Shown here piece after piece: positions 1 through 64,000 of a stretch of 64,000 nucleotides of DNA. The position numbers were made by a program, and so were the translations under genes. Positions within the stretch are counted from its first letter, which is position 1, and each line of letters opens with the position of its first letter. The notes under the pieces are model-generated. The model searched no databases, had not been told where the DNA came from, and saw only the letters and a program-made list of their open reading frames with translations. Location: the NCBI GenBank assembly GCA_017511605.1, contig JAFWJL010000001.1, forward strand, positions 1-64,000. Direction: 5' to 3'. Source of the DNA: Bacilli bacterium (GTDB lineage: Bacteria; Bacillota_I; Bacilli_A; RF39; UBA660).

Positions 1-300
1 AAAGGCTTCGTCACAATAGAAGATAAATTATATTTCTATAGTAGAGTAAATGGAATATTAAAAACAGGATGGCAAAATGCTAGTGAAGGCGTATGGTACC
101 AAAATAGTAATGGTGAAGTAGTAATAGGTAAACAAACAATAGATGGGAAAAATTATTACTTCAATGAAAAAGGAATAATGCAAAAAGGCTTCGTCACAAT
201 AGAAGATAAATTATATTTTTATAGTAGAGTAAATGGAATATTAAAAACAGGATGGCAAAATACTGATGAAGGTGTATGGTACCAAAATGAATCAGGAGAA
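1..300 (+). repeat. 183-bp tandem repeat in lysozyme wall-binding region
   Basis: Bases 1-78 recur at 184-261 with one silent change seen (TTC to TTT), and similarity decays further on (to about 298). The unit is 61 codons, equal to a block of wall-binding repeats. This points to recent in-frame duplication. Confidence 0.8.
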
Positions 301-1104
301 GTTATTAAAGGTACTCAAAACATAGAAGGAAGAGACTATAAATTTAATGACCAAACAGGTCTAGTCGAAGGATTTAAAAAAGAAAATGGAAAGACTTACT
401 ATTATGATCCTGATGGCACACAATCTAAAGGTGTTCAATATATGTGTGGAAGATTCTATGTATTTAATACTAACACAGGTGCTTTTGAAAAATTCGCATC
501 AGAAATAAATGTCATAGATGTATCTGCTCATCAAGGAAATATCGATTGGAATAAAGTGAAAAAATCAGGATTAGTTGACGCTGTAATACTACGTATTGGG
601 TATGGTAGTGGCTATACTGATAAGTTCTTTGTAAAAAATAAAAATGAATTAGAAAGATTAGGTATTCCATATTCAGTATACTTATTTAGTTATGCTGAAA
701 ATAAAGAAGAAGCAATGAACGAATCTGAATTCATTGTAAAAGCAATCAGAGAAAATAAAGCTCATATTTATAAAGACTTAGCTATTTTCTATGATTTAGA
801 AGACTGGGAGATTAAATCCACAGGGGAGAATAGTTATGGTATATCTAAAGATACATATTCAGATATGATTACTACGTTTATTAATAATACAGAAGAAAAA
901 TTATGTATTAAGACTAGAGTTTATGCATCTAAAAATTATATAGAAACAAGATTTGATCCAAAAGTTCAAGGATATGCTACATGGGTAGCTCAATGGAATG
1001 AAAAATTAACATACAAAGGTCCATATGAAGGATGGCAATATACAGATTGCAGAAGCATTCCGGGTATAAATGGATGCGTTGATGGAAGCAAGTTTTATTA
1101 TTAG
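1..1104 (+). CDS. GH25 lysozyme with cell-wall-binding repeats (5' end outside window)
   Basis: The frame is open from base 1, so the gene begins before the window; the ATG at 178 is internal. The visible N-terminal half consists of aromatic, Gly-rich repeats of the choline/glucan-binding type (GW....G.WY....G units). From about codon 165 follows a GH25 lysozyme domain: it begins NVIDVSAHQG, and YDLEDWE supplies the Asp/Glu pair expected in the GH25 active site. The family cleaves the MurNAc-GlcNAc bond of peptidoglycan, so this is probably a secreted autolysin or lysin; the signal peptide would be upstream of the window. The two leading repeats are almost identical in DNA. The stop TAG lies inside a terminator stem. 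Confidence 0.85.
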   Translation, partial: KGFVTIEDKLYFYSRVNGILKTGWQNASEGVWYQNSNGEVVIGKQTIDGKNYYFNEKGIMQKGFVTIEDKLYFYSRVNGILKTGWQNTDEGVWYQNESGEVIKGTQNIEGRDYKFNDQTGLVEGFKKENGKTYYYDPDGTQSKGVQYMCGRFYVFNTNTGAFEKFASEINVIDVSAHQGNIDWNKVKKSGLVDAVILRIGYGSGYTDKFFVKNKNELERLGIPYSVYLFSYAENKEEAMNESEFIVKAIRENKAHIYKDLAIFYDLEDWEIKSTGENSYGISKDTYSDMITTFINNTEEKLCIKTRVYASKNYIETRFDPKVQGYATWVAQWNEKLTYKGPYEGWQYTDCRSIPGINGCVDGSKFYY

Positions 1105-1128
1105 AGAAGTATTACTTCTCTTTTTTTT
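1103..1128 (+). terminator. intrinsic terminator of lysozyme gene
   Basis: Inverted repeat 1103-1111/1113-1121 followed by a run of eight T; it overlaps the stop codon. Confidence 0.8.
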
Positions 1129-1134
1129 AATAAA

Positions 1135-1143
1135 TGGTATAAT
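1135..1143 (+). promoter_or_regulatory. extended -10 promoter for lipid kinase gene
   Basis: TGGTATAAT, 19 nt before the ATG, no clear -35. The surrounding 18 bases recur upstream of the HerA-like gene at 20371. Confidence 0.6.
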
Positions 1144-1161
1144 AAAAGTAGGTGATGCACT

Positions 1162-2082
1162 ATGAAGAAATGTGTAATAATCATGAATCCAGAAAGTGGA
1201 AAAAGAAAAAAAATAAAGTCATACCAAACATTCTATGATGTATTAAGAAAACATGGATATGATGCGGAAATAATCTTCACAAGAGCCCAAGGCGATGCCG
1301 AAAGAATTATGAAAGTACTAAATGATGATATTGATTTAGTGGTTAGTGCTGGTGGAGATGGAACACTTAATGAAATAGTTAGTGGAAATATGCAGAGAAA
1401 GAAAAAATTAATAGTAGCACCACTTCCTATGGGTAGTACTAATGACGTAGGAAATATGTATGGATTAAACAAAAGCGTATTTGAAAATTTAGAAATACTA
1501 CTTCAAGGTAAACCTAAAAAAGTAGATGTTTGTTATATAAATGATAAGCCATTTGTTTATGTATGTTGTTTTGGAGATTATATTGATTTGTCATACGCAA
1601 CACCAAGAAAACTAAAAAAGAAATATGGAGAAGCAGCTTATTTCTTATATGCATTAAAACAATTTAGACCTAAAATAAGTTCACATAAGATAAGATATAA
1701 AGTAGATGGGAAAGAATTTACTGGAGAATATTCATTTATCTTTATAACCAATTCTTCAAGAGTAGGTGGACAACCAGATGTATATTATGATGTTAAATTA
1801 GATGATAAAAAATTTGAAGTGTGTTTAGCTAATGCCGGTTCTTTAAAAGAAATGGTAAGAATGCTTCTATTAGTTACTACAGTAGATGTAAAAACTATAC
1901 CTAATGTAACATACTACCAGACAGATAACTTTGAATTAGAATTCTTATCTAAAGAAAAAAATTCATGGGGTGTAGATGGGGAAGAATATAAGACTGAAGA
2001 AAATATATTAAAATTTAGAGTAGAACAAAGTATGAAAATGCTTGTTCCAAAGGAAAATATAAATAAACTATTTAATGAATAA
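1162..2082 (+). CDS. diacylglycerol kinase family lipid kinase (DgkB/YegS-like)
   Basis: A 306-residue protein of normal family length. It opens with the nucleotide-binding motif MNPESGKRK, then has GGDGTLNEIVSG (about residues 65-76), the signature of the DAGK catalytic domain, and PLPMGSTNDVGN (about 90-101). The C-terminal half is the beta-rich lipid-binding domain. The family phosphorylates diacylglycerol or related membrane lipids with ATP, recycling the DAG left by teichoic-acid synthesis. Whether it is a true DgkB or another lipid kinase cannot be told from sequence alone. The start is fixed by AGGTGATG just upstream. It appears monocistronic, with its own promoter and terminator. Confidence 0.85.
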   Translation: MKKCVIIMNPESGKRKKIKSYQTFYDVLRKHGYDAEIIFTRAQGDAERIMKVLNDDIDLVVSAGGDGTLNEIVSGNMQRKKKLIVAPLPMGSTNDVGNMYGLNKSVFENLEILLQGKPKKVDVCYINDKPFVYVCCFGDYIDLSYATPRKLKKKYGEAAYFLYALKQFRPKISSHKIRYKVDGKEFTGEYSFIFITNSSRVGGQPDVYYDVKLDDKKFEVCLANAGSLKEMVRMLLLVTTVDVKTIPNVTYYQTDNFELEFLSKEKNSWGVDGEEYKTEENILKFRVEQSMKMLVPKENINKLFNE

Positions 2083-2083
2083 G

Positions 2084-2109
2084 AACTACTAACTAGTAGT
2101 TTTTATTTT
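2084..2109 (+). terminator. intrinsic terminator
   Basis: Stem 2084-2091/2094-2101 followed by a T-rich tract, directly after the stop codon of the lipid kinase gene. Confidence 0.75.
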
Positions 2110-2117
2110 AAAAAATA

Positions 2118-2126
2118 TGTTATAAT
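2118..2126 (+). promoter_or_regulatory. extended -10 promoter for femX-like gene
   Basis: TGTTATAAT, 20 nt before the ATG. Confidence 0.55.
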
Positions 2127-2145
2127 AATTATAGGATGTGATTAC

Positions 2146-3372
2146 ATGAAATTTAGAGAATTAACAGAAGAAGAATATAGAAGTTTTTGGGAGAATCATC
2201 CTTTAAAATCATTTTTATCAGCACCAGAAATATCTAAATTAAGAGAAGAATTAAATTGGAAAACAAACTATGTAGGAGTAGAAGAAAATAATAAAATAGT
2301 AGCAGCTACTATGTTATTATCTCATCTTAGACATTTTAAAAAATATGAATTCTATTCTCCTAGAGGTTATTTAATAGATTTTCATAATAAAGACTTAGTA
2401 GATTTTTTTACTAATGAATTAAAAAAATATATCAAAGAAAAGAATGGATATATATTAAGAATAGATCCATATTTAATATATAAAGAAAGAGATATAAATG
2501 GAGATATTGTAGAAGGTGGAGTAGATAATTCTAGTGTAGTAAAGAATTTATTATCACTAGGATTTAAACAAGTACCTAAAGGTCATACTGAGCAAGTATC
2601 TTGGATGTTTTCCCTAGATTTAGAAGGAAAAGATGAAGAAACAATTCTAAAAGAAATGAAATCATCTACGAGAAACAAAATAAGAAAAATAGAAAAATCA
2701 GGTATAAATGTTAAAGAATTAACTTATGATGAATTAGACAGATTCCAAGCTATTATGGAAGAAACTAGTGAAAGAAAAAACTTCACTAATAGAAAACTAT
2801 CATACTACCAAGGTATGTATAAATTATTCCATGATAAGAATGAAATCAAATTCTTTATAACTGAATTAAATCTAAAAAATTATATAAATAATTTAAAAAA
2901 TGATGTTCAAGAACGCGTTGATAAAATAAATAGTTTAAGTGATGCTAAGTATAATGATGGAGCTAAAAAGAACTTAACTAATGAAATAGAATCAATAAGT
3001 AAAAGAATATCTGATGCAGAAAATATTATTAAAGAAAAAAATACAGATACAATAGCTTTATCTAGTTCAATGTTTATGTTAATAAAACCAGAAATAATAT
3101 ATCTATATAGTGGTAACTATGAAGAATATTTAAAATTTGATTCACAGTATTTAATTCAATGGGAATTAATTAAATATGGTATTAAGAATGGATTTAAAAA
3201 ACATAACTTCTATGGTATACCAGAAGATATTAATACTCATCCTAAAGATTATGGTATATATGAATTCAAACGAGGATTTAATGGTTATGTGGAAGAGTTA
3301 ATAGGTGAATACGAACTACCAATCACATGGCATTATTCATTATTAAAATTAATACATAAAATAAAAAAGTAA
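2146..3372 (+). CDS. FemABX-type peptidoglycan bridge aminoacyltransferase
   Basis: A 408-residue protein matching the FemA/FemX/MurM family in length and plan: two GNAT-like halves (about 1-165 and 165-400) separated by a helical, heptad-rich arm at about 240-300 (around NNLKNDVQERVDK), the coiled-coil insertion of this family. The C-terminal YGIPEDIN and YEFKRGFNG segments resemble the family's conserved end. These enzymes transfer amino acids from aminoacyl-tRNA to the lysine of lipid II, building interpeptide bridges. This indicates a real cell wall, as do lspA, glmS and the lysozyme. The start has a weak AGGATGTG site. Confidence 0.85.
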   Translation: MKFRELTEEEYRSFWENHPLKSFLSAPEISKLREELNWKTNYVGVEENNKIVAATMLLSHLRHFKKYEFYSPRGYLIDFHNKDLVDFFTNELKKYIKEKNGYILRIDPYLIYKERDINGDIVEGGVDNSSVVKNLLSLGFKQVPKGHTEQVSWMFSLDLEGKDEETILKEMKSSTRNKIRKIEKSGINVKELTYDELDRFQAIMEETSERKNFTNRKLSYYQGMYKLFHDKNEIKFFITELNLKNYINNLKNDVQERVDKINSLSDAKYNDGAKKNLTNEIESISKRISDAENIIKEKNTDTIALSSSMFMLIKPEIIYLYSGNYEEYLKFDSQYLIQWELIKYGIKNGFKKHNFYGIPEDINTHPKDYGIYEFKRGFNGYVEELIGEYELPITWHYSLLKLIHKIKK

Positions 3373-3390
3373 GAATTATCTTACTTTTTT
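3363..3390. terminator. bidirectional terminator
   Basis: An 11-bp stem (3363-3373/3380-3390) made of an A-run and a T-run around GTAAG. It serves the femX-like gene and the convergent unknown gene. Confidence 0.8.
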
Positions 3391-4221
3391 ATATACCATT
3401 TGATTTGTTTCCATCATTTCTTTTCTTTGTTTTTCTTCTTCCAAATGTCTTTTGATAAGAGTTCTACAGAATGAATTTAAATCATCAACTTTAACAGGAG
3501 TACGTTCTAATAATTTTTCTTCATTACCGGCCATTAAATTACTAATAGAACAATACTCATCGCTATATTTCTTATATTGACTATCATCTGGATCAATTCT
3601 TTTACTTAATGCGACTTTTAATGAAGGTTTTCCTATTAAAGAATGATTAATTGCTATATTCAATATACCATTATCTATTATTTGATTTGTTGATTTCTCT
3701 ATCTGCATTAGAATGGCAAAAAAACTCAAAATATTAACAATTTCATCTAATTGCTCCTTACAGTGATATATTAAAAAGCGATTAATATGATTTCCATAAT
3801 AAGCATCATCATTAAAGTCTCTATAAGCTTTAATAGATTCATTTACTCTTTCTTTGTTATCAGTAACCTTAGTATTAAGAATAAATTCTATTACTGCTGT
3901 TTTATTATTATTAACATAACCTGATTTAATACCAATAAATTTTATTGGTCTAAAAGAAGGTATCTTAGTACCAAAATTTTCTACAGCGTTATCATAAAAA
4001 TCAACACCAGAATAAAATGTTGCCTTAAATTGTGATGCGTATACCTTATTAAGATGATAAATTAAACCATAATTATCATCTCTAATATATTGAAACTTTG
4101 ATATTTCGTTATTTATTGTATCCCATAATGTTAAAGCAGATATAACTTCATCGTTTTCTTCAACTTTATCTCTCTTAAGATACTCTTTATATTTTTCTAA
4201 TAAATTATTATATGTTCCCAT
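3376..4221 (-). CDS. unknown protein, paralogue of the next gene
   Basis: 281 residues, soluble, no signal peptide or membrane segment; not a family I recognise. It is a diverged paralogue of the protein at 4288-5124. Both have an N-terminal EVISAxxLW segment (about residues 25-35) and a C-terminal RxPVKVxDL segment followed by a basic helix (KRHLEEE here). The promoter regions are also duplicated. The start ATG follows AGGTGAGG. The function is unknown; the long helices at both ends suggest a structural or binding protein rather than an enzyme. Confidence 0.8.
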   Translation of the reverse strand: MGTYNNLLEKYKEYLKRDKVEENDEVISALTLWDTINNEISKFQYIRDDNYGLIYHLNKVYASQFKATFYSGVDFYDNAVENFGTKIPSFRPIKFIGIKSGYVNNNKTAVIEFILNTKVTDNKERVNESIKAYRDFNDDAYYGNHINRFLIYHCKEQLDEIVNILSFFAILMQIEKSTNQIIDNGILNIAINHSLIGKPSLKVALSKRIDPDDSQYKKYSDEYCSISNLMAGNEEKLLERTPVKVDDLNSFCRTLIKRHLEEEKQRKEMMETNQMVYKKVR

Positions 4222-4240
4222 AACCTCACCTGTATTAATT

Positions 4241-4268
4241 ATTATAAAGAAAAATTCATATAATGCAA
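4241..4268 (-). promoter_or_regulatory. sigma-A-type promoter (duplicated copy)
   Basis: On the minus strand, TTGCAT, 16-nt spacer, TATAAT. The spacer is nearly identical to that of the promoter at 5144-5171. Confidence 0.7.
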
Positions 4269-4276
4269 TATATTAA

Positions 4277-4299
4277 TAAAAAAAAGACTATTTAGTCTT
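4277..4299 (-). terminator. intrinsic terminator of the second paralogue
   Basis: Minus-strand stem 4284-4290/4293-4299 followed by eight T; it overlaps the stop codon. Confidence 0.7.
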
Positions 4300-5124
4300 A
4301 TTCTTTTCATATATTTTAATATCGCCTCTTAATATGTCTCCCATATTACGTTTAACCAAACTAGCAAGACCTTTATCTAAATCCGCTACCTTAACAGGAA
4401 TGCGTTTTAAAATGGTATCTTGAATTTTATCTATTTCTTCTTGGATAGTAGTATCAAAATGTAAATAACGTTTTGTTTGGCTATGATATTTATCTATATC
4501 ATCATTGATTCCTATATATAATAGAGGTGATGAATATTCGCTGAAAGTGAAACGCATATTAATAGTGAATGTGTCAGTAGTTATTCTGTGCCCATTATAT
4601 CCAAAAAGTTCATTTTTAGACATAAATTCTAAACATCTCATTATCTCATCCAAATGGATATATATTCCATCAGCAAAAGCAGGCATACCATAAACTAAAA
4701 ATTTATTAACATTGTCGTCATCAGAACGATAATATTCATCATAGTGAAAATCTTTTCTTATAATAATACGTTTATTAATATTTTTCTTACCATCAGGATA
4801 TATATAAACAATACCTGTTTCATCTCCGTCATAAACTGAGGTCATCTTATAGAATTTTAATTGTTTAAAAAATGGAACATGAACATCAAGATTTTCATAT
4901 GCTTCTTTAGATAGAAAGTCACCTAATATATGTACTGTATGATACATTTCATTAAGTGTATCAAGCATTTCAGTATTATCGTATAGTAAATGATTAATTC
5001 TAGATACTTCTTTCTGTATTACTAGCCATAAACTATATGCAGAAATTACTTCTTCAGACTCTTCAACTTCATCTCCACATTTCATATCATAAACTTTGTC
5101 AACTAATTCTTCATAATCAAACAT
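4288..5124 (-). CDS. unknown protein, paralogue of the previous gene
   Basis: 278 residues, soluble, not recognised. It shares the N-terminal EVISAYSLW and C-terminal RIPVKVADL segments and the overall length with the protein at 3376-4221; the centre is poorly conserved. Each copy has its own promoter and terminator, so they are separate transcription units, not an operon. This is a tandem duplication that included the promoter, followed by strong divergence of the coding parts. Confidence 0.8.
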   Translation of the reverse strand: MFDYEELVDKVYDMKCGDEVEESEEVISAYSLWLVIQKEVSRINHLLYDNTEMLDTLNEMYHTVHILGDFLSKEAYENLDVHVPFFKQLKFYKMTSVYDGDETGIVYIYPDGKKNINKRIIIRKDFHYDEYYRSDDDNVNKFLVYGMPAFADGIYIHLDEIMRCLEFMSKNELFGYNGHRITTDTFTINMRFTFSEYSSPLLYIGINDDIDKYHSQTKRYLHFDTTIQEEIDKIQDTILKRIPVKVADLDKGLASLVKRNMGDILRGDIKIYEKNKTK

Positions 5125-5143
5125 AAAATCACCCGTACTAATT

Positions 5144-5171
5144 ATTATAACGAAAAACTTATATAATGCAA
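5144..5171 (-). promoter_or_regulatory. sigma-A-type promoter (duplicated copy)
   Basis: Minus-strand TTGCAT, 16-nt spacer, TATAAT. It matches the promoter of the paralogous gene at most positions. Confidence 0.7.
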
Positions 5172-5182
5172 TATAAAATTTA

Positions 5183-5191
5183 TGATATAAT
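5183..5191 (+). promoter_or_regulatory. extended -10 promoter for ASCH gene
   Basis: TGATATAAT, 16 nt before the ATG. Confidence 0.55.
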
Positions 5192-5206
5192 TAAATTGGT
5201 GATAAT

Positions 5207-5593
5207 ATGAAGACTATAACTATAAGAGAACCATGGGCTACATTAATCGCAGAAGGATTAAAAGAATATGAATTTAGGACATGGAAAACATCTTATAGGG
5301 GAGAAATATTGATTCACTCAGGAAAAGGAAAAGATAAAAAAAATATAGAAAGATTTAAAGATAGAAATCTTAAATATAACCCAGGGAAAATAATAGCTAA
5401 AGCAACTATTACTGATTGTGTAGAAGTAGATGATAAATTAATAAAAGAATTATTAAATAAAGATAAAGAAGTATATAAAAGTCTAACTATTAAAAGTAAT
5501 AAACCTATATATGGATTTAAATTAGAAAATGTAGAAAGAATAGATCCTATAGAAATAAAAGGGCAACTAGGATTTTGGAATTATAATAAATAA
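5207..5593 (+). CDS. ASCH-domain protein
   Basis: 128 residues. The N-terminus, TITIREPWATLIAEGLKEYE, is characteristic of ASCH domains (PUA-like fold), followed by RTWKTSYRGEILIHSGK. ASCH proteins are predicted RNA-binding modules, and some small bacterial ones hydrolyse N4-acetylcytidine. The C-terminal GQLGFWNY closes the barrel. The whole protein is one domain. The substrate cannot be inferred here. The start is supported by GGTGATA before the ATG. Confidence 0.8.
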   Translation: MKTITIREPWATLIAEGLKEYEFRTWKTSYRGEILIHSGKGKDKKNIERFKDRNLKYNPGKIIAKATITDCVEVDDKLIKELLNKDKEVYKSLTIKSNKPIYGFKLENVERIDPIEIKGQLGFWNYNK

Positions 5594-5617
5594 AAAGAAT
5601 ACTATAAGTATTCTTTT
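5593..5617. terminator. bidirectional terminator
   Basis: An 11-bp stem 5593-5603/5607-5617 with A- and T-runs at either end, between convergent genes. Confidence 0.75.
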
Positions 5618-6030
5618 AGTTTGTCTAAATAAGCTTCTTGCATCTTAACATATTCCTTACATATCTTAGTAACTTTCTTATCCATAGTCTTATTATTAAG
5701 TAGTCTTTTACCTTCAATAATTCCCATATTAGTACCTTTAATAAACATATCAGCTACATTAGAAATACTTTTATCCATCATAGTATCCATTTCTATTCCA
5801 TACCATGTCATAGCTTTAGTCATAAGATTAGTTTCATGAATATCTGTATCAGTATATTCCTTATATAAATCAGTAATACGACTAGATAAATCTTTATATT
5901 CAATTAATTGTTTCTCAAGTAAATTTCTAAACTTAGATTCATCTATTTTAGGAATTATTATATTTAAAGAATCTATTCCCATACAACAACCTTTATTTAA
6001 TTCATCTAAAGTATTTATATTATTATCCAT
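5602..6030 (-). CDS. small helical protein of unknown function
   Basis: 142 residues from the ATG at 6030. An upstream in-frame ATG at 6042 is unlikely because its own codons contain the GGAGG ribosome site that serves 6030. The protein is predicted all-helical, with a Met-rich central part (AMTWYGIEMDTMMDK). The pattern resembles ferritin-like or DUF2383-type four-helix bundles, but no metal-ligand set is certain. It is convergent with the ASCH gene. Confidence 0.7.
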   Translation of the reverse strand: MDNNINTLDELNKGCCMGIDSLNIIIPKIDESKFRNLLEKQLIEYKDLSSRITDLYKEYTDTDIHETNLMTKAMTWYGIEMDTMMDKSISNVADMFIKGTNMGIIEGKRLLNNKTMDKKVTKICKEYVKMQEAYLDKLKEYL

Positions 6031-6098
6031 ATTAACCTCCATAAATATTATGGTTAAAAATTAAATCTTTATACAATATTGAAGAATATTTAAAAAAA

Positions 6099-6107
6099 TG
6101 TTATAAT
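6099..6107 (+). promoter_or_regulatory. extended -10 promoter for mnmA
   Basis: TGTTATAAT, 31 nt before the ATG. Confidence 0.55.
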
Positions 6108-6137
6108 AAGGCGAGATTACTTAAAGGAGGTGGAGTT

Positions 6138-7238
6138 ATGAAGAAAGTTGTTATTGGAATGAGTGGTGGAGTAGATTCGTCTGTTGCTGCAATAGAATTA
6201 CAAAAACAAGGCTATGAAGTAATTGGATTATTTATGCGTAATTGGGATAGTTTGGCAGACGGCGAGTTAAATGGACCTACAACATCGTCTGGAATATGTC
6301 CTCAAGAAGAAGACTATAATGATGCTAAAAAAGTATGTGATAAATTAGGTATACCACTACATAGAAAAGACTTTGTAAAAGAGTATTATGATTATGTATT
6401 TAAATACTTCTTAGATGAACTTGAAAAAGGTAGAACTCCAAATCCTGATATTATGTGTAATAAATATATTAAATTTGATATGTTTGTAAAAGAAGCTGAA
6501 AAGTTAGGAGCAGACTATATAGCTACAGGTCATTATGCAAGAATAAAAGATGGGAAGCTACTACGTGCAGTAGACTCCAATAAAGACCAGACATATTTCT
6601 TATCTCAAGTAACTAAAGACCAATTAAAGAATGTATTATTCCCAATAGGTGATATGGTAAAACCTGATGTAAGAAAGATAGCTGAAGAATATGGGCTTAT
6701 TACTGCGGATAAAAAAGACTCAACTGGTATTTGCTTTATAGGTGAAAGAAACTTAACTAATTTCTTAAGAAACTATTTACCTAATCAACCAGGTGATATT
6801 GTTAATATTGATACTAATGAAGTAATAGGAAAACACATTGGTTTAATGTATTATACAATAGGTCAAAGAAGAGGACTAAATATCGGTGGAACAGATGAAA
6901 GAATGTTTGTAGTAGGTAAAGACTTAAAGAAAAATATTCTTTATATTTGTATTGGTGAAGATAATGATTATTTAGTATCTGATTCATGTATAGTAGATGA
7001 AATCAACTATTTAGGTGAAGAAAAAATAACTAAATGTACAGCTAAATTTAGATACAGACAAGAAGATATACCGGTTGAATTAAAGTGGAAAGATAATGAG
7101 ATATTAGTAAAATATCCACAAGGTGTAAAAAGAGTAACTCCAGGACAAGCATGTGTATTCTATAATGGAGAAGAATGCTTAGGTGGTGGTATTATCAAAG
7201 AAGTAAGAAAGAATAATGAAAAACTTTGGTATTTATAA
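6138..7238 (+). CDS. mnmA: tRNA-specific 2-thiouridylase MnmA
   Basis: 366 residues, the standard MnmA length. The PP-loop GMSGGVDSSVAA at the N-terminus binds ATP. NPDIMCNKY (Cys near 107) and DSTGICFIGER (Cys near 199) supply the two catalytic cysteines that form the persulfide and release sulfur. GQRRGLNIGG leads into the C-terminal beta-barrel. MnmA makes 2-thiouridine at the wobble position of tRNA-Lys, Glu and Gln, using sulfur from a cysteine desulfurase not seen here. It has a strong AAAGGAGGTGG ribosome site. The Fic gene follows 10 nt later and is probably co-transcribed. Confidence 0.95.
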   Translation: MKKVVIGMSGGVDSSVAAIELQKQGYEVIGLFMRNWDSLADGELNGPTTSSGICPQEEDYNDAKKVCDKLGIPLHRKDFVKEYYDYVFKYFLDELEKGRTPNPDIMCNKYIKFDMFVKEAEKLGADYIATGHYARIKDGKLLRAVDSNKDQTYFLSQVTKDQLKNVLFPIGDMVKPDVRKIAEEYGLITADKKDSTGICFIGERNLTNFLRNYLPNQPGDIVNIDTNEVIGKHIGLMYYTIGQRRGLNIGGTDERMFVVGKDLKKNILYICIGEDNDYLVSDSCIVDEINYLGEEKITKCTAKFRYRQEDIPVELKWKDNEILVKYPQGVKRVTPGQACVFYNGEECLGGGIIKEVRKNNEKLWYL

Positions 7239-7248
7239 GGTGATTTAA

Positions 7249-8001
7249 ATGTTGGCTTTTAAAGTATTAAAACTAAAAACTGAAAATAATAGAAATATAT
7301 TTTATAATAAAATTCGAATAGAAAAATTAAAGAAAGAAATAGAAGAACTATTAAAAAGAATAAATAATTATGATTCTGCTTCAGAATTAATGTCTTTACT
7401 AGGACATGGTAAAGAAGATAATAATCTAAGTAAAGGCTATTTCTATATACTACAAAATAAGGAAATAAATAAAGATTCTTTAAAAGAACTATATGATATC
7501 TTAAGTAATGATTTGTTAGATGAATATTCTTTAGAAAATATGGGAAAGTATTATAGAAAGAAAAGAGTATTTATATTAGATTCTTCCTATAATGGATTAA
7601 TTGGTGGATTTGATAAAGGAATGAATCCTGAAGTAGTTGAAGAACGAATGGATAGTCTATTAAACTATATAAATGAAGATAATGAAAAAGATATAGTTGA
7701 TACATATATTAAATCACAAATAATTCATTACTATTTAGTATGTGTTCATCCATATTTTGATGTAAATGGTAGAACTGCAAGAACATTATCCACATGGTAT
7801 TTATTAAATAAAAAAGCAGATCCTTGTATTTTATTTAATAAAGGGATATCTAATGATAAAGATGAATATAAAGATGTTTTAAAAAAATCTAGAAGAGTTA
7901 ATATAACAGCATTTATAGAATATAGTTTAAAAGTATTGAAAAAAGAATTAGAAAAAGAAATATTTAAAGAAGAAATAGAAGAAATAAAAGTAACAAGATA
8001 A
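7249..8001 (+). CDS. Fic-family protein with altered catalytic motif
   Basis: 250 residues. The Fic motif is at about 167-178: HPYFDVNGRTAR, compared with the usual HxFx(D/E)GNGRxxR. The catalytic His, the Asp and the Arg are kept, but the Gly of the anion-binding turn is Val. Fic proteins usually move AMP from ATP onto a hydroxyl of a target protein. Whether the Val variant is active is unclear. No inhibitory helix motif is certain. It lies 10 nt after mnmA and 13 nt before an XRE regulator, likely one operon. Confidence 0.75.
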   Translation: MLAFKVLKLKTENNRNIFYNKIRIEKLKKEIEELLKRINNYDSASELMSLLGHGKEDNNLSKGYFYILQNKEINKDSLKELYDILSNDLLDEYSLENMGKYYRKKRVFILDSSYNGLIGGFDKGMNPEVVEERMDSLLNYINEDNEKDIVDTYIKSQIIHYYLVCVHPYFDVNGRTARTLSTWYLLNKKADPCILFNKGISNDKDEYKDVLKKSRRVNITAFIEYSLKVLKKELEKEIFKEEIEEIKVTR

Positions 8002-8014
8002 TAGGAGTAATATT

Positions 8015-8701
8015 ATGAATCAAGAAAAGATAGGACAATTCATAAAAAAAATACGCCAAGATAACAAATTAACTCAAAAAGAACTAGCAGATAAATTAGG
8101 TGTAACATACCAAGCTGTATCAAAATGGGAAAATGGTAAAAATGTTCCTGATATATCTATAATGAAAGAAATAAGTAAAATGTTCAATGTAGATATAGAT
8201 GAAATACTAGATGGTGAAAAAAAACCTAAGAAGAATAGTAATCTTTATGGATTAATCATAGTTATTATATTAATAATATTATTAGGAGTAGGTTATTTAC
8301 TGTATAATAATGATTCTGATTATGAATTTAAAACAATAACTACTACATGTAGTGATTTTAAGATTGCTGGTAGTGCTGCATATAATAAAGATAAGGCTAC
8401 CATTTATATATCTAATGTAGAGTTTTGTGGTAAAGAAGATACTACTAAATATAAAACAATAACTTGTACTTTATATGAAACATATAATGACTCAAAAACA
8501 AAGATAAGTAATTGTGACAAAAAGAAGAATATTAATTTAGAAGATTTCTTAAAAGAACTTCAAGTAAATACAAATCATTCTTCTAAAACATGTAAGAATC
8601 TAAGTAAAAGTAGTCTAACTCTAGAAATAAAAGCAAAAGATGAAAATAATAAAACTGTTACTTATACAATACCAATTAAATTAAATGATAGTTGTAAATA
8701 A
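8015..8701 (+). CDS. membrane-anchored XRE-family regulator
   Basis: 228 residues. At 5-60 is a Cro/CI helix-turn-helix (LTQKELADKLGVTYQAVSKW, an XRE signature). At about 78-95 is one transmembrane helix (LIIVIILIILLGVGYLLY). The remainder is a Cys-containing domain outside the cell. The layout suggests a one-component sensor in which the outer domain alters DNA binding; its ligand is unknown. The stop codon lies in the terminator stem. Confidence 0.8.
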   Translation: MNQEKIGQFIKKIRQDNKLTQKELADKLGVTYQAVSKWENGKNVPDISIMKEISKMFNVDIDEILDGEKKPKKNSNLYGLIIVIILIILLGVGYLLYNNDSDYEFKTITTTCSDFKIAGSAAYNKDKATIYISNVEFCGKEDTTKYKTITCTLYETYNDSKTKISNCDKKKNINLEDFLKELQVNTNHSSKTCKNLSKSSLTLEIKAKDENNKTVTYTIPIKLNDSCK

Positions 8702-8718
8702 CTATCATTTTTTAATTT
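8687..8718 (+). terminator. intrinsic terminator
   Basis: Stem 8687-8693/8700-8706 followed by a T-rich tail. It ends the mnmA-Fic-XRE unit. Confidence 0.7.
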
Positions 8719-8721
8719 TTA

Positions 8722-8730
8722 TGGTATAAT
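8722..8730 (+). promoter_or_regulatory. extended -10 promoter
   Basis: TGGTATAAT, 29 nt before the next ATG, which has a strong AAAGGAG site. Confidence 0.6.
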
Positions 8731-8758
8731 TAAACTAATAATAGAAAGGAGTCTTAAT

Positions 8759-9508
8759 ATGGAAGAACAAGTAGTTCAAAAGAAAAAAAGTAGTGGAGGG
8801 TTAATAATAGCTTTTATTATAATATTATTAATCGCAGTAGCAGGGTCTAGTTTCGGAGGTTATGTTTTTGGTAAAGCCGATGGAGAAAAGAATACAGAAG
8901 TTAAAGAAACAGAAGCAGTAGATTTAAAAGAAGCAGATGTAAAAGTAATAATGGATAGAATTGATACAATGAATAACAATATAGCAAGACTATATCCTAT
9001 AAGTGATGTAAAAACTATACCTAATCAAGATTTATTATCCATAGCACTTTCACTAAACTTTACAAGTGCTGATGAGGTAGAAAAAACCATTAGATCAGTA
9101 ATAGGTGATAATGTTACCGTAAAACACGAAGATTATCTATGCAATAATGATCACTATGCGCTAATGAAATATAGTAATGGTTGGTATTCATATAATAATG
9201 ATCACCCAGGACATGGTGGTGGTGGTGGATACACTGCAACAGCATTCTTTAAATCAGCAACATTAAAAGATGATACTCTAGTGATAGATACTAATTTATT
9301 ATATGATTATAACGGTGATACAGAAGGACCAAATGAATCATATTATGATAGTATGGGAGAAAACAAAAAAGAGGTATTACATGATATAGAAAAAACAAGT
9401 TTAAAAGCAGAATATGAAAAGATAAAAGATACTCTTCCAACTACAGCATTCACCTTTAAACAAAATGCAGCAGGTATATATAATTTAGAATCTGTAGTAA
9501 TTAAATAA
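8759..9508 (+). CDS. membrane-anchored extracytoplasmic protein, unknown
   Basis: 249 residues. A basic N-terminus (QKKKSSGG) is followed by one transmembrane segment at about 14-38, and the rest should lie outside the cell. There is a HPGHGGGGGY loop at about 151-160. I do not recognise the family. It stands alone between its own promoter and terminator. Confidence 0.75.
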   Translation: MEEQVVQKKKSSGGLIIAFIIILLIAVAGSSFGGYVFGKADGEKNTEVKETEAVDLKEADVKVIMDRIDTMNNNIARLYPISDVKTIPNQDLLSIALSLNFTSADEVEKTIRSVIGDNVTVKHEDYLCNNDHYALMKYSNGWYSYNNDHPGHGGGGGYTATAFFKSATLKDDTLVIDTNLLYDYNGDTEGPNESYYDSMGENKKEVLHDIEKTSLKAEYEKIKDTLPTTAFTFKQNAAGIYNLESVVIK

Positions 9509-9535
9509 CTCAACTAAATGTTGAGTTATTTTTTA
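9504..9535 (+). terminator. intrinsic terminator
   Basis: An 11-bp stem 9504-9514/9520-9530 followed by a T-run. Confidence 0.8.
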
Positions 9536-9581
9536 TGGAAAAATGTCTAATAATTAGTTATAATTATAATGAGGTGTAATA

Positions 9582-10274
9582 ATGAAGAAGATTGAAGTAA
9601 TAGTAATTATATTAATAAGTTTATTTTTATTAACAGGATGTGTGGATAAGACAACTGATGCTTATAAATTTAAAACTGAATATGAAAGTATAAATAATAA
9701 AGATAATGGAAAAGGTAATAAATATAGAGAATTAAATATTTCTAATGATAATCCATTTGTATATAGTACTGCAGAAGAAATATTAGAAAAGGTAAATAAT
9801 AATGAAACCTTTATAGTATATTTTGGATTTAAAGAATGTCCATGGTGTAGAAGTATATTAGAAGAATTAATTCACTCTGCTCAAGACAAAAATGTAGAAA
9901 AAATATATTACGTAGATGTTAGAGATATCAGAGATGTTAAACAAGTTGATGAAGAAAATAATATTGTTACTGTTAAAGAAGGTAATAAAGCATATATGGA
10001 ATTAATTGAAAAATTTGATAATGTACTAAGTAATTATACTTTAACTAAGTTAGATGAAAAAATAGATACAGGAGAAAAAAGAATATATGCTCCTAATATA
10101 ATAGCTGTATCTAGAGGAAAAGCAATTCAAATGGAAGAAGGTATTCCAGAAGAATTAACAGACCCATATAGTAAATTAACTAATAAAATGAAGAAATATA
10201 CATATAATAAATTTAAATGTTTATTTAAATGCTTAGAAGAAGAAAGTATTACTTGTAAAAAAGATATGTGTTAA
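9582..10274 (+). CDS. thioredoxin-like lipoprotein
   Basis: 230 residues. The N-terminus has a lipoprotein signal ending in LLTGC (lipidated Cys near 20). A thioredoxin fold follows with the redox motif in FGFKECPWCRS (CPWC, about 85-88), after EEILEKVNNNETFIVYFG. It probably acts on disulfides at the outer face of the membrane or resembles bacteriocin-transport accessory proteins. Further cysteines near the C-terminus (CLFKCLEE, CKKDMC) are unusual. gpmI starts 9 nt later behind AAGGAGG, so the two are co-transcribed, although their functions look unrelated. Confidence 0.8.
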   Translation: MKKIEVIVIILISLFLLTGCVDKTTDAYKFKTEYESINNKDNGKGNKYRELNISNDNPFVYSTAEEILEKVNNNETFIVYFGFKECPWCRSILEELIHSAQDKNVEKIYYVDVRDIRDVKQVDEENNIVTVKEGNKAYMELIEKFDNVLSNYTLTKLDEKIDTGEKRIYAPNIIAVSRGKAIQMEEGIPEELTDPYSKLTNKMKKYTYNKFKCLFKCLEEESITCKKDMC

Positions 10275-10283
10275 GGAGGAAAT

Positions 10284-11786
10284 ATGAAGAAACCTTTAGT
10301 ATTGTGTATATTAGATGGTTGTGGTATTGCTCCAAAAGGTCCTTATAATGCCTTTGATAATGCTAATACTCCAACACTTGATTATATAAAAGAAAATTAT
10401 TGTTATACTGAATTAGAAGCTTCAGGACAAGAAGTAGGATTACCAGCTGGACAAATGGGTACCAGTGAAGTAGGACATATGAATATAGGCGCAGGTAGAA
10501 TTGTTTACCAATCTTTAGAAATGATTAATCACGCTATTGAAACAAAAGAATTTTTCTCTAATGAAAATATTTTAAAAGTAATGAACCATGTTAAAGAGAA
10601 TAATTCAAAATTACATTTAATGGGATTAATTAGTGATGGTGGAATACATTCTCATACATCTCACTTAATGGCTATTATTGATATGTGTAGGGCTAATGGA
10701 ATTAAAGAAATATATTTCCATTTATTCACAGATGGAAGAGATACTGATATTCATAGCGCTCCTAAATTTATTAAAAAATTAGAAGAAAAAATAAATGAAA
10801 AGAAAGATGGTAAAATAGCTACTATCTCAGGTAGATATTATGCAATGGATAGAGATAATAATTATGATAGATTAAAACTAGCATATGATGCTATATGTTA
10901 TGGAATAGGTAATAAATATAATGATTTTCTAGAAGTGTTTGAAGATCAATATAATAAAGGAATTACAGATGAATTTATATTACCTAGTGTAATTAATGAA
11001 GGTAAACTATCTGATAATGATGGAATAATAGTATGGAACTATAGACCAGATAGATTAAGAGAAATGTTTACTGCTATTACTAATCCTGAAGAAAGCCCAA
11101 TGGAGACTACTAAATATAATAATATTAAGTTTGTTTCTATGATGCCTATCTGTGATACAGTTAAAGGATTAACTGCATTTACTCATCAAGAAATAACTAA
11201 TGGATTAGGAGAATATTTATCTAACCTAGGATTAAATCAATTAAGAATAGCAGAGACAGAAAAGTATGCACATGTTACTCATTTCTTTGATGGAGATAAG
11301 GATGTAGATTTAAATGGTAAAAAACAAATACTAATTCCATCACCTAAAGTAGCAACATATGATTTAAAACCAGAAATGAGTGCGGAAGAAGTAACTAATA
11401 CATTATTAGCTGAATTAGATAAAGATTATTTAGACTTTGTTGTATTAAATTATGCTAATGGAGATATGGTAGGTCATACTGGAGTGTATAGTGCTGCAGT
11501 AGAAGCTGTTGAGTTTGTTGATAAATGCCTAAAAAGAGTATATGATAAAGTCCAAGAATTAGATGGAACTTTAATAGTAACAGCAGATCATGGTAATTGT
11601 GATGTAATGGTAAATCCTGATGGAACAGTATGTACAACACATACAACTAATCCAGTACCATTTATGATAACTAAGAAATTAAATCTTAAAGACCATGGTA
11701 AACTAGCTGATGTTGCTCCAACAATTCTAACACTTATGTGTATTCCAATACCAGTAGAAATAAATGGTGAAAGTTTAATAAAATAA
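10284..11786 (+). CDS. gpmI: 2,3-bisphosphoglycerate-independent phosphoglycerate mutase
   Basis: 500 residues, close to the family's 505-515. Of the alkaline-phosphatase superfamily: the N-terminal ILDGCGIA supplies a metal-binding Asp, and MGTSEVGHMNIGAGR contains the catalytic Ser61. The common form of the latter is MGNSEVGH, so Thr replaces Asn next to the nucleophile, and DGCG replaces the usual DGWG. TADHGNCD near the C-terminus provides further manganese ligands. It interconverts 3- and 2-phosphoglycerate in glycolysis. Confidence 0.95.
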   Translation: MKKPLVLCILDGCGIAPKGPYNAFDNANTPTLDYIKENYCYTELEASGQEVGLPAGQMGTSEVGHMNIGAGRIVYQSLEMINHAIETKEFFSNENILKVMNHVKENNSKLHLMGLISDGGIHSHTSHLMAIIDMCRANGIKEIYFHLFTDGRDTDIHSAPKFIKKLEEKINEKKDGKIATISGRYYAMDRDNNYDRLKLAYDAICYGIGNKYNDFLEVFEDQYNKGITDEFILPSVINEGKLSDNDGIIVWNYRPDRLREMFTAITNPEESPMETTKYNNIKFVSMMPICDTVKGLTAFTHQEITNGLGEYLSNLGLNQLRIAETEKYAHVTHFFDGDKDVDLNGKKQILIPSPKVATYDLKPEMSAEEVTNTLLAELDKDYLDFVVLNYANGDMVGHTGVYSAAVEAVEFVDKCLKRVYDKVQELDGTLIVTADHGNCDVMVNPDGTVCTTHTTNPVPFMITKKLNLKDHGKLADVAPTILTLMCIPIPVEINGESLIK

Positions 11787-11808
11787 AAGAGATATTATCT
11801 CTTTTTTT
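11785..11808 (+). terminator. intrinsic terminator of gpmI
   Basis: Stem AAAAGAGATA/TATCTCTTTT followed by T residues. Confidence 0.75.
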
Positions 11809-11860
11809 ATGGAATAAATTATTAAAATATTATATAATTATTACTAGAGTAGGTGATTAA

Positions 11861-12967
11861 ATGGCAGAAGAAAAAATAAAAAACAAAAAAGAAGATACAC
11901 TTGAAAATAGATGTCCATCATGCAGATCTTCGATTAAATTTAATCCTAAATTAGGTAAATGGAAATGTGAATATTGTGGTAGTGAATTTACTCTAGAAGA
12001 AATGCAACAACATACTGATAATGCCTCAACAGAAAAGAAAAATAGAAAAGATGCAAAAGTAGAAGATGATAATATTGAATATGTATCATATCACTGTGAA
12101 AACTGTGGAGCAGAAATAATTGCTGATTCTGAAACAGCTGCAACATTCTGCGTATATTGTGGAAACACTGCAATTCTTCAAAGTAAATTATCAGGTAAAT
12201 TTGCTCCTGATTTAGTAATTCCATTTAAAAATACGAAGGAAGATGCAATAGCTGCATTTAAAGGATTATCTAAAGGTAGACCTCTAATGCCCAAAGACTT
12301 CAATAGTGAAAAAAACATTGAGAAAATAAGAGGAATATATATACCTTTCTGGCTATTTGATATAAATAATAGTGGTGAAATAGAAATGAACGCTACTACA
12401 GTAGATACATGGAGAGTAGGAGATACTCGCTATACTAAAACGAATTACTATAAAGTAGTACGAGGTGGTACAATGGATTATTCTAAAGTACCAATAGATG
12501 GTTCGACTAGATTTGATAATGCCATTATGAATACAATAGAACCATTCAATTATAATGAATTAGTTCCATATAATCATGCTTATCTATCAGGCTTTTATGC
12601 TGAAAAGTATGATCAAGAAGCTAAAGATGTATTTGCTGAAGCTGCTGATAGAAGTATTAATTCGACTAAAGAGATATTTAAAAATGATACAAGATTATAT
12701 GCTACAAAGACAATTGTAAATGATTCAGTAGTAGCAAAAGAAAAAAACAGATATTATGCGATGTTACCAGTATGGATGGTAAATGTTAAATATAAAGATA
12801 AAATGCATATCTTTGCAATGAATGGTCAAACTGGTGAATTCATTGGTAATATACCATTAGATGTAGGGAAAGCATTCTTATATTTCTTCCTAATATTTAT
12901 AGGAGTATTTGCAGTAATAATAATACTTAGCCTAATTATATATGGATTAGGAGGTGCATTACTATAA
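11861..12967 (+). CDS. zinc-ribbon membrane protein (TFIIB-type ribbon)
   Basis: 368 residues. There are two zinc ribbons: CPSCRSS...CEYCGSEF (about 18-42) and CENCGAEI...CVYCGNTA (about 77-107). A beta-rich domain with the stretch IPFWLFD (about 163-169) follows, then one C-terminal transmembrane helix at about 340-362. Proteins of this plan are usually annotated only as TFIIB-type zinc-ribbon proteins; their role is unknown. The stop overlaps the next start (TAATG), so it is translationally coupled to a TPM-domain protein. Confidence 0.8.
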   Translation: MAEEKIKNKKEDTLENRCPSCRSSIKFNPKLGKWKCEYCGSEFTLEEMQQHTDNASTEKKNRKDAKVEDDNIEYVSYHCENCGAEIIADSETAATFCVYCGNTAILQSKLSGKFAPDLVIPFKNTKEDAIAAFKGLSKGRPLMPKDFNSEKNIEKIRGIYIPFWLFDINNSGEIEMNATTVDTWRVGDTRYTKTNYYKVVRGGTMDYSKVPIDGSTRFDNAIMNTIEPFNYNELVPYNHAYLSGFYAEKYDQEAKDVFAEAADRSINSTKEIFKNDTRLYATKTIVNDSVVAKEKNRYYAMLPVWMVNVKYKDKMHIFAMNGQTGEFIGNIPLDVGKAFLYFFLIFIGVFAVIIILSLIIYGLGGALL

Positions 12968-13911
12968 TGAAAAAAATATCTAATTTAGTATTCATAATAA
13001 TAATCACATTACTATGTACAATAAATGTATCTGCATCGACTAATACATATGATAGAAATACATTGGATAATTATGGCGTTAACAAAAATATAGATAACAT
13101 AGATAGTAAATTAAGTTATATAATGAAAACAAAAAAAGTAGATGCTACAGAAAAAATATATGACTTTGCCGATATATTAACAGATGAAGAAGAACAAAAA
13201 TTAAAAGAACAAATAGATCAATTCATAAATAATAATAATATGGATATGGTAATAGTAACTGATAGTTTTGCTTATACAAATGATAGCCAAAACGAAGCAT
13301 ATGCTGATGATTTCTATGATTATAATGATTTTGGTATGACATTTGAATATAATAGTGGAGTACTTTTGTTAAGAAATGCTAATCCATCTGATCCATATTA
13401 TCATATGTCAACTACAGGAAATGCTCAACTTTATTTAAACGATTCAAGAATAAACTCTATATTAGATAATATATATAGTGATATAAAATCAGGTAATTAT
13501 TATCAAGGATTCAGTAACTGGATAAGTTATACAAATAACTATGTACAAAGTGGATATCCAAGTACAGCTAGTAATTATTATCTAGATAATAATGGTAATA
13601 TGCATAAATTAAAACCAAAGTATTATCCTCCAATACCTATAGCATTTCTAATGGGATTAGCTGCTGCGGGGACTACTATAGGAATAATGATATCAAAGAA
13701 TAAGATGGTTAAGAAAGCATATAAAGCTTCAGAATACTTAGATAATGGATCAGTAAATATCACAAAGAGAGAAGACACATATCTAAGAAGTCATACAACA
13801 AGTTATACAATATCATCTAGTAGTGGTGGTGGCCATCACCATGGAGGAGGACATTCATTTCACCATGGTTCATCAGGATTTAGTCATGGTGGAGGAGGCC
13901 GTCATGGATAG
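12967..13911 (+). CDS. TPM-domain membrane protein (YgcG-like)
   Basis: 314 residues. It has a signal peptide at 1-24 (ending VSASTN) and a TPM domain at about 58-175 (YDFADILTDEEEQKLKEQI is the family opening). A transmembrane helix lies near 220-240, and the tail is rich in Gly, His and Ser (GGGHHHGGGHSFHHG). TPM proteins are outer-face proteins linked to photosystem repair in plants and of unclear role in bacteria. The His-rich tail could bind metal. It is coupled to the upstream zinc-ribbon gene by a one-base overlap. Confidence 0.8.
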   Translation: MKKISNLVFIIIITLLCTINVSASTNTYDRNTLDNYGVNKNIDNIDSKLSYIMKTKKVDATEKIYDFADILTDEEEQKLKEQIDQFINNNNMDMVIVTDSFAYTNDSQNEAYADDFYDYNDFGMTFEYNSGVLLLRNANPSDPYYHMSTTGNAQLYLNDSRINSILDNIYSDIKSGNYYQGFSNWISYTNNYVQSGYPSTASNYYLDNNGNMHKLKPKYYPPIPIAFLMGLAAAGTTIGIMISKNKMVKKAYKASEYLDNGSVNITKREDTYLRSHTTSYTISSSSGGGHHHGGGHSFHHGSSGFSHGGGGRHG

Positions 13912-13973
13912 TTTAATATATATTTAGTAATAAGTATTTATTAATAAAGAATAAATTGAAAAGAGGGATATAA

Positions 13974-15161
13974 ATGAATAATGAACAAAAGAAGACTAAT
14001 AGGATAGGAATAATTGTAGTTATCGCATTTGTACTATTAATAATCATATCATTTGTAATTGCACTAAATAATGTGGGACTACTAAAAATTGATATATTAA
14101 AAAATTTAGGTGCTACAAAAAAAGCAGAATTAACATATACTGAAACAAATAATAAAATAAAAGAAGGAATATATATTACTGATGTATCAGAAATAGTGGA
14201 AGAAGTAATGCCTTCGATAGTAGCTATTACTAGTAAGACATTAGTAAGGTCTGGATATTTTGGTCCATTCTACAGCAATCAGCAACAATATCAAACAGGT
14301 GCTGGTAGTGGAATTATAATCAGTAAAACAGATAATGAATTATTAATATTAACTAATAATCACGTGATTGAAGATGCAGAAGAATTATCTGTACAATTTG
14401 TAAATGGAAAGAGTGTAGATGCCACAGTAAAAGGAACATCCGAAAGAAGAGATGTAGCAGTAATTGCTATTAAAATGAATGATTTAGATGATGAAACAAT
14501 TAATGCCATTAAGATTGCAACCCTAGGTGATAGTAATGAATTAAAGGTTGGTAATGGAATTATTGCTATAGGGAATGCCTTAGGATATGGACAATCAGTA
14601 ACTACAGGTGTCGTAAGTGCATTAAATAGAGAAGTAACAATAGATAATGTAACTACTAAAATGATTCAAATAGATGCTGCTATAAATGGTGGTAATAGTG
14701 GAGGAGCATTATTAAACAATAAAGGTGAAGTAATAGGAATTAACTCTGCTAAATATTCATCAAAAGTAACTTCATCAAGTGCTACAATTGAAGGTATGGG
14801 ATTTGCAATTCCAATAACTGATATCAAAGATTTGGTAACTTCGTTAATGAATGGTGAAGAAGACAAAACTGGAGGTACAATTGGTATTGAAGGTTACGTT
14901 ATCACAGAACAACAAAGTGCAAACTATAATATGCCTGTTGGAATTTATATATCTAAAATAACTAATGGTAGTGGTGCTGATAAAGCAGGATTAGAAATAG
15001 GAAATATTATAGTTGGTATAGATGATAAAGAAGTAAAAGCATTTTCTGATATCACAGATTACTTATATAATAAGAAAAAGGGAGAAAAAGTAACTTTAAA
15101 AATCAAATACATTTCAGCAAGACAATATAAAGAAAAATTAGTTGAAGTAACATTATCATAA
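13974..15161 (+). CDS. HtrA/DegP-type serine protease
   Basis: 395 residues. It has an N-terminal membrane anchor (about 11-30), a trypsin-like S1C protease domain with the triad His130 (TNNHVIED), Asp160 (RRDVAV) and Ser242 (NGGNSGGALL), and one C-terminal PDZ domain (about 300-390, with GADKAGLEIGNIIVGI). This is the plan of Gram-positive HtrA, which degrades misfolded proteins at the outer face of the membrane. It has a GAGGGATATAA ribosome site and its own terminator. Confidence 0.92.
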   Translation: MNNEQKKTNRIGIIVVIAFVLLIIISFVIALNNVGLLKIDILKNLGATKKAELTYTETNNKIKEGIYITDVSEIVEEVMPSIVAITSKTLVRSGYFGPFYSNQQQYQTGAGSGIIISKTDNELLILTNNHVIEDAEELSVQFVNGKSVDATVKGTSERRDVAVIAIKMNDLDDETINAIKIATLGDSNELKVGNGIIAIGNALGYGQSVTTGVVSALNREVTIDNVTTKMIQIDAAINGGNSGGALLNNKGEVIGINSAKYSSKVTSSSATIEGMGFAIPITDIKDLVTSLMNGEEDKTGGTIGIEGYVITEQQSANYNMPVGIYISKITNGSGADKAGLEIGNIIVGIDDKEVKAFSDITDYLYNKKKGEKVTLKIKYISARQYKEKLVEVTLS

Positions 15162-15188
15162 AAAAGCAATCATTGGTTGCTTTTTTTG
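15160..15188 (+). terminator. intrinsic terminator of htrA-like gene
   Basis: Stem 15166-15171/15175-15180 flanked by an A-run and a seven-T tract. Confidence 0.75.
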
Positions 15189-15197
15189 TGTTATAAT
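15189..15197 (+). promoter_or_regulatory. extended -10 promoter for XRE/DUF4097 operon
   Basis: TGTTATAAT, directly after the htrA terminator. It implies a transcript start near 15204 and a leader of about 85 nt, longer than usual in this window. Confidence 0.55.
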
Positions 15198-15214
15198 TTA
15201 AATGTTAATATAAG

Positions 15215-15276
15215 TTGACAAATTTCCAAGAACTGTTGGTAGAACGCAACCGGTTAATAGTGTAATATTTTTGTCA
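15215..15276 (+). promoter_or_regulatory. possible structured mRNA leader
   Basis: TGACAAA (15216-15222) is complementary to TTTGTCA (15270-15276), which ends just before the GGAGG ribosome site at about 15278. Inside is a small CCAA/TTGG hairpin (15226-15229/15236-15239) and the palindrome AACCGGTT. The inner sequence is less AT-rich than its surroundings. It could be a cis-regulatory RNA or an operator for the XRE protein encoded downstream; no known riboswitch class was recognised. Confidence 0.35.
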
Positions 15277-15289
15277 TGGAGGTGAGAGT

Positions 15290-15928
15290 ATGTCTTTAGG
15301 AGAAAGACTATACGAATTGAGAAAAAAGAAAGGATTATCTCAAGAAGAAGTAGCAGAAAAATTAAATGTTACTAGACAATCAGTATCAAAATGGGAAACA
15401 GATGAATCTAAACCTGATTTTGATAAAATAGTTCCTATATGTGAACTATATGAAATATCTACTAATGAATTACTTAGTGGAACAAAAGAAGAAAAGGAAG
15501 AACAAGAAGTAGAAGTTATTAATAAGGATAATAAAAAGAAAAGAGCACTTATTATTAGCATAGCTGTATTCTTATATTTCCTAGCAATTATTTGGATCAT
15601 GGTATCTGAAGTGTCATTCAATTTAAATGAAGGATTTATGGTAGGAGGATTCTTCTTACTATGCGGTATTGCAACATGTATGTTAGTCTACCAAGGTATT
15701 GTATTAAGTACTACAATAACTAAAAAGAAAAAAGAAAAGACAGTAAATGAAAAGAGAATGGACGGAATTATTGAATTAACTGCAATCATATTTACTATAA
15801 TTTATCTATTGCTAAGTTTCTTTACTGGTGCTTGGCATATTACTTGGATAATATGGTTAGTATTTGCTGCAGTAGAAGCAATTATTAAAATAATATTCGG
15901 TTCTAAAGGAGATGATAATAATGAATAG
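15290..15928 (+). CDS. XRE-family regulator with membrane domain
   Basis: 212 residues. At 4-60 is an XRE helix-turn-helix (GLSQEEVAEKLNVTRQSVSKW). A charged linker is followed by several membrane helices (about 87-105, 115-135, 160-205). This is a common Firmicute type of membrane-bound regulator. The downstream gene overlaps it by 8 nt, giving a regulator plus DUF4097 pair, a common arrangement in which the two gene products probably act in the same envelope response. It may bind its own leader region. Confidence 0.82.
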   Translation: MSLGERLYELRKKKGLSQEEVAEKLNVTRQSVSKWETDESKPDFDKIVPICELYEISTNELLSGTKEEKEEQEVEVINKDNKKKRALIISIAVFLYFLAIIWIMVSEVSFNLNEGFMVGGFFLLCGIATCMLVYQGIVLSTTITKKKKEKTVNEKRMDGIIELTAIIFTIIYLLLSFFTGAWHITWIIWLVFAAVEAIIKIIFGSKGDDNNE

Positions 15929-16805
15929 TGCATTAAATATAGTAAAAATAGTTTTATTATCTATTATCGCAGTAGCTCTAATAGGATTATTAATAATATT
16001 ATTAAATGGAAAAATAAAAATAAAAGGAATAGACTTATACGAAAAAACAGAATTAGTCTATGAAAATACTTTTACAGAAAGTATATCTAATTTAGATATC
16101 ATAACTACAAATAATGATATAAAAATAGAAGAAAAAGAAATAGAAAATATAGAAGTAAAAATCTATGATAGGAAAGACGCTAAACCAATAGCAGAAGTAA
16201 AAGATAATACATTATATATTGAAAATAAAGATGAAGTAAGAATAGGATTCTCATTTGGAATTAATGGTAATTCAAGAATAGAAATTGCTGTACCAAAAGG
16301 AACTACTTATAATTTAAAAATAGATGGAACTTCATCAGATGTAGATTCTCTTATTAATTTAAAAAATGTTAATATAGAAACAAAGAGTGGAGATGTTAAT
16401 TTAAAGAATTCAATTGATACTACAATCAACACAACAAGTGGAGATATCACAGTAGGAAATACTGATAAGTTAGAAATAACTACTACGAGTGGAGATATTA
16501 AAACTGGTAGTGTAAAAGAATCAATCTATGCAAAAGCTACAAGTGGTGATTTTCTACTAGGAGATATTAATGGTAAATTAACACTTAATACAACAAGCGG
16601 AGACATTAAAATTAATAAAGTAAATTTAACTAATGATTCTACTGTTAAAGTAACAAGTGGAGATGTAGTTATAGGCGAAACAAATGATATCTATATAGAT
16701 GCTCATGTAGTTTCAGGTGATGTAAAAGTAAACACAAATAATCGTAAGTCTGATTATGAATTAAAGATAAATACGACAAGTGGAGATATCATAGTAAATA
16801 ACTAG
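15921..16805 (+). CDS. DUF4097-family membrane-anchored beta-helix protein
   Basis: 294 residues from the ATG at 15921, chosen because AAGGAG at 15905-15910 is correctly spaced for it and too close to the in-frame ATG at 15912. A transmembrane anchor at about 5-27 is followed by a repetitive beta domain in which (T)SGDI/SGDV recurs about nine times at spacings of 8-23 residues, typical of DUF4097 putative adhesins. It is probably exposed at the outer membrane face. The role is unproven; the family often sits beside envelope-stress regulators. Confidence 0.82.
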   Translation: MNSALNIVKIVLLSIIAVALIGLLIILLNGKIKIKGIDLYEKTELVYENTFTESISNLDIITTNNDIKIEEKEIENIEVKIYDRKDAKPIAEVKDNTLYIENKDEVRIGFSFGINGNSRIEIAVPKGTTYNLKIDGTSSDVDSLINLKNVNIETKSGDVNLKNSIDTTINTTSGDITVGNTDKLEITTTSGDIKTGSVKESIYAKATSGDFLLGDINGKLTLNTTSGDIKINKVNLTNDSTVKVTSGDVVIGETNDIYIDAHVVSGDVKVNTNNRKSDYELKINTTSGDIIVNN

Positions 16806-16827
16806 TAAGATACTTACTAGTTTTTTT
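16801..16827 (+). terminator. intrinsic terminator
   Basis: Perfect 9-bp stem 16801-16809/16813-16821 and seven T. Confidence 0.85.
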
Positions 16828-16841
16828 ATTTAAAAAAAGTA

Positions 16842-16869
16842 TTGACAAAATAATGATTTTTAGTATAAT
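16842..16869 (+). promoter_or_regulatory. promoter of tRNA-Gly unit
   Basis: TTGACA, 16-nt spacer, TATAAT: both boxes are consensus, as expected for a stable-RNA gene. Confidence 0.8.
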
Positions 16870-16873
16870 TAAA

Positions 16874-16950
16874 TATGTCTACTTTTTTAGTCGACTTAGT
16901 CATTCGGAAATTTAAGTGGAAGCTTAAGGCTGGGTTCGATTAAAGACATA
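16874..16950 (+). other. tRNA-like element in the 5' leader of tRNA-Gly
   Basis: A perfect 7-bp inverted repeat, TATGTCT (16874-16880) and AGACATA (16944-16950), encloses 63 nt, about the size of a tRNA. The 3' part has GGGTTCGATT, the tRNA T-loop consensus, at the right place, but the T stem does not pair and no D arm is evident. It ends one base before the real tRNA. It is either a decayed tRNA gene or a leader structure that aids 5' processing. Confidence 0.4.
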
Positions 16951-16951
16951 T

Positions 16952-17025
16952 GCGGATGTAGTTTAATGGTAGAACCTCAGCCTTCCAAGCTGACTACGTG
17001 GGTTCGATTCCCATCATCCGCTCCA
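16952..17025 (+). tRNA. tRNA-Gly (anticodon TCC)
   Basis: A cloverleaf with acceptor GCGGATG/CATCCGC, D arm, anticodon stem TCAGC/GCTGA with loop CTTCCAA (anticodon TCC at 16984-16986), and T arm GTGGG TTCGATT CCCAT. Discriminator T and CCA are encoded. Confidence 0.95.
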
Positions 17026-17037
17026 TTAAGTAGACTA
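17021..17037 (+). repeat. 17-bp direct repeat, copy 1 (tRNA-Gly 3' end)
   Basis: CTCCATTAAGTAGACTA: the last five bases of the tRNA plus its 3' flank. An identical copy is at 18024-18040. Confidence 0.85.
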
Positions 17038-17068
17038 AGATCTATCATTTGATAGGTCTTTTTTTATT
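17037..17068 (+). terminator. intrinsic terminator of tRNA-Gly
   Basis: A 10-bp stem with one G-T pair (17037-17046/17051-17060) and seven T. A diverged copy is at 18042. Confidence 0.8.
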
Positions 17069-17140
17069 ATCCCACTAGTCAGCATGATGCTGCCATTTCT
17101 TGATAGTAATTGTATAATGAGTGGTCATCAGAGGACTACT

Positions 17141-17188
17141 ATGAATGAAAGAGAACCAAAATATACAAAAATAAAGAAAAAGACTAGT
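17141..17188 (+). CDS. possible 15-residue micro-ORF
   Basis: ATG at 17141 encodes MNEREPKIYKNKEKD. It has a TATAAT at 17113-17118, a GAGG ribosome site at 17131-17134, and a terminator at 17178. It could be a tiny gene, a leader peptide or the stump of a deleted gene. Nothing proves translation. Confidence 0.2.
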
Positions 17189-17202
17189 AACTAGTCTTTT
17201 TT
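17178..17202. terminator. bidirectional terminator
   Basis: A 10-bp stem 17178-17187/17191-17200 with A- and T-runs; it closes the unknown minus-strand gene. Confidence 0.75.
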
Positions 17203-17914
17203 ATTTTACACTTGAATAAGCAGCTTTAACTTTTGAATATTTATCTGCAAGTGTAGGGCAAAGTATATTCATAGTATCTTTAAATAATTGAGATTGCTCA
17301 ATTATTTGTATAGCTTCTTCATCACTCATAGTTTTAATAACAACATCTTCATCAACAACATAAGTAATTTCATCTGTTTCTAAATTCTTATAAAAAAACA
17401 TTTCATTTTTCTTTCTGTTGTTTCCTGTTACTGGAGACATAGTTATTATTTTACCATATTTATTATCAGTTATTTCTTCTGCATAAAATTTGATATATGA
17501 AAGTGTAATACCCCCATAGGATTCATAGCCATCCTTTAATACAGGCCTTTCATATAATACTTTTTCAAAAGAATATGATGCATTAGTACCATTTTCAGAC
17601 ACCAATTTGGATTCTTCATATACATGGGGTTCTTTTCGCACAGTTTTAGTTATTTCAAAAAATTTTGCATCATTATCACTACCTAAGACACATATTTTAA
17701 ACCTTTTATTTTCGTTTTCAACATAAAAAGGATAACTATTAAATAATGTTTTTATATCACTGGCATTTTCCTTTCCATTATGTACAAGATAAACATAGGA
17801 TTCCATTGGCATATCAGTTTCAATATCAGTAAATTTAGCATTACCATTTTCAATTGTTAAAGATAACCCAAAAGAATTTAAAAGTTCAATTAATTTATCA
17901 TAGTTTAATCTCAT
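17201..17914 (-). CDS. unknown protein between tRNA-Gly and its duplicated 3' end
   Basis: 237 residues, soluble, no signal or membrane segment, not recognised. There is an acidic C-terminal stretch (VVDEDVVIKTMSDEEAIQII) and an N-terminal helix of the type RLNYDKLIELLNSFG. The start follows GGAGGGGG. It is the only gene between the intact tRNA-Gly and the repeated tRNA 3' end, so it may have arrived with that duplication, but no integrase or transposase is present. Confidence 0.75.
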   Translation of the reverse strand: MRLNYDKLIELLNSFGLSLTIENGNAKFTDIETDMPMESYVYLVHNGKENASDIKTLFNSYPFYVENENKRFKICVLGSDNDAKFFEITKTVRKEPHVYEESKLVSENGTNASYSFEKVLYERPVLKDGYESYGGITLSYIKFYAEEITDNKYGKIITMSPVTGNNRKKNEMFFYKNLETDEITYVVDEDVVIKTMSDEEAIQIIEQSQLFKDTMNILCPTLADKYSKVKAAYSSVK

Positions 17915-18023
17915 AATTAATAATCCCCCTCCAATAAAATTAATTTTTTAATCTATAGTATCTCCTTGATTGCGTGTTATCATATCATATTATGATGAAA
18001 AAAGCAAGGCAGATACACAATCA

Positions 18024-18040
18024 CTCCATTAAGTAGACTA
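18024..18040 (+). repeat. 17-bp direct repeat, copy 2 (duplicated tRNA-Gly 3' end)
   Basis: Identical to 17021-17037 and likewise followed by a terminator, but with no tRNA body before it. Confidence 0.85.
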
Positions 18041-18041
18041 G

Positions 18042-18069
18042 GACTTATCGAAAGATAGGTCTTTTTTTT
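18042..18069 (+). terminator. orphan terminator, diverged copy of the tRNA-Gly terminator
   Basis: Stem 18042-18049/18054-18061 with a GAAA loop and eight T. No gene on this strand lies before it. Confidence 0.7.
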
Positions 18070-18077
18070 CAACTAAA

Positions 18078-18119
18078 CGAACCACACGTAGTCAACTATG
18101 GAAGGGTTCTACCATTAAA
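18078..18119 (-). pseudogene. antisense tRNA-Gly(TCC) relic
   Basis: The reverse complement reads TTTAATGGTAGAACC, then CTTCC, then TTGACTACGTG and GGTTCG. These match the tRNA-Gly from D arm to T loop, with the five bases TCAGC of the anticodon stem deleted and both acceptor strands absent. It cannot fold as a tRNA and points opposite to the intact gene. Confidence 0.7.
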
Positions 18120-18207
18120 TTTAAAAAAATAATAAAAATATATGAAACAAAATAAATATTGTGATTATGAAAAAAATTTGTTAAAATAAGGTGAACGAGG
18201 TGTTAAT

Positions 18208-19632
18208 ATGAATAATAATTCAATAACAAAAAGAGATGAAGATTTTGCTAAATGGTATACAGATGTAGTAAGAGCTGCAAAACTTGCAGACTATACATCA
18301 GTAAAAGGTTGTATTGCTATAGAACCGAATGGATATGCTATTTGGGAAAAAATTCAATCTATCATGGATAAAAAGTTTAAAGAATTAGGACATGTAAATG
18401 TGCAAATGCCATTACTTATTCCTGAAAACTTATTTAATCAAGAAAAAGAACTTATTGAAGGATTTGCACCTGAACTAGTATGGGTTACTGAAGTAGGGGA
18501 TAAAAAACTAGAAGAAAGATGTGCAATAAGATCAACTTCTGAAACAGTATTCTGTGATTATTATAAAAAACATATTACTTCATATAAAGATTTACCAAAA
18601 TTATATAATCAATGGTGTAATGTATTTAGATATGAAAAAGAAACAAGACCATTCTTAAGAAGTAGAGAGTTCCTATGGCAAGAAGGTCATACAGTTCATG
18701 CTACAGCAGAAGAAGCAGAAAAAGAAACTAAGCAAATGATGGATGTATATCAATGGTTTAATCACGAGATATTAGCTATCCCATCTATTAGTGGTAAGAA
18801 AACAGAAAAAGAAAAATTTGCTGGAGCTGAATATACATTAACTAATGAAGATTTAATGTATAACGGAGTATGTCTACAAGATGGAACTAGCCATTACTTT
18901 GGACAAAAATTCTCTAAAGCATATGATGTTAAATTTACTAATAAAGAGAATAAAGATGAATATGCATACTATACTACTTGGGGAAAAACTACAAGAGCAA
19001 TCGCTGCTATCATTATGGTACATGCTGATGACTATGGATTAGTATTACCTCCAAGAATTGCTCCAAAACAAGTAGTCATTATCCCAATAGGAAATGATCC
19101 TAAAGTAGACGAACTTGCTAATAAGTATAAAGAAGAATTATTAAAGAATGATATAACTGCATATATTGATGATTCTGAAAAATCTCCAGGATTCAAATTT
19201 GCAGAAGCTGAAGTAAATGGAATTCCTATTAGAATAGAAGTAGGTAAACGTGATTTAGAAAATAATAAAGTTACTTTTGTAAGACGTGATACAAGAGAAA
19301 AGATTGAAAAAACATTAGATGTTAATGTGGTGGAATATACTAAAGAATTATTAGAAACAATTCAAAAAGATATGTATAATAGGGCTTTAGAAAGACAAAA
19401 TAAACTAACATTTGAAGCACATAATCTTGAAGATATGGAAAAAATTCTTAATACACAACCAGGATTTATCCATGCTATGTGGTGTGGTGATGAAGCCTGT
19501 GAAACAAGAATCAAAGAAATCAAAGGATGTAAATCAAGATGTATTGTTGAAAATGGTGAAAGAATTGATGATAAATGTGTTTGTTGTGGAAAAGAAGCTA
19601 AACATCATGTTATCTGGGGAATTCAATACTAA
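18208..19632 (+). CDS. proS: prolyl-tRNA synthetase, archaeal/eukaryotic type
   Basis: 474 residues, the length of ProS type 3, without the editing insertion of the long bacterial type. Class II motifs: VQMPLLIPENLF, then IRSTSETVFCDYY, FLRSREFLWQEGHTVHA (motif 2) and GKTTRAIAAIIMVHADDYGL (motif 3). An anticodon-binding domain follows, then a C-terminal zinc-binding domain (CGDEACE, CKSRC, CVCCGKE) ending in Tyr, as in the archaeal type. It charges tRNA-Pro. No T-box was found upstream. Confidence 0.95.
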   Translation: MNNNSITKRDEDFAKWYTDVVRAAKLADYTSVKGCIAIEPNGYAIWEKIQSIMDKKFKELGHVNVQMPLLIPENLFNQEKELIEGFAPELVWVTEVGDKKLEERCAIRSTSETVFCDYYKKHITSYKDLPKLYNQWCNVFRYEKETRPFLRSREFLWQEGHTVHATAEEAEKETKQMMDVYQWFNHEILAIPSISGKKTEKEKFAGAEYTLTNEDLMYNGVCLQDGTSHYFGQKFSKAYDVKFTNKENKDEYAYYTTWGKTTRAIAAIIMVHADDYGLVLPPRIAPKQVVIIPIGNDPKVDELANKYKEELLKNDITAYIDDSEKSPGFKFAEAEVNGIPIRIEVGKRDLENNKVTFVRRDTREKIEKTLDVNVVEYTKELLETIQKDMYNRALERQNKLTFEAHNLEDMEKILNTQPGFIHAMWCGDEACETRIKEIKGCKSRCIVENGERIDDKCVCCGKEAKHHVIWGIQY

Positions 19633-19636
19633 TAAT

Positions 19637-19663
19637 AAAACCCTATCAAAAGATAGGGTTTTT
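19637..19663. terminator. bidirectional terminator
   Basis: An 11-bp stem 19637-19647/19652-19662 with an AAAA loop. It overlaps the 3' end of the convergent DUF2752 gene. Confidence 0.85.
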
Positions 19664-20008
19664 AAATACAATAATTAATATATATCTAATAATTGTAATT
19701 AAACATGAAATTATGAATAAAACTGGCAACAGTTTTATTTTTATTGGTTTAATATATCTATTTATTATAAATAATATAATAGTTAATAACCAAAATATAC
19801 ATGAATAATTATAATGAAGAGATTCTTTAATATTACCAGTAAATAAAGCAATTGTTGCTCTTGTTAATCCACAACCAGGGCAATCTATATGAAATAGTAT
19901 TTGAAAGATACATGTTTTATGAAATATTATTTCCATAACAACCATATAGATAATAATTATCAAGAATATATACCAATATTTTTTTATATCATTTTTTAAT
20001 TTTTTCAT
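19646..20008 (-). CDS. DUF2752-family membrane protein
   Basis: 120 residues with three membrane helices. HIDCPGCGLTRATIAL, around residue 45, is the DUF2752 signature (CPxCGxTR). The function is unknown. It starts 5 nt after a small two-helix membrane protein, forming a two-gene operon. Its stop is TGA, one of only two in the window, followed at once by TAG. Confidence 0.82.
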   Translation of the reverse strand: MKKLKNDIKKYWYIFLIIIIYMVVMEIIFHKTCIFQILFHIDCPGCGLTRATIALFTGNIKESLHYNYSCIFWLLTIILFIINRYIKPIKIKLLPVLFIISCLITIIRYILIIVFKNPIF

Positions 20009-20013
20009 TCTAA

Positions 20014-20292
20014 TTACCTATACATAAATCCTTGGAAGAATGCTGTTCCTGCAAATATTAAAATAAAAGATAGAACAACAACTACTGCAATAATTACATA
20101 ACAGAAATAACTTCTAGCGAAATTCTTTAAATTTATATTCTTGGTACCACCTAATGAAAATACTACTAATAATATAAAACCTATAAATGGAATAGAAAAT
20201 AATAATTGATATCCAAGATATCCCCACATACTAATTGGTTTGTATTCTTCAGGTATAGTAGTATGAGTTAAAATGTCATTTTCTTTTGCCAT
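20014..20292 (-). CDS. small two-helix membrane protein
   Basis: 92 residues from the ATG at 20292, preferred over in-frame upstream codons because AAAGGTGG is well spaced for it. The plan is an N-terminal cytosolic tail, a helix at about 23-45, a short loop with KNINLKNFARSY, and a second helix at about 60-85. The plan and the DUF2752 neighbour recall CD225/dispanin or TM2-like small proteins, but the match is not certain. Confidence 0.7.
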   Translation of the reverse strand: MAKENDILTHTTIPEEYKPISMWGYLGYQLLFSIPFIGFILLVVFSLGGTKNINLKNFARSYFCYVIIAVVVVLSFILIFAGTAFFQGFMYR

Positions 20293-20374
20293 AAACATAC
20301 CACCTTTCTTACTTAAAAATATCATATATTTAATTAATAGTAAATAAAAAAAATACTAGTATTTTTTAAATAAA

Positions 20375-20383
20375 TGGTATAAT
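20375..20383 (+). promoter_or_regulatory. extended -10 promoter for HerA-like gene
   Basis: TGGTATAAT, 20 nt before the ATG, followed by AGGAGG. Confidence 0.6.
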
Positions 20384-20403
20384 AAAAGAAATAGGAGGTC
20401 TTT

Positions 20404-21960
20404 ATGTATAGAAACGATAAATTATTAATAGGAAAGAGTAATGATAAAGAACTATCAATATTACTAAATAAAGCAAACCGTCATGGTTTAATCACAGGAG
20501 CTAGTGGCTCAGGAAAAACAATTACTTCGAAAGTAATGGCTGAAAGTTTTTCTGATGCAGGTATTCCAGTATTTTTAGCTGATGTTAAAGGGGATATGGC
20601 AGCTACTGCCTTAGAAGGAGAACCAAGTGAAGCATTAGATAGTAGATTACAAAAATTAGGAATAGAGGATTTTGAATATAAAAGTTTTCCAGTGAGATTT
20701 TGGGATTTATTTGGAACACATGGTCATCCAATAAGAACATCACTTGATTCTGTAGGACCAGAAATTTTATCTATGATGTTAGGATTATCTGAAGCACAAG
20801 AAGGAGTTTTAACAGTAGTATATAAAATAGCTAAAGATAATGGCTGGGAATTAGATGATATAAAAGATTTAAGATTATTACTTCAATATGTAGGTGATAA
20901 TAGAGAACAATTCACTACAAGTTATGGTAATGTAACACCACAAACTGTAGGTGTAATTCAAAGATGTTTATTAGCATTAGAAAATCAAGGAGGAGACAAA
21001 TTCTTTGGTCAACCTGAACTTGATATAAATGACTTTATAGGAACAGATGCTAATGGTAAAGGATACATTAATATTCTTCATGCAGTAGAATTATTTGAAT
21101 CACCTGATTTATTTGCATCATTCTTATTATGGTTATTAACTACACTATATAATAAGATGCCTGAAGTAGGGGATTTAGATAAACCTAAAGTAGTATTCTT
21201 CTTTGATGAAGCACATTTATTATTTAAAGATATTGCTCCATATAGATTAAAAAGAATAGTACAAGTAGTTAGACTAATTAGATCTCGTGGTATTGGATTA
21301 TACTTCATATCACAATCTCCAGCTGATATTCCAAATGATATAATTGCTCAATTAGGTAACCGTATTCAACATACATTAAGAGCTTATACACCAACTGAAT
21401 TAAAAACAGTAAAAGCTGCAGCTGATTCATTTAGAGCAAATCCAGAATTTGATACATATGATGCAATTCTAAACTTAGGTACAGGTGAAGCATTAATTAG
21501 TTTCCAAAACGAAAATGGTGAACCAGAAGTAGTAGAAAAAGCTACAATTCTACCTCCACAAAGTAAAATGGGAACAATAGATGAAATTTCAAGAAATAAA
21601 ATAATTAATAACTCACCACTTTTAAATAAATATCCAGAAGAAGCTATTGAAAGAGAATCAGCTTATGAAGAAATAGATGAGATAAATAGATTAATCAAAG
21701 AAAAATATGAACAAGAACTAGCTGAAAAAGAACAAAAGAAGCAAGAAGAATTAGAAGCAAAAGAAGCTGAAAAACAAGCTAAGTTAGAAGAAAAAGCTAA
21801 AAAAGAAAAAGAACGTGAAGAAGAAAAGAAAAAACGTGAAGCTGAGAAGAAAAAGAAAAATTCAATAGAATATAAATTAGGTAGAAAAGTATTTAACTCT
21901 GCAAGTAATAAAGTAATTAATAAAGGATTAAATGCTATATTCAAAAACTTCTTTAAGTAA
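20404..21960 (+). CDS. HerA-like ATPase (DUF853/YjgR family)
   Basis: 518 residues. Walker A GASGSGKT at about 35-42, Walker B KVVFFFDEAHLL at about 260-271, and SQSPADIP plus GNRIQHTLRA downstream give the HerA/FtsK-like hexameric ATPase pattern of E. coli YjgR. The last 90 residues are a highly charged Glu/Lys helix (coiled coil) ending in a basic tail. HerA relatives pump DNA, but the role of the YjgR branch is not settled. It stands alone. Confidence 0.85.
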   Translation: MYRNDKLLIGKSNDKELSILLNKANRHGLITGASGSGKTITSKVMAESFSDAGIPVFLADVKGDMAATALEGEPSEALDSRLQKLGIEDFEYKSFPVRFWDLFGTHGHPIRTSLDSVGPEILSMMLGLSEAQEGVLTVVYKIAKDNGWELDDIKDLRLLLQYVGDNREQFTTSYGNVTPQTVGVIQRCLLALENQGGDKFFGQPELDINDFIGTDANGKGYINILHAVELFESPDLFASFLLWLLTTLYNKMPEVGDLDKPKVVFFFDEAHLLFKDIAPYRLKRIVQVVRLIRSRGIGLYFISQSPADIPNDIIAQLGNRIQHTLRAYTPTELKTVKAAADSFRANPEFDTYDAILNLGTGEALISFQNENGEPEVVEKATILPPQSKMGTIDEISRNKIINNSPLLNKYPEEAIERESAYEEIDEINRLIKEKYEQELAEKEQKKQEELEAKEAEKQAKLEEKAKKEKEREEEKKKREAEKKKKNSIEYKLGRKVFNSASNKVINKGLNAIFKNFFK

Positions 21961-21964
21961 AAAG

Positions 21965-21995
21965 AAAAGTAATATTGAAAGATATTACTTTTTTT
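21965..21995 (+). terminator. intrinsic terminator
   Basis: An 11-bp stem 21965-21975/21982-21992 and a T-run. Confidence 0.8.
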
Positions 21996-22019
21996 GTTAT
22001 TCTAAAAGTGGTGATAATT

Positions 22020-22727
22020 ATGCAGATAATCGCAAGTGACTTTGATAATACCATTTATTATGAAGGAAGAGATGAATTAAATAAAAAGAACATTGAATCA
22101 ATAAGAAAATTCATAAATGAAGGAAATATCTTCATAATAATAACAGGTAGAAATTTTACTAGACTAAAGAAAACAATTGATGAGAACAACATTCCATATA
22201 CATACTTAGTTTGTGAAGATGGTGCTAAGTTATTTAATAGTGAAGATATATGCATAGATTCAACTTATTTAGATGAAGAAGAAATAGTAAAAGTAAAACA
22301 AGTATTAGAAGATTTAAAAGCAGGTTATTACTTAGATGATGGATACAAAGAAACAAATTATCACCCTGATTGTGTAAAAATAGTAGTGAGAACATCATCG
22401 CTAGATGAAAAAGAAAAAATACTAAATGAAATATATGATAAGATTAATGTTCATATATACGCTAGTAGAAATCATGTTAATATCATACATAAAACAGTTA
22501 ATAAAGAATATGCGTTAAGAAGACTATTCGATAGAGAAAAATTAGATTATAGTAAACTACATACAGTAGGGGATGACTTGAATGATTATGAAATGTTAAA
22601 AGCATTTGATGGAGTAGTAATAAAAGAACATAATCCAATATTAGATGAATTAAATAAAGAAGAATATAGTAGTATAAGTGATTATATAGAATATTTATTA
22701 GAAAAGAACAAATTATTGCAAAAATAA
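22020..22727 (+). CDS. Cof-type HAD-superfamily hydrolase
   Basis: 235 residues from the ATG at 22020, preceded by GGTGATA; a longer in-frame ATG at 21975 lies in the terminator stem and is rejected. Motif I is SDFDNT (nucleophile Asp and general acid Asp), and motif IV is GDDLNDYEML. A type IIB cap lies between. Cof-type enzymes dephosphorylate sugar phosphates or nucleotides; the substrate is not predictable. Confidence 0.88.
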   Translation: MQIIASDFDNTIYYEGRDELNKKNIESIRKFINEGNIFIIITGRNFTRLKKTIDENNIPYTYLVCEDGAKLFNSEDICIDSTYLDEEEIVKVKQVLEDLKAGYYLDDGYKETNYHPDCVKIVVRTSSLDEKEKILNEIYDKINVHIYASRNHVNIIHKTVNKEYALRRLFDREKLDYSKLHTVGDDLNDYEMLKAFDGVVIKEHNPILDELNKEEYSSISDYIEYLLEKNKLLQK

Positions 22728-22738
22728 TTTGTTTTTTT
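22708..22738 (+). terminator. intrinsic terminator
   Basis: Stem ACAAATTATT/AATAATTTGT and seven T; it overlaps the end of the Cof gene. Confidence 0.75.
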
Positions 22739-22761
22739 CATATAATTTATTGGTGAAGAAT

Positions 22762-23364
22762 ATGACTGACTTTGTATTGAATTTAATAGGTAATTTTGGG
22801 TATTTTGGAATGTTTTTAGGAATGGTTCTAGAAGCGGTAATAATAGCTATACCTAGTGAACTTATTCTAGCTACAGGTGGAATATTAGCTTCTAAAGGAA
22901 TATTTACTTTTTGGGGAGCCTTTCTAACAGGATTAATAGGTAGTGTATTTTGTGCCATAGTAATTTATATGATGGGATATTTTGGAGGAAGACCATTTAT
23001 AAAGAAATATGGTAAATATTTTTTTATGAAAGAAGAAGATATATTGAAGTCAGACTCTTGGTTTAATAAATATGGTATGCTAAGTGCTCTTATAGGTAGA
23101 AATTTTCCAATAGTAAGAACGCTTATTTCACTTCCAATAGGTATTACAAAACAATCATTTATTAAATTTTTAATATATACCACAATAGGATCAATTCCAT
23201 GGACGCTAGCCTTTGTATATGTGGGCTATTCACTAGGAGAAAACTGGATAATATTAAGTACATATGTAGATTACTTAAAAACACCAATTAGAATAATATT
23301 AATATTTTTGATAGGACTATTTATTTACAAAAAGATAAAATGCAAATATAATAGATATAAATAG
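22762..23364 (+). CDS. DedA-family membrane protein
   Basis: 200 residues from the ATG at 22762 (GGTGAAGA before it; the ATG at 22729 is in the terminator tail). It has several membrane helices. The family motif region GRNFPIVRTLISLPIG (about 112-127) and the N-terminal LEAVIIAIPSELILA match DedA/SNARE-associated proteins, which act as lipid scramblases, including for undecaprenyl phosphate. It is followed 8 nt later by a lipoprotein gene. Confidence 0.88.
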   Translation: MTDFVLNLIGNFGYFGMFLGMVLEAVIIAIPSELILATGGILASKGIFTFWGAFLTGLIGSVFCAIVIYMMGYFGGRPFIKKYGKYFFMKEEDILKSDSWFNKYGMLSALIGRNFPIVRTLISLPIGITKQSFIKFLIYTTIGSIPWTLAFVYVGYSLGENWIILSTYVDYLKTPIRIILIFLIGLFIYKKIKCKYNRYK

Positions 23365-23372
23365 GAGGAATT

Positions 23373-23846
23373 ATGAAGAAGATAGTTTATAGTTTATTAA
23401 TTGTATTTGGAATAGTTTTATTAACAGGTTGCGGAAAAGAAGTTGATTTTAGTAAATTAAATCATGTTACATGTACAAAGACAGAAGCTAAAGCAAGTGA
23501 TACTACAACTACAGTAATGACTTTCTCATATGATAAAGAAGAAAAATTAAGCAACTTCAAAGTAGAATCAGATACTACATATAACCAAGCTATGCCTGAG
23601 AAAGCAACAAGATTAACTGCAAAAGCAATGGGATTGATTAGTAAAACTCTAGGCGTAGCATTTAATTCAGAAGTTAGTGAGAATAGATTCTATTTTAGTT
23701 TCAGTGGTAACATTAAAGCACTTAAATTATTAATGGAAAAACTAGATAAAAACTATAAAGAAGAATTAGTAACAGGCGATACAAAATCTGAAGCAATCGC
23801 AGATTTAACTAAAGAAGGATATACATGCCAAGATTATAAAAAGTAA
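23373..23846 (+). CDS. small lipoprotein, unknown
   Basis: 157 residues. Lipoprotein signal with lipobox LLTGC (Cys near 20). The exported domain opens with CTKTEAKASDTTTTVMTFSY, a pattern seen also in the membrane-anchored protein at 25829 (CIKTTLDN then SITYKFEDDRL), so the two are probably distant paralogues. The type recalls YehR/DUF1307-like lipoproteins, but this is uncertain. It is likely co-transcribed with the DedA gene behind AGGAGG. Confidence 0.72.
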   Translation: MKKIVYSLLIVFGIVLLTGCGKEVDFSKLNHVTCTKTEAKASDTTTTVMTFSYDKEEKLSNFKVESDTTYNQAMPEKATRLTAKAMGLISKTLGVAFNSEVSENRFYFSFSGNIKALKLLMEKLDKNYKEELVTGDTKSEAIADLTKEGYTCQDYKK

Positions 23847-23853
23847 TATGAAG

Positions 23854-23885
23854 AAAAATACTAGAAAATTCTAGTATTTTTTTTT
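23854..23885 (+). terminator. intrinsic terminator
   Basis: Stem AAATACTAGAA/TTCTAGTATTT with nine T. Confidence 0.8.
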
Positions 23886-23891
23886 GTTTTG

Positions 23892-23900
23892 TGTTATAAT
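23892..23900 (+). promoter_or_regulatory. extended -10 promoter for typA
   Basis: TGTTATAAT, 29 nt before the chosen ATG. Confidence 0.6.
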
Positions 23901-23929
23901 GATGAGGCGTGTATAAAAGAGGTGTAATT

Positions 23930-25747
23930 ATGGAAAAAAGAAATGTTGCTATAATAGCCCATGTAGACCATGGTAAAACTACACTAGTAGATGGTATTTT
24001 AAAACATTCTGGAATGTTCCGTGATAATGAAGATTTATCTAATTTATCAATGGATTCAAATGCATTAGAAGCAGAACGTGGAATTACTATCTTAGCTAAA
24101 ACAACAGCATTAGATTATAAAGGAGTAAGAATTAATATACTTGATACTCCAGGACATGCTGACTTTGGTGGAGAAGTAGAACGTATCATGAACATGGTTG
24201 ATGGTGTACTTTTAGTAGTAGATGCTTATGAAGGAGCAATGCCACAAACAAGATTCGTACTTAAGAAAGCTTTTGAAGCAGGAGTAAAACCAATAGTTGT
24301 TATTAATAAGGTTGATAAACCAAGTGCTAGATGTAAGCAAGTAGTAGATGAAGTTTTAGATTTGTTTATTGAATTAGGTGCTGATGATGATCAATTAGAC
24401 TTTGATGTTATTTACGCATCAGCATTAAATAACACTTGTTCATTAAGTGATGATTTATCTACACAAACTGAAGGATTTAGTGAAATCTTAGATAAGATTA
24501 TTGAAGTAATCCCAGCTCCTAAAGGAGATAGTAATGCTCCACTTCAATTCCAACCAGCATTATTAGATTATAATGAATTCGTAGGACGTATCGGAATTGG
24601 TAGAGTACATAATGGTAAAATCAGAACTGGTGAAATGGTTACTTGCTGTAGATTAGATGGTACTACTAAACAATTTAGAATTCAAAAATTATTTGGCTAT
24701 TATGGATATAATAGAGTAGAAATTCAAGAAGCAGAAGCTGGAGATATCATAGCTATCTCAGGTTTAGCAGATATATCAGTAGGTGAAACAGTATGTAATA
24801 ATGATAATATATTACCATTACCAAAATTACATATCGATGAACCAACTCTTCAAATGACTTTCGGAGCTAACTCTTCACCTATGGTAGGAAGAGATGGAAA
24901 AATAGTAACAGCTAGAAAGATTGAAGAAAGACTTTTCAAAGAAACTCAAAGAGATGTATCACTAAAAGTAGAACCAGCTACTAATGAATCATTCTTAGTA
25001 AGTGGTAGAGGTGAATTACACCTTGGAATCTTAATTGAAAATATGAGACGTGAAGGATTCGAACTTGAAGTTTCTAAACCAACAGTAATTATTAAAGAAA
25101 TTAATGGTCAAAAATATGAACCATATGAAGAATTACAAATAGAAGTTCCAGAAGAATCAGTAGGACCAGTTATTGAGCAATTAGGTATTCGTGGTGGTAA
25201 GATGGATAATATGACTAACTTTGAAAATCAAGTTAGATTATTATACACAATTCCATCTCGTGGATTAATTGGTTTCTCCACAGACTTCATGACATTAACA
25301 AAAGGTTATGGTATTATGAATCATTCGTTCAAAGAATACATGCCTTATGAAAATGTTGATATTGGAGAAAGAAAACTAGGAGTTCTAGTTTCAATGGAAA
25401 ATGGTAATGCAACAGCATATTCAATTGGTAATCTTGAAGATAGAGGAGTTATGTTCATTGAACCAGGTACTGAAGTATATGAAGGTATGATTGTTGGTGA
25501 ATGTAATAGAGATAATGACCTAGCAGTAAATGTAGTTAAAGGTAAACAATTAACTAATACTCGTGCTGCAGGAAGTGATCACACAGTAGTATTAAAAAGA
25601 CCAAGACCAATTTCATTAGAATATGCACTTGATTATATTAATTCAGATGAGTTAATTGAAATTACACCTAACTTTATTCGTTTAAGAAAAAGAATACTTA
25701 ATACAGAAGAAAGAAAGAAATTTGATGCAAAATACAAAAATAACTAG
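23930..25747 (+). CDS. typA: ribosome-binding GTPase TypA/BipA
   Basis: 605 residues from the ATG at 23930 (GAGGTG upstream; the ATG at 23909 is rejected). G1 is [10 protein letters not shown]2 region is ERGITI, G3 is [10 protein letters not shown]4 is NKVD. EF-G-like domains III and V and the TypA-specific C-terminal domain follow ([22 protein letters not shown]). TypA is a translational GTPase that helps ribosome assembly and stress or cold growth. Confidence 0.96.
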
Positions 25748-25765
25748 AAATAGTTATTTTTTTTT
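25736..25765 (+). terminator. intrinsic terminator of typA
   Basis: A 9-bp stem 25738-25746/25751-25759 with a GAAA loop and a long T-run. Confidence 0.8.
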
Positions 25766-25794
25766 GATTTTTCTTGTATATATAAAACGGATTT

Positions 25795-25803
25795 TGATAT
25801 AAT
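25795..25803 (+). promoter_or_regulatory. extended -10 promoter
   Basis: TGATATAAT, 25 nt before the ATG at 25829. Confidence 0.55.
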
Positions 25804-25828
25804 TGAATTATGATAGAGGTGCATGAAA

Positions 25829-26500
25829 ATGAACAATAATGAAGTAAGACAAATATCGGATGAAGAAATCAGAAAAGAATTAACAAAAGAACAACTACAA
25901 CAAACTCAAGTTTTAAATTTTCAAGAAGTTCAAAAGACTATTCACTTCGAAAAAGTAACAAGTAAAAAACCAGCTATCTTAATAGCTGTTATCGGATTAA
26001 TCTCTATATTATTTGGAGGATCTCTTCAAATAGCCACTTCATTAAATGCTAAACCTCAAAATGTTCAAAAAAGAGAAGTAAAACAAAATGTAATAGAAAA
26101 AAATCTAAGTTGTATAAAAACAACTTTAGATAATCCAGATGGAACAAATACTATTTATAGTATAACTTATAAATTTGAAGATGATAGATTAGTAGGATTT
26201 ACTAAATTATATAATATAAGCGCTACTGCTGGAAAAGAAGTTGGAAAAAAATCTATTGAAAAGTATATTGATGAATATAAAGTTTTATTAAATGAAACTC
26301 CAGGATATGACATAGATATATCTTCAACATCAAATACTACAATCGCTATCAAGGTAATAGTAGATTATAAAAAATTAGATTTAACTAAATTAAATGCTCT
26401 TCAACAAACAAAAGAATTTACTAAAATAGATTATAATAAAAATACTTCTTATAAAACTATAAGAAGTGATTCTATAGAAAAAGGATTCACAGTAGAATAA
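25829..26500 (+). CDS. single-pass membrane protein, paralogue of nearby lipoprotein
   Basis: 223 residues from the ATG at 25829 (GAGGTG is one base from the ATG at 25823 but correctly spaced here). A long cytosolic N-terminus (about 50 residues, Gln- and Lys-rich) precedes one membrane helix (about 52-72, ILIAVIGLISILFGG), and an exported domain resembles that of the lipoprotein at 23373. The function is unknown. Confidence 0.72.
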   Translation: MNNNEVRQISDEEIRKELTKEQLQQTQVLNFQEVQKTIHFEKVTSKKPAILIAVIGLISILFGGSLQIATSLNAKPQNVQKREVKQNVIEKNLSCIKTTLDNPDGTNTIYSITYKFEDDRLVGFTKLYNISATAGKEVGKKSIEKYIDEYKVLLNETPGYDIDISSTSNTTIAIKVIVDYKKLDLTKLNALQQTKEFTKIDYNKNTSYKTIRSDSIEKGFTVE

Positions 26501-26504
26501 AAAA

Positions 26505-26532
26505 AATAAAAGCTGCAATTATGCAGCTTTTT
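26505..26532. terminator. bidirectional terminator
   Basis: Stem 26508-26517/26522-26531 with A- and T-runs. On the minus strand it forms the end of rpmB. Confidence 0.8.
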
Positions 26533-26698
26533 CATTTTTCTTTTTATTTCTAATTTCTTTTGCTGAAAGTCTAACTTTAGTACCGTCTTCTAATCTATGT
26601 ACTTGTAAATTAACGTTTTGTCTTTTCTTAGTAGCATTTAAAGCATGAGATCTAATGTTTTTTACATTTCCTTTTCTTTCTGAAACATTTACTGCCAT
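26519..26698 (-). CDS. rpmB: 50S ribosomal protein bL28
   Basis: 59 residues from the ATG at 26698, behind GGGAGGG. NIRSHALNATKKRQNVNLQ corresponds to the bL28 core (NxRSHAxNxTKRxxxPNLQ), followed by VRLSAKEIRN. It lacks the zinc-binding cysteines of some bL28 forms, so it is a zinc-free version. It is a monocistronic gene, as rpmB often is in Firmicutes. The track frame continues upstream, but nothing supports the longer start. Confidence 0.88.
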   Translation of the reverse strand: MAVNVSERKGNVKNIRSHALNATKKRQNVNLQVHRLEDGTKVRLSAKEIRNKKKNEKAA

Positions 26699-26840
26699 GT
26701 TATTCCCTCCCTTGATTTTGCTTAATACACCATAGTTTTGGTCCTTGCTTAATAATATTAACATAGAAACATCATAAAGTCAAATAAAATAAGGAAAAAA
26801 TGAGCATAATATGATAAAATAAGTTAAAGGAGGTATTATT

Positions 26841-29792
26841 ATGTATATTCCATTATTCAATAAAAGTAATTACACAATGCTATCAAGTTTATTAAAAATA
26901 GATGATATAGTAAATTTTGCCAAAAATAATAATATCTCAAGCATATCCTTAGTAGATACAAATATGTATGGAACTATGGAATTTATTAAGAAATGTGGAA
27001 ATAATAATATAAAACCAATAATAGGACTAGAATTATTATTAGAAGATTTTAATGTATTAGTATATGCTAAAAATTATGATGGATATAAAAGTTTAATTAA
27101 ATTATCTACTATTCAAAATGAAAGACAAATAACTATAGAAGATTTAAAGAAATATAATAAAGAAGTAATAAGTATATTACCATTTAGATATAATAATAAA
27201 ATAGATGAATTAGGTGATATATATATAGATTTGTATTTAGGATTTAGTAATAAAGATGAATTAAAAGAAGCACTTATTATTACTAAGAATATTGTATTCT
27301 TAAGAGAAGCATTATATCTAAATAGAAGTGATAAGAAATTTCTTCCATATTTATATTGCATAAGAGATGGAAAAACAAATGACAATTTAAATGATTATGA
27401 AATAGATAATTACGAATTAAATATAGATAATATAAATGATTTAAGTAATGAGCTAGGTATTAAAAATACTATAATAATAGCTGATTCTTGTAATATAGAA
27501 TTTCCTGAAAGAGAAAATTTATTACCTATATATGATTGTGATGATCCTAAAAAATATTTATTAGAATTATCTAAAAAAGGTCTTTCTAAAAGATTAAATA
27601 ACAAAGTAAATGATACTTATAAAAATAGATTACTATATGAGTTAAATGTAATTAATGAAATGGGATTTTCTAATTACTTTTTAGTAGTGTATGACTTTAT
27701 AAGATTTGCTAAGAAAAATAAAATATTAGTAGGGCCAGGTAGAGGTAGTGCTGCAGGTAGCCTTGTAGCTTATTCTTTAGGTATTACTGATATTGATCCA
27801 TTAAAATATGATTTATTATTTGAAAGATTCTTAAATCCAGAAAGAAAAACAATGCCTGATATAGATACTGATTTTCCAGATAATAAAAGAGATTTAGTAA
27901 TAGATTATGTAAAAGAAAAATATGGAGAGAAAAGAGTAAGCGGAATAGTTACCTTCGGTACTTTAGCTGCTAAACAAGTAATACGAGATGTATCAAGAGT
28001 ATTAAATATACCTACTTATAAAGTAGATTCTTTAACTAAATATATACCAGCATTTTCTCATGAAACATTAGAAGATGTTTATAAAAACAATCCTAACTTT
28101 AAAGCTAAAATAGATAGTGATTCATTATTAACAGATATGTATAAAATAGCTATTAAATTAGAAGGATTTCCAAGACATACTTCACAACATGCCGCAGGTA
28201 TTGTAATGAGTAGAGTAGATTTAGATGAAATAATACCTCTAACTAAATCAGATAATATGTATCTAACAAGTTATTCTATGGAGTATCTTGAAGATTTAGG
28301 TTTATTAAAGATGGACTTTCTTGTTTTAAAGAATCTTACTTTAATAGATAATATTATTAATGATATAAAAACTATTCATGGAGTAGATTTAGACTTTAAT
28401 AAAATACCACTAGATGATAAAGAAACTTTAAAAATATTTGAAGAAGCAAATACTTGTGGAATATTCCAATTTGAATCTACTGGTATGAGAAACTTCTTAA
28501 AAAGATTAAAGGCTAATACTTTTGATGATATAGTAGCGGCAATAGCATTATTTAGACCAGGCGCTGCTTTAAACATAGATTCTTATATTAAAAGAAAACA
28601 TGGAGAAGAAAAAATTACATATTTAGATCCTTCTTTAGAACAAATTACTAAAAGTACTTATGGTTTCTTAATATATCAGGAACAAATTATGCAGTTGGCT
28701 AATATATATGCAAATTACTCCTTAGGTGAAGCAGATATTCTAAGACGAGCAATGTCTAAAAAGAAAAAAGAATTACTACAAAGTGAAGAAGAAAAATTCA
28801 TAAAGAAAAGTATGGAAAACCATCATCCTATGCAACAGGCAAAAGAATTATTTAACTTAGTACTTAACTTCGCAGGATATGGGTTTAATAAATCACACTC
28901 AGTCGTATATTCTATTATTGCCTATAAAATGGCTTATTTAAAAGCACATTATAAAACAATATTCTTTGCTAATTTACTAAGTAATGTAATAGGAAGTTCT
29001 ACTAAAACAAATGAATATATAATGGAATGTAGGGCTAACAACGTAGAAGTAGAAAAACCAACTATTAATAATAGTTCAAGTAAATATATTGTAAAAGATA
29101 ATAAGATAATATACCCAATATCTAATATAAAAGGATTAGGAGTAGTAGCTTGTGAAACTATAGAAAGAGCTAAAGCAAATGGACCATTCACAGATATATA
29201 TGATTGTTTTTCTAGATTATATATTGAGGGAATTACTAAAAAAGTCTTTGAAGATTTAATAATGTCCAATACTTTTAAAGAATTTAATATTAATAGAGCT
29301 ACTTTAATGTATAACTTAGATAGTTTATATAATTATGCAGAATTAACTAAAGATATAGATCCTTCTTTAGTGGCTAAACCAGTAATAGAAAATCAAAAAG
29401 AATATAAAGAAGATTTCTTATTGGATAAAGAAAAGGAACTATTTGGATTCTACTTATCAAGTCATCCAACTACTAATTATCGTAAAGATAATCCATATTG
29501 TATAACTTTGAATAAAGTAGAAGATAACTTTAATAAGACAGTAGATGTTTTAATAGTAGTAGATAAAATAAAAGTAATTAATACTAAAAAAGGAGATAAG
29601 ATGGCTTTTATAACAGGAAGTGATGAAACATCTAATTTTGAATTTACTTTATTTCCCAAAATATTTACTGAATTCCAAGAAATATCTAAGGGAGATTTAT
29701 TAAAGATAAGAGGACATGTTGAAAAAAGACTAGATGAATATCAAATAATAGTAGAAAAAATAAAAAAATTAAAGGATGAGAATAATGAATAA
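26841..29792 (+). CDS. dnaE: DNA polymerase III alpha subunit, DnaE type, short
   Basis: 983 residues, shorter than the usual 1,100-1,160. The polymerase core is intact: GPGRGSAAGSLVAY, PDIDTDFPD (catalytic Asp pair near 338-342), and SQHAAGIVMS. The N-terminal PHP domain has lost its metal ligands: where the family has HxHSxYSLLDG there is FNKSNYTMLSS, and DDH is replaced by DTN. A helix-hairpin-helix and an OB domain (VDVLIVVDKIKV) close the protein. With a second polymerase PolC presumably elsewhere, this would be the primer-extending enzyme. It overlaps lspA by 8 nt. Confidence 0.93.
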   Translation: MYIPLFNKSNYTMLSSLLKIDDIVNFAKNNNISSISLVDTNMYGTMEFIKKCGNNNIKPIIGLELLLEDFNVLVYAKNYDGYKSLIKLSTIQNERQITIEDLKKYNKEVISILPFRYNNKIDELGDIYIDLYLGFSNKDELKEALIITKNIVFLREALYLNRSDKKFLPYLYCIRDGKTNDNLNDYEIDNYELNIDNINDLSNELGIKNTIIIADSCNIEFPERENLLPIYDCDDPKKYLLELSKKGLSKRLNNKVNDTYKNRLLYELNVINEMGFSNYFLVVYDFIRFAKKNKILVGPGRGSAAGSLVAYSLGITDIDPLKYDLLFERFLNPERKTMPDIDTDFPDNKRDLVIDYVKEKYGEKRVSGIVTFGTLAAKQVIRDVSRVLNIPTYKVDSLTKYIPAFSHETLEDVYKNNPNFKAKIDSDSLLTDMYKIAIKLEGFPRHTSQHAAGIVMSRVDLDEIIPLTKSDNMYLTSYSMEYLEDLGLLKMDFLVLKNLTLIDNIINDIKTIHGVDLDFNKIPLDDKETLKIFEEANTCGIFQFESTGMRNFLKRLKANTFDDIVAAIALFRPGAALNIDSYIKRKHGEEKITYLDPSLEQITKSTYGFLIYQEQIMQLANIYANYSLGEADILRRAMSKKKKELLQSEEEKFIKKSMENHHPMQQAKELFNLVLNFAGYGFNKSHSVVYSIIAYKMAYLKAHYKTIFFANLLSNVIGSSTKTNEYIMECRANNVEVEKPTINNSSSKYIVKDNKIIYPISNIKGLGVVACETIERAKANGPFTDIYDCFSRLYIEGITKKVFEDLIMSNTFKEFNINRATLMYNLDSLYNYAELTKDIDPSLVAKPVIENQKEYKEDFLLDKEKELFGFYLSSHPTTNYRKDNPYCITLNKVEDNFNKTVDVLIVVDKIKVINTKKGDKMAFITGSDETSNFEFTLFPKIFTEFQEISKGDLLKIRGHVEKRLDEYQIIVEKIKKLKDENNE

Positions 29793-30306
29793 AAAGGAAG
29801 ATATTTATAAAATAACTATCTTAGTACTTTTATTAGATCAATTTATTAAATATATGATTAATAAATTTATGGAGATAAATACAAGTATTAAAGTAATTCC
29901 TAATTTCTTTAGTATATTCTATGTTAGAAATAAAGGAGCTGCTTTTTCTATTTTAGAAGATAGTACTATTTTAATAATAATAATTAGTGTCATATTCATA
30001 GTGATATTAGATTCTTACATAAAAAAAGAAAAAAACTTTACACCATTAAGTGTATTATCGTTAGGCATGATAATGGGTGGAATATTTGGTAATTTAATGG
30101 ATAGAGTAATTTATCATAGTGTAATAGATTACTTATCATTTGGAAATTTTCCTGTGTTTAATTTAGCTGACATTGGAATTACAGTAGGGGTAGGATTATT
30201 AATAATAAGTGAAATATTAAAGATTAGAAAGGATAAAGAAAATGATAGAAGTATTCAAGAAGTATTACCAAAACGAAAAAGAAATACTAAACAAAAAAAT
30301 AAATAA
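29785..30306 (+). CDS. lspA: lipoprotein signal peptidase II
   Basis: 173 residues from the ATG at 29785, with AAAGGATG well spaced; the frame also has an ATG at 29776. Four membrane helices. VRNKGAAFSIL and the catalytic Asp pair Asp106 (GNLMDR) and Asp129 (FNLADI) are the LspA signatures. It cleaves lipoprotein signal peptides ahead of the lipidated Cys, consistent with lipoproteins at 9582 and 23373. The basic C-terminal tail is overlapped by the next gene for 65 nt. Confidence 0.93.
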   Translation: MNKKEDIYKITILVLLLDQFIKYMINKFMEINTSIKVIPNFFSIFYVRNKGAAFSILEDSTILIIIISVIFIVILDSYIKKEKNFTPLSVLSLGMIMGGIFGNLMDRVIYHSVIDYLSFGNFPVFNLADIGITVGVGLLIISEILKIRKDKENDRSIQEVLPKRKRNTKQKNK

Positions 30307-31300
30307 CTATAATGAAAACTTAGTAAAAGAAAACAATTCAATATTAAAAGAAAATATGAAATTATTTTCTAATCTTAATACCAATGGAAAATTAGTAAGA
30401 GGTATACTAGTAGATTTAGGATATAATTTATTAAAAGATGATAATTATAGTAGTGATTTAGCTTTAGCTTATGAAGTATTTCAAACTGCAATATTAGTTC
30501 ACGATGATATTATTGATGAAGATGAAAAAAGAAGAGGAACTAATACTATTCATTTTGAAAATTATAATAAATATAAAAAATATAATGAAGTAGAAGCAAA
30601 ACATCTAGGAGATTCAATAGCTATTTGCATGGGGGATTATGGCTTATATGATTCTATTAGAATTATTACTACTGCATATAAAAGTGATCCTAATTTAAGT
30701 AAAGTTTTGACTAATTTCATAGATACAGCAATTAATACAGTAAGAGGAGAAATACTAGATGTAGTACTTCCATTTGAAAGTAAAAATAAATTAGTAGATT
30801 TAAAATCATTAGATAAATCTATTATGAATATTTATCGATTAAAAACAGCACATTATACAATAATAGGACCACTATCAATAGGTTTATTATTAGCGGGTGC
30901 AGATGATAATAAATTGAAAGATATTTCTTCTTTTGGAGAAAAAGTAGGAATAGCATTTCAAATACAAGATGATATTTTAGGAATATATTCCGATGAAATG
31001 GGAAAAGTAATAGGTTCAGATATTAAAGAGTATAAACAAACAATCCTATATTCTCATATATCTAAAACAAAATATATTGATGAATTAGAAAAATATTATG
31101 GAAAGAATATTACAAAAGAAAATATTTCTAAAGTAAGAGAACTATTCAAAGAAAGTGGATCTTATGATTATTCAGTTAACATGATGAATAAACTATATGA
31201 TGAGAGTATAAAAGAATTAGATAGTATTAATTGGATAAACGAATATAAAAAAGATATTTTAAGAGGATTTGTAGAATATTTAAGAAATAGAAATAAATAG
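30242..31300 (+). CDS. polyprenyl synthetase family protein
   Basis: 352 residues. First Asp-rich motif VHDDIIDEDEKRRG (Asp88, 89 and 92), second motif FQIQDDILGIYSDE near 240-250, with KTAHYTI and KEYKQTI between and after: a trans-isoprenyl diphosphate synthase. It condenses IPP with an allylic diphosphate; chain length is unknown. The start (AAAGGATAAAGAA before ATG) lies 65 nt inside lspA, an unusually long overlap; the next Met (codon 39) would remove part of helix A. Confidence 0.85.
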   Translation: MIEVFKKYYQNEKEILNKKINNYNENLVKENNSILKENMKLFSNLNTNGKLVRGILVDLGYNLLKDDNYSSDLALAYEVFQTAILVHDDIIDEDEKRRGTNTIHFENYNKYKKYNEVEAKHLGDSIAICMGDYGLYDSIRIITTAYKSDPNLSKVLTNFIDTAINTVRGEILDVVLPFESKNKLVDLKSLDKSIMNIYRLKTAHYTIIGPLSIGLLLAGADDNKLKDISSFGEKVGIAFQIQDDILGIYSDEMGKVIGSDIKEYKQTILYSHISKTKYIDELEKYYGKNITKENISKVRELFKESGSYDYSVNMMNKLYDESIKELDSINWINEYKKDILRGFVEYLRNRNK

Positions 31301-31308
31301 GTGAGATT

Positions 31309-31881
31309 ATGAATTTTTTAGGAAGTAAAACTTTAGAAACAGAAAGATTGATACTTCATAAAACAGAAGAAAATGATTTGAAAAAATTATGGGAAATACT
31401 ATGCGATAGAGATATAAGCAAACTATATTTATCATGTAAAATTAATGATAATTGGGAAGAAGAAAAGAAATGGCAATATAAAAAATTAGAAAGAGCTGGT
31501 AACCCTGATGTATTTTGCTGGACTATTACTAGAAAGGATAATAATGAAGTAATAGGACAAATCACTGTTCAAGATGGAAAAACACCAGATAAATCTATAA
31601 GAGATGTAGGCTGGTTTATATCTAAGAATAATCATAGACAAGGTTATGCCTATGAAGCTGCCTGTAAAGTGCTAGATTATATGTTTAATGAAGTAGAAAT
31701 AAAAAAGATAGAAACATCAGCTGCTATAATTAATCCAGCTAGTTGGAAATTAATGGAAAAACTAGGTTTTAAAAGATTAGAAACTACACATAAAAATAAA
31801 TATTATTTTGTAGAAGAAGAATTAGATTCATATGAATATGAATTAACTAAAGAAGAATTAGAAGGTGTAAATAATGGATAG
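31309..31881 (+). CDS. GNAT N-acetyltransferase (RimJ/RimL-like)
   Basis: 190 residues. Opens with LETERLILHKTEENDLKKLW, the RimJ/RimL/SpeG-type start. The acetyl-CoA-binding motif A region is WFISKNNHRQGYAYEAACKV (about 102-121), followed by NPASWKLMEKLGFK near 145. It acetylates an amine on a protein, antibiotic or small molecule; the substrate is not evident. It overlaps the CDF transporter gene by 8 nt. Confidence 0.88.
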   Translation: MNFLGSKTLETERLILHKTEENDLKKLWEILCDRDISKLYLSCKINDNWEEEKKWQYKKLERAGNPDVFCWTITRKDNNEVIGQITVQDGKTPDKSIRDVGWFISKNNHRQGYAYEAACKVLDYMFNEVEIKKIETSAAIINPASWKLMEKLGFKRLETTHKNKYYFVEEELDSYEYELTKEELEGVNNG

Positions 31882-32752
31882 ATATAATAGTACTAAAAGA
31901 GCTAGTATTTTAGGAATACTAGGAAATATATTTTTGTTAATAATTAAGGGGATAGTAGGTTTTATTAGTAATAGTCAATCTATGATAGCAGATTCATTTA
32001 ATAGTTTTGGGGATGTATTCTCATCATTAATGACTTATATTGGAAATAGAATTAGTTCAAAAGAACCAGATGAAGACCATAATCTTGGTCATGGTAAAGC
32101 TGAATATATATTCTCATTTTTAATTAGTATAGTTATGTTTTTAACTTCAATTACTGTAATTAAAAATGCAATTATTACTTATATAAATAAAACACCAATT
32201 AATTTTAATTATTATTTAATAGTAGTATGTATAATCACAATTATTGTAAAATTTAGTTTGTTTTTATATACAAATAAACTATATAAAAAAGATAAAAATA
32301 TCCTAGTAAAAGCAAATAGTAAAGATCATAGAAATGATTGCTTCATAACACTTTTAACTTTAGTATCTTCTATATGTGGATTATATGGATATTTTATAGT
32401 AGATATTCTAATTGGTATAATTATATCTTTATGGATAGCTTATACAGCTATTAAGTTATTTATAGAAAGCTATGATGTATTAATGGATAAATCAATTGAT
32501 GATTCTGCTAAGGACAAGGTAGTAGAAATAATTAAAAGACATGATGAAGTAATTAAGTTTAATCACTTTAATTCAACACCAGTAGGCTATAGATATCAAA
32601 TCTCATTTACTATATTCGTAGATGGAAATTTAAGTACTTTTGAAAGCCATGAAATAGCCAATCAATTAGAAAGAGAAATAGAAAAAGAAATAGACGAAGT
32701 ATACTTAACTGTTATACATGTCAATCCAAGTACAAAAAATAAGAAAAAGTAA
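31874..32752 (+). CDS. cation diffusion facilitator transporter
   Basis: 292 residues, normal CDF length. SMIADSFNSFGDVFSS in helix 2 and HNLGHGKAEYIFS following helix 2 are the CDF signatures, with a second metal-site helix containing SKDHRNDCFI. A cytosolic ferredoxin-like domain follows the last helix. Exports zinc, manganese or iron; the helix 2 ligands read N/D, so manganese or iron is as likely as zinc. Its GNAT neighbour suggests no specific role. Confidence 0.88.
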   Translation: MDRYNSTKRASILGILGNIFLLIIKGIVGFISNSQSMIADSFNSFGDVFSSLMTYIGNRISSKEPDEDHNLGHGKAEYIFSFLISIVMFLTSITVIKNAIITYINKTPINFNYYLIVVCIITIIVKFSLFLYTNKLYKKDKNILVKANSKDHRNDCFITLLTLVSSICGLYGYFIVDILIGIIISLWIAYTAIKLFIESYDVLMDKSIDDSAKDKVVEIIKRHDEVIKFNHFNSTPVGYRYQISFTIFVDGNLSTFESHEIANQLEREIEKEIDEVYLTVIHVNPSTKNKKK

Positions 32753-32759
32753 AAAAGTA

Positions 32760-32768
32760 TGTTATAAT
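32760..32768 (+). promoter_or_regulatory. extended -10 promoter for AAA+ gene
   Basis: TGTTATAAT, 24 nt before the ATG. Confidence 0.55.
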
Positions 32769-32792
32769 ATAAAATGATTAGGGAGTGTTAAT

Positions 32793-33785
32793 ATGGATAT
32801 AGAAAAATTATTTGATGAAAAAGCAGAAAAAAACTTCGATATTAAATCTAGAAGAATTAGTATGCTTGATAACTATGGAGAAAATTTCTGTGAAAATAAT
32901 TATATAACTAACCCAGCAATAGGAAGAGATAAACAAATAAAAGAAATGATTTTAATTTTATTAACTCCTGATAAATCTGCTGTATTAATAGGTAAACCTG
33001 GTGTTGGTAAAACTGCCATAGTTGAGGGATTAGCTTATCGTATTCAAAAAGGAGCCGTACCTGATATCTTAAAAGACTATCAAGTTATTAAATTAAATAC
33101 AGCTGCACTTTTAGGTACAGACCCTGTCACAGGAGAATCTAAAGTTCAAATATTAATAGATGAATTAAAAGACAAGACTAAATTGATTTTATTTATAGAT
33201 GAAATTCATACACTTATGGGTACAAAGGGTGAAGCAATGGACTTTGCCAATATGTTTAAACCAGCATTAGATAGAGGAGATATCAAAGTAATAGGTGCTA
33301 CTACTACAGAAGAGTATGAAAGATATATTTTAAGAGATAAAGCTTTCGTAAGACGTTTCCAAAAAGTAGAAGTACAAGAACCAACAAGAGATGAAAATGT
33401 TGAAATCTTAATTGGTACACTTCCAAAAATAGAAAAGAGAACTGGAGCTAAAATGATGTACACACCATTTGTTCAAAAAAGAATGATGGAATTCATCACG
33501 GATATTACTAGTGAATATAAAAGAATATATGAAATAGGATCACGCTATCCAGATGTATCTTTAACTATTGTTCAAGAGGCATTCTCAAATGCATTATTTG
33601 ATAATAGATTTGAAGTAAATGTAATTGATTTTAAGAAAGCTATTATGAGTAGTAAAAATATCTATCCAGATGTAATTAAGAAATCAATGCCAACATTTGA
33701 TGCTATGTTTAAAGACCAAATCGGAGAGTATGATGCACAAACTAGAGGCAATGTTGAAAGATTATCAGATGATATAGTTGAATAA
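32793..33785 (+). CDS. stand-alone Clp-type AAA+ domain protein
   Basis: 330 residues corresponding to just the first AAA+ module (D1) of ClpB/ClpC. NPAIGRDKQIKEMI is the D1 entry, Walker A GKPGVGKTAIVEGLAYRI at about 66-83, Walker B LILFIDEIHTLMG near 130-142, sensor 1 VIGATTTEEY, and arginine finger region FVRRFQKVEV. No N-domain, no middle coiled coil, no D2 and no ClpP-binding loop. The last 30 residues are not Clp-like. It may be an unfoldase-like or assembly ATPase with an unknown partner. A zinc-ribbon membrane protein is encoded 15 nt downstream. Confidence 0.85.
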   Translation: MDIEKLFDEKAEKNFDIKSRRISMLDNYGENFCENNYITNPAIGRDKQIKEMILILLTPDKSAVLIGKPGVGKTAIVEGLAYRIQKGAVPDILKDYQVIKLNTAALLGTDPVTGESKVQILIDELKDKTKLILFIDEIHTLMGTKGEAMDFANMFKPALDRGDIKVIGATTTEEYERYILRDKAFVRRFQKVEVQEPTRDENVEILIGTLPKIEKRTGAKMMYTPFVQKRMMEFITDITSEYKRIYEIGSRYPDVSLTIVQEAFSNALFDNRFEVNVIDFKKAIMSSKNIYPDVIKKSMPTFDAMFKDQIGEYDAQTRGNVERLSDDIVE

Positions 33786-33800
33786 ATTGGGGTGAAATAA

Positions 33801-34997
33801 ATGAAATGTGTTAAGTGTGGAAAAAAATTAAGAAACAATGAAAAATTCTGTACTTACTGTGGATATTATAATGATGAAAGTGAAACGAAAAATTGGGAAA
33901 CAGATACAGATACAGAAGAAAATTTAATTGAAGAAAACTGGTATGATGAAGATGTAGATACAAAAGAAGATGAAGATATAGAAATTACACCAGTAAAAAA
34001 GGAAAAACCAAAAAAAGAAAAGAAACCAAAAAAAGAAAAAACTAAGAAAGAAAAACCAAAAAAAGAAGAAAAAGTAGAAGAAGTAAAAGAAGTAAAAGAA
34101 ATTAAGATAAAAGAAGATAATGAAGTATATGATCAAAATGAAAGATATATAGAAGCATATATTGGAGAAGATTATAAACTTATCAAAAAAAGTCCATTTA
34201 ATATATGGGCATTCTTACTTAACTGGATGTATGTTTTATATAGAAAACTATTTATCACAGGAATTATAGGTTTAATAATAACTGCTGTAGTAGCATTCTT
34301 CTTTACTAAATATTTTCTTATATATTTAATAACAGTATTATTAATCTTAGGATTTGGATTTAATCCATACTATATATTCATAGTAAAAAGAAAAGTAAAT
34401 AAAATATTAGTAGATTATGAAGGAACAGATTCTTTTTCATTAGAAAAAATGTGTAAAGAATTCGGTGGAGTAAATACAATTATAGCTCTTATAATATATT
34501 TATTATTCTTAATAGCTATAGTTTTAAGTATAGTTAAACCAACTATAAACGCAGCTCATAATACAAAATTTTGGGAAGAAAATAGTGAAAATAAAGCAAA
34601 TTGTACATCAATGATTAAATTGGTATATAAAGAAGAAAAGCCTAATTATGATAAAATTTCAGAAGCTTTATGTAAGATAAATAAAAATAGTAAAACATAT
34701 GAATTATATTTAAAAGCAACTAAAAAGAATAAAGTATATTATGTTTTCTATGAAACAGAAAACGATTATTTAGTATTTAAATATAATACAGAATATTTAG
34801 ATGCTTTAAATAAAAGAAAAGCAGAAAACAAAATTACTCAATCAGAAGAAAAAATGTTAAATGATATAAAAACAATTCAACCAAATTATGAAACTATTCA
34901 TAGTAAAGCTATAGACGAAGATAAACAAATAAAAGCAAAAACAAATAGAGAAGAAAAATTAAATTATATATTTGATTATGAAGAATTAATAAGATAA
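33801..34997 (+). CDS. zinc-ribbon membrane protein with DUF2628-like domain
   Basis: 398 residues. Zinc ribbon CVKCGKKLRNNEKFCTYCG at 3-21, a low-complexity acidic then Lys/Glu/Pro-rich linker (about 30-110), then a DUF2628-like domain: EAYIGEDY, NIWAFLLNWMYVLYRKLF and three membrane helices (about 130-250). The C-terminal 130 residues form an outside domain with Cys. The ribbon plus DUF2628 plan recurs in the protein at 49512. The function is unknown. It probably shares a transcript with the AAA+ gene. Confidence 0.78.
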   Translation: MKCVKCGKKLRNNEKFCTYCGYYNDESETKNWETDTDTEENLIEENWYDEDVDTKEDEDIEITPVKKEKPKKEKKPKKEKTKKEKPKKEEKVEEVKEVKEIKIKEDNEVYDQNERYIEAYIGEDYKLIKKSPFNIWAFLLNWMYVLYRKLFITGIIGLIITAVVAFFFTKYFLIYLITVLLILGFGFNPYYIFIVKRKVNKILVDYEGTDSFSLEKMCKEFGGVNTIIALIIYLLFLIAIVLSIVKPTINAAHNTKFWEENSENKANCTSMIKLVYKEEKPNYDKISEALCKINKNSKTYELYLKATKKNKVYYVFYETENDYLVFKYNTEYLDALNKRKAENKITQSEEKMLNDIKTIQPNYETIHSKAIDEDKQIKAKTNREEKLNYIFDYEELIR

Positions 34998-35024
34998 GAG
35001 ATTTTGAAATCTCTTATTTTTTTT
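34994..35024 (+). terminator. intrinsic terminator
   Basis: An 11-bp stem 34994-35004/35007-35017 and eight T. Confidence 0.8.
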
Positions 35025-35032
35025 GATATAAT
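35024..35032 (+). promoter_or_regulatory. extended -10 promoter for glmS
   Basis: TGATATAAT, 31 nt before the ATG; the leader is too short for a glmS ribozyme. Confidence 0.55.
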
Positions 35033-35063
35033 GAAAATATACTTATAGTAAGGAGAGAACACT

Positions 35064-36806
35064 ATGTGTGGAATAATAGGATATATTGGTCAAAGAAGAC
35101 CAGAAGAAATCTTAATAGATGGATTAAAGAAATTAGAATATAGAGGTTATGATTCAGCAGGAATAGCATTAAAAGGAAATGAAATAGAAGTAATTAAAAG
35201 TGTAGGCAAAATATCTAATTTAGAAGATAAAATAAAGAATACTAATTTGATAGATTCTAATATAGGTATAGCCCATACTAGATGGGCAACTCATGGGGAA
35301 CCAACTGAAATAAATGCACATCCTCATACAATAGGAAAAGTCACTTTAGTACATAATGGTATTATAGAAAATGCAAAAGAATTAAAAGAAAAACTTCAAA
35401 GTGAAGGAATAAAATTTAATACTAGTACTGATACAGAAGTAATTGCGGCTTTAATAGATTATTACTATAAAGATAATATGAAAGAAGCTATTGAAAAAGC
35501 AATTAAAGAACTAAAAGGAAGTTATGCTTTAGCCATAATTAATAAAGATGAAGATAAATTATATGCAGTAAGATGCGAATCTCCATTAATTTTAGGAATA
35601 GGGGAAAATGAATACTTCGTAACTAGTGATATAGGGGCAATATTACCTTATACAAATAAATATGTATTACTAGGAGAAAATGAAATTGTTACCTTAACTA
35701 AAGAAGATTATATTATAGAAAAAGATGATACTAAAGTATTTAGAAAAGTAGAAGTAAGCAATTTATCTATTGAAGATACTAGTCTAAATGGATATGATCA
35801 CTACATGATGAAGGAAATAAATGAAGAACCAATATTAGTAGATAACTTAATAAAAAAATATATTAATAATATCGATAAATTACCAGATCTAAGTAAATAT
35901 AAAAATATTCATATAGTAGGTTGTGGTTCGGCTTATTATGCAGGTATGATTGGTAAATATTTATTTGAAGATGATGGTATTAAAGTAGATATAGATGTAG
36001 CTAGTGAATATAGATATAGAAACATTATTTATGATAAAGATACACTAGTAATATTAATATCTCAATCAGGAGAAACTGCCGATACTATAGCGGCAATGCG
36101 TAAAGCTAATGATAATAATGTTGATACATTAGCTATAGTAAATGTAGAAAGCTCAACTATAGAAAGAGAATCAACTTATAGTGTTTTAATAGAAGCAGGA
36201 AAAGAGATAGCTGTAGCTACTACTAAAGCATTTATTCTTCAAGTATTAATATTATCTCTATTATCATATAAATTAAATCCAGATGATAAATATAAAGAAG
36301 ATATAAAGAGTATCCCACAACAATTAAAAGTATTACTAGATAAAACAGGATTCTATAAAAAGTTGGCAGATTCTATTTATAAACATGATGATGTATTCTT
36401 TATGGGAAGAAAAATAGATTATGCAATCTCTATGGAAGGTAGTTTAAAACTAAAAGAAGTATCATATATCCATAGTGATTCATATCAAGCAGGAGAATTA
36501 AAACATGGTACTATTTCACTTGTTAATGAAGGGACAATTGTATTCGCAATAGTAACTGATGATGAAATAAGAGATAAAACAATATCTAATTTAGAAGAAG
36601 TAATATCTCGCGGTGCTAAACCAATATATGTAGGTAATGTAGATGTAAGTTATGAAAATAAAATAGTAATACCTAGAATTCATAAAAAACTACAACCTCT
36701 ACTAGCAGTTCCACCACTACAAATGATAGCGTATTTTGTAGCTTTAAAAAGAGGATGCGATATAGACAAACCTAAAAACTTAGCTAAAAGTGTAACAGTA
36801 GAATAA
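35064..36806 (+). CDS. glmS: glucosamine-6-phosphate synthase
   Basis: 580 residues (usual about 600). The N-terminal glutaminase starts MCGIIGYIG with Cys2 as nucleophile, then RWATHGEPTEINAHPH and HNGIIENA. Two SIS domains follow (GCGSAYYAGMIGKY; SQSGETADTIAA), with the catalytic C-terminal segment DKPKNLAKSVTVE. It makes glucosamine-6-P from fructose-6-P and glutamine for cell-wall synthesis. The catalytic ribozyme usual upstream of Firmicute glmS is absent. Confidence 0.96.
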   Translation: MCGIIGYIGQRRPEEILIDGLKKLEYRGYDSAGIALKGNEIEVIKSVGKISNLEDKIKNTNLIDSNIGIAHTRWATHGEPTEINAHPHTIGKVTLVHNGIIENAKELKEKLQSEGIKFNTSTDTEVIAALIDYYYKDNMKEAIEKAIKELKGSYALAIINKDEDKLYAVRCESPLILGIGENEYFVTSDIGAILPYTNKYVLLGENEIVTLTKEDYIIEKDDTKVFRKVEVSNLSIEDTSLNGYDHYMMKEINEEPILVDNLIKKYINNIDKLPDLSKYKNIHIVGCGSAYYAGMIGKYLFEDDGIKVDIDVASEYRYRNIIYDKDTLVILISQSGETADTIAAMRKANDNNVDTLAIVNVESSTIERESTYSVLIEAGKEIAVATTKAFILQVLILSLLSYKLNPDDKYKEDIKSIPQQLKVLLDKTGFYKKLADSIYKHDDVFFMGRKIDYAISMEGSLKLKEVSYIHSDSYQAGELKHGTISLVNEGTIVFAIVTDDEIRDKTISNLEEVISRGAKPIYVGNVDVSYENKIVIPRIHKKLQPLLAVPPLQMIAYFVALKRGCDIDKPKNLAKSVTVE

Positions 36807-36814
36807 GCAAAATT

Positions 36815-36852
36815 AAACATTCTTCATAAAATATATAGAAAGGAGAATGTTT
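36815..36852 (+). promoter_or_regulatory. hairpin covering a ribosome binding site
   Basis: An 11-bp stem (36815-36825 with 36842-36852, one G-T pair) whose 3' strand contains the GGAGA ribosome site and ends at the ATG of the small YjcZ-like gene. No T-run follows, so it is not a terminator. It could limit translation. Confidence 0.45.
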
Positions 36853-36990
36853 ATGTATTATGGATATCCATACCAACCTAATCAAGATAATAGTTTTGGT
36901 GGTTGGTGGGCAATCTTTATCGTAATCATTGTTATTTTCTTCCTATTCTGGGGTTTTGGAAATAATAATAATACTAATAATTGTCGATAA
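36853..36990 (+). CDS. small membrane peptide, YjcZ-like
   Basis: 45 residues, below common ORF cutoffs. A Tyr/Pro-rich N-terminus (MYYGYPYQPNQ), then FGGWWAIFIVIIVIFFLFW, one membrane helix, and an Asn-rich tail ending NNCR. The plan (Gly-rich start followed by an Ile/Val/Phe helix) is that of YjcZ/YhdX-type small proteins, many linked to sporulation. It has AAAGGAGA eight bases upstream, sequestered in a hairpin. Confidence 0.65.
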   Translation: MYYGYPYQPNQDNSFGGWWAIFIVIIVIFFLFWGFGNNNNTNNCR

Positions 36991-36993
36991 GAA

Positions 36994-37025
36994 AAGGGAA
37001 AGGATTTTGACTTTCCTTTAATTTT
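36994..37025 (+). terminator. probable terminator
   Basis: Stem 36994-37002/37011-37019 with an AT-rich tail containing T-runs; weaker than others. Confidence 0.5.
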
Positions 37026-37060
37026 GTGGTAAAATATAGGAACTTTTAAGGGGGACTAGT

Positions 37061-38164
37061 ATGAAAAAACAAATGAAAAGAAAAGATGAATTATTTAAAA
37101 TAAAAATATTAGGATCGGCAGCAATAATATTAGGTTTAGCCACAGGATTTAAATTAGTATATACAAATACTAAAAAAGCAGAATTAGAAAATGAAAATGC
37201 TAGATTAAGACAAGAATTTCAAAATATGCTAGATGCTGAATTAGATGCTTCACATACTGCTATGAAAAATAATGAAAAATATAAAATAAATGATTCAATT
37301 GAAATAGGGGATAAAACATTATACTTTGTATCTGATATAACTCCAACACCTACACCAACACCTACACCTGAACCAGAATATTCTAGATATATAAATACTA
37401 GTTCAGATGAGTTTATAGCTTCAGAAGATGGAATATATCATGAAACAAAATCAAAAGTAGTAATGGATTTCTATGAAGTTAATGAAATGATTGCCTTCTA
37501 TTCAAAAGTATTCCAATTAGATGATACAAAAGTAGGAAATAAAATATATGAAATAATAGAACAAGATGAAGATGCATGGAAAGAAGAAAACATTCTTAAT
37601 GGAATACAATATGAATCAAAAGAACAAGCTATCGCAAGAACTATTGCTGATATTTCTAATTTTCCACAAAACTATGGATTAGGAGATATTGAAGTAGATG
37701 AATATGAACTAAGTCATTATGAACCAGAAGAATTAATATATAAATTTTCAGATGTTATAGGAGTAAATCCATATATAGCTTTAGCAGTAGCTTACAGTGA
37801 AAGTGGAACTAAACTAGATTCATATAACTTTGAAACAAGATATAATGTTGGTGGATTACGTAGAAGAAGTGGAGATCCTCATCCAGCTACTTCATGGGGA
37901 TTAACAATATATAAAAATGAAGCAGAAGGATTATATAGATTTATAACTATCTTACATGATAACTTCTTTGTAGAAAGAGATAGTGGATATGACAGAATAA
38001 AAGCAATGTCTTATTCATATTGTGAAGATCCAAGCCATTGGAGAAATCTAGTAGGTAGTGTATATTATAATTTAACAGATAATGGATATGCTTACTACTA
38101 TAATAAATTTAAAGGTTATAGAGATTTAGTTTATCCAACAAAAGAAAAAGAATATACAATATAA
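37061..38164 (+). CDS. membrane-anchored lysozyme-like (glucosaminidase-type) protein
   Basis: 367 residues. Basic N-terminus, membrane helix at about 13-32, short coiled coil (ELENENARLRQEF), a Pro-Thr repeat linker at about 92-106, then an exported region. From about residue 225 (PEELIYKFSDVIGVNPYIAL) it resembles the lysozyme-like fold: AYSESGTKLDS would carry the catalytic Glu, and NVGGLR and SWGLTIYKNEAEG fit glucosaminidase/lytic transglycosylase proteins. It probably cuts or remodels peptidoglycan. Family assignment is by pattern only. Confidence 0.7.
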   Translation: MKKQMKRKDELFKIKILGSAAIILGLATGFKLVYTNTKKAELENENARLRQEFQNMLDAELDASHTAMKNNEKYKINDSIEIGDKTLYFVSDITPTPTPTPTPEPEYSRYINTSSDEFIASEDGIYHETKSKVVMDFYEVNEMIAFYSKVFQLDDTKVGNKIYEIIEQDEDAWKEENILNGIQYESKEQAIARTIADISNFPQNYGLGDIEVDEYELSHYEPEELIYKFSDVIGVNPYIALAVAYSESGTKLDSYNFETRYNVGGLRRRSGDPHPATSWGLTIYKNEAEGLYRFITILHDNFFVERDSGYDRIKAMSYSYCEDPSHWRNLVGSVYYNLTDNGYAYYYNKFKGYRDLVYPTKEKEYTI

Positions 38165-38191
38165 AAATAGATTCAAATGAATCTATTTTTA
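38163..38191. terminator. bidirectional terminator
   Basis: A 13-bp stem 38163-38175/38178-38190 between convergent genes. Confidence 0.85.
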
Positions 38192-38983
38192 TTTATGTCT
38201 CAAATACTTTTTATATACATCATAATCAATACGCTTTATTCTTTTTAAAGTATATTCCGTATCTTCTTTAGATATATCAAAGAAACTATACTCATCATTT
38301 CTATTTATATGTATTAATCTATGAAAATCATATTTATCACCTATGTATGGATTAACATCTCCATCATATCCAGAACATCCTAAAACCTCATCTAGTAAAA
38401 ATTCTACATCAGAAAAATGATATTTAGCTTTACTATTAGATAGTATTTTTCCAATACTTTCCACATTTTCAGTAAGAGTATTACCAGTAATTAGTTTTGT
38501 ATAATCATCAATTGTTTTGTTTCCAAAACCTAAACTCATATCAATATCCTTTACTAAAGGTTCTCTTTCTAATTTAAGTCTATCAAGAGTAAAACCTTGA
38601 GTAGGGAGATCTAACTTAACCCTAACAATATCACCTAAAGTAGCATCAAGTATCCATTCTTTTCCTTTATAATCTAAAATTAAAAAACAGTGTTTATTTA
38701 TATAAACAACATTACTATTTAAAGAAGTTAATAAATCTATTAAATATTTAACTAAAGGAGAAAAACTAGTACATACACATCTAGTATCTTTAATATCTTC
38801 AGGATTAAATCTATTATTTAGTATTTTATTACGTATCTTATCATCATCAAAAAAACTAGCATACGTATATCTAGAATCAAAAGAAAATATCTCACAGCAT
38901 CTTAAATAAATATATCTTGCTTTTTCGAAATCATTTAAATGAAGTGTACTTAATTCTTTACTAAGCTGTTCAATAAGATTCAT
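38189..38983 (-). CDS. transglutaminase-like cysteine-protease-fold protein
   Basis: 264 residues from the ATG at 38983; an upstream in-frame ATG at 38998 has the GAGGAGG site inside it. Pattern of a transglutaminase core: a helix with KARYIYLRCCEIFSFDSRY, then a Cys in CVCTSFSPLVKYLIDLL, His in NKHCFLILDYKGKEWILD and the following Asp in LDATLGD. These would form the Cys-His-Asp triad. No signal peptide, so it should act in the cytosol. Not an exact match to a known family, so the call is tentative. Confidence 0.55.
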   Translation of the reverse strand: MNLIEQLSKELSTLHLNDFEKARYIYLRCCEIFSFDSRYTYASFFDDDKIRNKILNNRFNPEDIKDTRCVCTSFSPLVKYLIDLLTSLNSNVVYINKHCFLILDYKGKEWILDATLGDIVRVKLDLPTQGFTLDRLKLEREPLVKDIDMSLGFGNKTIDDYTKLITGNTLTENVESIGKILSNSKAKYHFSDVEFLLDEVLGCSGYDGDVNPYIGDKYDFHRLIHINRNDEYSFFDISKEDTEYTLKRIKRIDYDVYKKYLRHK

Positions 38984-39072
38984 AGTATGCCTCCTCAATT
39001 AATAAAACATATAATAACACATTTAACTTTAAAAATAAATATTTATTATAATTTTATAGAGTAAATAAGCAA

Positions 39073-40191
39073 TTAACTTTTAAAGTTTTTAATCTTTTGA
39101 TTTATCCATTCATTATGATTCTTTTGAATTATATCTGTTTTATCTTCAATAAACTTTTGAATACATATAGAAATATCTTTATCAGTCATATCAGTTATTT
39201 CTCTTTGATATCTATACTGAATTAAATAATCAATAAATTCTTTTATATAACTATTTTGATTATATTTAAAATTTGGAACTAGTTTACCATCTTGTGTTTT
39301 ATATAAAACAAATACTTTATTATTATCATGATGAAAAGCTACAACAATATCTCCATTATTAATTAATTCATAAATAATAGTTTCAGTATCTTCTGTTCTA
39401 TAACTACCTTTATAATTAGATTGTACAATTACATCTACATTGTTTTCTATAGTAACAATATCAGTATCACCATACCAACCATAATGTTCTATTCTTTGAT
39501 GAGCTTCAGTTATAGTTTTATATGTATAATCTTCATTATTAATAATCTTTAATAGGGTAGTTATAGCTTTAGCTAACATTTTCTTATCAAAAGTAACTGA
39601 TGTCATTATCAAATTAGAGTAAGCATCTCCAGCTCTTACTAAGTAATTCTTTTTACTATCATTAAGATTATCAAAAGTAAGTGGTTTATTAACTGGTGTG
39701 TATTCATTTGCCTTCATTTTAGGCTTTATTTTTTCTTTTTTATCTATCTCTAATTTTGGAAGTAAAAGATGCATTGGAAGCTTTGTATCAGATGCTTTAT
39801 ATACTAAGTAGTAGTCATATCCCACAATCTCGTTTACCCATTCGAAATTACCAGTACATGAGACTTCCAAAATATTCTCATCGTTTACAGTTATAGTGGC
39901 TTTATAAAATGGTTTATAATAAAGTTTATAGTTACAATCATTATCAGATTGGTGCCAATGAGTAAATTCAATATTAACCACATCACCCTTAACATTTAAA
40001 AAAGTAGTAGAACCATATTCATGGTAGTATTTTTCTTTTTCAACGCTAGTACAACACAAATTGTCTAAATAAGATTTCTTTATGTAGTACTCTGGTGATA
40101 TTCCTAATGCAATATCCTTTATCTCATCATATAATTTTTTTGTAGTTTCATCATCCTTATCCCACACCTTTTCATAATATTTTTTTTCCAT
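39073..40191 (-). CDS. unknown protein
   Basis: 372 residues, soluble, no signal; not recognised. The first half is beta-rich with paired Cys (LCCTSV) and many Tyr/Trp; after a Lys/Pro linker (KKEKIKPKMKAN) the second half is mixed. The start follows GAGGAGATG. No clear terminator was seen at its 3' end. It lies in a run of unknown minus-strand genes. Confidence 0.75.
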   Translation of the reverse strand: MEKKYYEKVWDKDDETTKKLYDEIKDIALGISPEYYIKKSYLDNLCCTSVEKEKYYHEYGSTTFLNVKGDVVNIEFTHWHQSDNDCNYKLYYKPFYKATITVNDENILEVSCTGNFEWVNEIVGYDYYLVYKASDTKLPMHLLLPKLEIDKKEKIKPKMKANEYTPVNKPLTFDNLNDSKKNYLVRAGDAYSNLIMTSVTFDKKMLAKAITTLLKIINNEDYTYKTITEAHQRIEHYGWYGDTDIVTIENNVDVIVQSNYKGSYRTEDTETIIYELINNGDIVVAFHHDNNKVFVLYKTQDGKLVPNFKYNQNSYIKEFIDYLIQYRYQREITDMTDKDISICIQKFIEDKTDIIQKNHNEWINQKIKNFKS

Positions 40192-40282
40192 AAAATCATC
40201 TCCTCTTGACTTAAAGTATAGCCTATTTTATAATATAGATAAAATATATATTTTTGATATTAAATATAAATAGGAGTTATAT

Positions 40283-41170
40283 ATGAATATTAGTTTAGAT
40301 TTATATAAAATATTTTATACAGTTGCCCAATGTGGTAGTATATCTTCTGCTGCAGAGAAACTATTTATTTCTCAACCAGCTATTACATTTCAAATTAAAA
40401 AATTAGAAGAACAATTAGATACAAGTTTATTCACAAGAACAAAACATGGTGTAGTACTAACAGAAGAAGGAACTGTTCTTTATGAATATATTAATAAAGC
40501 TATGGAAACCATTACTAATGGAGAAAATGCTTTGTCTAATTTAAAAAATTTGGACAGTGGAATAATAAGAATAGGTTCATCTACCACAGTATGTAGACAT
40601 GTAGTAATGCCATACTTAGAAGAGTTTCATAAGAAATATCCTAAGATAGATATACAAATAGTTAATAATCTTACAGTTAATTTAATTAAAGATTTAAGAA
40701 ATGGTAATCTAGATATATTATTTTTAAATTTACCAATGACTGAGAATAAAGATTTAAACATTATACCTATCTGTGATGTCCAAGATATATTTGTAGGTAA
40801 TAAAGATTATTATGATAAAACAAAAGGTAAATTAAAATTAGAAGAATTAAAAGATTATCCACTTATATTTCAAAAATTACCATCTAATACAAGAAGTTAT
40901 TTAAATAACTATTTAAAGAATAATAATATGGATATAAAACCTCAATTAGAAGTAGTAAGTTATAACTTAATAATGGATTTAGTACATGCAGGCTTTGGTA
41001 TAGGTTATGCTACTAAAGAATTTATAAAGAAAGAATTAGAAAACAAAGAATTATATGAAATAAAAGTAGAACCTAAAGTAGATAAAAGATACATAGGACT
41101 TGCTACTATAAATAAAAAAACACCTAACTATAGTGTTAATAAATTAATAGAAATGATTACAAAAAAATAA
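40283..41170 (+). CDS. LysR-family transcriptional regulator
   Basis: 295 residues. N-terminal winged helix (GSISSAAEKLFISQPAITFQ, about 17-36), linker helix, and a two-lobed effector domain (IRIGSSTTVCRHVVMP). The family binds small ligands and activates a divergent or nearby operon; here the divergent gene is the unknown protein at 39073. A paralogue with a similar start (IDLELYRIFYVVAKN) is at 62354. Closest type is CysL/CbbR-like; the ligand is unknown. Confidence 0.92.
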   Translation: MNISLDLYKIFYTVAQCGSISSAAEKLFISQPAITFQIKKLEEQLDTSLFTRTKHGVVLTEEGTVLYEYINKAMETITNGENALSNLKNLDSGIIRIGSSTTVCRHVVMPYLEEFHKKYPKIDIQIVNNLTVNLIKDLRNGNLDILFLNLPMTENKDLNIIPICDVQDIFVGNKDYYDKTKGKLKLEELKDYPLIFQKLPSNTRSYLNNYLKNNNMDIKPQLEVVSYNLIMDLVHAGFGIGYATKEFIKKELENKELYEIKVEPKVDKRYIGLATINKKTPNYSVNKLIEMITKK

Positions 41171-41193
41171 ACACATCATATGATGTGTTTTCT
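41169..41193. terminator. bidirectional terminator
   Basis: A 10-bp stem 41169-41178/41181-41190, flanked by A-rich and T-rich runs. Confidence 0.75.
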
Positions 41194-41194
41194 T

Positions 41195-41974
41195 CTAGAT
41201 ATAATATGTTTTTACATAAACTGTAACTGTATTTGGTATTTCAATATAATTCTCATCAGATAAAGGATCTTCATTAAATATATCAAAAGGAGTGAAATCG
41301 TTTTTCTTTAAACCATAATCTTTTAATAATAATTCATAATATTTTTTAGATAAAGCTATATCGTTTTGATCTTTAGAACTTAATCCTTCAGCTAATTCAT
41401 CTTGTAGTTTTTCAACTGTTTTTTTCATACCATAGTAGTTATTTAGAATATCAGTAGCGGCACCACCTAGAATAAATGGAATATTACTACTTGGTAATTC
41501 CATTTTCTCAAGTTCTCCCTTAAGTCTTTTTATTTCTTTTTCCTTTTTAGTTGCACCATCAACATATCTAACAATTTCTATTTTTCCACATGGTAGAATA
41601 TTTTTATCATTATCTTGACTATAATTGTAGTTAAATAGTCCACGTGTATTACCATCTTTAATACTTACACAAATTCCTTCAATACCATTTGAGTTATCAT
41701 TGATTTTTAAATTATTATTATTTTTAAATAATTTTAAAGCATGATGATATATATTAAATTTACCAATAGATTGATAAATTTCCATTCCTGATAATAATTC
41801 TCTTTCATTTTTATCAATATTATTTTTAACAACAGAGAATTCTAAATTTAATAATGAATTAAGATAATCAATTGTTGGTTTTGATAAAACTCTTTCTGAA
41901 GATTTTAATTGTACTTTTAATTCTTTTAATGTTTTAATTTTATCCCATTCTCCATATCTTTCAATTTTTAACAT
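41195..41974 (-). CDS. unknown protein
   Basis: 259 residues, soluble; not recognised. A central coiled-coil segment (KKEKEIKRLKGELEKMEL, about 142-159) is followed by a Gly/Ala-rich stretch (FILGGAATDIL) that may be a short hydrophobic hairpin. The N-terminus KIERYGEW resembles that of the next gene (KLTRYGKF), so the two may share a small N-terminal module. It has its own TATAAT and an AGGAGG site. Confidence 0.72.
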   Translation of the reverse strand: MLKIERYGEWDKIKTLKELKVQLKSSERVLSKPTIDYLNSLLNLEFSVVKNNIDKNERELLSGMEIYQSIGKFNIYHHALKLFKNNNNLKINDNSNGIEGICVSIKDGNTRGLFNYNYSQDNDKNILPCGKIEIVRYVDGATKKEKEIKRLKGELEKMELPSSNIPFILGGAATDILNNYYGMKKTVEKLQDELAEGLSSKDQNDIALSKKYYELLLKDYGLKKNDFTPFDIFNEDPLSDENYIEIPNTVTVYVKTYYI

Positions 41975-42024
41975 ACGAAAACCTCCTGAATGAGATTATT
42001 ATAACATAAAGGTTTTAAATTACA

Positions 42025-42057
42025 ATAAAAAAACATCACTCACTAAATATGATGTTT
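42025..42057 (-). terminator. intrinsic terminator
   Basis: Minus-strand 8-bp stem 42031-42038/42050-42057 followed by seven T; it overlaps the end of the upstream-encoded unknown gene. Confidence 0.65.
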
Positions 42058-42549
42058 ATATGCAGCTGTTTTTGAAAGAATTTTGCTTTTTACTTTAAAT
42101 ATGTTATAAGCGATTTCTCCCTTATAATAATCAGCCAATCTACATGCAGCCTTAATTCTTGCATTTTTAGCAGCTTCTCTTTGATCTCTTTTAGCCTCTT
42201 TTACTTTCTTAGAATATTCTATTATTTCTTCTTTTGACATAGATCCTAGAATATCAATAATATCCTCTTTATCAAGTTCAGTAACACAAGTATCAACATA
42301 TAGGTATACAACACCAGGTCTATAATAGTCATTAATTAATCGTTGCTCAAGAGAGTTAGAATCATTCACATAAAAACGACTTACTATTTTTGTTCCTGTT
42401 ATTATATCTTTACCAATATTATCCCAATAAAAGCCATGAATTTTTCCTTTATTTCTAACGTTCTCCCATTCAGCATAAATATATGTATCCTCTGTTTTTG
42501 TATCATCTGTAGTTAAAACTTTAAACTTTCCATAACGTGTCAGTTTCAT
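42043..42549 (-). CDS. unknown protein
   Basis: 168 residues, soluble; not recognised. Begins KLTRYGKFKVLTTDDTK; the C-terminal third is basic and helical (KKVKEAKRDQREAAKNARIK). The separate promoter (TTGACT, 17-nt spacer, TATACT) and terminator make it monocistronic. It could be an RNA- or DNA-binding protein from its basic tail, but there is no motif. Confidence 0.72.
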   Translation of the reverse strand: MKLTRYGKFKVLTTDDTKTEDTYIYAEWENVRNKGKIHGFYWDNIGKDIITGTKIVSRFYVNDSNSLEQRLINDYYRPGVVYLYVDTCVTELDKEDIIDILGSMSKEEIIEYSKKVKEAKRDQREAAKNARIKAACRLADYYKGEIAYNIFKVKSKILSKTAAYKHHI

Positions 42550-42602
42550 AATATCACTCCTGTTAACACACTAGTATAAATTAGTTAAAAATATAAGTCA
42601 AT

Positions 42603-42627
42603 AAAAAAACACATCTAAGATGTGTTT
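42603..42627 (-). terminator. terminator of tRNA-His
   Basis: Minus-strand 10-bp stem 42607-42616/42618-42627 with a seven-T tail. Confidence 0.8.
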
Positions 42628-42639
42628 CTGTATTTAAAC

Positions 42640-42716
42640 TGGGGCGTCGTATGAGAATCGAACTCATGCGTACTAGTGCCACAAACTAGCGTGTTAACCA
42701 CTTCACCAACGGCGCC
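42640..42716 (-). tRNA. tRNA-His (anticodon GTG)
   Basis: Full cloverleaf on the minus strand with the extra G at -1 opposite C73, anticodon loop TTGTGGC (GTG at 42680-42682), T loop TTCGATT and encoded CCA. The acceptor stem GCGCCGT/ACGACGC has one C-A mismatch at pair 4-69. Confidence 0.92.
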
Positions 42717-42734
42717 ATTTCAAAATACATATAT

Positions 42735-42763
42735 ATTTTAGCAATAAATCTTCTTTTTGACAA
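42735..42763 (-). promoter_or_regulatory. promoter of tRNA-His
   Basis: Minus-strand TTGTCA, 17-nt spacer, TAAAAT preceded by TGC. Confidence 0.6.
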
Positions 42764-42839
42764 GTATTATTTTAACTTTTTAGGTATTTGCCTATACAGA
42801 TATTTACCCATAGAATAAATTAAAAAGAAGGGAGATATT

Positions 42840-43253
42840 ATGAATAACTATAAATACTATGATTATTTATATAGAAATAATATGAATATGAATAATCAAA
42901 ATCTATTTAATCCTACAGAAGGATTTATAAAAGGAAATATGTTTTCTAATTTATATAGTGGGTATAAAAACTATACTCCACAAAGATTAAACCCAAGAAA
43001 TGAACAAGAAAAAATGCTTTATGAATTAGATTCTATTAGTTTTGCAGCTCATGAATTAAACCTATATTTAGATATGCATCCAGAAGATCAATCTATGGTT
43101 ACATTATTTAATGATTATAGAAGAAAGTTAGAAGAATTAACTAAAAATTATGAAGATAAGTTTGGACCATTAATGGTAAATAGTGAAGAGATGGAAAATA
43201 AAACATTCTCATGGACTAATTCACCATGGCCATGGGAGGGTACTAATGTTTAA
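42840..43253 (+). CDS. cotJB: spore coat protein CotJB
   Basis: 137 residues with a 55-residue Asn/Tyr/Met-rich N-terminal extension. The CotJB core is clear: LYELDSISFAAHELNLYLD, HPEDQSMV, then EDKFGP and the closing PWPWEG. CotJB works with CotJC in the inner spore coat. CotJA, which precedes it in Bacillus, is absent; a tRNA is there instead. The cotJC start overlaps its last codons by 8 nt. Confidence 0.88.
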   Translation: MNNYKYYDYLYRNNMNMNNQNLFNPTEGFIKGNMFSNLYSGYKNYTPQRLNPRNEQEKMLYELDSISFAAHELNLYLDMHPEDQSMVTLFNDYRRKLEELTKNYEDKFGPLMVNSEEMENKTFSWTNSPWPWEGTNV

Positions 43254-43890
43254 ATATAGTAAAAGATTACAATATCCAATAAATATTAAAAAGAAAGATT
43301 TAAAAATGGCTAAATACTTAGTAACACAATATGGTGGATCTAATGGTGAATTAGGGGCAGCACTAAGATATTTAAACCAAAGATTAACTATGCCAGATAA
43401 TAAAGGTAAAGCTTTATTAAACGATATTGGTACTGAAGAATTAGGCCATGTTGAAATGTTAGAAACTATGATTTATCAATTGATGAAGGATGCAACTCTT
43501 GAAGAAATAAAAGAAGCAGGACTTGATACTCATTATGCAGAACACGCTAAAGCATTATTCCCAACTGATGCTAATGGAGTACCTTTCACTGTAACTTATT
43601 TTGCCACAACAGGTGACCCAATGGCAGACGTCGCAGAAGATATGGCTGCTGAACAAAAAGCTAGAGCTGTCTACGAGAACCTAATTGACCTAACTGATGA
43701 TCCCGATGTAATAGGACCACTTCTATGGTTAAGGCAAAGAGAGATAGTTCATTATGCTAGATTTAAAGAATTATTTGAACACTATGAAAAGAAATTAAAA
43801 AATGGTAATAATGAAATAAAAAATATGAAATACATGAATAATGATGATTATTTTATAACTAATTTAAATAACTATCAAAACTACATGTAA
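43246..43890 (+). CDS. cotJC: spore coat protein CotJC (manganese-catalase family)
   Basis: 214 residues from the ATG at 43246 (GGGAGGG upstream, overlapping cotJB). MFKYSKRLQYPINIKKKD is the typical CotJC start. A ferritin-like four-helix bundle with di-metal ligands follows: NGELGAALRYL, GTEELGHVEML and DMAAEQKARAVYENLI, plus WLRQREIVHYARF. The family is related to manganese catalases. It shows a spore-forming ancestry for this organism. Confidence 0.92.
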   Translation: MFKYSKRLQYPINIKKKDLKMAKYLVTQYGGSNGELGAALRYLNQRLTMPDNKGKALLNDIGTEELGHVEMLETMIYQLMKDATLEEIKEAGLDTHYAEHAKALFPTDANGVPFTVTYFATTGDPMADVAEDMAAEQKARAVYENLIDLTDDPDVIGPLLWLRQREIVHYARFKELFEHYEKKLKNGNNEIKNMKYMNNDDYFITNLNNYQNYM

Positions 43891-43915
43891 AAAGATAGAG
43901 TAATCTATCTTTTTA
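43890..43915 (+). terminator. intrinsic terminator of cotJBC
   Basis: Stem AAGATAGA/TCTATCTT with a GTAA loop and T-tail. Confidence 0.75.
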
Positions 43916-43940
43916 TGATATATTATTTATAGGTGATTTT

Positions 43941-44492
43941 ATGGAATATAAAGTAACTTTAAAAAAGTTTTTTAAACATCTACATACAATAAATCTTCAT
44001 AGATTTAAAGTATTTACTTTATGCTGTAGGGCAGGAATACCTCTTCAAGGACTAGTACATGATTTATCTAAATATTCTCCTACTGAGTTTTGGGAAGGAG
44101 TAAAATACTTTCAAGGTAGTTATAGCCCAATAAGAAATTGCAAAATGATAGAAGGTTATAGTAAAGCATGGTTACATCATAAAGGTAGAAATAAACATCA
44201 CTATGAATACTGGTCAGACTTACATGCACCAGAACCAAAACCAGTTATGCCTTTTAAGTACTTTGTAGAATTGGTGTGTGATACATACGCAGCAGGACAA
44301 GTTTATTGTAAAAAAGATTGGACTCCTAAATATCAAGAAGATTATTGGAAGAAGACAAGAGGAGATAAATACTTAAATCCTAAATTTGTTAAACTATTAG
44401 ATGAAGTATATAGAAATGGGACTAAATTTGGCTTAAAGAAAGTTTTAAGAAAAAGATATTTAAAAAATTTGTATGATAAATATATAAAGTAG
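43941..44492 (+). CDS. DUF5662-family protein
   Basis: 183 residues. HRFKVFTLCCRAGIPLQG, LVHDLSKYSPTEFWEGVKYF and the His-rich WLHHKGRNKHHYEYW match the DUF5662 family, of unknown function. The HD pair and the His cluster look like metal ligands, so a phosphohydrolase-like activity is possible but unproven. It is followed 8 nt later by an S66 peptidase gene, likely one transcript. Confidence 0.8.
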   Translation: MEYKVTLKKFFKHLHTINLHRFKVFTLCCRAGIPLQGLVHDLSKYSPTEFWEGVKYFQGSYSPIRNCKMIEGYSKAWLHHKGRNKHHYEYWSDLHAPEPKPVMPFKYFVELVCDTYAAGQVYCKKDWTPKYQEDYWKKTRGDKYLNPKFVKLLDEVYRNGTKFGLKKVLRKRYLKNLYDKYIK

Positions 44493-44500
44493 GTGATAAT

Positions 44501-45514
44501 ATGAAATACCCAGAATTTTTAAAAGAAAATAATACAATAGGTGTGCCAGCACCATCAGCAGGATCTAAAGATAAAAAGAAAATTAATAGATATAAAAATG
44601 CTGAAAAAAAACTAAGTGAATTAGGATATAAACTTAAATTATCTAAAAATATTTATAATAATATTAATGAAAGAAGTGCAGATAAAAAAACAAGAGGAAA
44701 AGAATTAAATGAAATGTTTAAATCTAAAGATATAGATTTTATTCTATGTGCAGCAGGGGGAGAATTTTTAATAGAATGTTTGCCATATGTAGATTTTAAT
44801 CTATTAAAAGAAAATCCTAAGTTTGTCGCAGGATTTAGTGATCCTACAGGAATTCTTTTCCCAATAACTACTAAATATGATATTGCTACTATTTATGGAA
44901 ATAATTTTTCATCATTTGGAATGGAAAAATATAGTAGAAGTCATTATGACTTTTTAGACCTTATTAAAGGAAATAAATTAACTTTTAAAAGTTATCCATT
45001 ATATGAAGGAGAACGTTTAAAACAAAAAACAGGATTAGAATCATATAATTTAAAGAAAAGAGTAAAATGGAAAACGCTAAATGATAAAGATATTAAATTA
45101 AAAGGAAGAATCATTGGAGGATGCTTTGATTTAATAAATGAACTTATTGGAACTAAATATGATGGTATGAAAGAGTTCAATGAAAAATATAAAGATGATG
45201 GAATTATTTGGTTTTTTGATAACTGTGAATTAAGTATGGAAGAGACAATAAGAGTATTATGGAAGATGAATGAATTTGATTACTTTAAATACTGTAAAGG
45301 CGTAATTTTTGGGAGATTTGGAGTAGAAAATTCATATGCCGGATATGATGTAAAAGGATGTTTAAAAGATAGTGTTTTAAGTGATTTGAAAATACCAGTA
45401 ATATATGATGCTGATATATCTCATAAAGCTGAAACACTACCTATAATAATAGGTAGTATTGCTACTATTGAATGTATTAATAATAAAGGAACAATAAGCT
45501 TTGAATTAAAATAA
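44501..45514 (+). CDS. S66 peptidase (LD-carboxypeptidase/MccF family)
   Basis: 337 residues. IGVPAPSAG at the N-terminus, CAAGGEF near 83-89 and GFSDPTGI with Ser113 as nucleophile are the S66 pattern; Glu (DNCELS, near 245) and His (SHKAETLPI, near 307) complete the triad. Length and the PSAGSKDKKK start fit MccF-like members rather than classical LdcA. It would trim murein tetrapeptides or inactivate microcin-like acyl-adenylates. No signal peptide: cytosolic. Confidence 0.88.
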   Translation: MKYPEFLKENNTIGVPAPSAGSKDKKKINRYKNAEKKLSELGYKLKLSKNIYNNINERSADKKTRGKELNEMFKSKDIDFILCAAGGEFLIECLPYVDFNLLKENPKFVAGFSDPTGILFPITTKYDIATIYGNNFSSFGMEKYSRSHYDFLDLIKGNKLTFKSYPLYEGERLKQKTGLESYNLKKRVKWKTLNDKDIKLKGRIIGGCFDLINELIGTKYDGMKEFNEKYKDDGIIWFFDNCELSMEETIRVLWKMNEFDYFKYCKGVIFGRFGVENSYAGYDVKGCLKDSVLSDLKIPVIYDADISHKAETLPIIIGSIATIECINNKGTISFELK

Positions 45515-45537
45515 AATACCAGAAATGGTATTTTTTT
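45513..45537 (+). terminator. intrinsic terminator
   Basis: A 9-bp stem with a GAAA loop (45522-45525) and seven T. Confidence 0.8.
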
Positions 45538-45623
45538 AATATGTAAAATTATTGTAAAACGATAAATAAATATTGACTTTCAAAAAATAACTGCATATAC
45601 TTAAAACATGAAGGAGAGATTTT

Positions 45624-46088
45624 ATGGCGAAAAATAATAATCAAAAAATAGGTAAGGTAATAAAGATAATATTAATAATTGGAACAATTCTATCTATCCC
45701 AGCAATGATTATAATTCCGTTCTTATTAAAACATAGTATATCGTTAATTCATTCTATGTTGATAGTATATCCTAATTGCATTTTAATATTAGGAATTACG
45801 TGGGGCTTTATTAAATTATTTAAATCATTAGAAGATAATAATCCATTTAATCGTAGTAATGTAAAAATATTAAAAAATATGGGTATTATTTCATTTATAA
45901 TGAGTGGTTTATGGTTTGTTGATTTGTTAGATTTACTTCTTGTTATAAAAAACTATTATTTAAACTATACATTAGTATTAATATTCTTAACACTATTGTT
46001 CATAGGCATAGGAATAGCTTTATATATATTAAGTATTCTATTTAAGCAAGCAACTCTTTATAAAGAAGAAAATGATTTAACAATCTAG
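45624..46088 (+). CDS. DUF2975-family membrane protein
   Basis: 154 residues with four membrane helices. LFKSLEDNNPFNRSNVKILK in the middle is the DUF2975 hallmark. The family is almost always next to a YozG-like helix-turn-helix protein, as it is here (10 nt downstream). The function is unknown; the pair probably forms a membrane-linked regulatory unit. Confidence 0.88.
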   Translation: MAKNNNQKIGKVIKIILIIGTILSIPAMIIIPFLLKHSISLIHSMLIVYPNCILILGITWGFIKLFKSLEDNNPFNRSNVKILKNMGIISFIMSGLWFVDLLDLLLVIKNYYLNYTLVLIFLTLLFIGIGIALYILSILFKQATLYKEENDLTI

Positions 46089-46098
46089 GGGGAATAAT

Positions 46099-46311
46099 AT
46101 GATAGTAGTTAATTTAGATGTAATGATGGCAAAAAGAAAAATATCTTCTATGGAATTAGCAGAAAAACTAGGTATCACACAAGCTAATCTTTCAATATTA
46201 AAAACTAACAAAGGAAAAGCTATTAGATTTTCTACTTTAGAAAAGATATGTGAAATACTAGATTGTAAACCTGGAGATATTTTAGATTATGAAAGAGGTG
46301 AAGAAAAATGA
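46099..46311 (+). CDS. YozG-like XRE regulator
   Basis: 70 residues, only a helix-turn-helix: KISSMELAEKLGITQANLSI (about 14-33) and STLEKICEILDCKPGDIL. Partner of the DUF2975 protein. Its stop TGA overlaps the start of the next gene (ATGA), one of two TGA stops in the window. Confidence 0.9.
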   Translation: MIVVNLDVMMAKRKISSMELAEKLGITQANLSILKTNKGKAIRFSTLEKICEILDCKPGDILDYERGEEK

Positions 46312-47723
46312 AAAAAGCATGGATTTATTTACTATTACTTTGTATATTAAATTCTATTCTTTTATATGGACAATGTTTAGGTATTAACGTAATCCTATTC
46401 AATGTCCCATTCCTAATATTCTTAATAATATATTTAAAAGTAAATAATTTAATTAAAAATAAAAAAGGATTACTATTTATAATACCAATTTTAATTCTTT
46501 CAATAATACCTACATTCTATAGTAATATATTTGTATTATTAAATGCTATAGTAATACCAATTCTATATATATTATTATTTATATATACAATGTATCCTAC
46601 ATATAACATTATTGACTTATTAAAAAAAGGAATACTTCAAATATTCTTACCTGTTGGTAAAATAGGAAACTTTTTTAGAGTAGTAACTAGTGGTATAAGA
46701 GAAAAAGTAAAATTAACTGATAAGACAAAGAAAACATTAAAAGCATTATTAATAGTAGTACCTATAACTATCTTAGTATTATGGTTATTAACTAGTGCTG
46801 ACATGGTATTTGGAAATTATTTTTCTAACATATTTAAAGTGTTTGATTATATTCCAAATAATAATATAATTCAAAGAACAATAGTAGTTTTCTTATTATT
46901 CACATATATAGGTTCAACATTAATATATTCAATAAATCCTGAAACCACTGAAACAAAAAGAAAAAACTTAGATTATGTAACAATAAGATTATTACTCACA
47001 GTATTAAATATAATATATGTAGTATTTGATATTATTCAAATAAGATCATTATTACTACATCAAGTAGGTAATACTATTACTTATGCAGAATATGCAAGAC
47101 AAGGATTCTTCCAATTAATGTTTATTTCAGTAATAAACTTAATAATTATATTATTATCTAAGAGTACAAAGGAAACTAAATATAATAAAACAATGAGTAT
47201 CACAATGATATTTTTAACACTAATAATAATTGCTTCTTCATTTATTAGAATGTATTTATATGAAACAACATATGGATATACAATATTAAGATTAGGAGTA
47301 TATATAATATTAATTACTGAAGTATTATTACTAATTCCAACTCTAATATATATCTTTAATCCTAAATTTAAGATATTAAGAAGTTATTTATATATCACAA
47401 TATTTGTATATACATTTATAAATCTATTCTCAATAGAAAAAATAATTACTGAGAATAATATTAAAAGATATTATATAAAAGATGATATAGATATAGAATA
47501 TTTAGAAAATTATAACTATGATAATATTCCAGAGTTATATAAATTATTTAAGAAAACAGATGATGAAGAATTAAAAAAAGAAATAGTATTCTATTTCTAT
47601 AACATGAAAAATAATATGAAATTTGAAAATGATAGTATTTTTGAATATAGTTATTCTAAAGACCAAGCTAAGAAGATACTAAATAAATTAAAAACAAAAG
47701 ATGATAAAATATACTTTAAGTAG
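46308..47723 (+). CDS. DUF4173/DUF4153-like polytopic membrane protein
   Basis: 471 residues, about 10-11 membrane helices to residue 385, then an 85-residue cytosolic or outer tail. The region IRMYLYETTYGYTILRLGVY and NPKFKILRSY fits the DUF4173 family. Translationally coupled to the XRE gene by ATGA. The three-gene set DUF2975, XRE, DUF4173 is a plausible regulatory cassette for an unknown membrane process. Confidence 0.78.
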   Translation: MKKAWIYLLLLCILNSILLYGQCLGINVILFNVPFLIFLIIYLKVNNLIKNKKGLLFIIPILILSIIPTFYSNIFVLLNAIVIPILYILLFIYTMYPTYNIIDLLKKGILQIFLPVGKIGNFFRVVTSGIREKVKLTDKTKKTLKALLIVVPITILVLWLLTSADMVFGNYFSNIFKVFDYIPNNNIIQRTIVVFLLFTYIGSTLIYSINPETTETKRKNLDYVTIRLLLTVLNIIYVVFDIIQIRSLLLHQVGNTITYAEYARQGFFQLMFISVINLIIILLSKSTKETKYNKTMSITMIFLTLIIIASSFIRMYLYETTYGYTILRLGVYIILITEVLLLIPTLIYIFNPKFKILRSYLYITIFVYTFINLFSIEKIITENNIKRYYIKDDIDIEYLENYNYDNIPELYKLFKKTDDEELKKEIVFYFYNMKNNMKFENDSIFEYSYSKDQAKKILNKLKTKDDKIYFK

Positions 47724-47731
47724 GAGTAATT

Positions 47732-47992
47732 ATGAAGGAATTAGAAAAAGAAAAAGCACAAATAAAAGAAAGAAATAAAAGAGTAGAGAAAGATAAAGCA
47801 TGGGAAACAAGTTGGACAAGAAGAATATGTATAATGATACTAACTTACATTGTAGTAGTTATATATTCATATATAGTACAAAAATATAATAATATTTTCT
47901 TTAGTTCAATAGTACCGGTAATAGGATTTACTTTATCAACTTTATCTTTAAAATTAGTTAGAAAAATATGGGAGAAAAAAAAGGAAAATTAA
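47732..47992 (+). CDS. small membrane protein, unknown
   Basis: 86 residues. A highly charged Lys/Glu N-terminal helix (ELEKEKAQIKERNKRVEKDK) precedes two membrane helices at about 32-50 and 55-75. Nine bases after the DUF4173-like gene, so the last gene of that operon. The final 4 bases overlap the convergent sirtuin gene. Confidence 0.7.
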   Translation: MKELEKEKAQIKERNKRVEKDKAWETSWTRRICIMILTYIVVVIYSYIVQKYNNIFFSSIVPVIGFTLSTLSLKLVRKIWEKKKEN

Positions 47993-48004
47993 ATTTCCTT
48001 TTTT
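47977..48004. terminator. bidirectional terminator
   Basis: Stem AAAAAGGAAA/TTTCCTTTTT around the overlap of two convergent genes. Confidence 0.7.
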
Positions 48005-48714
48005 ATTTGTTCAAATACTTTACCAATGGAATCATTAATTACCAAGTCACACATACTATCATAATTAGTTTTATCACGATTAATAAGTACTAAGTGTTTT
48101 CCTCTAAAATAATTAATAAAAGATGCTGCAGGATATACATTTAAACTAGTACCACCAATAATCAATAAATCACAAGTTGCTATAGCTTTAATAGAGTTAG
48201 CAACAGTTTCTTCATCTAAACCTTCTTCATATAATACAACATCAGGTTTTATTATTCCTCCACAACTACACTTAGGAATACCAGTACTGTTAAATATATA
48301 GGTATCATCATAAAACTTATGGCATTTCATACAATAATTTCTTTTAATAGATCCGTGTAATTCATAAACTTTTTTACTACCAGCGCTTTGATGAAAACCA
48401 TCTATATTTTGGGTAATAACGCAAGTTAGTAATTCTTTTTCTTCCATAAGACTTAAAACTTCATGAGTAATATTAGGCTTAAAGTTTCTAGTATCTAATT
48501 TATCTTTATAGAATTTATAAAATTCTAAAGTATTATTCATAAAGAAATGATGTGAAAGAATCTCCTCTGGTGGATAGTCATATTTCTCATTATATAATCC
48601 ATCTTTACTTCTAAAATCTTTTAATCCAGACTCTGTGGAAACTCCAGCTCCACCAAAAAACACAGTAGAATTAGACTCCTTAATCCATTTAATTAATGTA
48701 TCAATATCATTCAT
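47989..48714 (-). CDS. Sir2-family NAD-dependent protein deacylase
   Basis: 241 residues. FFGGAGVSTESGLKDFRSKDG binds NAD, TQNIDGFHQSAG and ELHGS carry the catalytic Asn/Asp and His, and a zinc site is formed by CMKC and CSCGG. LIIGGTSLNVYPAA completes the Rossmann fold. It removes acyl groups from lysines, producing nicotinamide and O-acyl-ADP-ribose. Start follows GGTGATTTT. GAGVS is the usual CobB/SrtN form. Confidence 0.92.
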   Translation of the reverse strand: MNDIDTLIKWIKESNSTVFFGGAGVSTESGLKDFRSKDGLYNEKYDYPPEEILSHHFFMNNTLEFYKFYKDKLDTRNFKPNITHEVLSLMEEKELLTCVITQNIDGFHQSAGSKKVYELHGSIKRNYCMKCHKFYDDTYIFNSTGIPKCSCGGIIKPDVVLYEEGLDEETVANSIKAIATCDLLIIGGTSLNVYPAASFINYFRGKHLVLINRDKTNYDSMCDLVINDSIGKVFEQIKKEI

Positions 48715-48766
48715 AAAATCACCAATTTTATTATACTATATTATAGGTTGTGGAAAACCCCTGAAA

Positions 48767-48796
48767 TTGACAAAAAAGGGTATTTTATGGTATAAT
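48767..48796 (+). promoter_or_regulatory. sigma-A promoter for 3D-domain gene
   Basis: TTGACA, 18-nt spacer, TATAAT (preceded by TGG); both boxes consensus. Confidence 0.75.
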
Positions 48797-48822
48797 ACAC
48801 ATATCATTGTTGAGGTGATAAA

Positions 48823-49425
48823 ATGAAACAGGCTAAGTTAATTAGTTATCTTACCCTAGTTGTTGCTATCATGATGTTATCAATAGGATTAGTTATGGAA
48901 AGTACTAATAACCTTAAGGTAACTGAAGAAGCATTAGATATGAAAAACGTAGTAGCCAGTGCTATTGATGTTAAAGAGGGAAATAAAGAAAAAATAAAAA
49001 CTTCTGAATTATCTACTAACATCGATATGGAAACTGCACCTGCTGCTTATCTAAAAATAGAAAAAGTATTTAGTGAAATAAGTACAGAAGAAGCCATAGC
49101 TGCATTAAATGATGGTACATTAAAGATGGAGTATTCTGCAGTGTACTCATATAATGGTCTTAATAAGAGAAGAGGGGCAATATATTATAACGGGCATAGG
49201 GAAACTTATTACTCAGAAAAAGTATTGCCAGGTAATGGATTACGAATTCCAGGAAGACACGTTGCAGACGATGGTACAATAAGAGATGAAAATGGTTATA
49301 TCTGTGTAGCTGCAGATCCAGGATTCTTAGCTAGAGGAACTGTGTTAATAACTTCATTAGGTCCTGCTAAAGTATACGATAGTGGATGTGCTTATGGTAC
49401 AGTAGATATCTACGTAAACTGGTAA
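48823..49425 (+). CDS. secreted 3D-domain protein (RpfB/YocH-type)
   Basis: 200 residues. A signal anchor at about 7-28 is followed by a linker and the C-terminal 3D domain: VAADPGFLARGTVL, KVYDSGCAYG, TVDIYVNW give the three conserved Asp. The fold is that of MltA-like lytic transglycosylases, so it probably cuts or binds peptidoglycan. No LysM or G5 domain. It has a strong own promoter. Confidence 0.88.
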   Translation: MKQAKLISYLTLVVAIMMLSIGLVMESTNNLKVTEEALDMKNVVASAIDVKEGNKEKIKTSELSTNIDMETAPAAYLKIEKVFSEISTEEAIAALNDGTLKMEYSAVYSYNGLNKRRGAIYYNGHRETYYSEKVLPGNGLRIPGRHVADDGTIRDENGYICVAADPGFLARGTVLITSLGPAKVYDSGCAYGTVDIYVNW

Positions 49426-49428
49426 GAT

Positions 49429-49455
49429 AAAGACTAGAAAATCTAGTCTTTTTAT
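49429..49455 (+). terminator. intrinsic terminator
   Basis: Stem 49429-49438/49442-49451 and five T. Confidence 0.75.
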
Positions 49456-49470
49456 TATGTCTATAAAATG

Positions 49471-49479
49471 TGATATAAT
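49471..49479 (+). promoter_or_regulatory. extended -10 promoter
   Basis: TGATATAAT, 32 nt before the next ATG. Confidence 0.55.
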
Positions 49480-49511
49480 AAATTAAAATATACAGTAGTA
49501 GGAGGAATAAT

Positions 49512-50078
49512 ATGATATGTCCAAAATGCAAAATGAAAATGAATAATGAAGATTATTGTTTCCATTGTGGTTATATGTCAAATGGGAATGTTATTGAACA
49601 AAAAGAAGTTGCTCCTACCATGTTAGAATTATATTTTGGTGAAAAATATGATAAGTATATGAGAAATAAAAACTGGCTTATTGCTGGTATTTTAGGACCA
49701 ATTTATATTTTTTGCCAAGGACATTATTTGATTGGGTTATTATTAATTGTTCTAGATTATTTTATCTCATTATTTTTCCTAGTTTTTAATCATGCATTCT
49801 TATATTATTATATTGTTTTATTACTAAATTTTATATATTTAGTATTTAATAGAGCTATTTGGGCAACAATTGGAAATATGATTTATCTCAAATTACTAAC
49901 AAAAAGATTAAATAAAATGAAAGAAACTAATTATGATAAGTATGAATCAAATATTCAACAATTATATAAGAAAGATCATAAATTTACTGTATTGAAATAC
50001 TTTATATTTGGACTATTATTTTTATTAATATTTTATTTTATTAAGGAAGCTATATATAATAATGCAGGACTATTATAA
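49512..50078 (+). CDS. zinc-ribbon membrane protein with DUF2628-like domain
   Basis: 188 residues. Zinc ribbon CPKCKMKMNNEDYCFHCG at 3-20, then a DUF2628-like domain: ELYFGEKYDKYMRNKNWL, ILGPIYIFCQGHYLIG and three or four membrane helices. Same plan as the longer protein at 33801 without the low-complexity linker and outer domain. The function is unknown. It ends in its own terminator just ahead of the structured RNA. Confidence 0.78.
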   Translation: MICPKCKMKMNNEDYCFHCGYMSNGNVIEQKEVAPTMLELYFGEKYDKYMRNKNWLIAGILGPIYIFCQGHYLIGLLLIVLDYFISLFFLVFNHAFLYYYIVLLLNFIYLVFNRAIWATIGNMIYLKLLTKRLNKMKETNYDKYESNIQQLYKKDHKFTVLKYFIFGLLFLLIFYFIKEAIYNNAGLL

Positions 50079-50093
50079 AAATAGTCTTTTTTT
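50068..50093 (+). terminator. intrinsic terminator
   Basis: Stem GACTAT/ATAGTC (50068-50073/50081-50086) with seven T, separating the preceding gene from the RNA gene. Confidence 0.75.
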
Positions 50094-50127
50094 ATATCTA
50101 AATTCATACAATATAGAGGGTGTAAAC

Positions 50128-50156
50128 TTGACATTTTTGAAAAATTTTGATATAAT
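50128..50156 (+). promoter_or_regulatory. perfect consensus promoter of the large structured RNA
   Basis: TTGACA (50128-50133), exactly 17 nt, TATAAT (50151-50156) preceded by TGA (extended -10). This is the strongest-looking promoter in the window and predicts a start near 50163. Confidence 0.88.
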
Positions 50157-50162
50157 TATACC

Positions 50163-50793
50163 TGTAATTGATGGCACATTATTCTAGTCAATTACTTTAT
50201 TATGAAGACGATCGTAAAAAGTCGTTAAAAGGCACATCTGTGAAACCTCTGGTGTTTGCTTCTTACGCCCAGTTTGGGGTGGATGCTGGAGATGAGAATC
50301 TTGGGCGACTCATAATGGCATATGAATCACGACCCATTATTCGTGGAGACCAATTCTTGTGGTAAATCTATACGAACAACTTCTGATGATATTACTACGG
50401 TATTGGATATGAACCTGTATTGTGGCGAAAGCTATGTACAGTGTAGCCTGTCTTGCGTGAAGGTTTTGGGATAAATGATCTCTTTTATTTTTGGGCGGCC
50501 ACCCATAATAAAAATTGCATTTTGAAATAATCTTTGCAAAAAAGAATTAATATTAAAGTGTTGGAGAGGAAATCTCCTAGAGTGTACTTCAATATAAGAT
50601 TGCAGTGGGCACTAAGTGGTAATCAAGTCGTATGTTTGGAAACAACATATTGATTTCTTTAAAGGGGAACCACAATATTGGTAACGATATTGTAGAAATC
50701 AGGGAAATCCTACTTGACCTATGGCTCAAAGTTAATTATATTGAATGCCAAACAATTTTTGAAAAAAATAAGTAGTCAAACTACTTTTTTTTT
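50163..50793 (+). ncRNA. large structured RNA, probable OLE RNA
   Basis: About 630 nt with no credible gene, from a perfect promoter to its own terminator, visibly richer in G and C than the rest of the window. Many perfect helices are readable: 50164-50171/50188-50195 (8 bp); 50266-50271/50302-50307; 50415-50419/50437-50441 leading to a GAAA tetraloop (50427-50430); 50563-50567/50573-50577; 50651-50658/50694-50701 (8 bp) enclosing a hairpin 50672-50693 capped by GTAA. Length, order and the OapA-like gene right downstream fit OLE RNA, which forms a membrane-bound ribonucleoprotein affecting ethanol, cold and magnesium tolerance. RNase P, tmRNA and 6S signatures are absent. The class call rests mainly on the neighbour. 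Confidence 0.75.
50770..50793 (+). terminator. intrinsic terminator of the structured RNA
   Basis: Perfect 7-bp stem 50770-50776/50780-50786 and nine T. It marks the RNA's 3' end and separates it from oapA. Confidence 0.85.
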
Positions 50794-50794
50794 A

Positions 50795-50803
50795 TGCTAT
50801 AAT
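50795..50803 (+). promoter_or_regulatory. extended -10 promoter for oapA-like gene
   Basis: TGCTATAAT, 18 nt before the ATG; lies right after the RNA's terminator, so the protein has its own transcript. Confidence 0.6.
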
Positions 50804-50821
50804 TTAAATAGAGGAATAATT

Positions 50822-51406
50822 ATGAAAAAACAAAGTGAATTAAAAAACTTAGTAGAACAAACTAAAAAAAGAGAAAAGATAAAAAAAGAAAGAGTAGATA
50901 TCAAATGGATAATCACAATTATAATAGTGGCATTTGTTATTTCATTTGGATTGTCTTTTGTAGCAAACTCTACAATACCTAATCTATCATTAGTATTTGG
51001 TATTATTATCACATTAGTATTTATACTTATAGGTATATTATTTGATATTATCGGAGTAGCAGTAACTGGTGCAGATGAAGCTGTATTTCATTCAATGGCT
51101 TCCCGCAAAGTAAAAGGAGCATCTACTGCAGTTAAGTTAAAAAAGAATGCCGATAAAACATCAAGTTTCTGCTGCGATGTAATAGGTGATATCTGTGGTG
51201 TTATTTCAGGTGCCGCTGGTACTACAATATGTGCAATATTAGTAACTAAGTATCACACAGATTTATTACTAACAGGATTAATATTAACCGCAATTATTTC
51301 ATCCTTAACTATAGGTGGAAAAGCATTAGGTAAAAGTTTTGCCATTAATAAAAGTGATATTATCTTATATGAGTTTTCAAAATTTGTTTCAAATTTTTAC
51401 CATTAG
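50822..51406 (+). CDS. oapA: OLE-associated membrane protein OapA-like
   Basis: 194 residues from the ATG at 50822, behind GAGG. The frame runs open upstream to 50714, but that would cross the terminator and promoter. Lys/Arg-rich N-terminus (about 15-28), membrane helices near 29-48 and 55-77, a conserved-looking cytosolic loop GADEAVFHSMASRKVKGA (83-100), then NADKTSSFCCDVIGDICG and two more helices (about 120-141, 148-170). Size, four helices, the acidic DE-x-x-FH loop and position after a 600-nt RNA match my knowledge of OapA, which binds OLE RNA and tethers it to the membrane. Distant resemblance of this type of protein to CorB/CNNM magnesium transporters has been noted in annotations. 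Confidence 0.75.
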   Translation: MKKQSELKNLVEQTKKREKIKKERVDIKWIITIIIVAFVISFGLSFVANSTIPNLSLVFGIIITLVFILIGILFDIIGVAVTGADEAVFHSMASRKVKGASTAVKLKKNADKTSSFCCDVIGDICGVISGAAGTTICAILVTKYHTDLLLTGLILTAIISSLTIGGKALGKSFAINKSDIILYEFSKFVSNFYH

Positions 51407-51461
51407 TTTACAAATAAAACTATATATGGTATAGTAATGCGTAAAAAGAGAAGGAGTATTT

Positions 51462-52124
51462 ATGGGATACCGATTAGATGATAAAGAAATAAAAAAATTT
51501 AATGTTAGATTAATTGGTAAAGGTAAAAAAGGAAATGTTTATCGTTTTCATGATGCTGCCTTAAAACTATTTAAAGAAGATATTCCTCCTATTGAAGAAG
51601 AAACAGCAAAATATTTAACAAGTATTTCTACAGATAGAATTCTACTTCCTATAAATCTAGTATTTTATAATAATAAATTTAGAGGATATACATATAAATT
51701 AGTACCTAAAAAAGGTTCTGGTCAAAGAATGACAATGTTACCTAAAACAGACTTAGTTCAAGATATTAGAATCTTAGAAAGAGATATTGATACATTAACT
51801 GATAAAAGTGTATTATTAAGTGGTTTAGATGAAACAAATAGTATCTTCAATGGTGAATTATATCTAACAGATCCATCAGGATATTCAGTACTAGAAGATA
51901 TGAGTAAAGATGAATTAAATAGAATTAATAAATTTCAATTACACTTATTATTAGTGAAATTAATTAAAATAGATTTAAATAAAACTAATTTTTCAACAAA
52001 AGCCAATATAGATGAAATTGAAAGAATGTTAAAGACAAAAGATGCTGATGAAAATAGTAGCGATTTCTTCGCAGAAATAATAAGTAAAAATGATACAGTA
52101 AGAGAATTTGTAAAAAAACTATAA
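51462..52124 (+). CDS. minimal protein-kinase-like protein
   Basis: 220 residues, cytosolic. IGKGKKGNVYRF (18-29) is a glycine-rich loop and ALKLF puts Lys35 in the ATP-lysine position. LDETNSIF (Asp123, Asn126) looks like the catalytic loop and LTDPSGY (Asp137) like the metal-binding DFG motif, 14 residues apart as in kinases. The HRD His is absent. The C-lobe is very short. It may be an active atypical kinase or a pseudokinase. It lies 55 nt after oapA with a separate weak promoter (TATAGT). Confidence 0.6.
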   Translation: MGYRLDDKEIKKFNVRLIGKGKKGNVYRFHDAALKLFKEDIPPIEEETAKYLTSISTDRILLPINLVFYNNKFRGYTYKLVPKKGSGQRMTMLPKTDLVQDIRILERDIDTLTDKSVLLSGLDETNSIFNGELYLTDPSGYSVLEDMSKDELNRINKFQLHLLLVKLIKIDLNKTNFSTKANIDEIERMLKTKDADENSSDFFAEIISKNDTVREFVKKL

Positions 52125-52148
52125 GACAAGTAAAAACTTGTCTTTTTA
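52123..52148 (+). terminator. intrinsic terminator
   Basis: Stem AAGACAAG/CTTGTCTT and a T-run; overlaps the stop codon. Confidence 0.75.
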
Positions 52149-52189
52149 TTTTGTATATAGTAAAATATAATAAGTTTTGAGGTGATTAA

Positions 52190-53779
52190 ATGATACAAGT
52201 AAGTAATGTAAGCCTAAAATTTGGAAAAAGAACATTGTTTGAAGATGTTAATTTAAAATTTACCAATGGTAATTGCTATGGATTAATAGGAGCTAATGGT
52301 AGTGGAAAATCAACTTTTTTAAAACTATTAAGTGGAGAATTAGAAACTACTACTGGTGAAATTTCTATATCAAAAGGAGAAAGAATTTCTATTTTAAAGC
52401 AGGATCACTACGAATATGATGAAAAAAGAGTAATGGATGTTGTATTAATGGGTAATCCTAGATTATATGAAATAATTGAAGAAAAAGATAGAATGTACTC
52501 ACAAACAGAATTCTCTGAAGAAGATGGAATGAAATTAGCTAACCTAGAAGCAGAATTTATGGAATTAGATGGATGGAATGCCGAAGCAGATGCTGCTACT
52601 TTATTAAATAATTTAGGTATTAATGAAGAATTTCATTATTTAAATATGAAAGAAATACCAGTTAAATTAAGAGTTAAAGTATTACTTGCTCAAGCATTAT
52701 TTGGTAATCCTGATATTCTTCTTTTAGATGAACCAACAAACTCTCTAGACTTAGATGCTATCCGTTGGTTAGAAGAATTCTTAATTAATTTTAATAATAC
52801 AGTAATTATAGTATCTCATGATAGATATTTCTTAAATAAAGTTTGCACTCATATAGTTGATATTGATTATACAAAAATCAAATTATATGTAGGTAACTAT
52901 GACTTCTGGTATGAATCAAGTGAATTATTACAAAAACAAATGAGAGAATCAAATAAAAAGAAAGAAGAAAAAATAAAAGAATTACAAGCATTCATCGCAA
53001 GATTCTCAGCTAATGCATCAAAGTCTAAACAAGCAACTTCACGTAAGAAGATGTTAGAAAAAATAGAATTAGATGAAATAATACCTTCTTCAAGAAAATA
53101 TCCATATATTGATTTTAAAATAGAAAAAGAAGCAGGAAAAGAAATATTAAAAGTAGAAAACCTAGTAAAAGAAGTAGATGGAAAAAGAATAATTAATAAG
53201 ATATCATTCACAGTATTAAAAGGTGATAAAATCTGTTTTATTGCTAAAGATGATATGGTAAAAACAATGTTATTTAATATCTTATCTGGAAAAGAAAAAT
53301 ATGATAAAGGAACTATAGAGTGGGGTAAAACAATTATTCCAGAATATATTCCACAAGATAATACAAGTTATTTCAATACAGATAAAAATATATTAGAATG
53401 GTTAGGACAATATTATGATATAAAAGATGAAACAGTCACAAGAGGTTTCTTAGGAAGAATGTTATTCTCAGGTGATGATGTATTTAAAAAAGTAAATGTA
53501 TTATCAGGAGGAGAAAAAGCAAGATGTATGTTATCTAAAACAATGCTACAAGAACCAAACTTCTTAATTCTAGATGAGCCAACAAACCATCTTGATCTAG
53601 AAAGTATAACTTCTCTAAATAAAGGGTTAGAAAACTTTAAAGGAGAAATACTTTTCACATCACGTGACTATGAACTTAATAGAACAGTAGCTAATAGAGT
53701 AATAGAAATAAAAGAAGATGGTACTATTATAGATAGGCCAATGACTTATGAACAATATTTAGAAGAAAGTAAAAAGTAG
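52190..53779 (+). CDS. ABC-F family ATPase (YkpA/YbiT-like), asymmetric ATP sites
   Basis: 529 residues, two ABC domains joined by an ABC-F linker (about 235-300, basic helix). NBD1: Walker A GANGSGKS at 34-41, Walker B LLLDEPTN, H-switch SHDRYF, but the signature LSGGE is replaced by IPVKLR. NBD2: signature LSGGEKAR and Walker B ILDEPTNHLD intact, but Walker A reads AKDDMVKT and the H-switch reads TSRDYE without His. So the composite site NBD1-Walker A/NBD2-signature is complete and the other has lost all its key parts. ABC-F proteins act on the ribosome. No membrane domain. Confidence 0.9.
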   Translation: MIQVSNVSLKFGKRTLFEDVNLKFTNGNCYGLIGANGSGKSTFLKLLSGELETTTGEISISKGERISILKQDHYEYDEKRVMDVVLMGNPRLYEIIEEKDRMYSQTEFSEEDGMKLANLEAEFMELDGWNAEADAATLLNNLGINEEFHYLNMKEIPVKLRVKVLLAQALFGNPDILLLDEPTNSLDLDAIRWLEEFLINFNNTVIIVSHDRYFLNKVCTHIVDIDYTKIKLYVGNYDFWYESSELLQKQMRESNKKKEEKIKELQAFIARFSANASKSKQATSRKKMLEKIELDEIIPSSRKYPYIDFKIEKEAGKEILKVENLVKEVDGKRIINKISFTVLKGDKICFIAKDDMVKTMLFNILSGKEKYDKGTIEWGKTIIPEYIPQDNTSYFNTDKNILEWLGQYYDIKDETVTRGFLGRMLFSGDDVFKKVNVLSGGEKARCMLSKTMLQEPNFLILDEPTNHLDLESITSLNKGLENFKGEILFTSRDYELNRTVANRVIEIKEDGTIIDRPMTYEQYLEESKK

Positions 53780-53795
53780 TCTTTTTACTTTTTTA
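53766..53795 (+). terminator. intrinsic terminator
   Basis: An 11-bp stem 53766-53776/53781-53791 with a T-run; overlaps the end of the ABC-F gene. Confidence 0.75.
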
Positions 53796-53815
53796 ATTGA
53801 ATAATAAAATATCTG

Positions 53816-53824
53816 TGCTATAAT
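53816..53824 (+). promoter_or_regulatory. extended -10 promoter
   Basis: TGCTATAAT, 22 nt before the next ATG. Confidence 0.55.
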
Positions 53825-53846
53825 AAAATAAAAAAGAGGTCATACT

Positions 53847-54356
53847 ATGAATAAGAAACTACTAGGAATTATAGGGACATCATTAATAATAGTATTGCTA
53901 ATTATAAGTTTTATAATTCCAAATAAGGATAAAACACCAGAACAAATTACAATGGAAATTGTTTCAAAAGCAACAAATGAAAGTCAAAAAATAAAACCTG
54001 AAGAACAAAAAGAGTTTATTGAAATAAATATAGATGATTATCTTAATAAATATAATGAAAATGAAAAATCAATAGTGTTTGTCGGTAGATTAATATCCCA
54101 AGATTATCAAATAGTAGCGCCAATCTTACATAATTTAGCATATAAATATAATTTAGATATATATTATTTAAACTCAGATAATTTCACAACTGAAGATAAA
54201 ACAAAATTTGTAGAATCGGATACATTCTTTACTGAAGGATTTGGTTCAGCATTATTCACAATAATAGGTAATGGTAAACTACATGATATAGTTGATGGAA
54301 TAACAGATACTGAACATTATATAAAGTTTTTAAAAAGAAATGGATATATAAGTTAA
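53847..54356 (+). CDS. membrane-anchored thioredoxin-like protein without CxxC
   Basis: 169 residues. A signal anchor at 5-25, then a thioredoxin-like pattern: EFIEINIDDYLNKYNENEKS, strand SIVFVGRL, helix, strand LDIYYLNSD, and ALFTIIGNGKLHDIVDGI (cis-Pro strand replaced). No CxxC, so not a redox enzyme. It resembles the bacteriocin-transport accessory type. Twelve bases before a PH-domain gene, likely co-transcribed. Confidence 0.62.
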   Translation: MNKKLLGIIGTSLIIVLLIISFIIPNKDKTPEQITMEIVSKATNESQKIKPEEQKEFIEINIDDYLNKYNENEKSIVFVGRLISQDYQIVAPILHNLAYKYNLDIYYLNSDNFTTEDKTKFVESDTFFTEGFGSALFTIIGNGKLHDIVDGITDTEHYIKFLKRNGYIS

Positions 54357-54368
54357 GGAGGTTGCAGT

Positions 54369-54815
54369 ATGGGAGCAATATATAAAAGAGTATTAAGATT
54401 TAAACAAAAATATCCAAACACAGTAGCGTGGAGACTAGAAAAAAATGCTAGTGTTATTGAAAGACATTTAAATCCAGGAGAGGAAGTTAGATATGCGTTC
54501 GCTGCTCAGAAGAATGATAATATATTTAATATATTTGAAACAGCAGTAGTAGTCCTAACTACCAAAAGAATCTTAATAGGTAGAAAAAGAGTATTATATG
54601 GTTACTTTTTAAACTCAATCACACCTGATATGTTTAATGACTTAAAAGTACAAGGTGGATTACTTTGGGGTAAAGTACATATAGATACAGTAAAAGAATA
54701 TGTTACACTTTCTCATATAAGTAATAATGCCTTAACAGAAATAGAAACAGAAGTATCTACATACATGATGGAAGAAAAGAAAAAATACGCAAATGAATTA
54801 AGTGATGGAGACTAG
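54369..54815 (+). CDS. bacterial PH-domain protein
   Basis: 148 residues. An N-terminal helix, then a beta domain: LNPGEEVRYAFAAQ, TAVVVLTTKRILIGRKRV, YFLNSITPDMFNDLKVQGG and a C-terminal helix (about 125-145). The LTTKRILI strand is typical of bacterial PH (bPH) domains. The function is unknown. The AAGGAGG site overlaps the end of the preceding gene. Confidence 0.72.
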   Translation: MGAIYKRVLRFKQKYPNTVAWRLEKNASVIERHLNPGEEVRYAFAAQKNDNIFNIFETAVVVLTTKRILIGRKRVLYGYFLNSITPDMFNDLKVQGGLLWGKVHIDTVKEYVTLSHISNNALTEIETEVSTYMMEEKKKYANELSDGD

Positions 54816-54833
54816 GAATTAGTCTCTTTTTTT
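54808..54833 (+). terminator. intrinsic terminator
   Basis: Stem GAGACTA/TAGTCTC and seven T; overlaps the stop codon. Confidence 0.75.
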
Positions 54834-54841
54834 GTTATAAT
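54833..54841 (+). promoter_or_regulatory. extended -10 promoter
   Basis: TGTTATAAT, 15 nt before the next ATG: a very short leader. Confidence 0.55.
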
Positions 54842-54856
54842 TTATATGGTGGTAGT

Positions 54857-56047
54857 ATGAATAGAATTAAAAAAATAATTTTAGTAATATTCTTATTAGT
54901 ATTAGTATATTTTGGTTATAGAATACTAATCAAAGAACACGAAGTATCTTATACTATTGATAAGTATAGAATCAAAGAACACTTTTATATAAATAAAAAT
55001 CACTATTATGATTTAATTATTTCTAAAGATAAACTAAATTATACTTATACATTGGATAAAAACTTATCTAAAGAAAAAAGAATTATAAAAGAAATAAAAA
55101 CATATAAAAGTAATAATTTAGTATGTATAGTTCCTATATATAAAGAGAATATAGAATTAAACGTATATTGTAATTTAGATAATGAAGAAGTATCTAATGA
55201 TTATTTAATTAAAACTTATAATAATGATTTTAAAATTATTAAAAAGAAAATTAAAAAGTATAAAATAAAATATCCAAGTAATAAAAATATATATAAAAAA
55301 TATAAAAAGAACACAGTATTTCAAAATAATATATTAGATAATTATAATTATTATATATGGAACTATAAAGGAATATTAGTTTTAAATAATAAAGAATTAA
55401 AATACCAAAAAATATTAAATTATGATTTATATGATAATATAATGGCTGTTTCTATAGATAGATATTATGTATTATTTGAAAATACAGATGTAAATGGAAT
55501 TAAGAATATTTATTACTATGACTCTAAAAATAAGAAATTAAATACATTTAAATTAAAAGAAAAATTATCTAAGGATTCATATATTAATGGAGTAGTGGAT
55601 AATTATATTTATGTTACTGATCGAAAAAATAAAAAGGAATATAAAATCAATATATTAAAGAAAATAATTACTCAAGTAGACGATGACATAAACTATATAA
55701 CATACCAAAATAATAAGAAAAAAGAATTATCTAAAAGTGATTTCTTTATGAATGACCAATATTTTGATAATACTTATACAGTAGACAATAAAATAAAAGA
55801 TAATAATTATTATTACTACTATAAAAATAATAGAATTTATAAATCATTAGATACTAATAAAAAACATTCTAAATTACTATTAGAATTAGAAGATATAAAA
55901 GAGTGGAAAGTATATAATGATATAATCGTTATTATGGCAAAAGATACAATATATCAGTATACAGAAAAAGAAGGATTAAGAAAAATAGTAAAAAGTAATG
56001 AATTAAAATATAATTATAAAAATATATATAAAATAGGGAAGAAATAA
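54857..56047 (+). CDS. membrane-anchored extracytoplasmic protein, unknown
   Basis: 396 residues, one N-terminal membrane helix (about 5-24), the rest outside. Very rich in Tyr, Asn, Lys and Ile. Repeated strand-turn blocks (RYYVLFENTDVNG, NIYYYDSKNKK, NYIYVTDRKNK, IIVIMAKDTIYQY) suggest a beta-propeller. Not recognised. Its composition is even more AT-rich than its neighbours. It precedes a tRNA operon. Confidence 0.7.
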   Translation: MNRIKKIILVIFLLVLVYFGYRILIKEHEVSYTIDKYRIKEHFYINKNHYYDLIISKDKLNYTYTLDKNLSKEKRIIKEIKTYKSNNLVCIVPIYKENIELNVYCNLDNEEVSNDYLIKTYNNDFKIIKKKIKKYKIKYPSNKNIYKKYKKNTVFQNNILDNYNYYIWNYKGILVLNNKELKYQKILNYDLYDNIMAVSIDRYYVLFENTDVNGIKNIYYYDSKNKKLNTFKLKEKLSKDSYINGVVDNYIYVTDRKNKKEYKINILKKIITQVDDDINYITYQNNKKKELSKSDFFMNDQYFDNTYTVDNKIKDNNYYYYYKNNRIYKSLDTNKKHSKLLLELEDIKEWKVYNDIIVIMAKDTIYQYTEKEGLRKIVKSNELKYNYKNIYKIGKK

Positions 56048-56063
56048 ACTTTCCTATTTTTTT
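56031..56063 (+). terminator. intrinsic terminator
   Basis: An 11-bp stem 56031-56041/56049-56059 with T-tail. Confidence 0.75.
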
Positions 56064-56073
56064 AATAAAATTG

Positions 56074-56102
56074 TTGAAATATAAATATCTATTTGATATA
56101 AT
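56074..56102 (+). promoter_or_regulatory. promoter of tRNA-Cys/tRNA-Gly operon
   Basis: TTGAAA, 17-nt spacer, TATAAT preceded by TGA. Confidence 0.75.
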
Positions 56103-56115
56103 CATAAGTGCAGAT

Positions 56116-56189
56116 GGGGTTATAGCCAAGTGGTAAGGCGTGGGTCTGCAACACCCTGATCGTTGGTTCAAATCCGACTAGCCCCTCCA
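56116..56189 (+). tRNA. tRNA-Cys (anticodon GCA)
   Basis: Acceptor GGGGTTA/TAGCCCC with one G-T pair, anticodon loop CTGCAAC (GCA), discriminator T73 as required for Cys identity, encoded CCA. Confidence 0.95.
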
Positions 56190-56193
56190 AATT

Positions 56194-56268
56194 GCGAACG
56201 TGGTTCAATGGTTAGAATACGGCCTTGCCAAGGCTGTGATGGGGGTTCGATTCCCCTCGTTCGCTCCA
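56194..56268 (+). tRNA. tRNA-Gly (anticodon GCC)
   Basis: Acceptor GCGAACG/CGTTCGC, anticodon loop TTGCCAA (GCC), T arm GGGGG TTCGATT CCCCT, encoded CCA. Four bases after tRNA-Cys; same transcript. Confidence 0.95.
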
Positions 56269-56279
56269 TAGTAAAATAT

Positions 56280-56307
56280 AACTTATGAAAAATCATAAGT
56301 TTTTTTA
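56280..56307 (+). terminator. terminator of tRNA operon
   Basis: Perfect 9-bp stem 56280-56288/56293-56301 and T-run. Confidence 0.85.
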
Positions 56308-56358
56308 TTGTGTTTATAAAAATAGATATGTATAATAATAAGTCAAGGAGATAACGTT

Positions 56359-57366
56359 ATGTATAGAATAAAAGCAAAAGATTTAGTAAATTCTGATGAA
56401 TTTGTAAGAGAACCAGTAGATAAAGAAGTAAATGATATACTTGCATCTAAAGATAAAAGATTTATTATAACTGGTGGTACCGGAATAGGAAAAAGTACTG
56501 TTTTACGAAGCATAGAAAATAGGGGAATTGGTTCTAATAAACTAACAATATATCAATGCCCAGAAGGTATAAGCTATATGGGAATAGAGCCAGGTGAAAA
56601 ATATTCAAAAGAATCATTTGATACTTTTTATGAATTATACTTCACAAGAAGAATTCTATGGTATATTGAAAAAAATTATCCTTTAACATTTAAAAAATAT
56701 TTTGAGAAAGATAAAGCATTAGTAGAACACCTAACAGACGAAGCTTATGACGCACTTAATGGTGTGGAATATATTATCGCCAATGGATATGTAAAATTTA
56801 AAACTAACGTTTCTGTAGGAGAATTATCAACAAATATAATAAGAAAAATTCGTGATGTATTAGAATTAGAAGAATTAAATATCACAATAGATAGATTTGA
56901 TCAAATGAATAATTGTAGTAAATGTGTACAAGAAATATATACAAATTATTTTGATCTATTTGATAAAACTATAATTGTCTCAGATGATCCAAATTTAGAT
57001 AAAGAAGAATTAACATCTAAAGGATATAATATAAAACAAATATCATATGGAAAAGATAAAGAAGTAGTAAGAGAAATAATCAAACGTAGAATAGAGCAAG
57101 TAAGAAGAGAAAACGTATACAAAGAAGACAAAAATAAACAAAAAGTGCCACAAAAAATATTTATGAGTGATGAATTCTTAGATAAAATAGTAGATTTAAA
57201 TGGTAATATTAATATGATTTTAGACGCAATGTATGATGCTAATAATTCATTAGGTTGGAGTGACAAAACACCATTTGATCAAATATTAATTAATACTAAA
57301 AAGAAACTAAATGAACAAGAAAAAAGATACCAAAAAATAAAACAACCAACAATTTTATACTTATAA
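56359..57366 (+). CDS. P-loop ATPase, unknown role
   Basis: 335 residues, soluble. Walker A GGTGIGKSTVLRSIE at about 39-53. A helical middle part (about 80-160) is followed by ELNITIDRFDQMNNC, where the Asp may be the Walker B residue, and KTIIVSDDPNLD, a sensor-like strand. C-terminal winged-helix or lid-like helices (DKIVDLNGNINMILDAMYD). It resembles STAND/ORC-type AAA+ proteins in order of motifs; no partner domain. Confidence 0.72.
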   Translation: MYRIKAKDLVNSDEFVREPVDKEVNDILASKDKRFIITGGTGIGKSTVLRSIENRGIGSNKLTIYQCPEGISYMGIEPGEKYSKESFDTFYELYFTRRILWYIEKNYPLTFKKYFEKDKALVEHLTDEAYDALNGVEYIIANGYVKFKTNVSVGELSTNIIRKIRDVLELEELNITIDRFDQMNNCSKCVQEIYTNYFDLFDKTIIVSDDPNLDKEELTSKGYNIKQISYGKDKEVVREIIKRRIEQVRRENVYKEDKNKQKVPQKIFMSDEFLDKIVDLNGNINMILDAMYDANNSLGWSDKTPFDQILINTKKKLNEQEKRYQKIKQPTILYL

Positions 57367-57396
57367 AAAAACTCGGTTAATTCCGAGTTTTATTTT
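57366..57396. terminator. bidirectional terminator
   Basis: Stem AACTCGG/CCGAGTT with A- and T-runs, between convergent genes. Confidence 0.85.
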
Positions 57397-58250
57397 TTCT
57401 TTTTATTCTTCTTTATTATATTATCAGGAATCTCAAATGGTTTAGCAGCAGGCTCCATTAAGAATTCAGGATTAGCAAATAGATATTCAATTGCTTTTAA
57501 TGCCCTACAGAAATAGAAACCATCTTCAATTCTTTCATCAAGAGTAATTCCTAGATTCATCATATATTTACCATTAACTTCAGTAATTTCACCAAATGTG
57601 GCAAGCCCGCTTGAAGTTCCTAAATTAGCTAGGTTATGATAAATTCCAGGAGTTCTAAATGTACCTAAGTTAGATACTATTATTGAACTATAATAAATGT
57701 TTTCATCTGCAATACTACCAGGCAAACCAAACTTACAATCTACCCATTTTAGTATTCCTACTAAAGAAGATCTTATTGGTCTCCAAATATGTCCAATCTT
57801 ATCAACAACATTATTAGCACCATCAGTATTAGCATTAGATTTTTTATCTCGTATTTTATCAACTCTAGCCTTTATATTTTTAGATATGTCAATTATAGTA
57901 TCATCCTTACCAATAGGTAAGCATGTCATAAATTCTTCACTAGTATCGTTAAATTCTGCTTTAGCTACGAAGGCGATTGATACATCATCATGTTCATATA
58001 ATGTTCTATTTTGTACAAATCTATTTAATTTAGGATATTTATAAATTATCTTTCCTAATATATGTACAAATCCATGAAAGAATGTTATATCTTCATTCTT
58101 TTTCTTTAATTCTTTGATATATTTTACAAATTCAGTTACATCAATATCAGCATTCATATATACTTCAGCCTCACATCTATTTGGTTTTAAATCAAACATA
58201 ATGTTTTGCATACCAGTAACATCTTTAACTTTATGTCCTTTTCTTGCCAT
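57390..58250 (-). CDS. E2-like acyltransferase domain protein lacking catalytic His
   Basis: 286 residues: only a CAT/E2 (2-oxoacid dehydrogenase acyltransferase) catalytic-type domain, with no lipoyl or subunit-binding domain. VYMNADIDVTEFVKYIKELK begins the fold; SSIIVSNLGTFRTPGIYHNL and FGEITEVNGKYMMNLGITLD match the E2 core. Where E2 enzymes have DHRVxDG, this has DERIEDG, so the catalytic His is Glu. It is probably not an acyltransferase of the usual kind. Basic C-terminal tail. Start follows GAGGTAA. Confidence 0.8.
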   Translation of the reverse strand: MARKGHKVKDVTGMQNIMFDLKPNRCEAEVYMNADIDVTEFVKYIKELKKKNEDITFFHGFVHILGKIIYKYPKLNRFVQNRTLYEHDDVSIAFVAKAEFNDTSEEFMTCLPIGKDDTIIDISKNIKARVDKIRDKKSNANTDGANNVVDKIGHIWRPIRSSLVGILKWVDCKFGLPGSIADENIYYSSIIVSNLGTFRTPGIYHNLANLGTSSGLATFGEITEVNGKYMMNLGITLDERIEDGFYFCRALKAIEYLFANPEFLMEPAAKPFEIPDNIIKKNKKKK

Positions 58251-58292
58251 TTAAATTACCTCAATTCTTCAATATGTTATAAATCTATTATA

Positions 58293-58329
58293 CATAAAAA
58301 AAATAAAACTAGTCAACCTGACTAGTTTT
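58293..58329 (-). terminator. terminator of coaC-coaB-aldolase operon
   Basis: Minus-strand 11-bp stem 58305-58315/58319-58329 and T-rich tail; overlaps the stop codon of the aldolase gene. Confidence 0.75.
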
Positions 58330-59419
58330 TTACTTTTTGGAAACCTCTATCAAGAATCTCTTCAACATTCTTTAATTCTTCTGGAAATTGTCTAGGAATA
58401 AATGATGCTGTTTTTAAATTGGCAACAGAATCTGCAAGTAATAAACATCCATGTCCTAAATAATTAATTCTATATGCTGGTAAATTATAATTACCATTAT
58501 ATTCTTTTTGAATTACTTCATCAATTTCATCAATCTCATTTAATGAACCACATGGTACAGGCATTTCAGTATATTTTCCATCTTCTACATAGCAATGAGA
58601 ATGAATCATATAATTGATTCTAGGAAACGAAGTATATAGATGCGCCTGAGTAATTGCATCTTTAGATGCTTTATTAATTCCATAGTAACGTAATAATCCA
58701 TTATCTAATCTGCATGCTACAAAATTATCTTTATCAATTTTACTCTTATCTACATCTCTTTTAGAAACATAGATGTAACCATCTCCTCTAAAAGAAGCAT
58801 TTCCCATAAATCTTGTGACACCTTCAGAATGATCAATTGTTTTATGAAAAGTCTCAGCTGATTCTTTTACAAATTCAAAGAACTCATGATCATTAGGAAT
58901 TTCAATATCTCCTTCAATAGAATAGGTATGTTGTCTTCTGATGGTTTGGAGAAAAACAAGTCTTTTATAAATATGTTCTACTAAATCAGGAATACTTGTT
59001 CCCTCATACCATTTAACACCTAAAGGATCTGTTAAAAGAGATTTGAATACACCATTATCTTGTTTTGAAAATTCAATTGAAAGATTATGCCTTTCTTTAA
59101 TTGCTTTATTTAATACTTCAACAAAAGGATATTTGTTATTATCATTTCTTTTTGCTCCAATAAAGATAGCATATGGATTAATAGCTTTAACATCTCTTAC
59201 TTTAGGTAAAGAATTATCTACATGTGCAAACCAACAAACTACGCCATAATTTCTAACAGATTTTAAAACACTTTCTAGATCATTATAATTACCACCATTT
59301 AAGCATGTAACTTCATCACTATATTTAGAAAATTCTTCATAAAACTTTCTGATAAATCCAGATTCTTTTCCTTTATCTAAATCCCAATTACCACCTACAA
59401 TTAATATTTTTTTATTCAT
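58322..59419 (-). CDS. class II aldolase/adducin-domain fusion protein in the coaBC operon
   Basis: 365 residues. The first 165 residues are a Rossmann-like domain (KKILIVGGNWDLDKGKESGF; NYGVVCWFAHVD). From about 175 follows a class II aldolase/adducin head: GNASFRGDGYIYVSKRDVDK binds phosphate and IHSHCYVEDG plus LGHGCLLLAD carry the His metal ligands. These look intact, so a lyase or epimerase acting on a phosphorylated small molecule is possible. It overlaps coaB by 8 nt and has its own GGAGG, so it belongs to that operon; a role in pantothenate/CoA metabolism is inferred from context only. Confidence 0.75.
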   Translation of the reverse strand: MNKKILIVGGNWDLDKGKESGFIRKFYEEFSKYSDEVTCLNGGNYNDLESVLKSVRNYGVVCWFAHVDNSLPKVRDVKAINPYAIFIGAKRNDNNKYPFVEVLNKAIKERHNLSIEFSKQDNGVFKSLLTDPLGVKWYEGTSIPDLVEHIYKRLVFLQTIRRQHTYSIEGDIEIPNDHEFFEFVKESAETFHKTIDHSEGVTRFMGNASFRGDGYIYVSKRDVDKSKIDKDNFVACRLDNGLLRYYGINKASKDAITQAHLYTSFPRINYMIHSHCYVEDGKYTEMPVPCGSLNEIDEIDEVIQKEYNGNYNLPAYRINYLGHGCLLLADSVANLKTASFIPRQFPEELKNVEEILDRGFQKVKN

Positions 59420-60125
59420 AATTAAACCTCCTTACTAATTTTTTAGCAATATCTTCTTTACCATTTGCTTCCTCTATATTATCTTTTGTATCAATAATAT
59501 AAGCAGTATGATTACCTTCTCTAATAGTAGATAAATCATTGGCTACTACTAAATCACATTTGTTTTTATTTCTTAATTTTTTAGCTACATCAATCAATTC
59601 TTCTTTAGATACTCCATCTAATAGTTTGAATCCAACTAAGAAAGTTTTAGGACTTAATTTCTTAATCAAAGAAATAATTTTTGGAGTAGGTCTAAGTACT
59701 ATAACTAGACTATTCTCACTAGAAGATAGTTTATTACCCTCGATAACTTCAATGTGACGAAATGCTTCATCAACATCATCATTATGTATAATACTATATT
59801 TAATCTTATCAATTGTAGTAGCATAATCTTTCATATAATCAGATACAGCCATTGAATGGATGAAATAGTCAATTGATTCATTAGTTAAAACATTTTCAAC
59901 TTCTCTTTTTAAATCCATAGTTCCTTCAATTTCTATAATTTTAACTCTTTCATCATCAGGTCTAAATGCACCTTTAGTACAGATGTAATAAATAAATACA
60001 TCATCTCTTTTCAATAATTCATTAGCTATAGTCATTCCTAACTTTCCACTAGATGAATTAGTAATCTTTCTAACATTATCAATTCTTTCACTGGTTCCTC
60101 CAGCAGTTATAACAATTTTTTTCAT
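59412..60125 (-). CDS. coaB: phosphopantothenate-cysteine ligase (stand-alone CoaB)
   Basis: 237 residues, the length of the separate CoaB of streptococci. ITAGGTSERIDNVRKITNSS is the CoaB entry (GGTxExID.VR.ItN.SSG), followed by GKLGMTIANELLKR. SDYMKDYAT and a C-terminal CDLVVANDL complete it. It joins cysteine to 4'-phosphopantothenate. One base after coaC and 8 nt overlapping the aldolase gene. Confidence 0.92.
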   Translation of the reverse strand: MKKIVITAGGTSERIDNVRKITNSSSGKLGMTIANELLKRDDVFIYYICTKGAFRPDDERVKIIEIEGTMDLKREVENVLTNESIDYFIHSMAVSDYMKDYATTIDKIKYSIIHNDDVDEAFRHIEVIEGNKLSSSENSLVIVLRPTPKIISLIKKLSPKTFLVGFKLLDGVSKEELIDVAKKLRNKNKCDLVVANDLSTIREGNHTAYIIDTKDNIEEANGKEDIAKKLVRRFNYE

Positions 60126-60126
60126 A

Positions 60127-60675
60127 TTATTTTTTCTCCTTTACTAATACTTTTACATAATCAATTATGTCTTCGTTTTTAGCTAATTTACCTTTACCAT
60201 CATACCCACAAGCAAGATGCCCAGTAGCTGGTTCAATAAATTTATAACCATAATCTCTTAATTTCTTAATATTATCTTGAACGATAGGGTTACTATACAT
60301 TCCATCATTCATAGCTGGTGCAAATACTACAGGTGCTTTAGTAGCCATAATAGTAGTGGATAACATATCATCAGCAATTCCATTAGCAACTTTACCTAAT
60401 ATATTAGCTGTTGCTGGTACTATTAAGAATAAATCTGCTTTTCTAGCTAAACTAATATGTTCAACTTCTCTATGATCAGGTCTTTCAAACATATCAGTTA
60501 TAACTTTATTTCCTGATAAAGTTTCCAGCGTTAATGGAGTAATAAATTCACAAGCATTCTTTGTCATAATTACATCTACATTAGCTCCTTCGCTTTTTAA
60601 ATAACTAACTATACCACATGCTTTATAAGCAGCAATTCCTCCAGTTATTCCTATAACAATATTTATATTTTTCAT
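60127..60675 (-). CDS. coaC: phosphopantothenoylcysteine decarboxylase (stand-alone CoaC)
   Basis: 182 residues, matching separate CoaC. Flavin-binding start VIGITGGIAAYKACGIVSYL, active-site His in HREVEHISLA (near 73), PATANILGKVANGIADD, PAMN motif (APAMNDGMYSNP) and the flexible flap with Cys (LACGYDGKGKL). It decarboxylates the CoaB product to 4'-phosphopantetheine. Two unknown zinc-module genes precede it on the same transcript. Confidence 0.94.
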   Translation of the reverse strand: MKNINIVIGITGGIAAYKACGIVSYLKSEGANVDVIMTKNACEFITPLTLETLSGNKVITDMFERPDHREVEHISLARKADLFLIVPATANILGKVANGIADDMLSTTIMATKAPVVFAPAMNDGMYSNPIVQDNIKKLRDYGYKFIEPATGHLACGYDGKGKLAKNEDIIDYVKVLVKEKK

Positions 60676-60686
60676 ATTAATTCCTC

Positions 60687-61772
60687 CTACATTTTTGATT
60701 TAATTTTTTGAAAAGCCTTTTCTTCAGAAGTGGATTTACATTTTCCTTCATCAGAGAAGTAATACTTTTCATCATGATATGCAAAATCTTCTATATTTTT
60801 ATTTAAATAAGTTTCTATTTCACTCATACTATGCTTATTAAAATTCTTAATTTTGATTATTTTAGCATTTGGATATTTTTCTTTTAATTTTAAATCTACT
60901 TCTTTTGCTGTAACTTTATTAGATTTAATCCTATAGGCAAATAATTCTGAAATATCAATTATTAATTTGAAATCTTGTTTATATTCTTTTAATATATGAT
61001 TTAACTCTTTCTTTGAAGAATAAGATTTTATTTCTAAATCACGAATTTCTTTAATTTGTTTTGTGATATCAGGATTATCAATTAATAATACTTTTGTATC
61101 TAATTGACCTGCAAAGAAATCACAAATTGTTTTTGAAATTTCTAATTTGGCTCTAGTAACAAATACGTCATGAGAAAACTTATAGGTATTAGTTCCACCA
61201 ATAATCATAATAAATGTCTCAGGATATACTTTTTTATTATTAATTTCACATTGAGAAAGATTAAGTTTACTAAATTCTTCAACTAAATCAATTTCATCTT
61301 CATCATCTTTATCCTTAATAATATCCTTAATAATTTTAAAAGCTTGTTTTAAAGTATAGCCTCCATAAATATCAGCTTCAGATTGATTATGGTCAACTAG
61401 ATTAACACAATGAGCATTTCTATATCGAGAAAATCCCCAGCTATAATAGTTTTCTCCATAAATTCTTTCTCCACAGAATACACAATAATGAATATCTCCC
61501 AAACCATAATCAGTAAGTCTTACATCATGAGTACATTTAATACTTTTTATAAGTTCTTGAGCTTCTTTAGCTTTCTTAGAAGTTCTTATCATTTCGTCTC
61601 TAAGAGTATTTAATTCTTCTTTTAATTCTGGAATATTATCAGGAACAAGTTTGCCGTCTTCCATTAGTAATGCTGCATAACTTGAACTATACATTCTATC
61701 ATTAGATAAAGTATCTTTTTTATCTAAAATAATTTGTGCATCCATAAATGCCATAATTTCTTTCTTTTTCAT
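60687..61772 (-). CDS. unknown protein with zinc-finger-like module, first part of coaC operon
   Basis: 361 residues. A coiled coil at about 50-70 is followed by a likely zinc site: KCTHDVRLTD, then YCVFCGERI (about 75-100). The same spacing recurs in the protein just upstream (TCDHEVVVYW, then ECLVCGNDV). The C-terminal half is alpha/beta with IDISELFAYRIKSNKV. Not recognised. It lies 11 nt ahead of coaC on the same strand behind AGGAGG, so it is probably co-transcribed. Confidence 0.75.
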   Translation of the reverse strand: MKKKEIMAFMDAQIILDKKDTLSNDRMYSSSYAALLMEDGKLVPDNIPELKEELNTLRDEMIRTSKKAKEAQELIKSIKCTHDVRLTDYGLGDIHYCVFCGERIYGENYYSWGFSRYRNAHCVNLVDHNQSEADIYGGYTLKQAFKIIKDIIKDKDDEDEIDLVEEFSKLNLSQCEINNKKVYPETFIMIIGGTNTYKFSHDVFVTRAKLEISKTICDFFAGQLDTKVLLIDNPDITKQIKEIRDLEIKSYSSKKELNHILKEYKQDFKLIIDISELFAYRIKSNKVTAKEVDLKLKEKYPNAKIIKIKNFNKHSMSEIETYLNKNIEDFAYHDEKYYFSDEGKCKSTSEEKAFQKIKSKM

Positions 61773-61774
61773 AT

Positions 61775-62263
61775 TTACCTCCTACGAATAATTACTTTCT
61801 TATCGTTGATTTCTCGTACTTTTTCTAAAACACCTTCAGTAACATCTTGATCAGTATCTATAAGTTCATCACAAAGTTTTTTTAATATATCACGATATTC
61901 ATAACTATCTAATTTTTCTATTATTAGTTTTATATTCTTGTTTTTTTCACTATCTGTATTTACATCATTTCCACATACAAGACATTCATTACCAATTACA
62001 TGTTCCCAATAAACTACTACCTCATGATCACAAGTATTTCTAAGATCACGTTTAATTCTTCGTATATCATCATTAGTCTTTCTTACACTTTCCCATAATG
62101 ATTTAATATATTCCTTTATTTTTTTTAAAGCATCAATACTTTTTTCTTCTTCAAAAAAAGTTTCATAATTCTTTATAAAATTACTTAATTTACTATGATT
62201 AGAATATGCTTCACTATAATATTTTTGTTTTTCTCTTAATTCTTTATATAATTTTTTATCCAT
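61775..62263 (-). CDS. unknown protein with zinc-finger-like module
   Basis: 162 residues from the ATG at 62263, with GGAAGAG seven bases upstream; a GTG at 62281 in frame is less likely. N-terminal helices, then a C-x-H ... C-x-x-C zinc-like module near residues 87-110, shared with the next gene. The AGGAGG inside its last codons is the ribosome site of the following gene (2-nt gap), so the two are tightly coupled. The function is unknown. Confidence 0.72.
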   Translation of the reverse strand: MDKKLYKELREKQKYYSEAYSNHSKLSNFIKNYETFFEEEKSIDALKKIKEYIKSLWESVRKTNDDIRRIKRDLRNTCDHEVVVYWEHVIGNECLVCGNDVNTDSEKNKNIKLIIEKLDSYEYRDILKKLCDELIDTDQDVTEGVLEKVREINDKKVIIRRR

Positions 62264-62324
62264 ATTATCTCTTCCTTTCACTTACGATTTTATGATGTTT
62301 TTGTTGATAAGTAAAATATATATA

Positions 62325-62333
62325 TGTTATAAT
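62325..62333 (+). promoter_or_regulatory. extended -10 promoter for LysR gene
   Basis: TGTTATAAT, 20 nt before the ATG. Confidence 0.55.
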
Positions 62334-62353
62334 ATCGATAAGGAGGGCTTATA

Positions 62354-63226
62354 ATGAATATAGACTTAGAATTATATAGAATATTTTATGTAGTAGCTAA
62401 AAATAATCATATGACTAGAGCTAGTGAAGAACTACATATATCTCAACCAGCCATATCGCAATCAATAAAAAAACTAGAAGACCAATTAGGAGGAGCTTTA
62501 TTTCTAAGAAGTAATAAAGGTATGGAATTAACTGAAGAGGGTAAGATGTTTTATGAATATGTAAAAGGAGCTCTTGAATTAATCAATAATGCAGAAAACG
62601 AATTTACTTCATTCAAAGATTTATCTAAAGGAGAAATAAAAATAGGATGTTCTGCTACTTTAACTAAATTAATAATAATGGATGTATTAAAAGACTTTCA
62701 TAAAGATTATCCTAATATTAATATAAATATTACAAACGATTTAACTAGTAATCTAATAAATGATTTAAAACTAGGTAAATTAGACTTAGTTATATATAAT
62801 GAAAGCAATATTAAAGAAACAAATTTAAGTTTAGAAAAAATAAAAGAATTAAAGCAAGGATTTATATATAATGATGAATTTTATAAAGATAATATTAATA
62901 GTTTTGAAGATTTAAATAATTATCCATTAATTCTTCAAAAATCTGAATCAAATAGTAGAAAATTATTAGATCATATTGCATTAGAAAACAATGTTAAATT
63001 AATTCCTAGTATGGAAGTAGTAAGTCAAGACTTAATAACTGAATTTACTAATATAGGTTTAGGTATAGGATTCTCAATCATTGATTTAGCTAAAAGAAAC
63101 TTTAGTAATTTAAAAGAACTAAATATAAATAAAAAAATACCAAATATAAATATATATTTGGCTACTAATAAATCAGTATCATTAACATTCGCTAGTAAAA
63201 TGTTTATAAAATATTTAAAAAAATAA
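62354..63226 (+). CDS. LysR-family transcriptional regulator
   Basis: 290 residues. Winged helix with NHMTRASEELHISQPAISQS (about 18-37), then the effector domain (IKIGCSATLTKLIIMDVL). Paralogue of the regulator at 40283. It is divergent from the zinc-module/coaC/coaB/aldolase operon, with only about 90 nt between them, so that operon is the likely target. Strong AAGGAGGG site. Confidence 0.92.
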   Translation: MNIDLELYRIFYVVAKNNHMTRASEELHISQPAISQSIKKLEDQLGGALFLRSNKGMELTEEGKMFYEYVKGALELINNAENEFTSFKDLSKGEIKIGCSATLTKLIIMDVLKDFHKDYPNININITNDLTSNLINDLKLGKLDLVIYNESNIKETNLSLEKIKELKQGFIYNDEFYKDNINSFEDLNNYPLILQKSESNSRKLLDHIALENNVKLIPSMEVVSQDLITEFTNIGLGIGFSIIDLAKRNFSNLKELNINKKIPNINIYLATNKSVSLTFASKMFIKYLKK

Positions 63227-63250
63227 AAAAGAGATGATTATCTCTTTTTT
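63225..63250. terminator. bidirectional terminator
   Basis: An 11-bp stem 63225-63235/63240-63250 made of A/T runs around GAGAT. Confidence 0.8.
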
Positions 63251-63920
63251 ATTTATTATTTCGACTCTCTAAAAAATCTTTTAATTTAACTTTCTCATCA
63301 CATTTCTTTTCCGTTATTATTTCTTCTTCAAGATGTAATTCAATGATTGAACAAGCCTTTTCGTAATATAACCTTAATAAGTCTGCATTGATGAATTGAT
63401 TTTTTCCATTTTTTTCGCATAATGTTTTCATTGTTTCTAGTAACTGAATTTTTTTATCATAGTTCATATTACTACATTCGTCTATCTCATCACTAAGCAC
63501 AGATATTTTTTCATCAATTGAGATTAAATCAGTACTTTTTTCATAATTTAAGAATGCTTGCAAATCTGCGTTTTCATTAGTAAGAATATCAGCTAGAATG
63601 TATGCTAATCCAGGCACAATTACTTTTACTCCATCTATTCCTACAGAATCGTCATGATAACTTTGAGGACCACCTGATGTATATGTATATATCTTGTTAA
63701 TATTTATAAACATTGGATCACCATTTGGTAATTCTGCTCCAGATATAATCTCATTTCCTTCATATTTTGCACCGCTTGGCATACCATGTCTATCGTCTTT
63801 GACTTTATAGCAAGCTTCTCTACATACCTGATTTAATACATCAGTTAATTCTTTTTTATCAAAATGAATAGAATAAATCTTCTTTACATTTCCTTCTGTT
63901 ACTTCATATTTCATACTCAT
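63249..63920 (-). CDS. unknown protein
   Basis: 223 residues, soluble; not recognised. The first 110 residues are mixed alpha/beta with a His/Asp-rich turn (SYHDDSVGIDG); the rest is helical. The ATG at 63920 is preceded by AAAGGAG. Its promoter has the same TTGCAT -35 box as the duplicated unknown genes at 3376 and 4288. Confidence 0.72.
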   Translation of the reverse strand: MSMKYEVTEGNVKKIYSIHFDKKELTDVLNQVCREACYKVKDDRHGMPSGAKYEGNEIISGAELPNGDPMFININKIYTYTSGGPQSYHDDSVGIDGVKVIVPGLAYILADILTNENADLQAFLNYEKSTDLISIDEKISVLSDEIDECSNMNYDKKIQLLETMKTLCEKNGKNQFINADLLRLYYEKACSIIELHLEEEIITEKKCDEKVKLKDFLESRNNK

Positions 63921-63947
63921 ATAATATTCTCCTTTGTTTGGTTTAAT

Positions 63948-63976
63948 ATTATAATGATGTATATATAAAAATGCAA
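63948..63976 (-). promoter_or_regulatory. sigma-A-type promoter
   Basis: Minus-strand TTGCAT, 17-nt spacer, TATAAT. Confidence 0.7.
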
Positions 63977-64000
63977 TTGTTTTTATTGTATTAATTTAAA

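Follow-up and report, generated by a model that had tools for sequence, protein, structure and literature searches.

A probable OLE ribonucleoprotein locus, with an apparently free-standing ole gene next to oapA, in a probably host-associated lineage of Bacilli

Few well-conserved bacterial RNAs of unknown biochemical activity are as large as OLE (PMC11332333). In the case of Halalkalibacterium halodurans, it is described as part of a polycistronic RNA (PMC12265935), and it carries a CCUCC mimic that is bound by bS21 (PMC12054373). Cryo-EM work describes three bridges in the dimeric RNA, formed by A-A pairs at L4, by L5/L6/L7, and by the palindromic kissing loop L9.3, the sequence of which switches among GGCC, GAUC, and AGCU (PMC12286853). 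OapA, its membrane partner, is distantly related to the CNNM proteins and carries a DxxxD motif, which is absent from CNNM domains (PMC11332333). OLE was reported in 2024 in the gut lineages RF39 and TANB77, largely without OapB and OapC, together with a variant 2, common in RF39, that lacks P7 and P8 (PMC11332333). The variants covered by the accessible text of these reports concern P7–P9 and the J6/7–P8 region (PMC11332333, PMC12265935).

We have analyzed a 64,000-nt stretch of a Bacilli bacterium assembly (GCA_017511605.1, contig JAFWJL010000001.1, positions 1 to 64,000), referred to as the window, in which the features collected in Table 1 were located. An earlier note, made from the letters alone, had drawn attention to a gene-free tract of about 630 nt with many helices, GNRA loops, and raised G+C content, and had proposed that it encodes OLE. 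Both points are borne out. The Rfam OLE model RF01071 matches the window with 396.6 bits (cut-off 50; E 5.1e-113) from end to end, i.e., over model positions 1–616 of 616, and the sequence itself forms standard pairs at 139 of the 153 model pairs. The loops GGCGAAAGC, TGGAAACA, and TGGTAACG, read from the sequence, are of the GNRA type. The RNA has a G+C content of 35.7%, against 26.2% in the window, a value reached by only 2 of 1268 sliding segments of 628 nt, which possibly overlap each other. The transcript is predicted, at both ends, to run from about 50163 to about 50790 (~628 nt). Together with the protein discussed below, the identification of the pair as OLE and OapA is virtually certain. 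A 65-aa open frame within the RNA (50168–50365) was considered as an encoded peptide and discarded as a gene, being open in just 5 of 47 relatives. A phage origin was likewise rejected, since a phage collection gave no blastn match.

Table 1. Coordinates of the features discussed. Positions refer to the window, except for the mini-OLE RNAs, which are numbered within their own loci; the assignment of loops to published names is our own.
Feature	Position	Strand	Remarks
ole promoter	50128..50156	+	-35 TTGACA at 50128-50133, 17-bp spacer, extended -10 TGATATAAT at 50148-50156
OLE RNA (extent of RF01071 match)	50155..50767	+	covariance-model match and covariation
A-rich hairpin loop, putative L4	50213..50224	+	bridge B1; bridge from PMC12286853
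GCCCA loop, putative L5	50265..50272	+	bridge B2
Loop UAAUGGCAUA, putative L6	50313..50322	+	bridge B2
Hairpin GGGCGGCCACCC, putative L9.3	50493..50504	+	palindromic loop GGCC, bridge B3
Intrinsic terminator between OLE and oapA	50770..50793	+	hairpin 50770-50786, T-run to 50793
Candidate separate oapA promoter, extended -10 TGCTATAAT	50795..50803	+
Likely oapA ribosome-binding site GAGG	50811..50814	+	read from sequence
oapA, 194-aa CNNM-like membrane protein	50822..51406	+	ATG start; motif, homology, fold, position
Codons of the OapA signature DxxxD (D119-V-I-G-D123)	51176..51190	+	signature named in PMC11332333
Neighboring gene, 220-aa protein-kinase-fold protein	51462..52124	+	treated as a clade-level neighbor
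Mini-OLE RNA, L100	2663-3043
Mini-OLE RNA, L101	2669-3046
Mini-OLE RNA, L107	1016-1393	-

The pairing scheme is under constraint among the relatives of the window. When species genomes were scanned with the OapA protein, 52 loci were obtained, and an OLE above the cut-off was found in 49 of the 50 searched genomes with OapA relatives (L051 and L052 lie outside this search), the single miss (G033) holding the final 95 nt of an OLE at a contig start. When the Rfam pairs were transferred to the window and followed through all 48 complete sequences, L038 included, 88.9% of the cells were paired and 98 of 153 pairs showed two-sided changes; in a control in which the partners were slid by 1–3 columns, the same sequences gave 39–48% paired cells and 30–41 pairs with two-sided change. 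The corresponding values for a subset of 43 out of 47 complete OLEs (L016, L027, L042, and L051 left out) are 89.1% and 94 of 153, as high as in none of 500 shuffles. Some pairs fail, three of helix 2 in 39–42 of the 43 sequences, and helix 10 is paired at 61.9% in this subset.

The protein encoded behind the RNA, for which the earlier note had pointed out a DE-x-x-FH loop, indeed carries ADEAVFHSM, and its assignment to OapA, also proposed there, holds by motif, homology, fold, and position. The DxxxD signature is present in 53 of 53 OapA copies, and the window protein is 43% identical over 176 aa to the protein of an ole-oapA-dxs cluster (hhalign probability 100). The Pfam CNNM model reaches 19.7 bits on it, below the cut-off of 28.4, with no further domain, and NCBIfam gave no match to this protein or to the product of the neighboring kinase-fold gene. 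An AlphaFold2 model built from 31 aligned sequences (pLDDT 87.6) has CNNM, CorB, and CorC structures as its best four fold matches in the PDB, with E-values from 4e-3 for the best to 1.4 for the fourth and TM-scores of 0.45–0.55; the predicted fold is thus CNNM-like by a weak but specific resemblance. As a profile search of PDB sequences with OapA returned no match, the link to CNNM proteins rests on the fold comparison and the sub-threshold Pfam match. A full-length OLE (399.8 bits) was also met, as a chance control, on the Pusillibacter faecalis plasmid pMM59_01 (NZ_AP023421.1; L106 3940–5176), where the order is OLE, a ‘CNNM domain-containing protein’, dxs, and a TlyA-family methyltransferase; the protein of this cluster is the one with 43% identity to the window protein, and the 504-kb plasmid is typed as conjugative by MOB-suite.

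With regard to the host, the closest relative among the loci is L006, from the metagenome-assembled genome (MAG) RUG13398, with 94% identity in OapA. Judging from their titles, related MAGs come from goat, sheep, roe deer, and ‘Lapin’ samples, under labels such as Bacilli, Erysipelotrichaceae, or Bacillales bacterium, and the RUG series is one that we take to denote rumen. These titles support the view, already put forward from the sequence, that the lineage is host-associated. In a sample of 146 genomes of the order to which this nearest relative belongs, drawn from a larger group and searched with stricter filters, OLE was found in 95, with lengths of 543–617 nt in 62, 480–541 nt in 31, and about 380 nt in 2. 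It was not detected in the remaining 51 sampled genomes, a count that is too high, as at least one of them, G176, holds the 3′ part of an OLE at a contig end; OLE may be dispensable in the order. One genome (G003) shows, besides, a second and partial OLE at a contig end (L102 2956–3424), with the first 90 nt poorly matching, which is perhaps a misassembly or a contamination. The sampled order is very probably RF39, since the 480–541-nt class, which occurs there beside full-size OLEs, fits the published variant 2, and since the genomes are small and the MAG titles point to the gut. A gut host comes as no surprise, given that the report of OLE from RF39 and TANB77 dates from 2024 (PMC11332333); the class to which the pair in the window adds a member is already known, as is the host group, and since gut OLE is already in print, the gain for the window is modest.

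The surroundings of the pair differ from the usual operon, as had been noticed before: the neighbors are a zinc-ribbon membrane protein (read from the sequence, with no match in Pfam), the kinase-fold protein, and an ABC-F ATPase, with no dxs. The model of the kinase-fold protein (pLDDT 91.1) retrieves kinases in all 50 PDB entries listed, with a best E-value of 6e-8. Its alignment suggests that a Gly stands where kinase motifs have the catalytic Asp; some relatives (e.g., L019 and L022) have the Asp. Of the 52 loci, 31 have a relative of this gene behind oapA, at a distance of 37–138 nt in 30 of them and 772 nt in L040. That ole, oapA, and this gene form one functional unit, a signaling module, would be in keeping with the protein-kinase fold and with the persistence of the arrangement in these 31 loci despite fast divergence (19–60% identity to the window copy), but we consider it unlikely. 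The family is multicopy, with some copy in 57 of 146 genomes, including genomes that lack OLE, and in only about 8 of the 146 does a copy adjoin OLE or OapA, one of these copies being a fragment; moreover, the ABC-F gene is near as many loci (38 of 52), which argues for plain synteny. As a general partner of OLE, the kinase-fold gene was rejected, the family being, across the order, multicopy and mostly unlinked, and we treat it as a clade-level neighbor.

Both the promoter and the terminator listed in the earlier note could be located (Table 1). The -10 element of ole is TATAAT with a TG extension. Within a 75-nt stretch at the 5′ end of the RNA, at least 10 of 12 consensus bases are found in 46 of 47 sequences, and all 12 in 36, against 5% of shuffles reaching at least 10; the end of the -10 sits 2–3 nt inside the model match in 37 of 47. 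A terminator-like hairpin with a stem of at least 6 is present between ole and oapA in 48 of 52 sequences, against 11% in shuffles, and was not found by the same test in L027, L030, L045, and L047; both sets of shuffles preserve base composition only, and the long OLE-oapA gap in eight loci (L009, L015, L029, and L048–L052) leaves more room for chance terminators. The candidate -10 of oapA, absent from the earlier note, has counterparts among the relatives, TGNTATAAT being present within the 45 nt that precede oapA in 27 of 53 and missing there in 26 of 53. In one relative (L009 4883–6985), about 2 kb with two ORFs separate an intact ole from oapA. These signals make it very likely that ole is transcribed separately from oapA, and the gene looks free-standing. 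A different reading, in which the RNA is a long structured 5′ leader regulating oapA in cis rather than an independent RNA, would account for the short distance between the two, the OLE end lying at most 170 nt from oapA in 44 of 52 sequences (54 nt from model match to start codon in the window), as well as for the three mini-OLE genomes described below, in which no terminator was seen and oapA starts no more than about 10 nt from the end of the model match. It is nevertheless very improbable in view of the terminator that intervenes in 48 of 52 sequences, the separate -10 in 27 of 53, the two ORFs (162 and 516 aa) lying between OLE and oapA in L009, and the action of OLE as a separate RNA described for H. 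halodurans (PMC12265935).

The known protein partners of OLE were searched for in the order, and the counts that follow refer to sampled relatives of unstated completeness, not to the genome of the window. None of the 146 sampled genomes of the order yielded the OapC family (YbxF, L7Ae family; PF01248), whereas the same model found it in 7 of 14 control genomes, Bacillus subtilis included. The gene for OapB (YbzG, a KOW protein) often sits before infA, and in 12 of 12 genomes of the order the gene directly before infA is map (6) or adk (6). KOW matches, obtained with a short model, number 1–2 per genome in 24 genomes and fall in frames of 97–124 or 174–216 aa, which we take from their sizes to be L24 and NusG. 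By this gene site and by the short KOW model, no OapB candidate was seen in the sampled relatives. The bS21 gene is present in 132 of 146 genomes, and was not detected in that of the nearest relative (G006); the CCUCC(U) ASD mimic of H. halodurans was looked for as well, and the CCUCC of P6 occurs in 0 of 48 OLEs. An anticorrelation of MpfA with OLE, published for Bacillota, is not visible within the order, where strong full CNNM (MpfA-like) matches are rare both in the genomes that bear OLE (5 of 95) and in the others (4 of 51).

Unlike these partners, the loops that make the dimer contacts have been kept. Equating the Rfam helices with the published P and L numbers on our own assignment, L5 reads GCCCA and L6 GGCAU in 43 of 43 OLEs of the clade, L9.3 has GGCC in 40 and AGCU in 3 of 43, and the A-run of L4 measures 3–6 nt, being as short as 3 in 7 of 43; the conservation covers L4, L5, L6, and L9.3. 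We infer that OLE in this lineage functions in the absence of OapC and of the published bS21 contact, and probably of OapB as well. As OapC, the bS21 mimic, and probably OapB are missing while the dimer loops are retained, the working unit is probably the RNA plus OapA. The converse proposal, that the RNA is a decaying relic in a reduced genome that has lost the partners, is scarcely credible, for the undetected OapC family, the lack of an OapB candidate, the vanished bS21-site mimic, and the 51 of 146 sampled genomes without detected OLE are outweighed by strong compensatory covariation, conserved dimer loops, near-consensus promoters, and a full-length RNA in the window.

A much shorter OLE occurs in one family, which includes close kin of the window (e.g., G026). 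Three of its genomes (G076, G083, and G267) carry mini-OLEs of 378–381 nt that score 134–139 bits. In G076 and G083, the stretch of about model positions 74–277 (P5–P8) is shrunk to about a dozen bases, and the mini-OLE of G267 aligns throughout with these two. The 5′ conserved segment, the L4 A-run, the base of P9, a GAUC-loop hairpin, and the 3′ domain are retained, and an oapA with DxxxD follows the model match within about 10 nt in the three genomes. The mini-OLE core is 94–98% identical among the three, whereas the first 48 columns upstream of the -35 are 31–60% identical; since the core is more alike than the upstream flank, sequence comparison indicates that the RNA is under selection. 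As the three genomes are close relatives, they may represent one event. The mini-OLE is the newest part of our findings, and its priority is not certain.

We tentatively suggest, with the odds slightly short of even, that the OLE particle in this order has been stripped to the RNA and OapA, made as two transcripts and lacking OapB, OapC, and the bS21 contact, and that the mini-OLE is its irreducible core. If this were true, the core would consist of the 5′ conserved segment, the L4 A-run, the P9 arm with the palindromic L9.3, and the whole 3′ domain, and P5–P8, which hold the OapC/bS21 switch and bridge B2, would be a regulatory addition rather than a working part. The core of about 380 nt would then be the place to seek the core activity of OLE. 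With fewer partners, a strong promoter of its own, and in some species about 60% of the length, OLE in this order would help to tell essential parts from regulatory ones, and the mini-OLEs would offer small natural constructs for biochemistry and cryo-EM.

All together, we propose that the window encodes an OLE ribonucleoprotein by an ole-oapA pair, an explanation to which, taken as a whole, we give a probability of roughly 0.75. The ole gene would be transcribed from its near-consensus sigma-70-type promoter into an RNA of about 628 nt that stops at its own terminator, and oapA could be made from a second promoter overlapping the end of that terminator. The RNA would dimerize via L4, L5/L6, and L9.3, and the dimer would bind OapA and be held at the membrane, where the particle might serve a CNNM-like function in metal (Mg2+) or stress control, in line with what has been proposed for H. 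halodurans. We regard such a metal or stress role as evenly balanced between being right and wrong.

Compared with the full-length OLE of the H. halodurans type (RF01071), the RNA of the window shares the end-to-end match, the same helices, the conserved loops, and an oapA directly downstream, and differs from it by its own promoter and terminator in place of a polycistronic cluster (PMC12265935), by the lack of an adjoining dxs, and by a P6 without CCUCC; with respect to the RF01071 consensus, a small hairpin at model positions 424–435 is almost entirely missing. Variant 2, described for RF39 (PMC11332333), very likely occurs in the same order as the window RNA, where 31 of 95 sampled OLEs measure 480–541 nt and the two inspected (L103 and L105) lack the P7/P8 stretch. 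The window RNA differs from it in keeping P7 and P8, and 62 of 95 OLEs are window-like as judged by length (543–617 nt) and score. In the case of the protein, the likeness to OapA lies in the DxxxD signature, the CNNM-like predicted fold, the place behind OLE, and the 43% identity, and a longer charged N-terminal part (194 vs. 178 aa) sets it apart. The CNNM Mg2+ transporters MpfA, CorB, and CorC resemble it in the modeled transmembrane fold, whereas the window protein stands apart from them by a Pfam CNNM score below the cut-off, by having no other domain, and by the presence of DxxxD.
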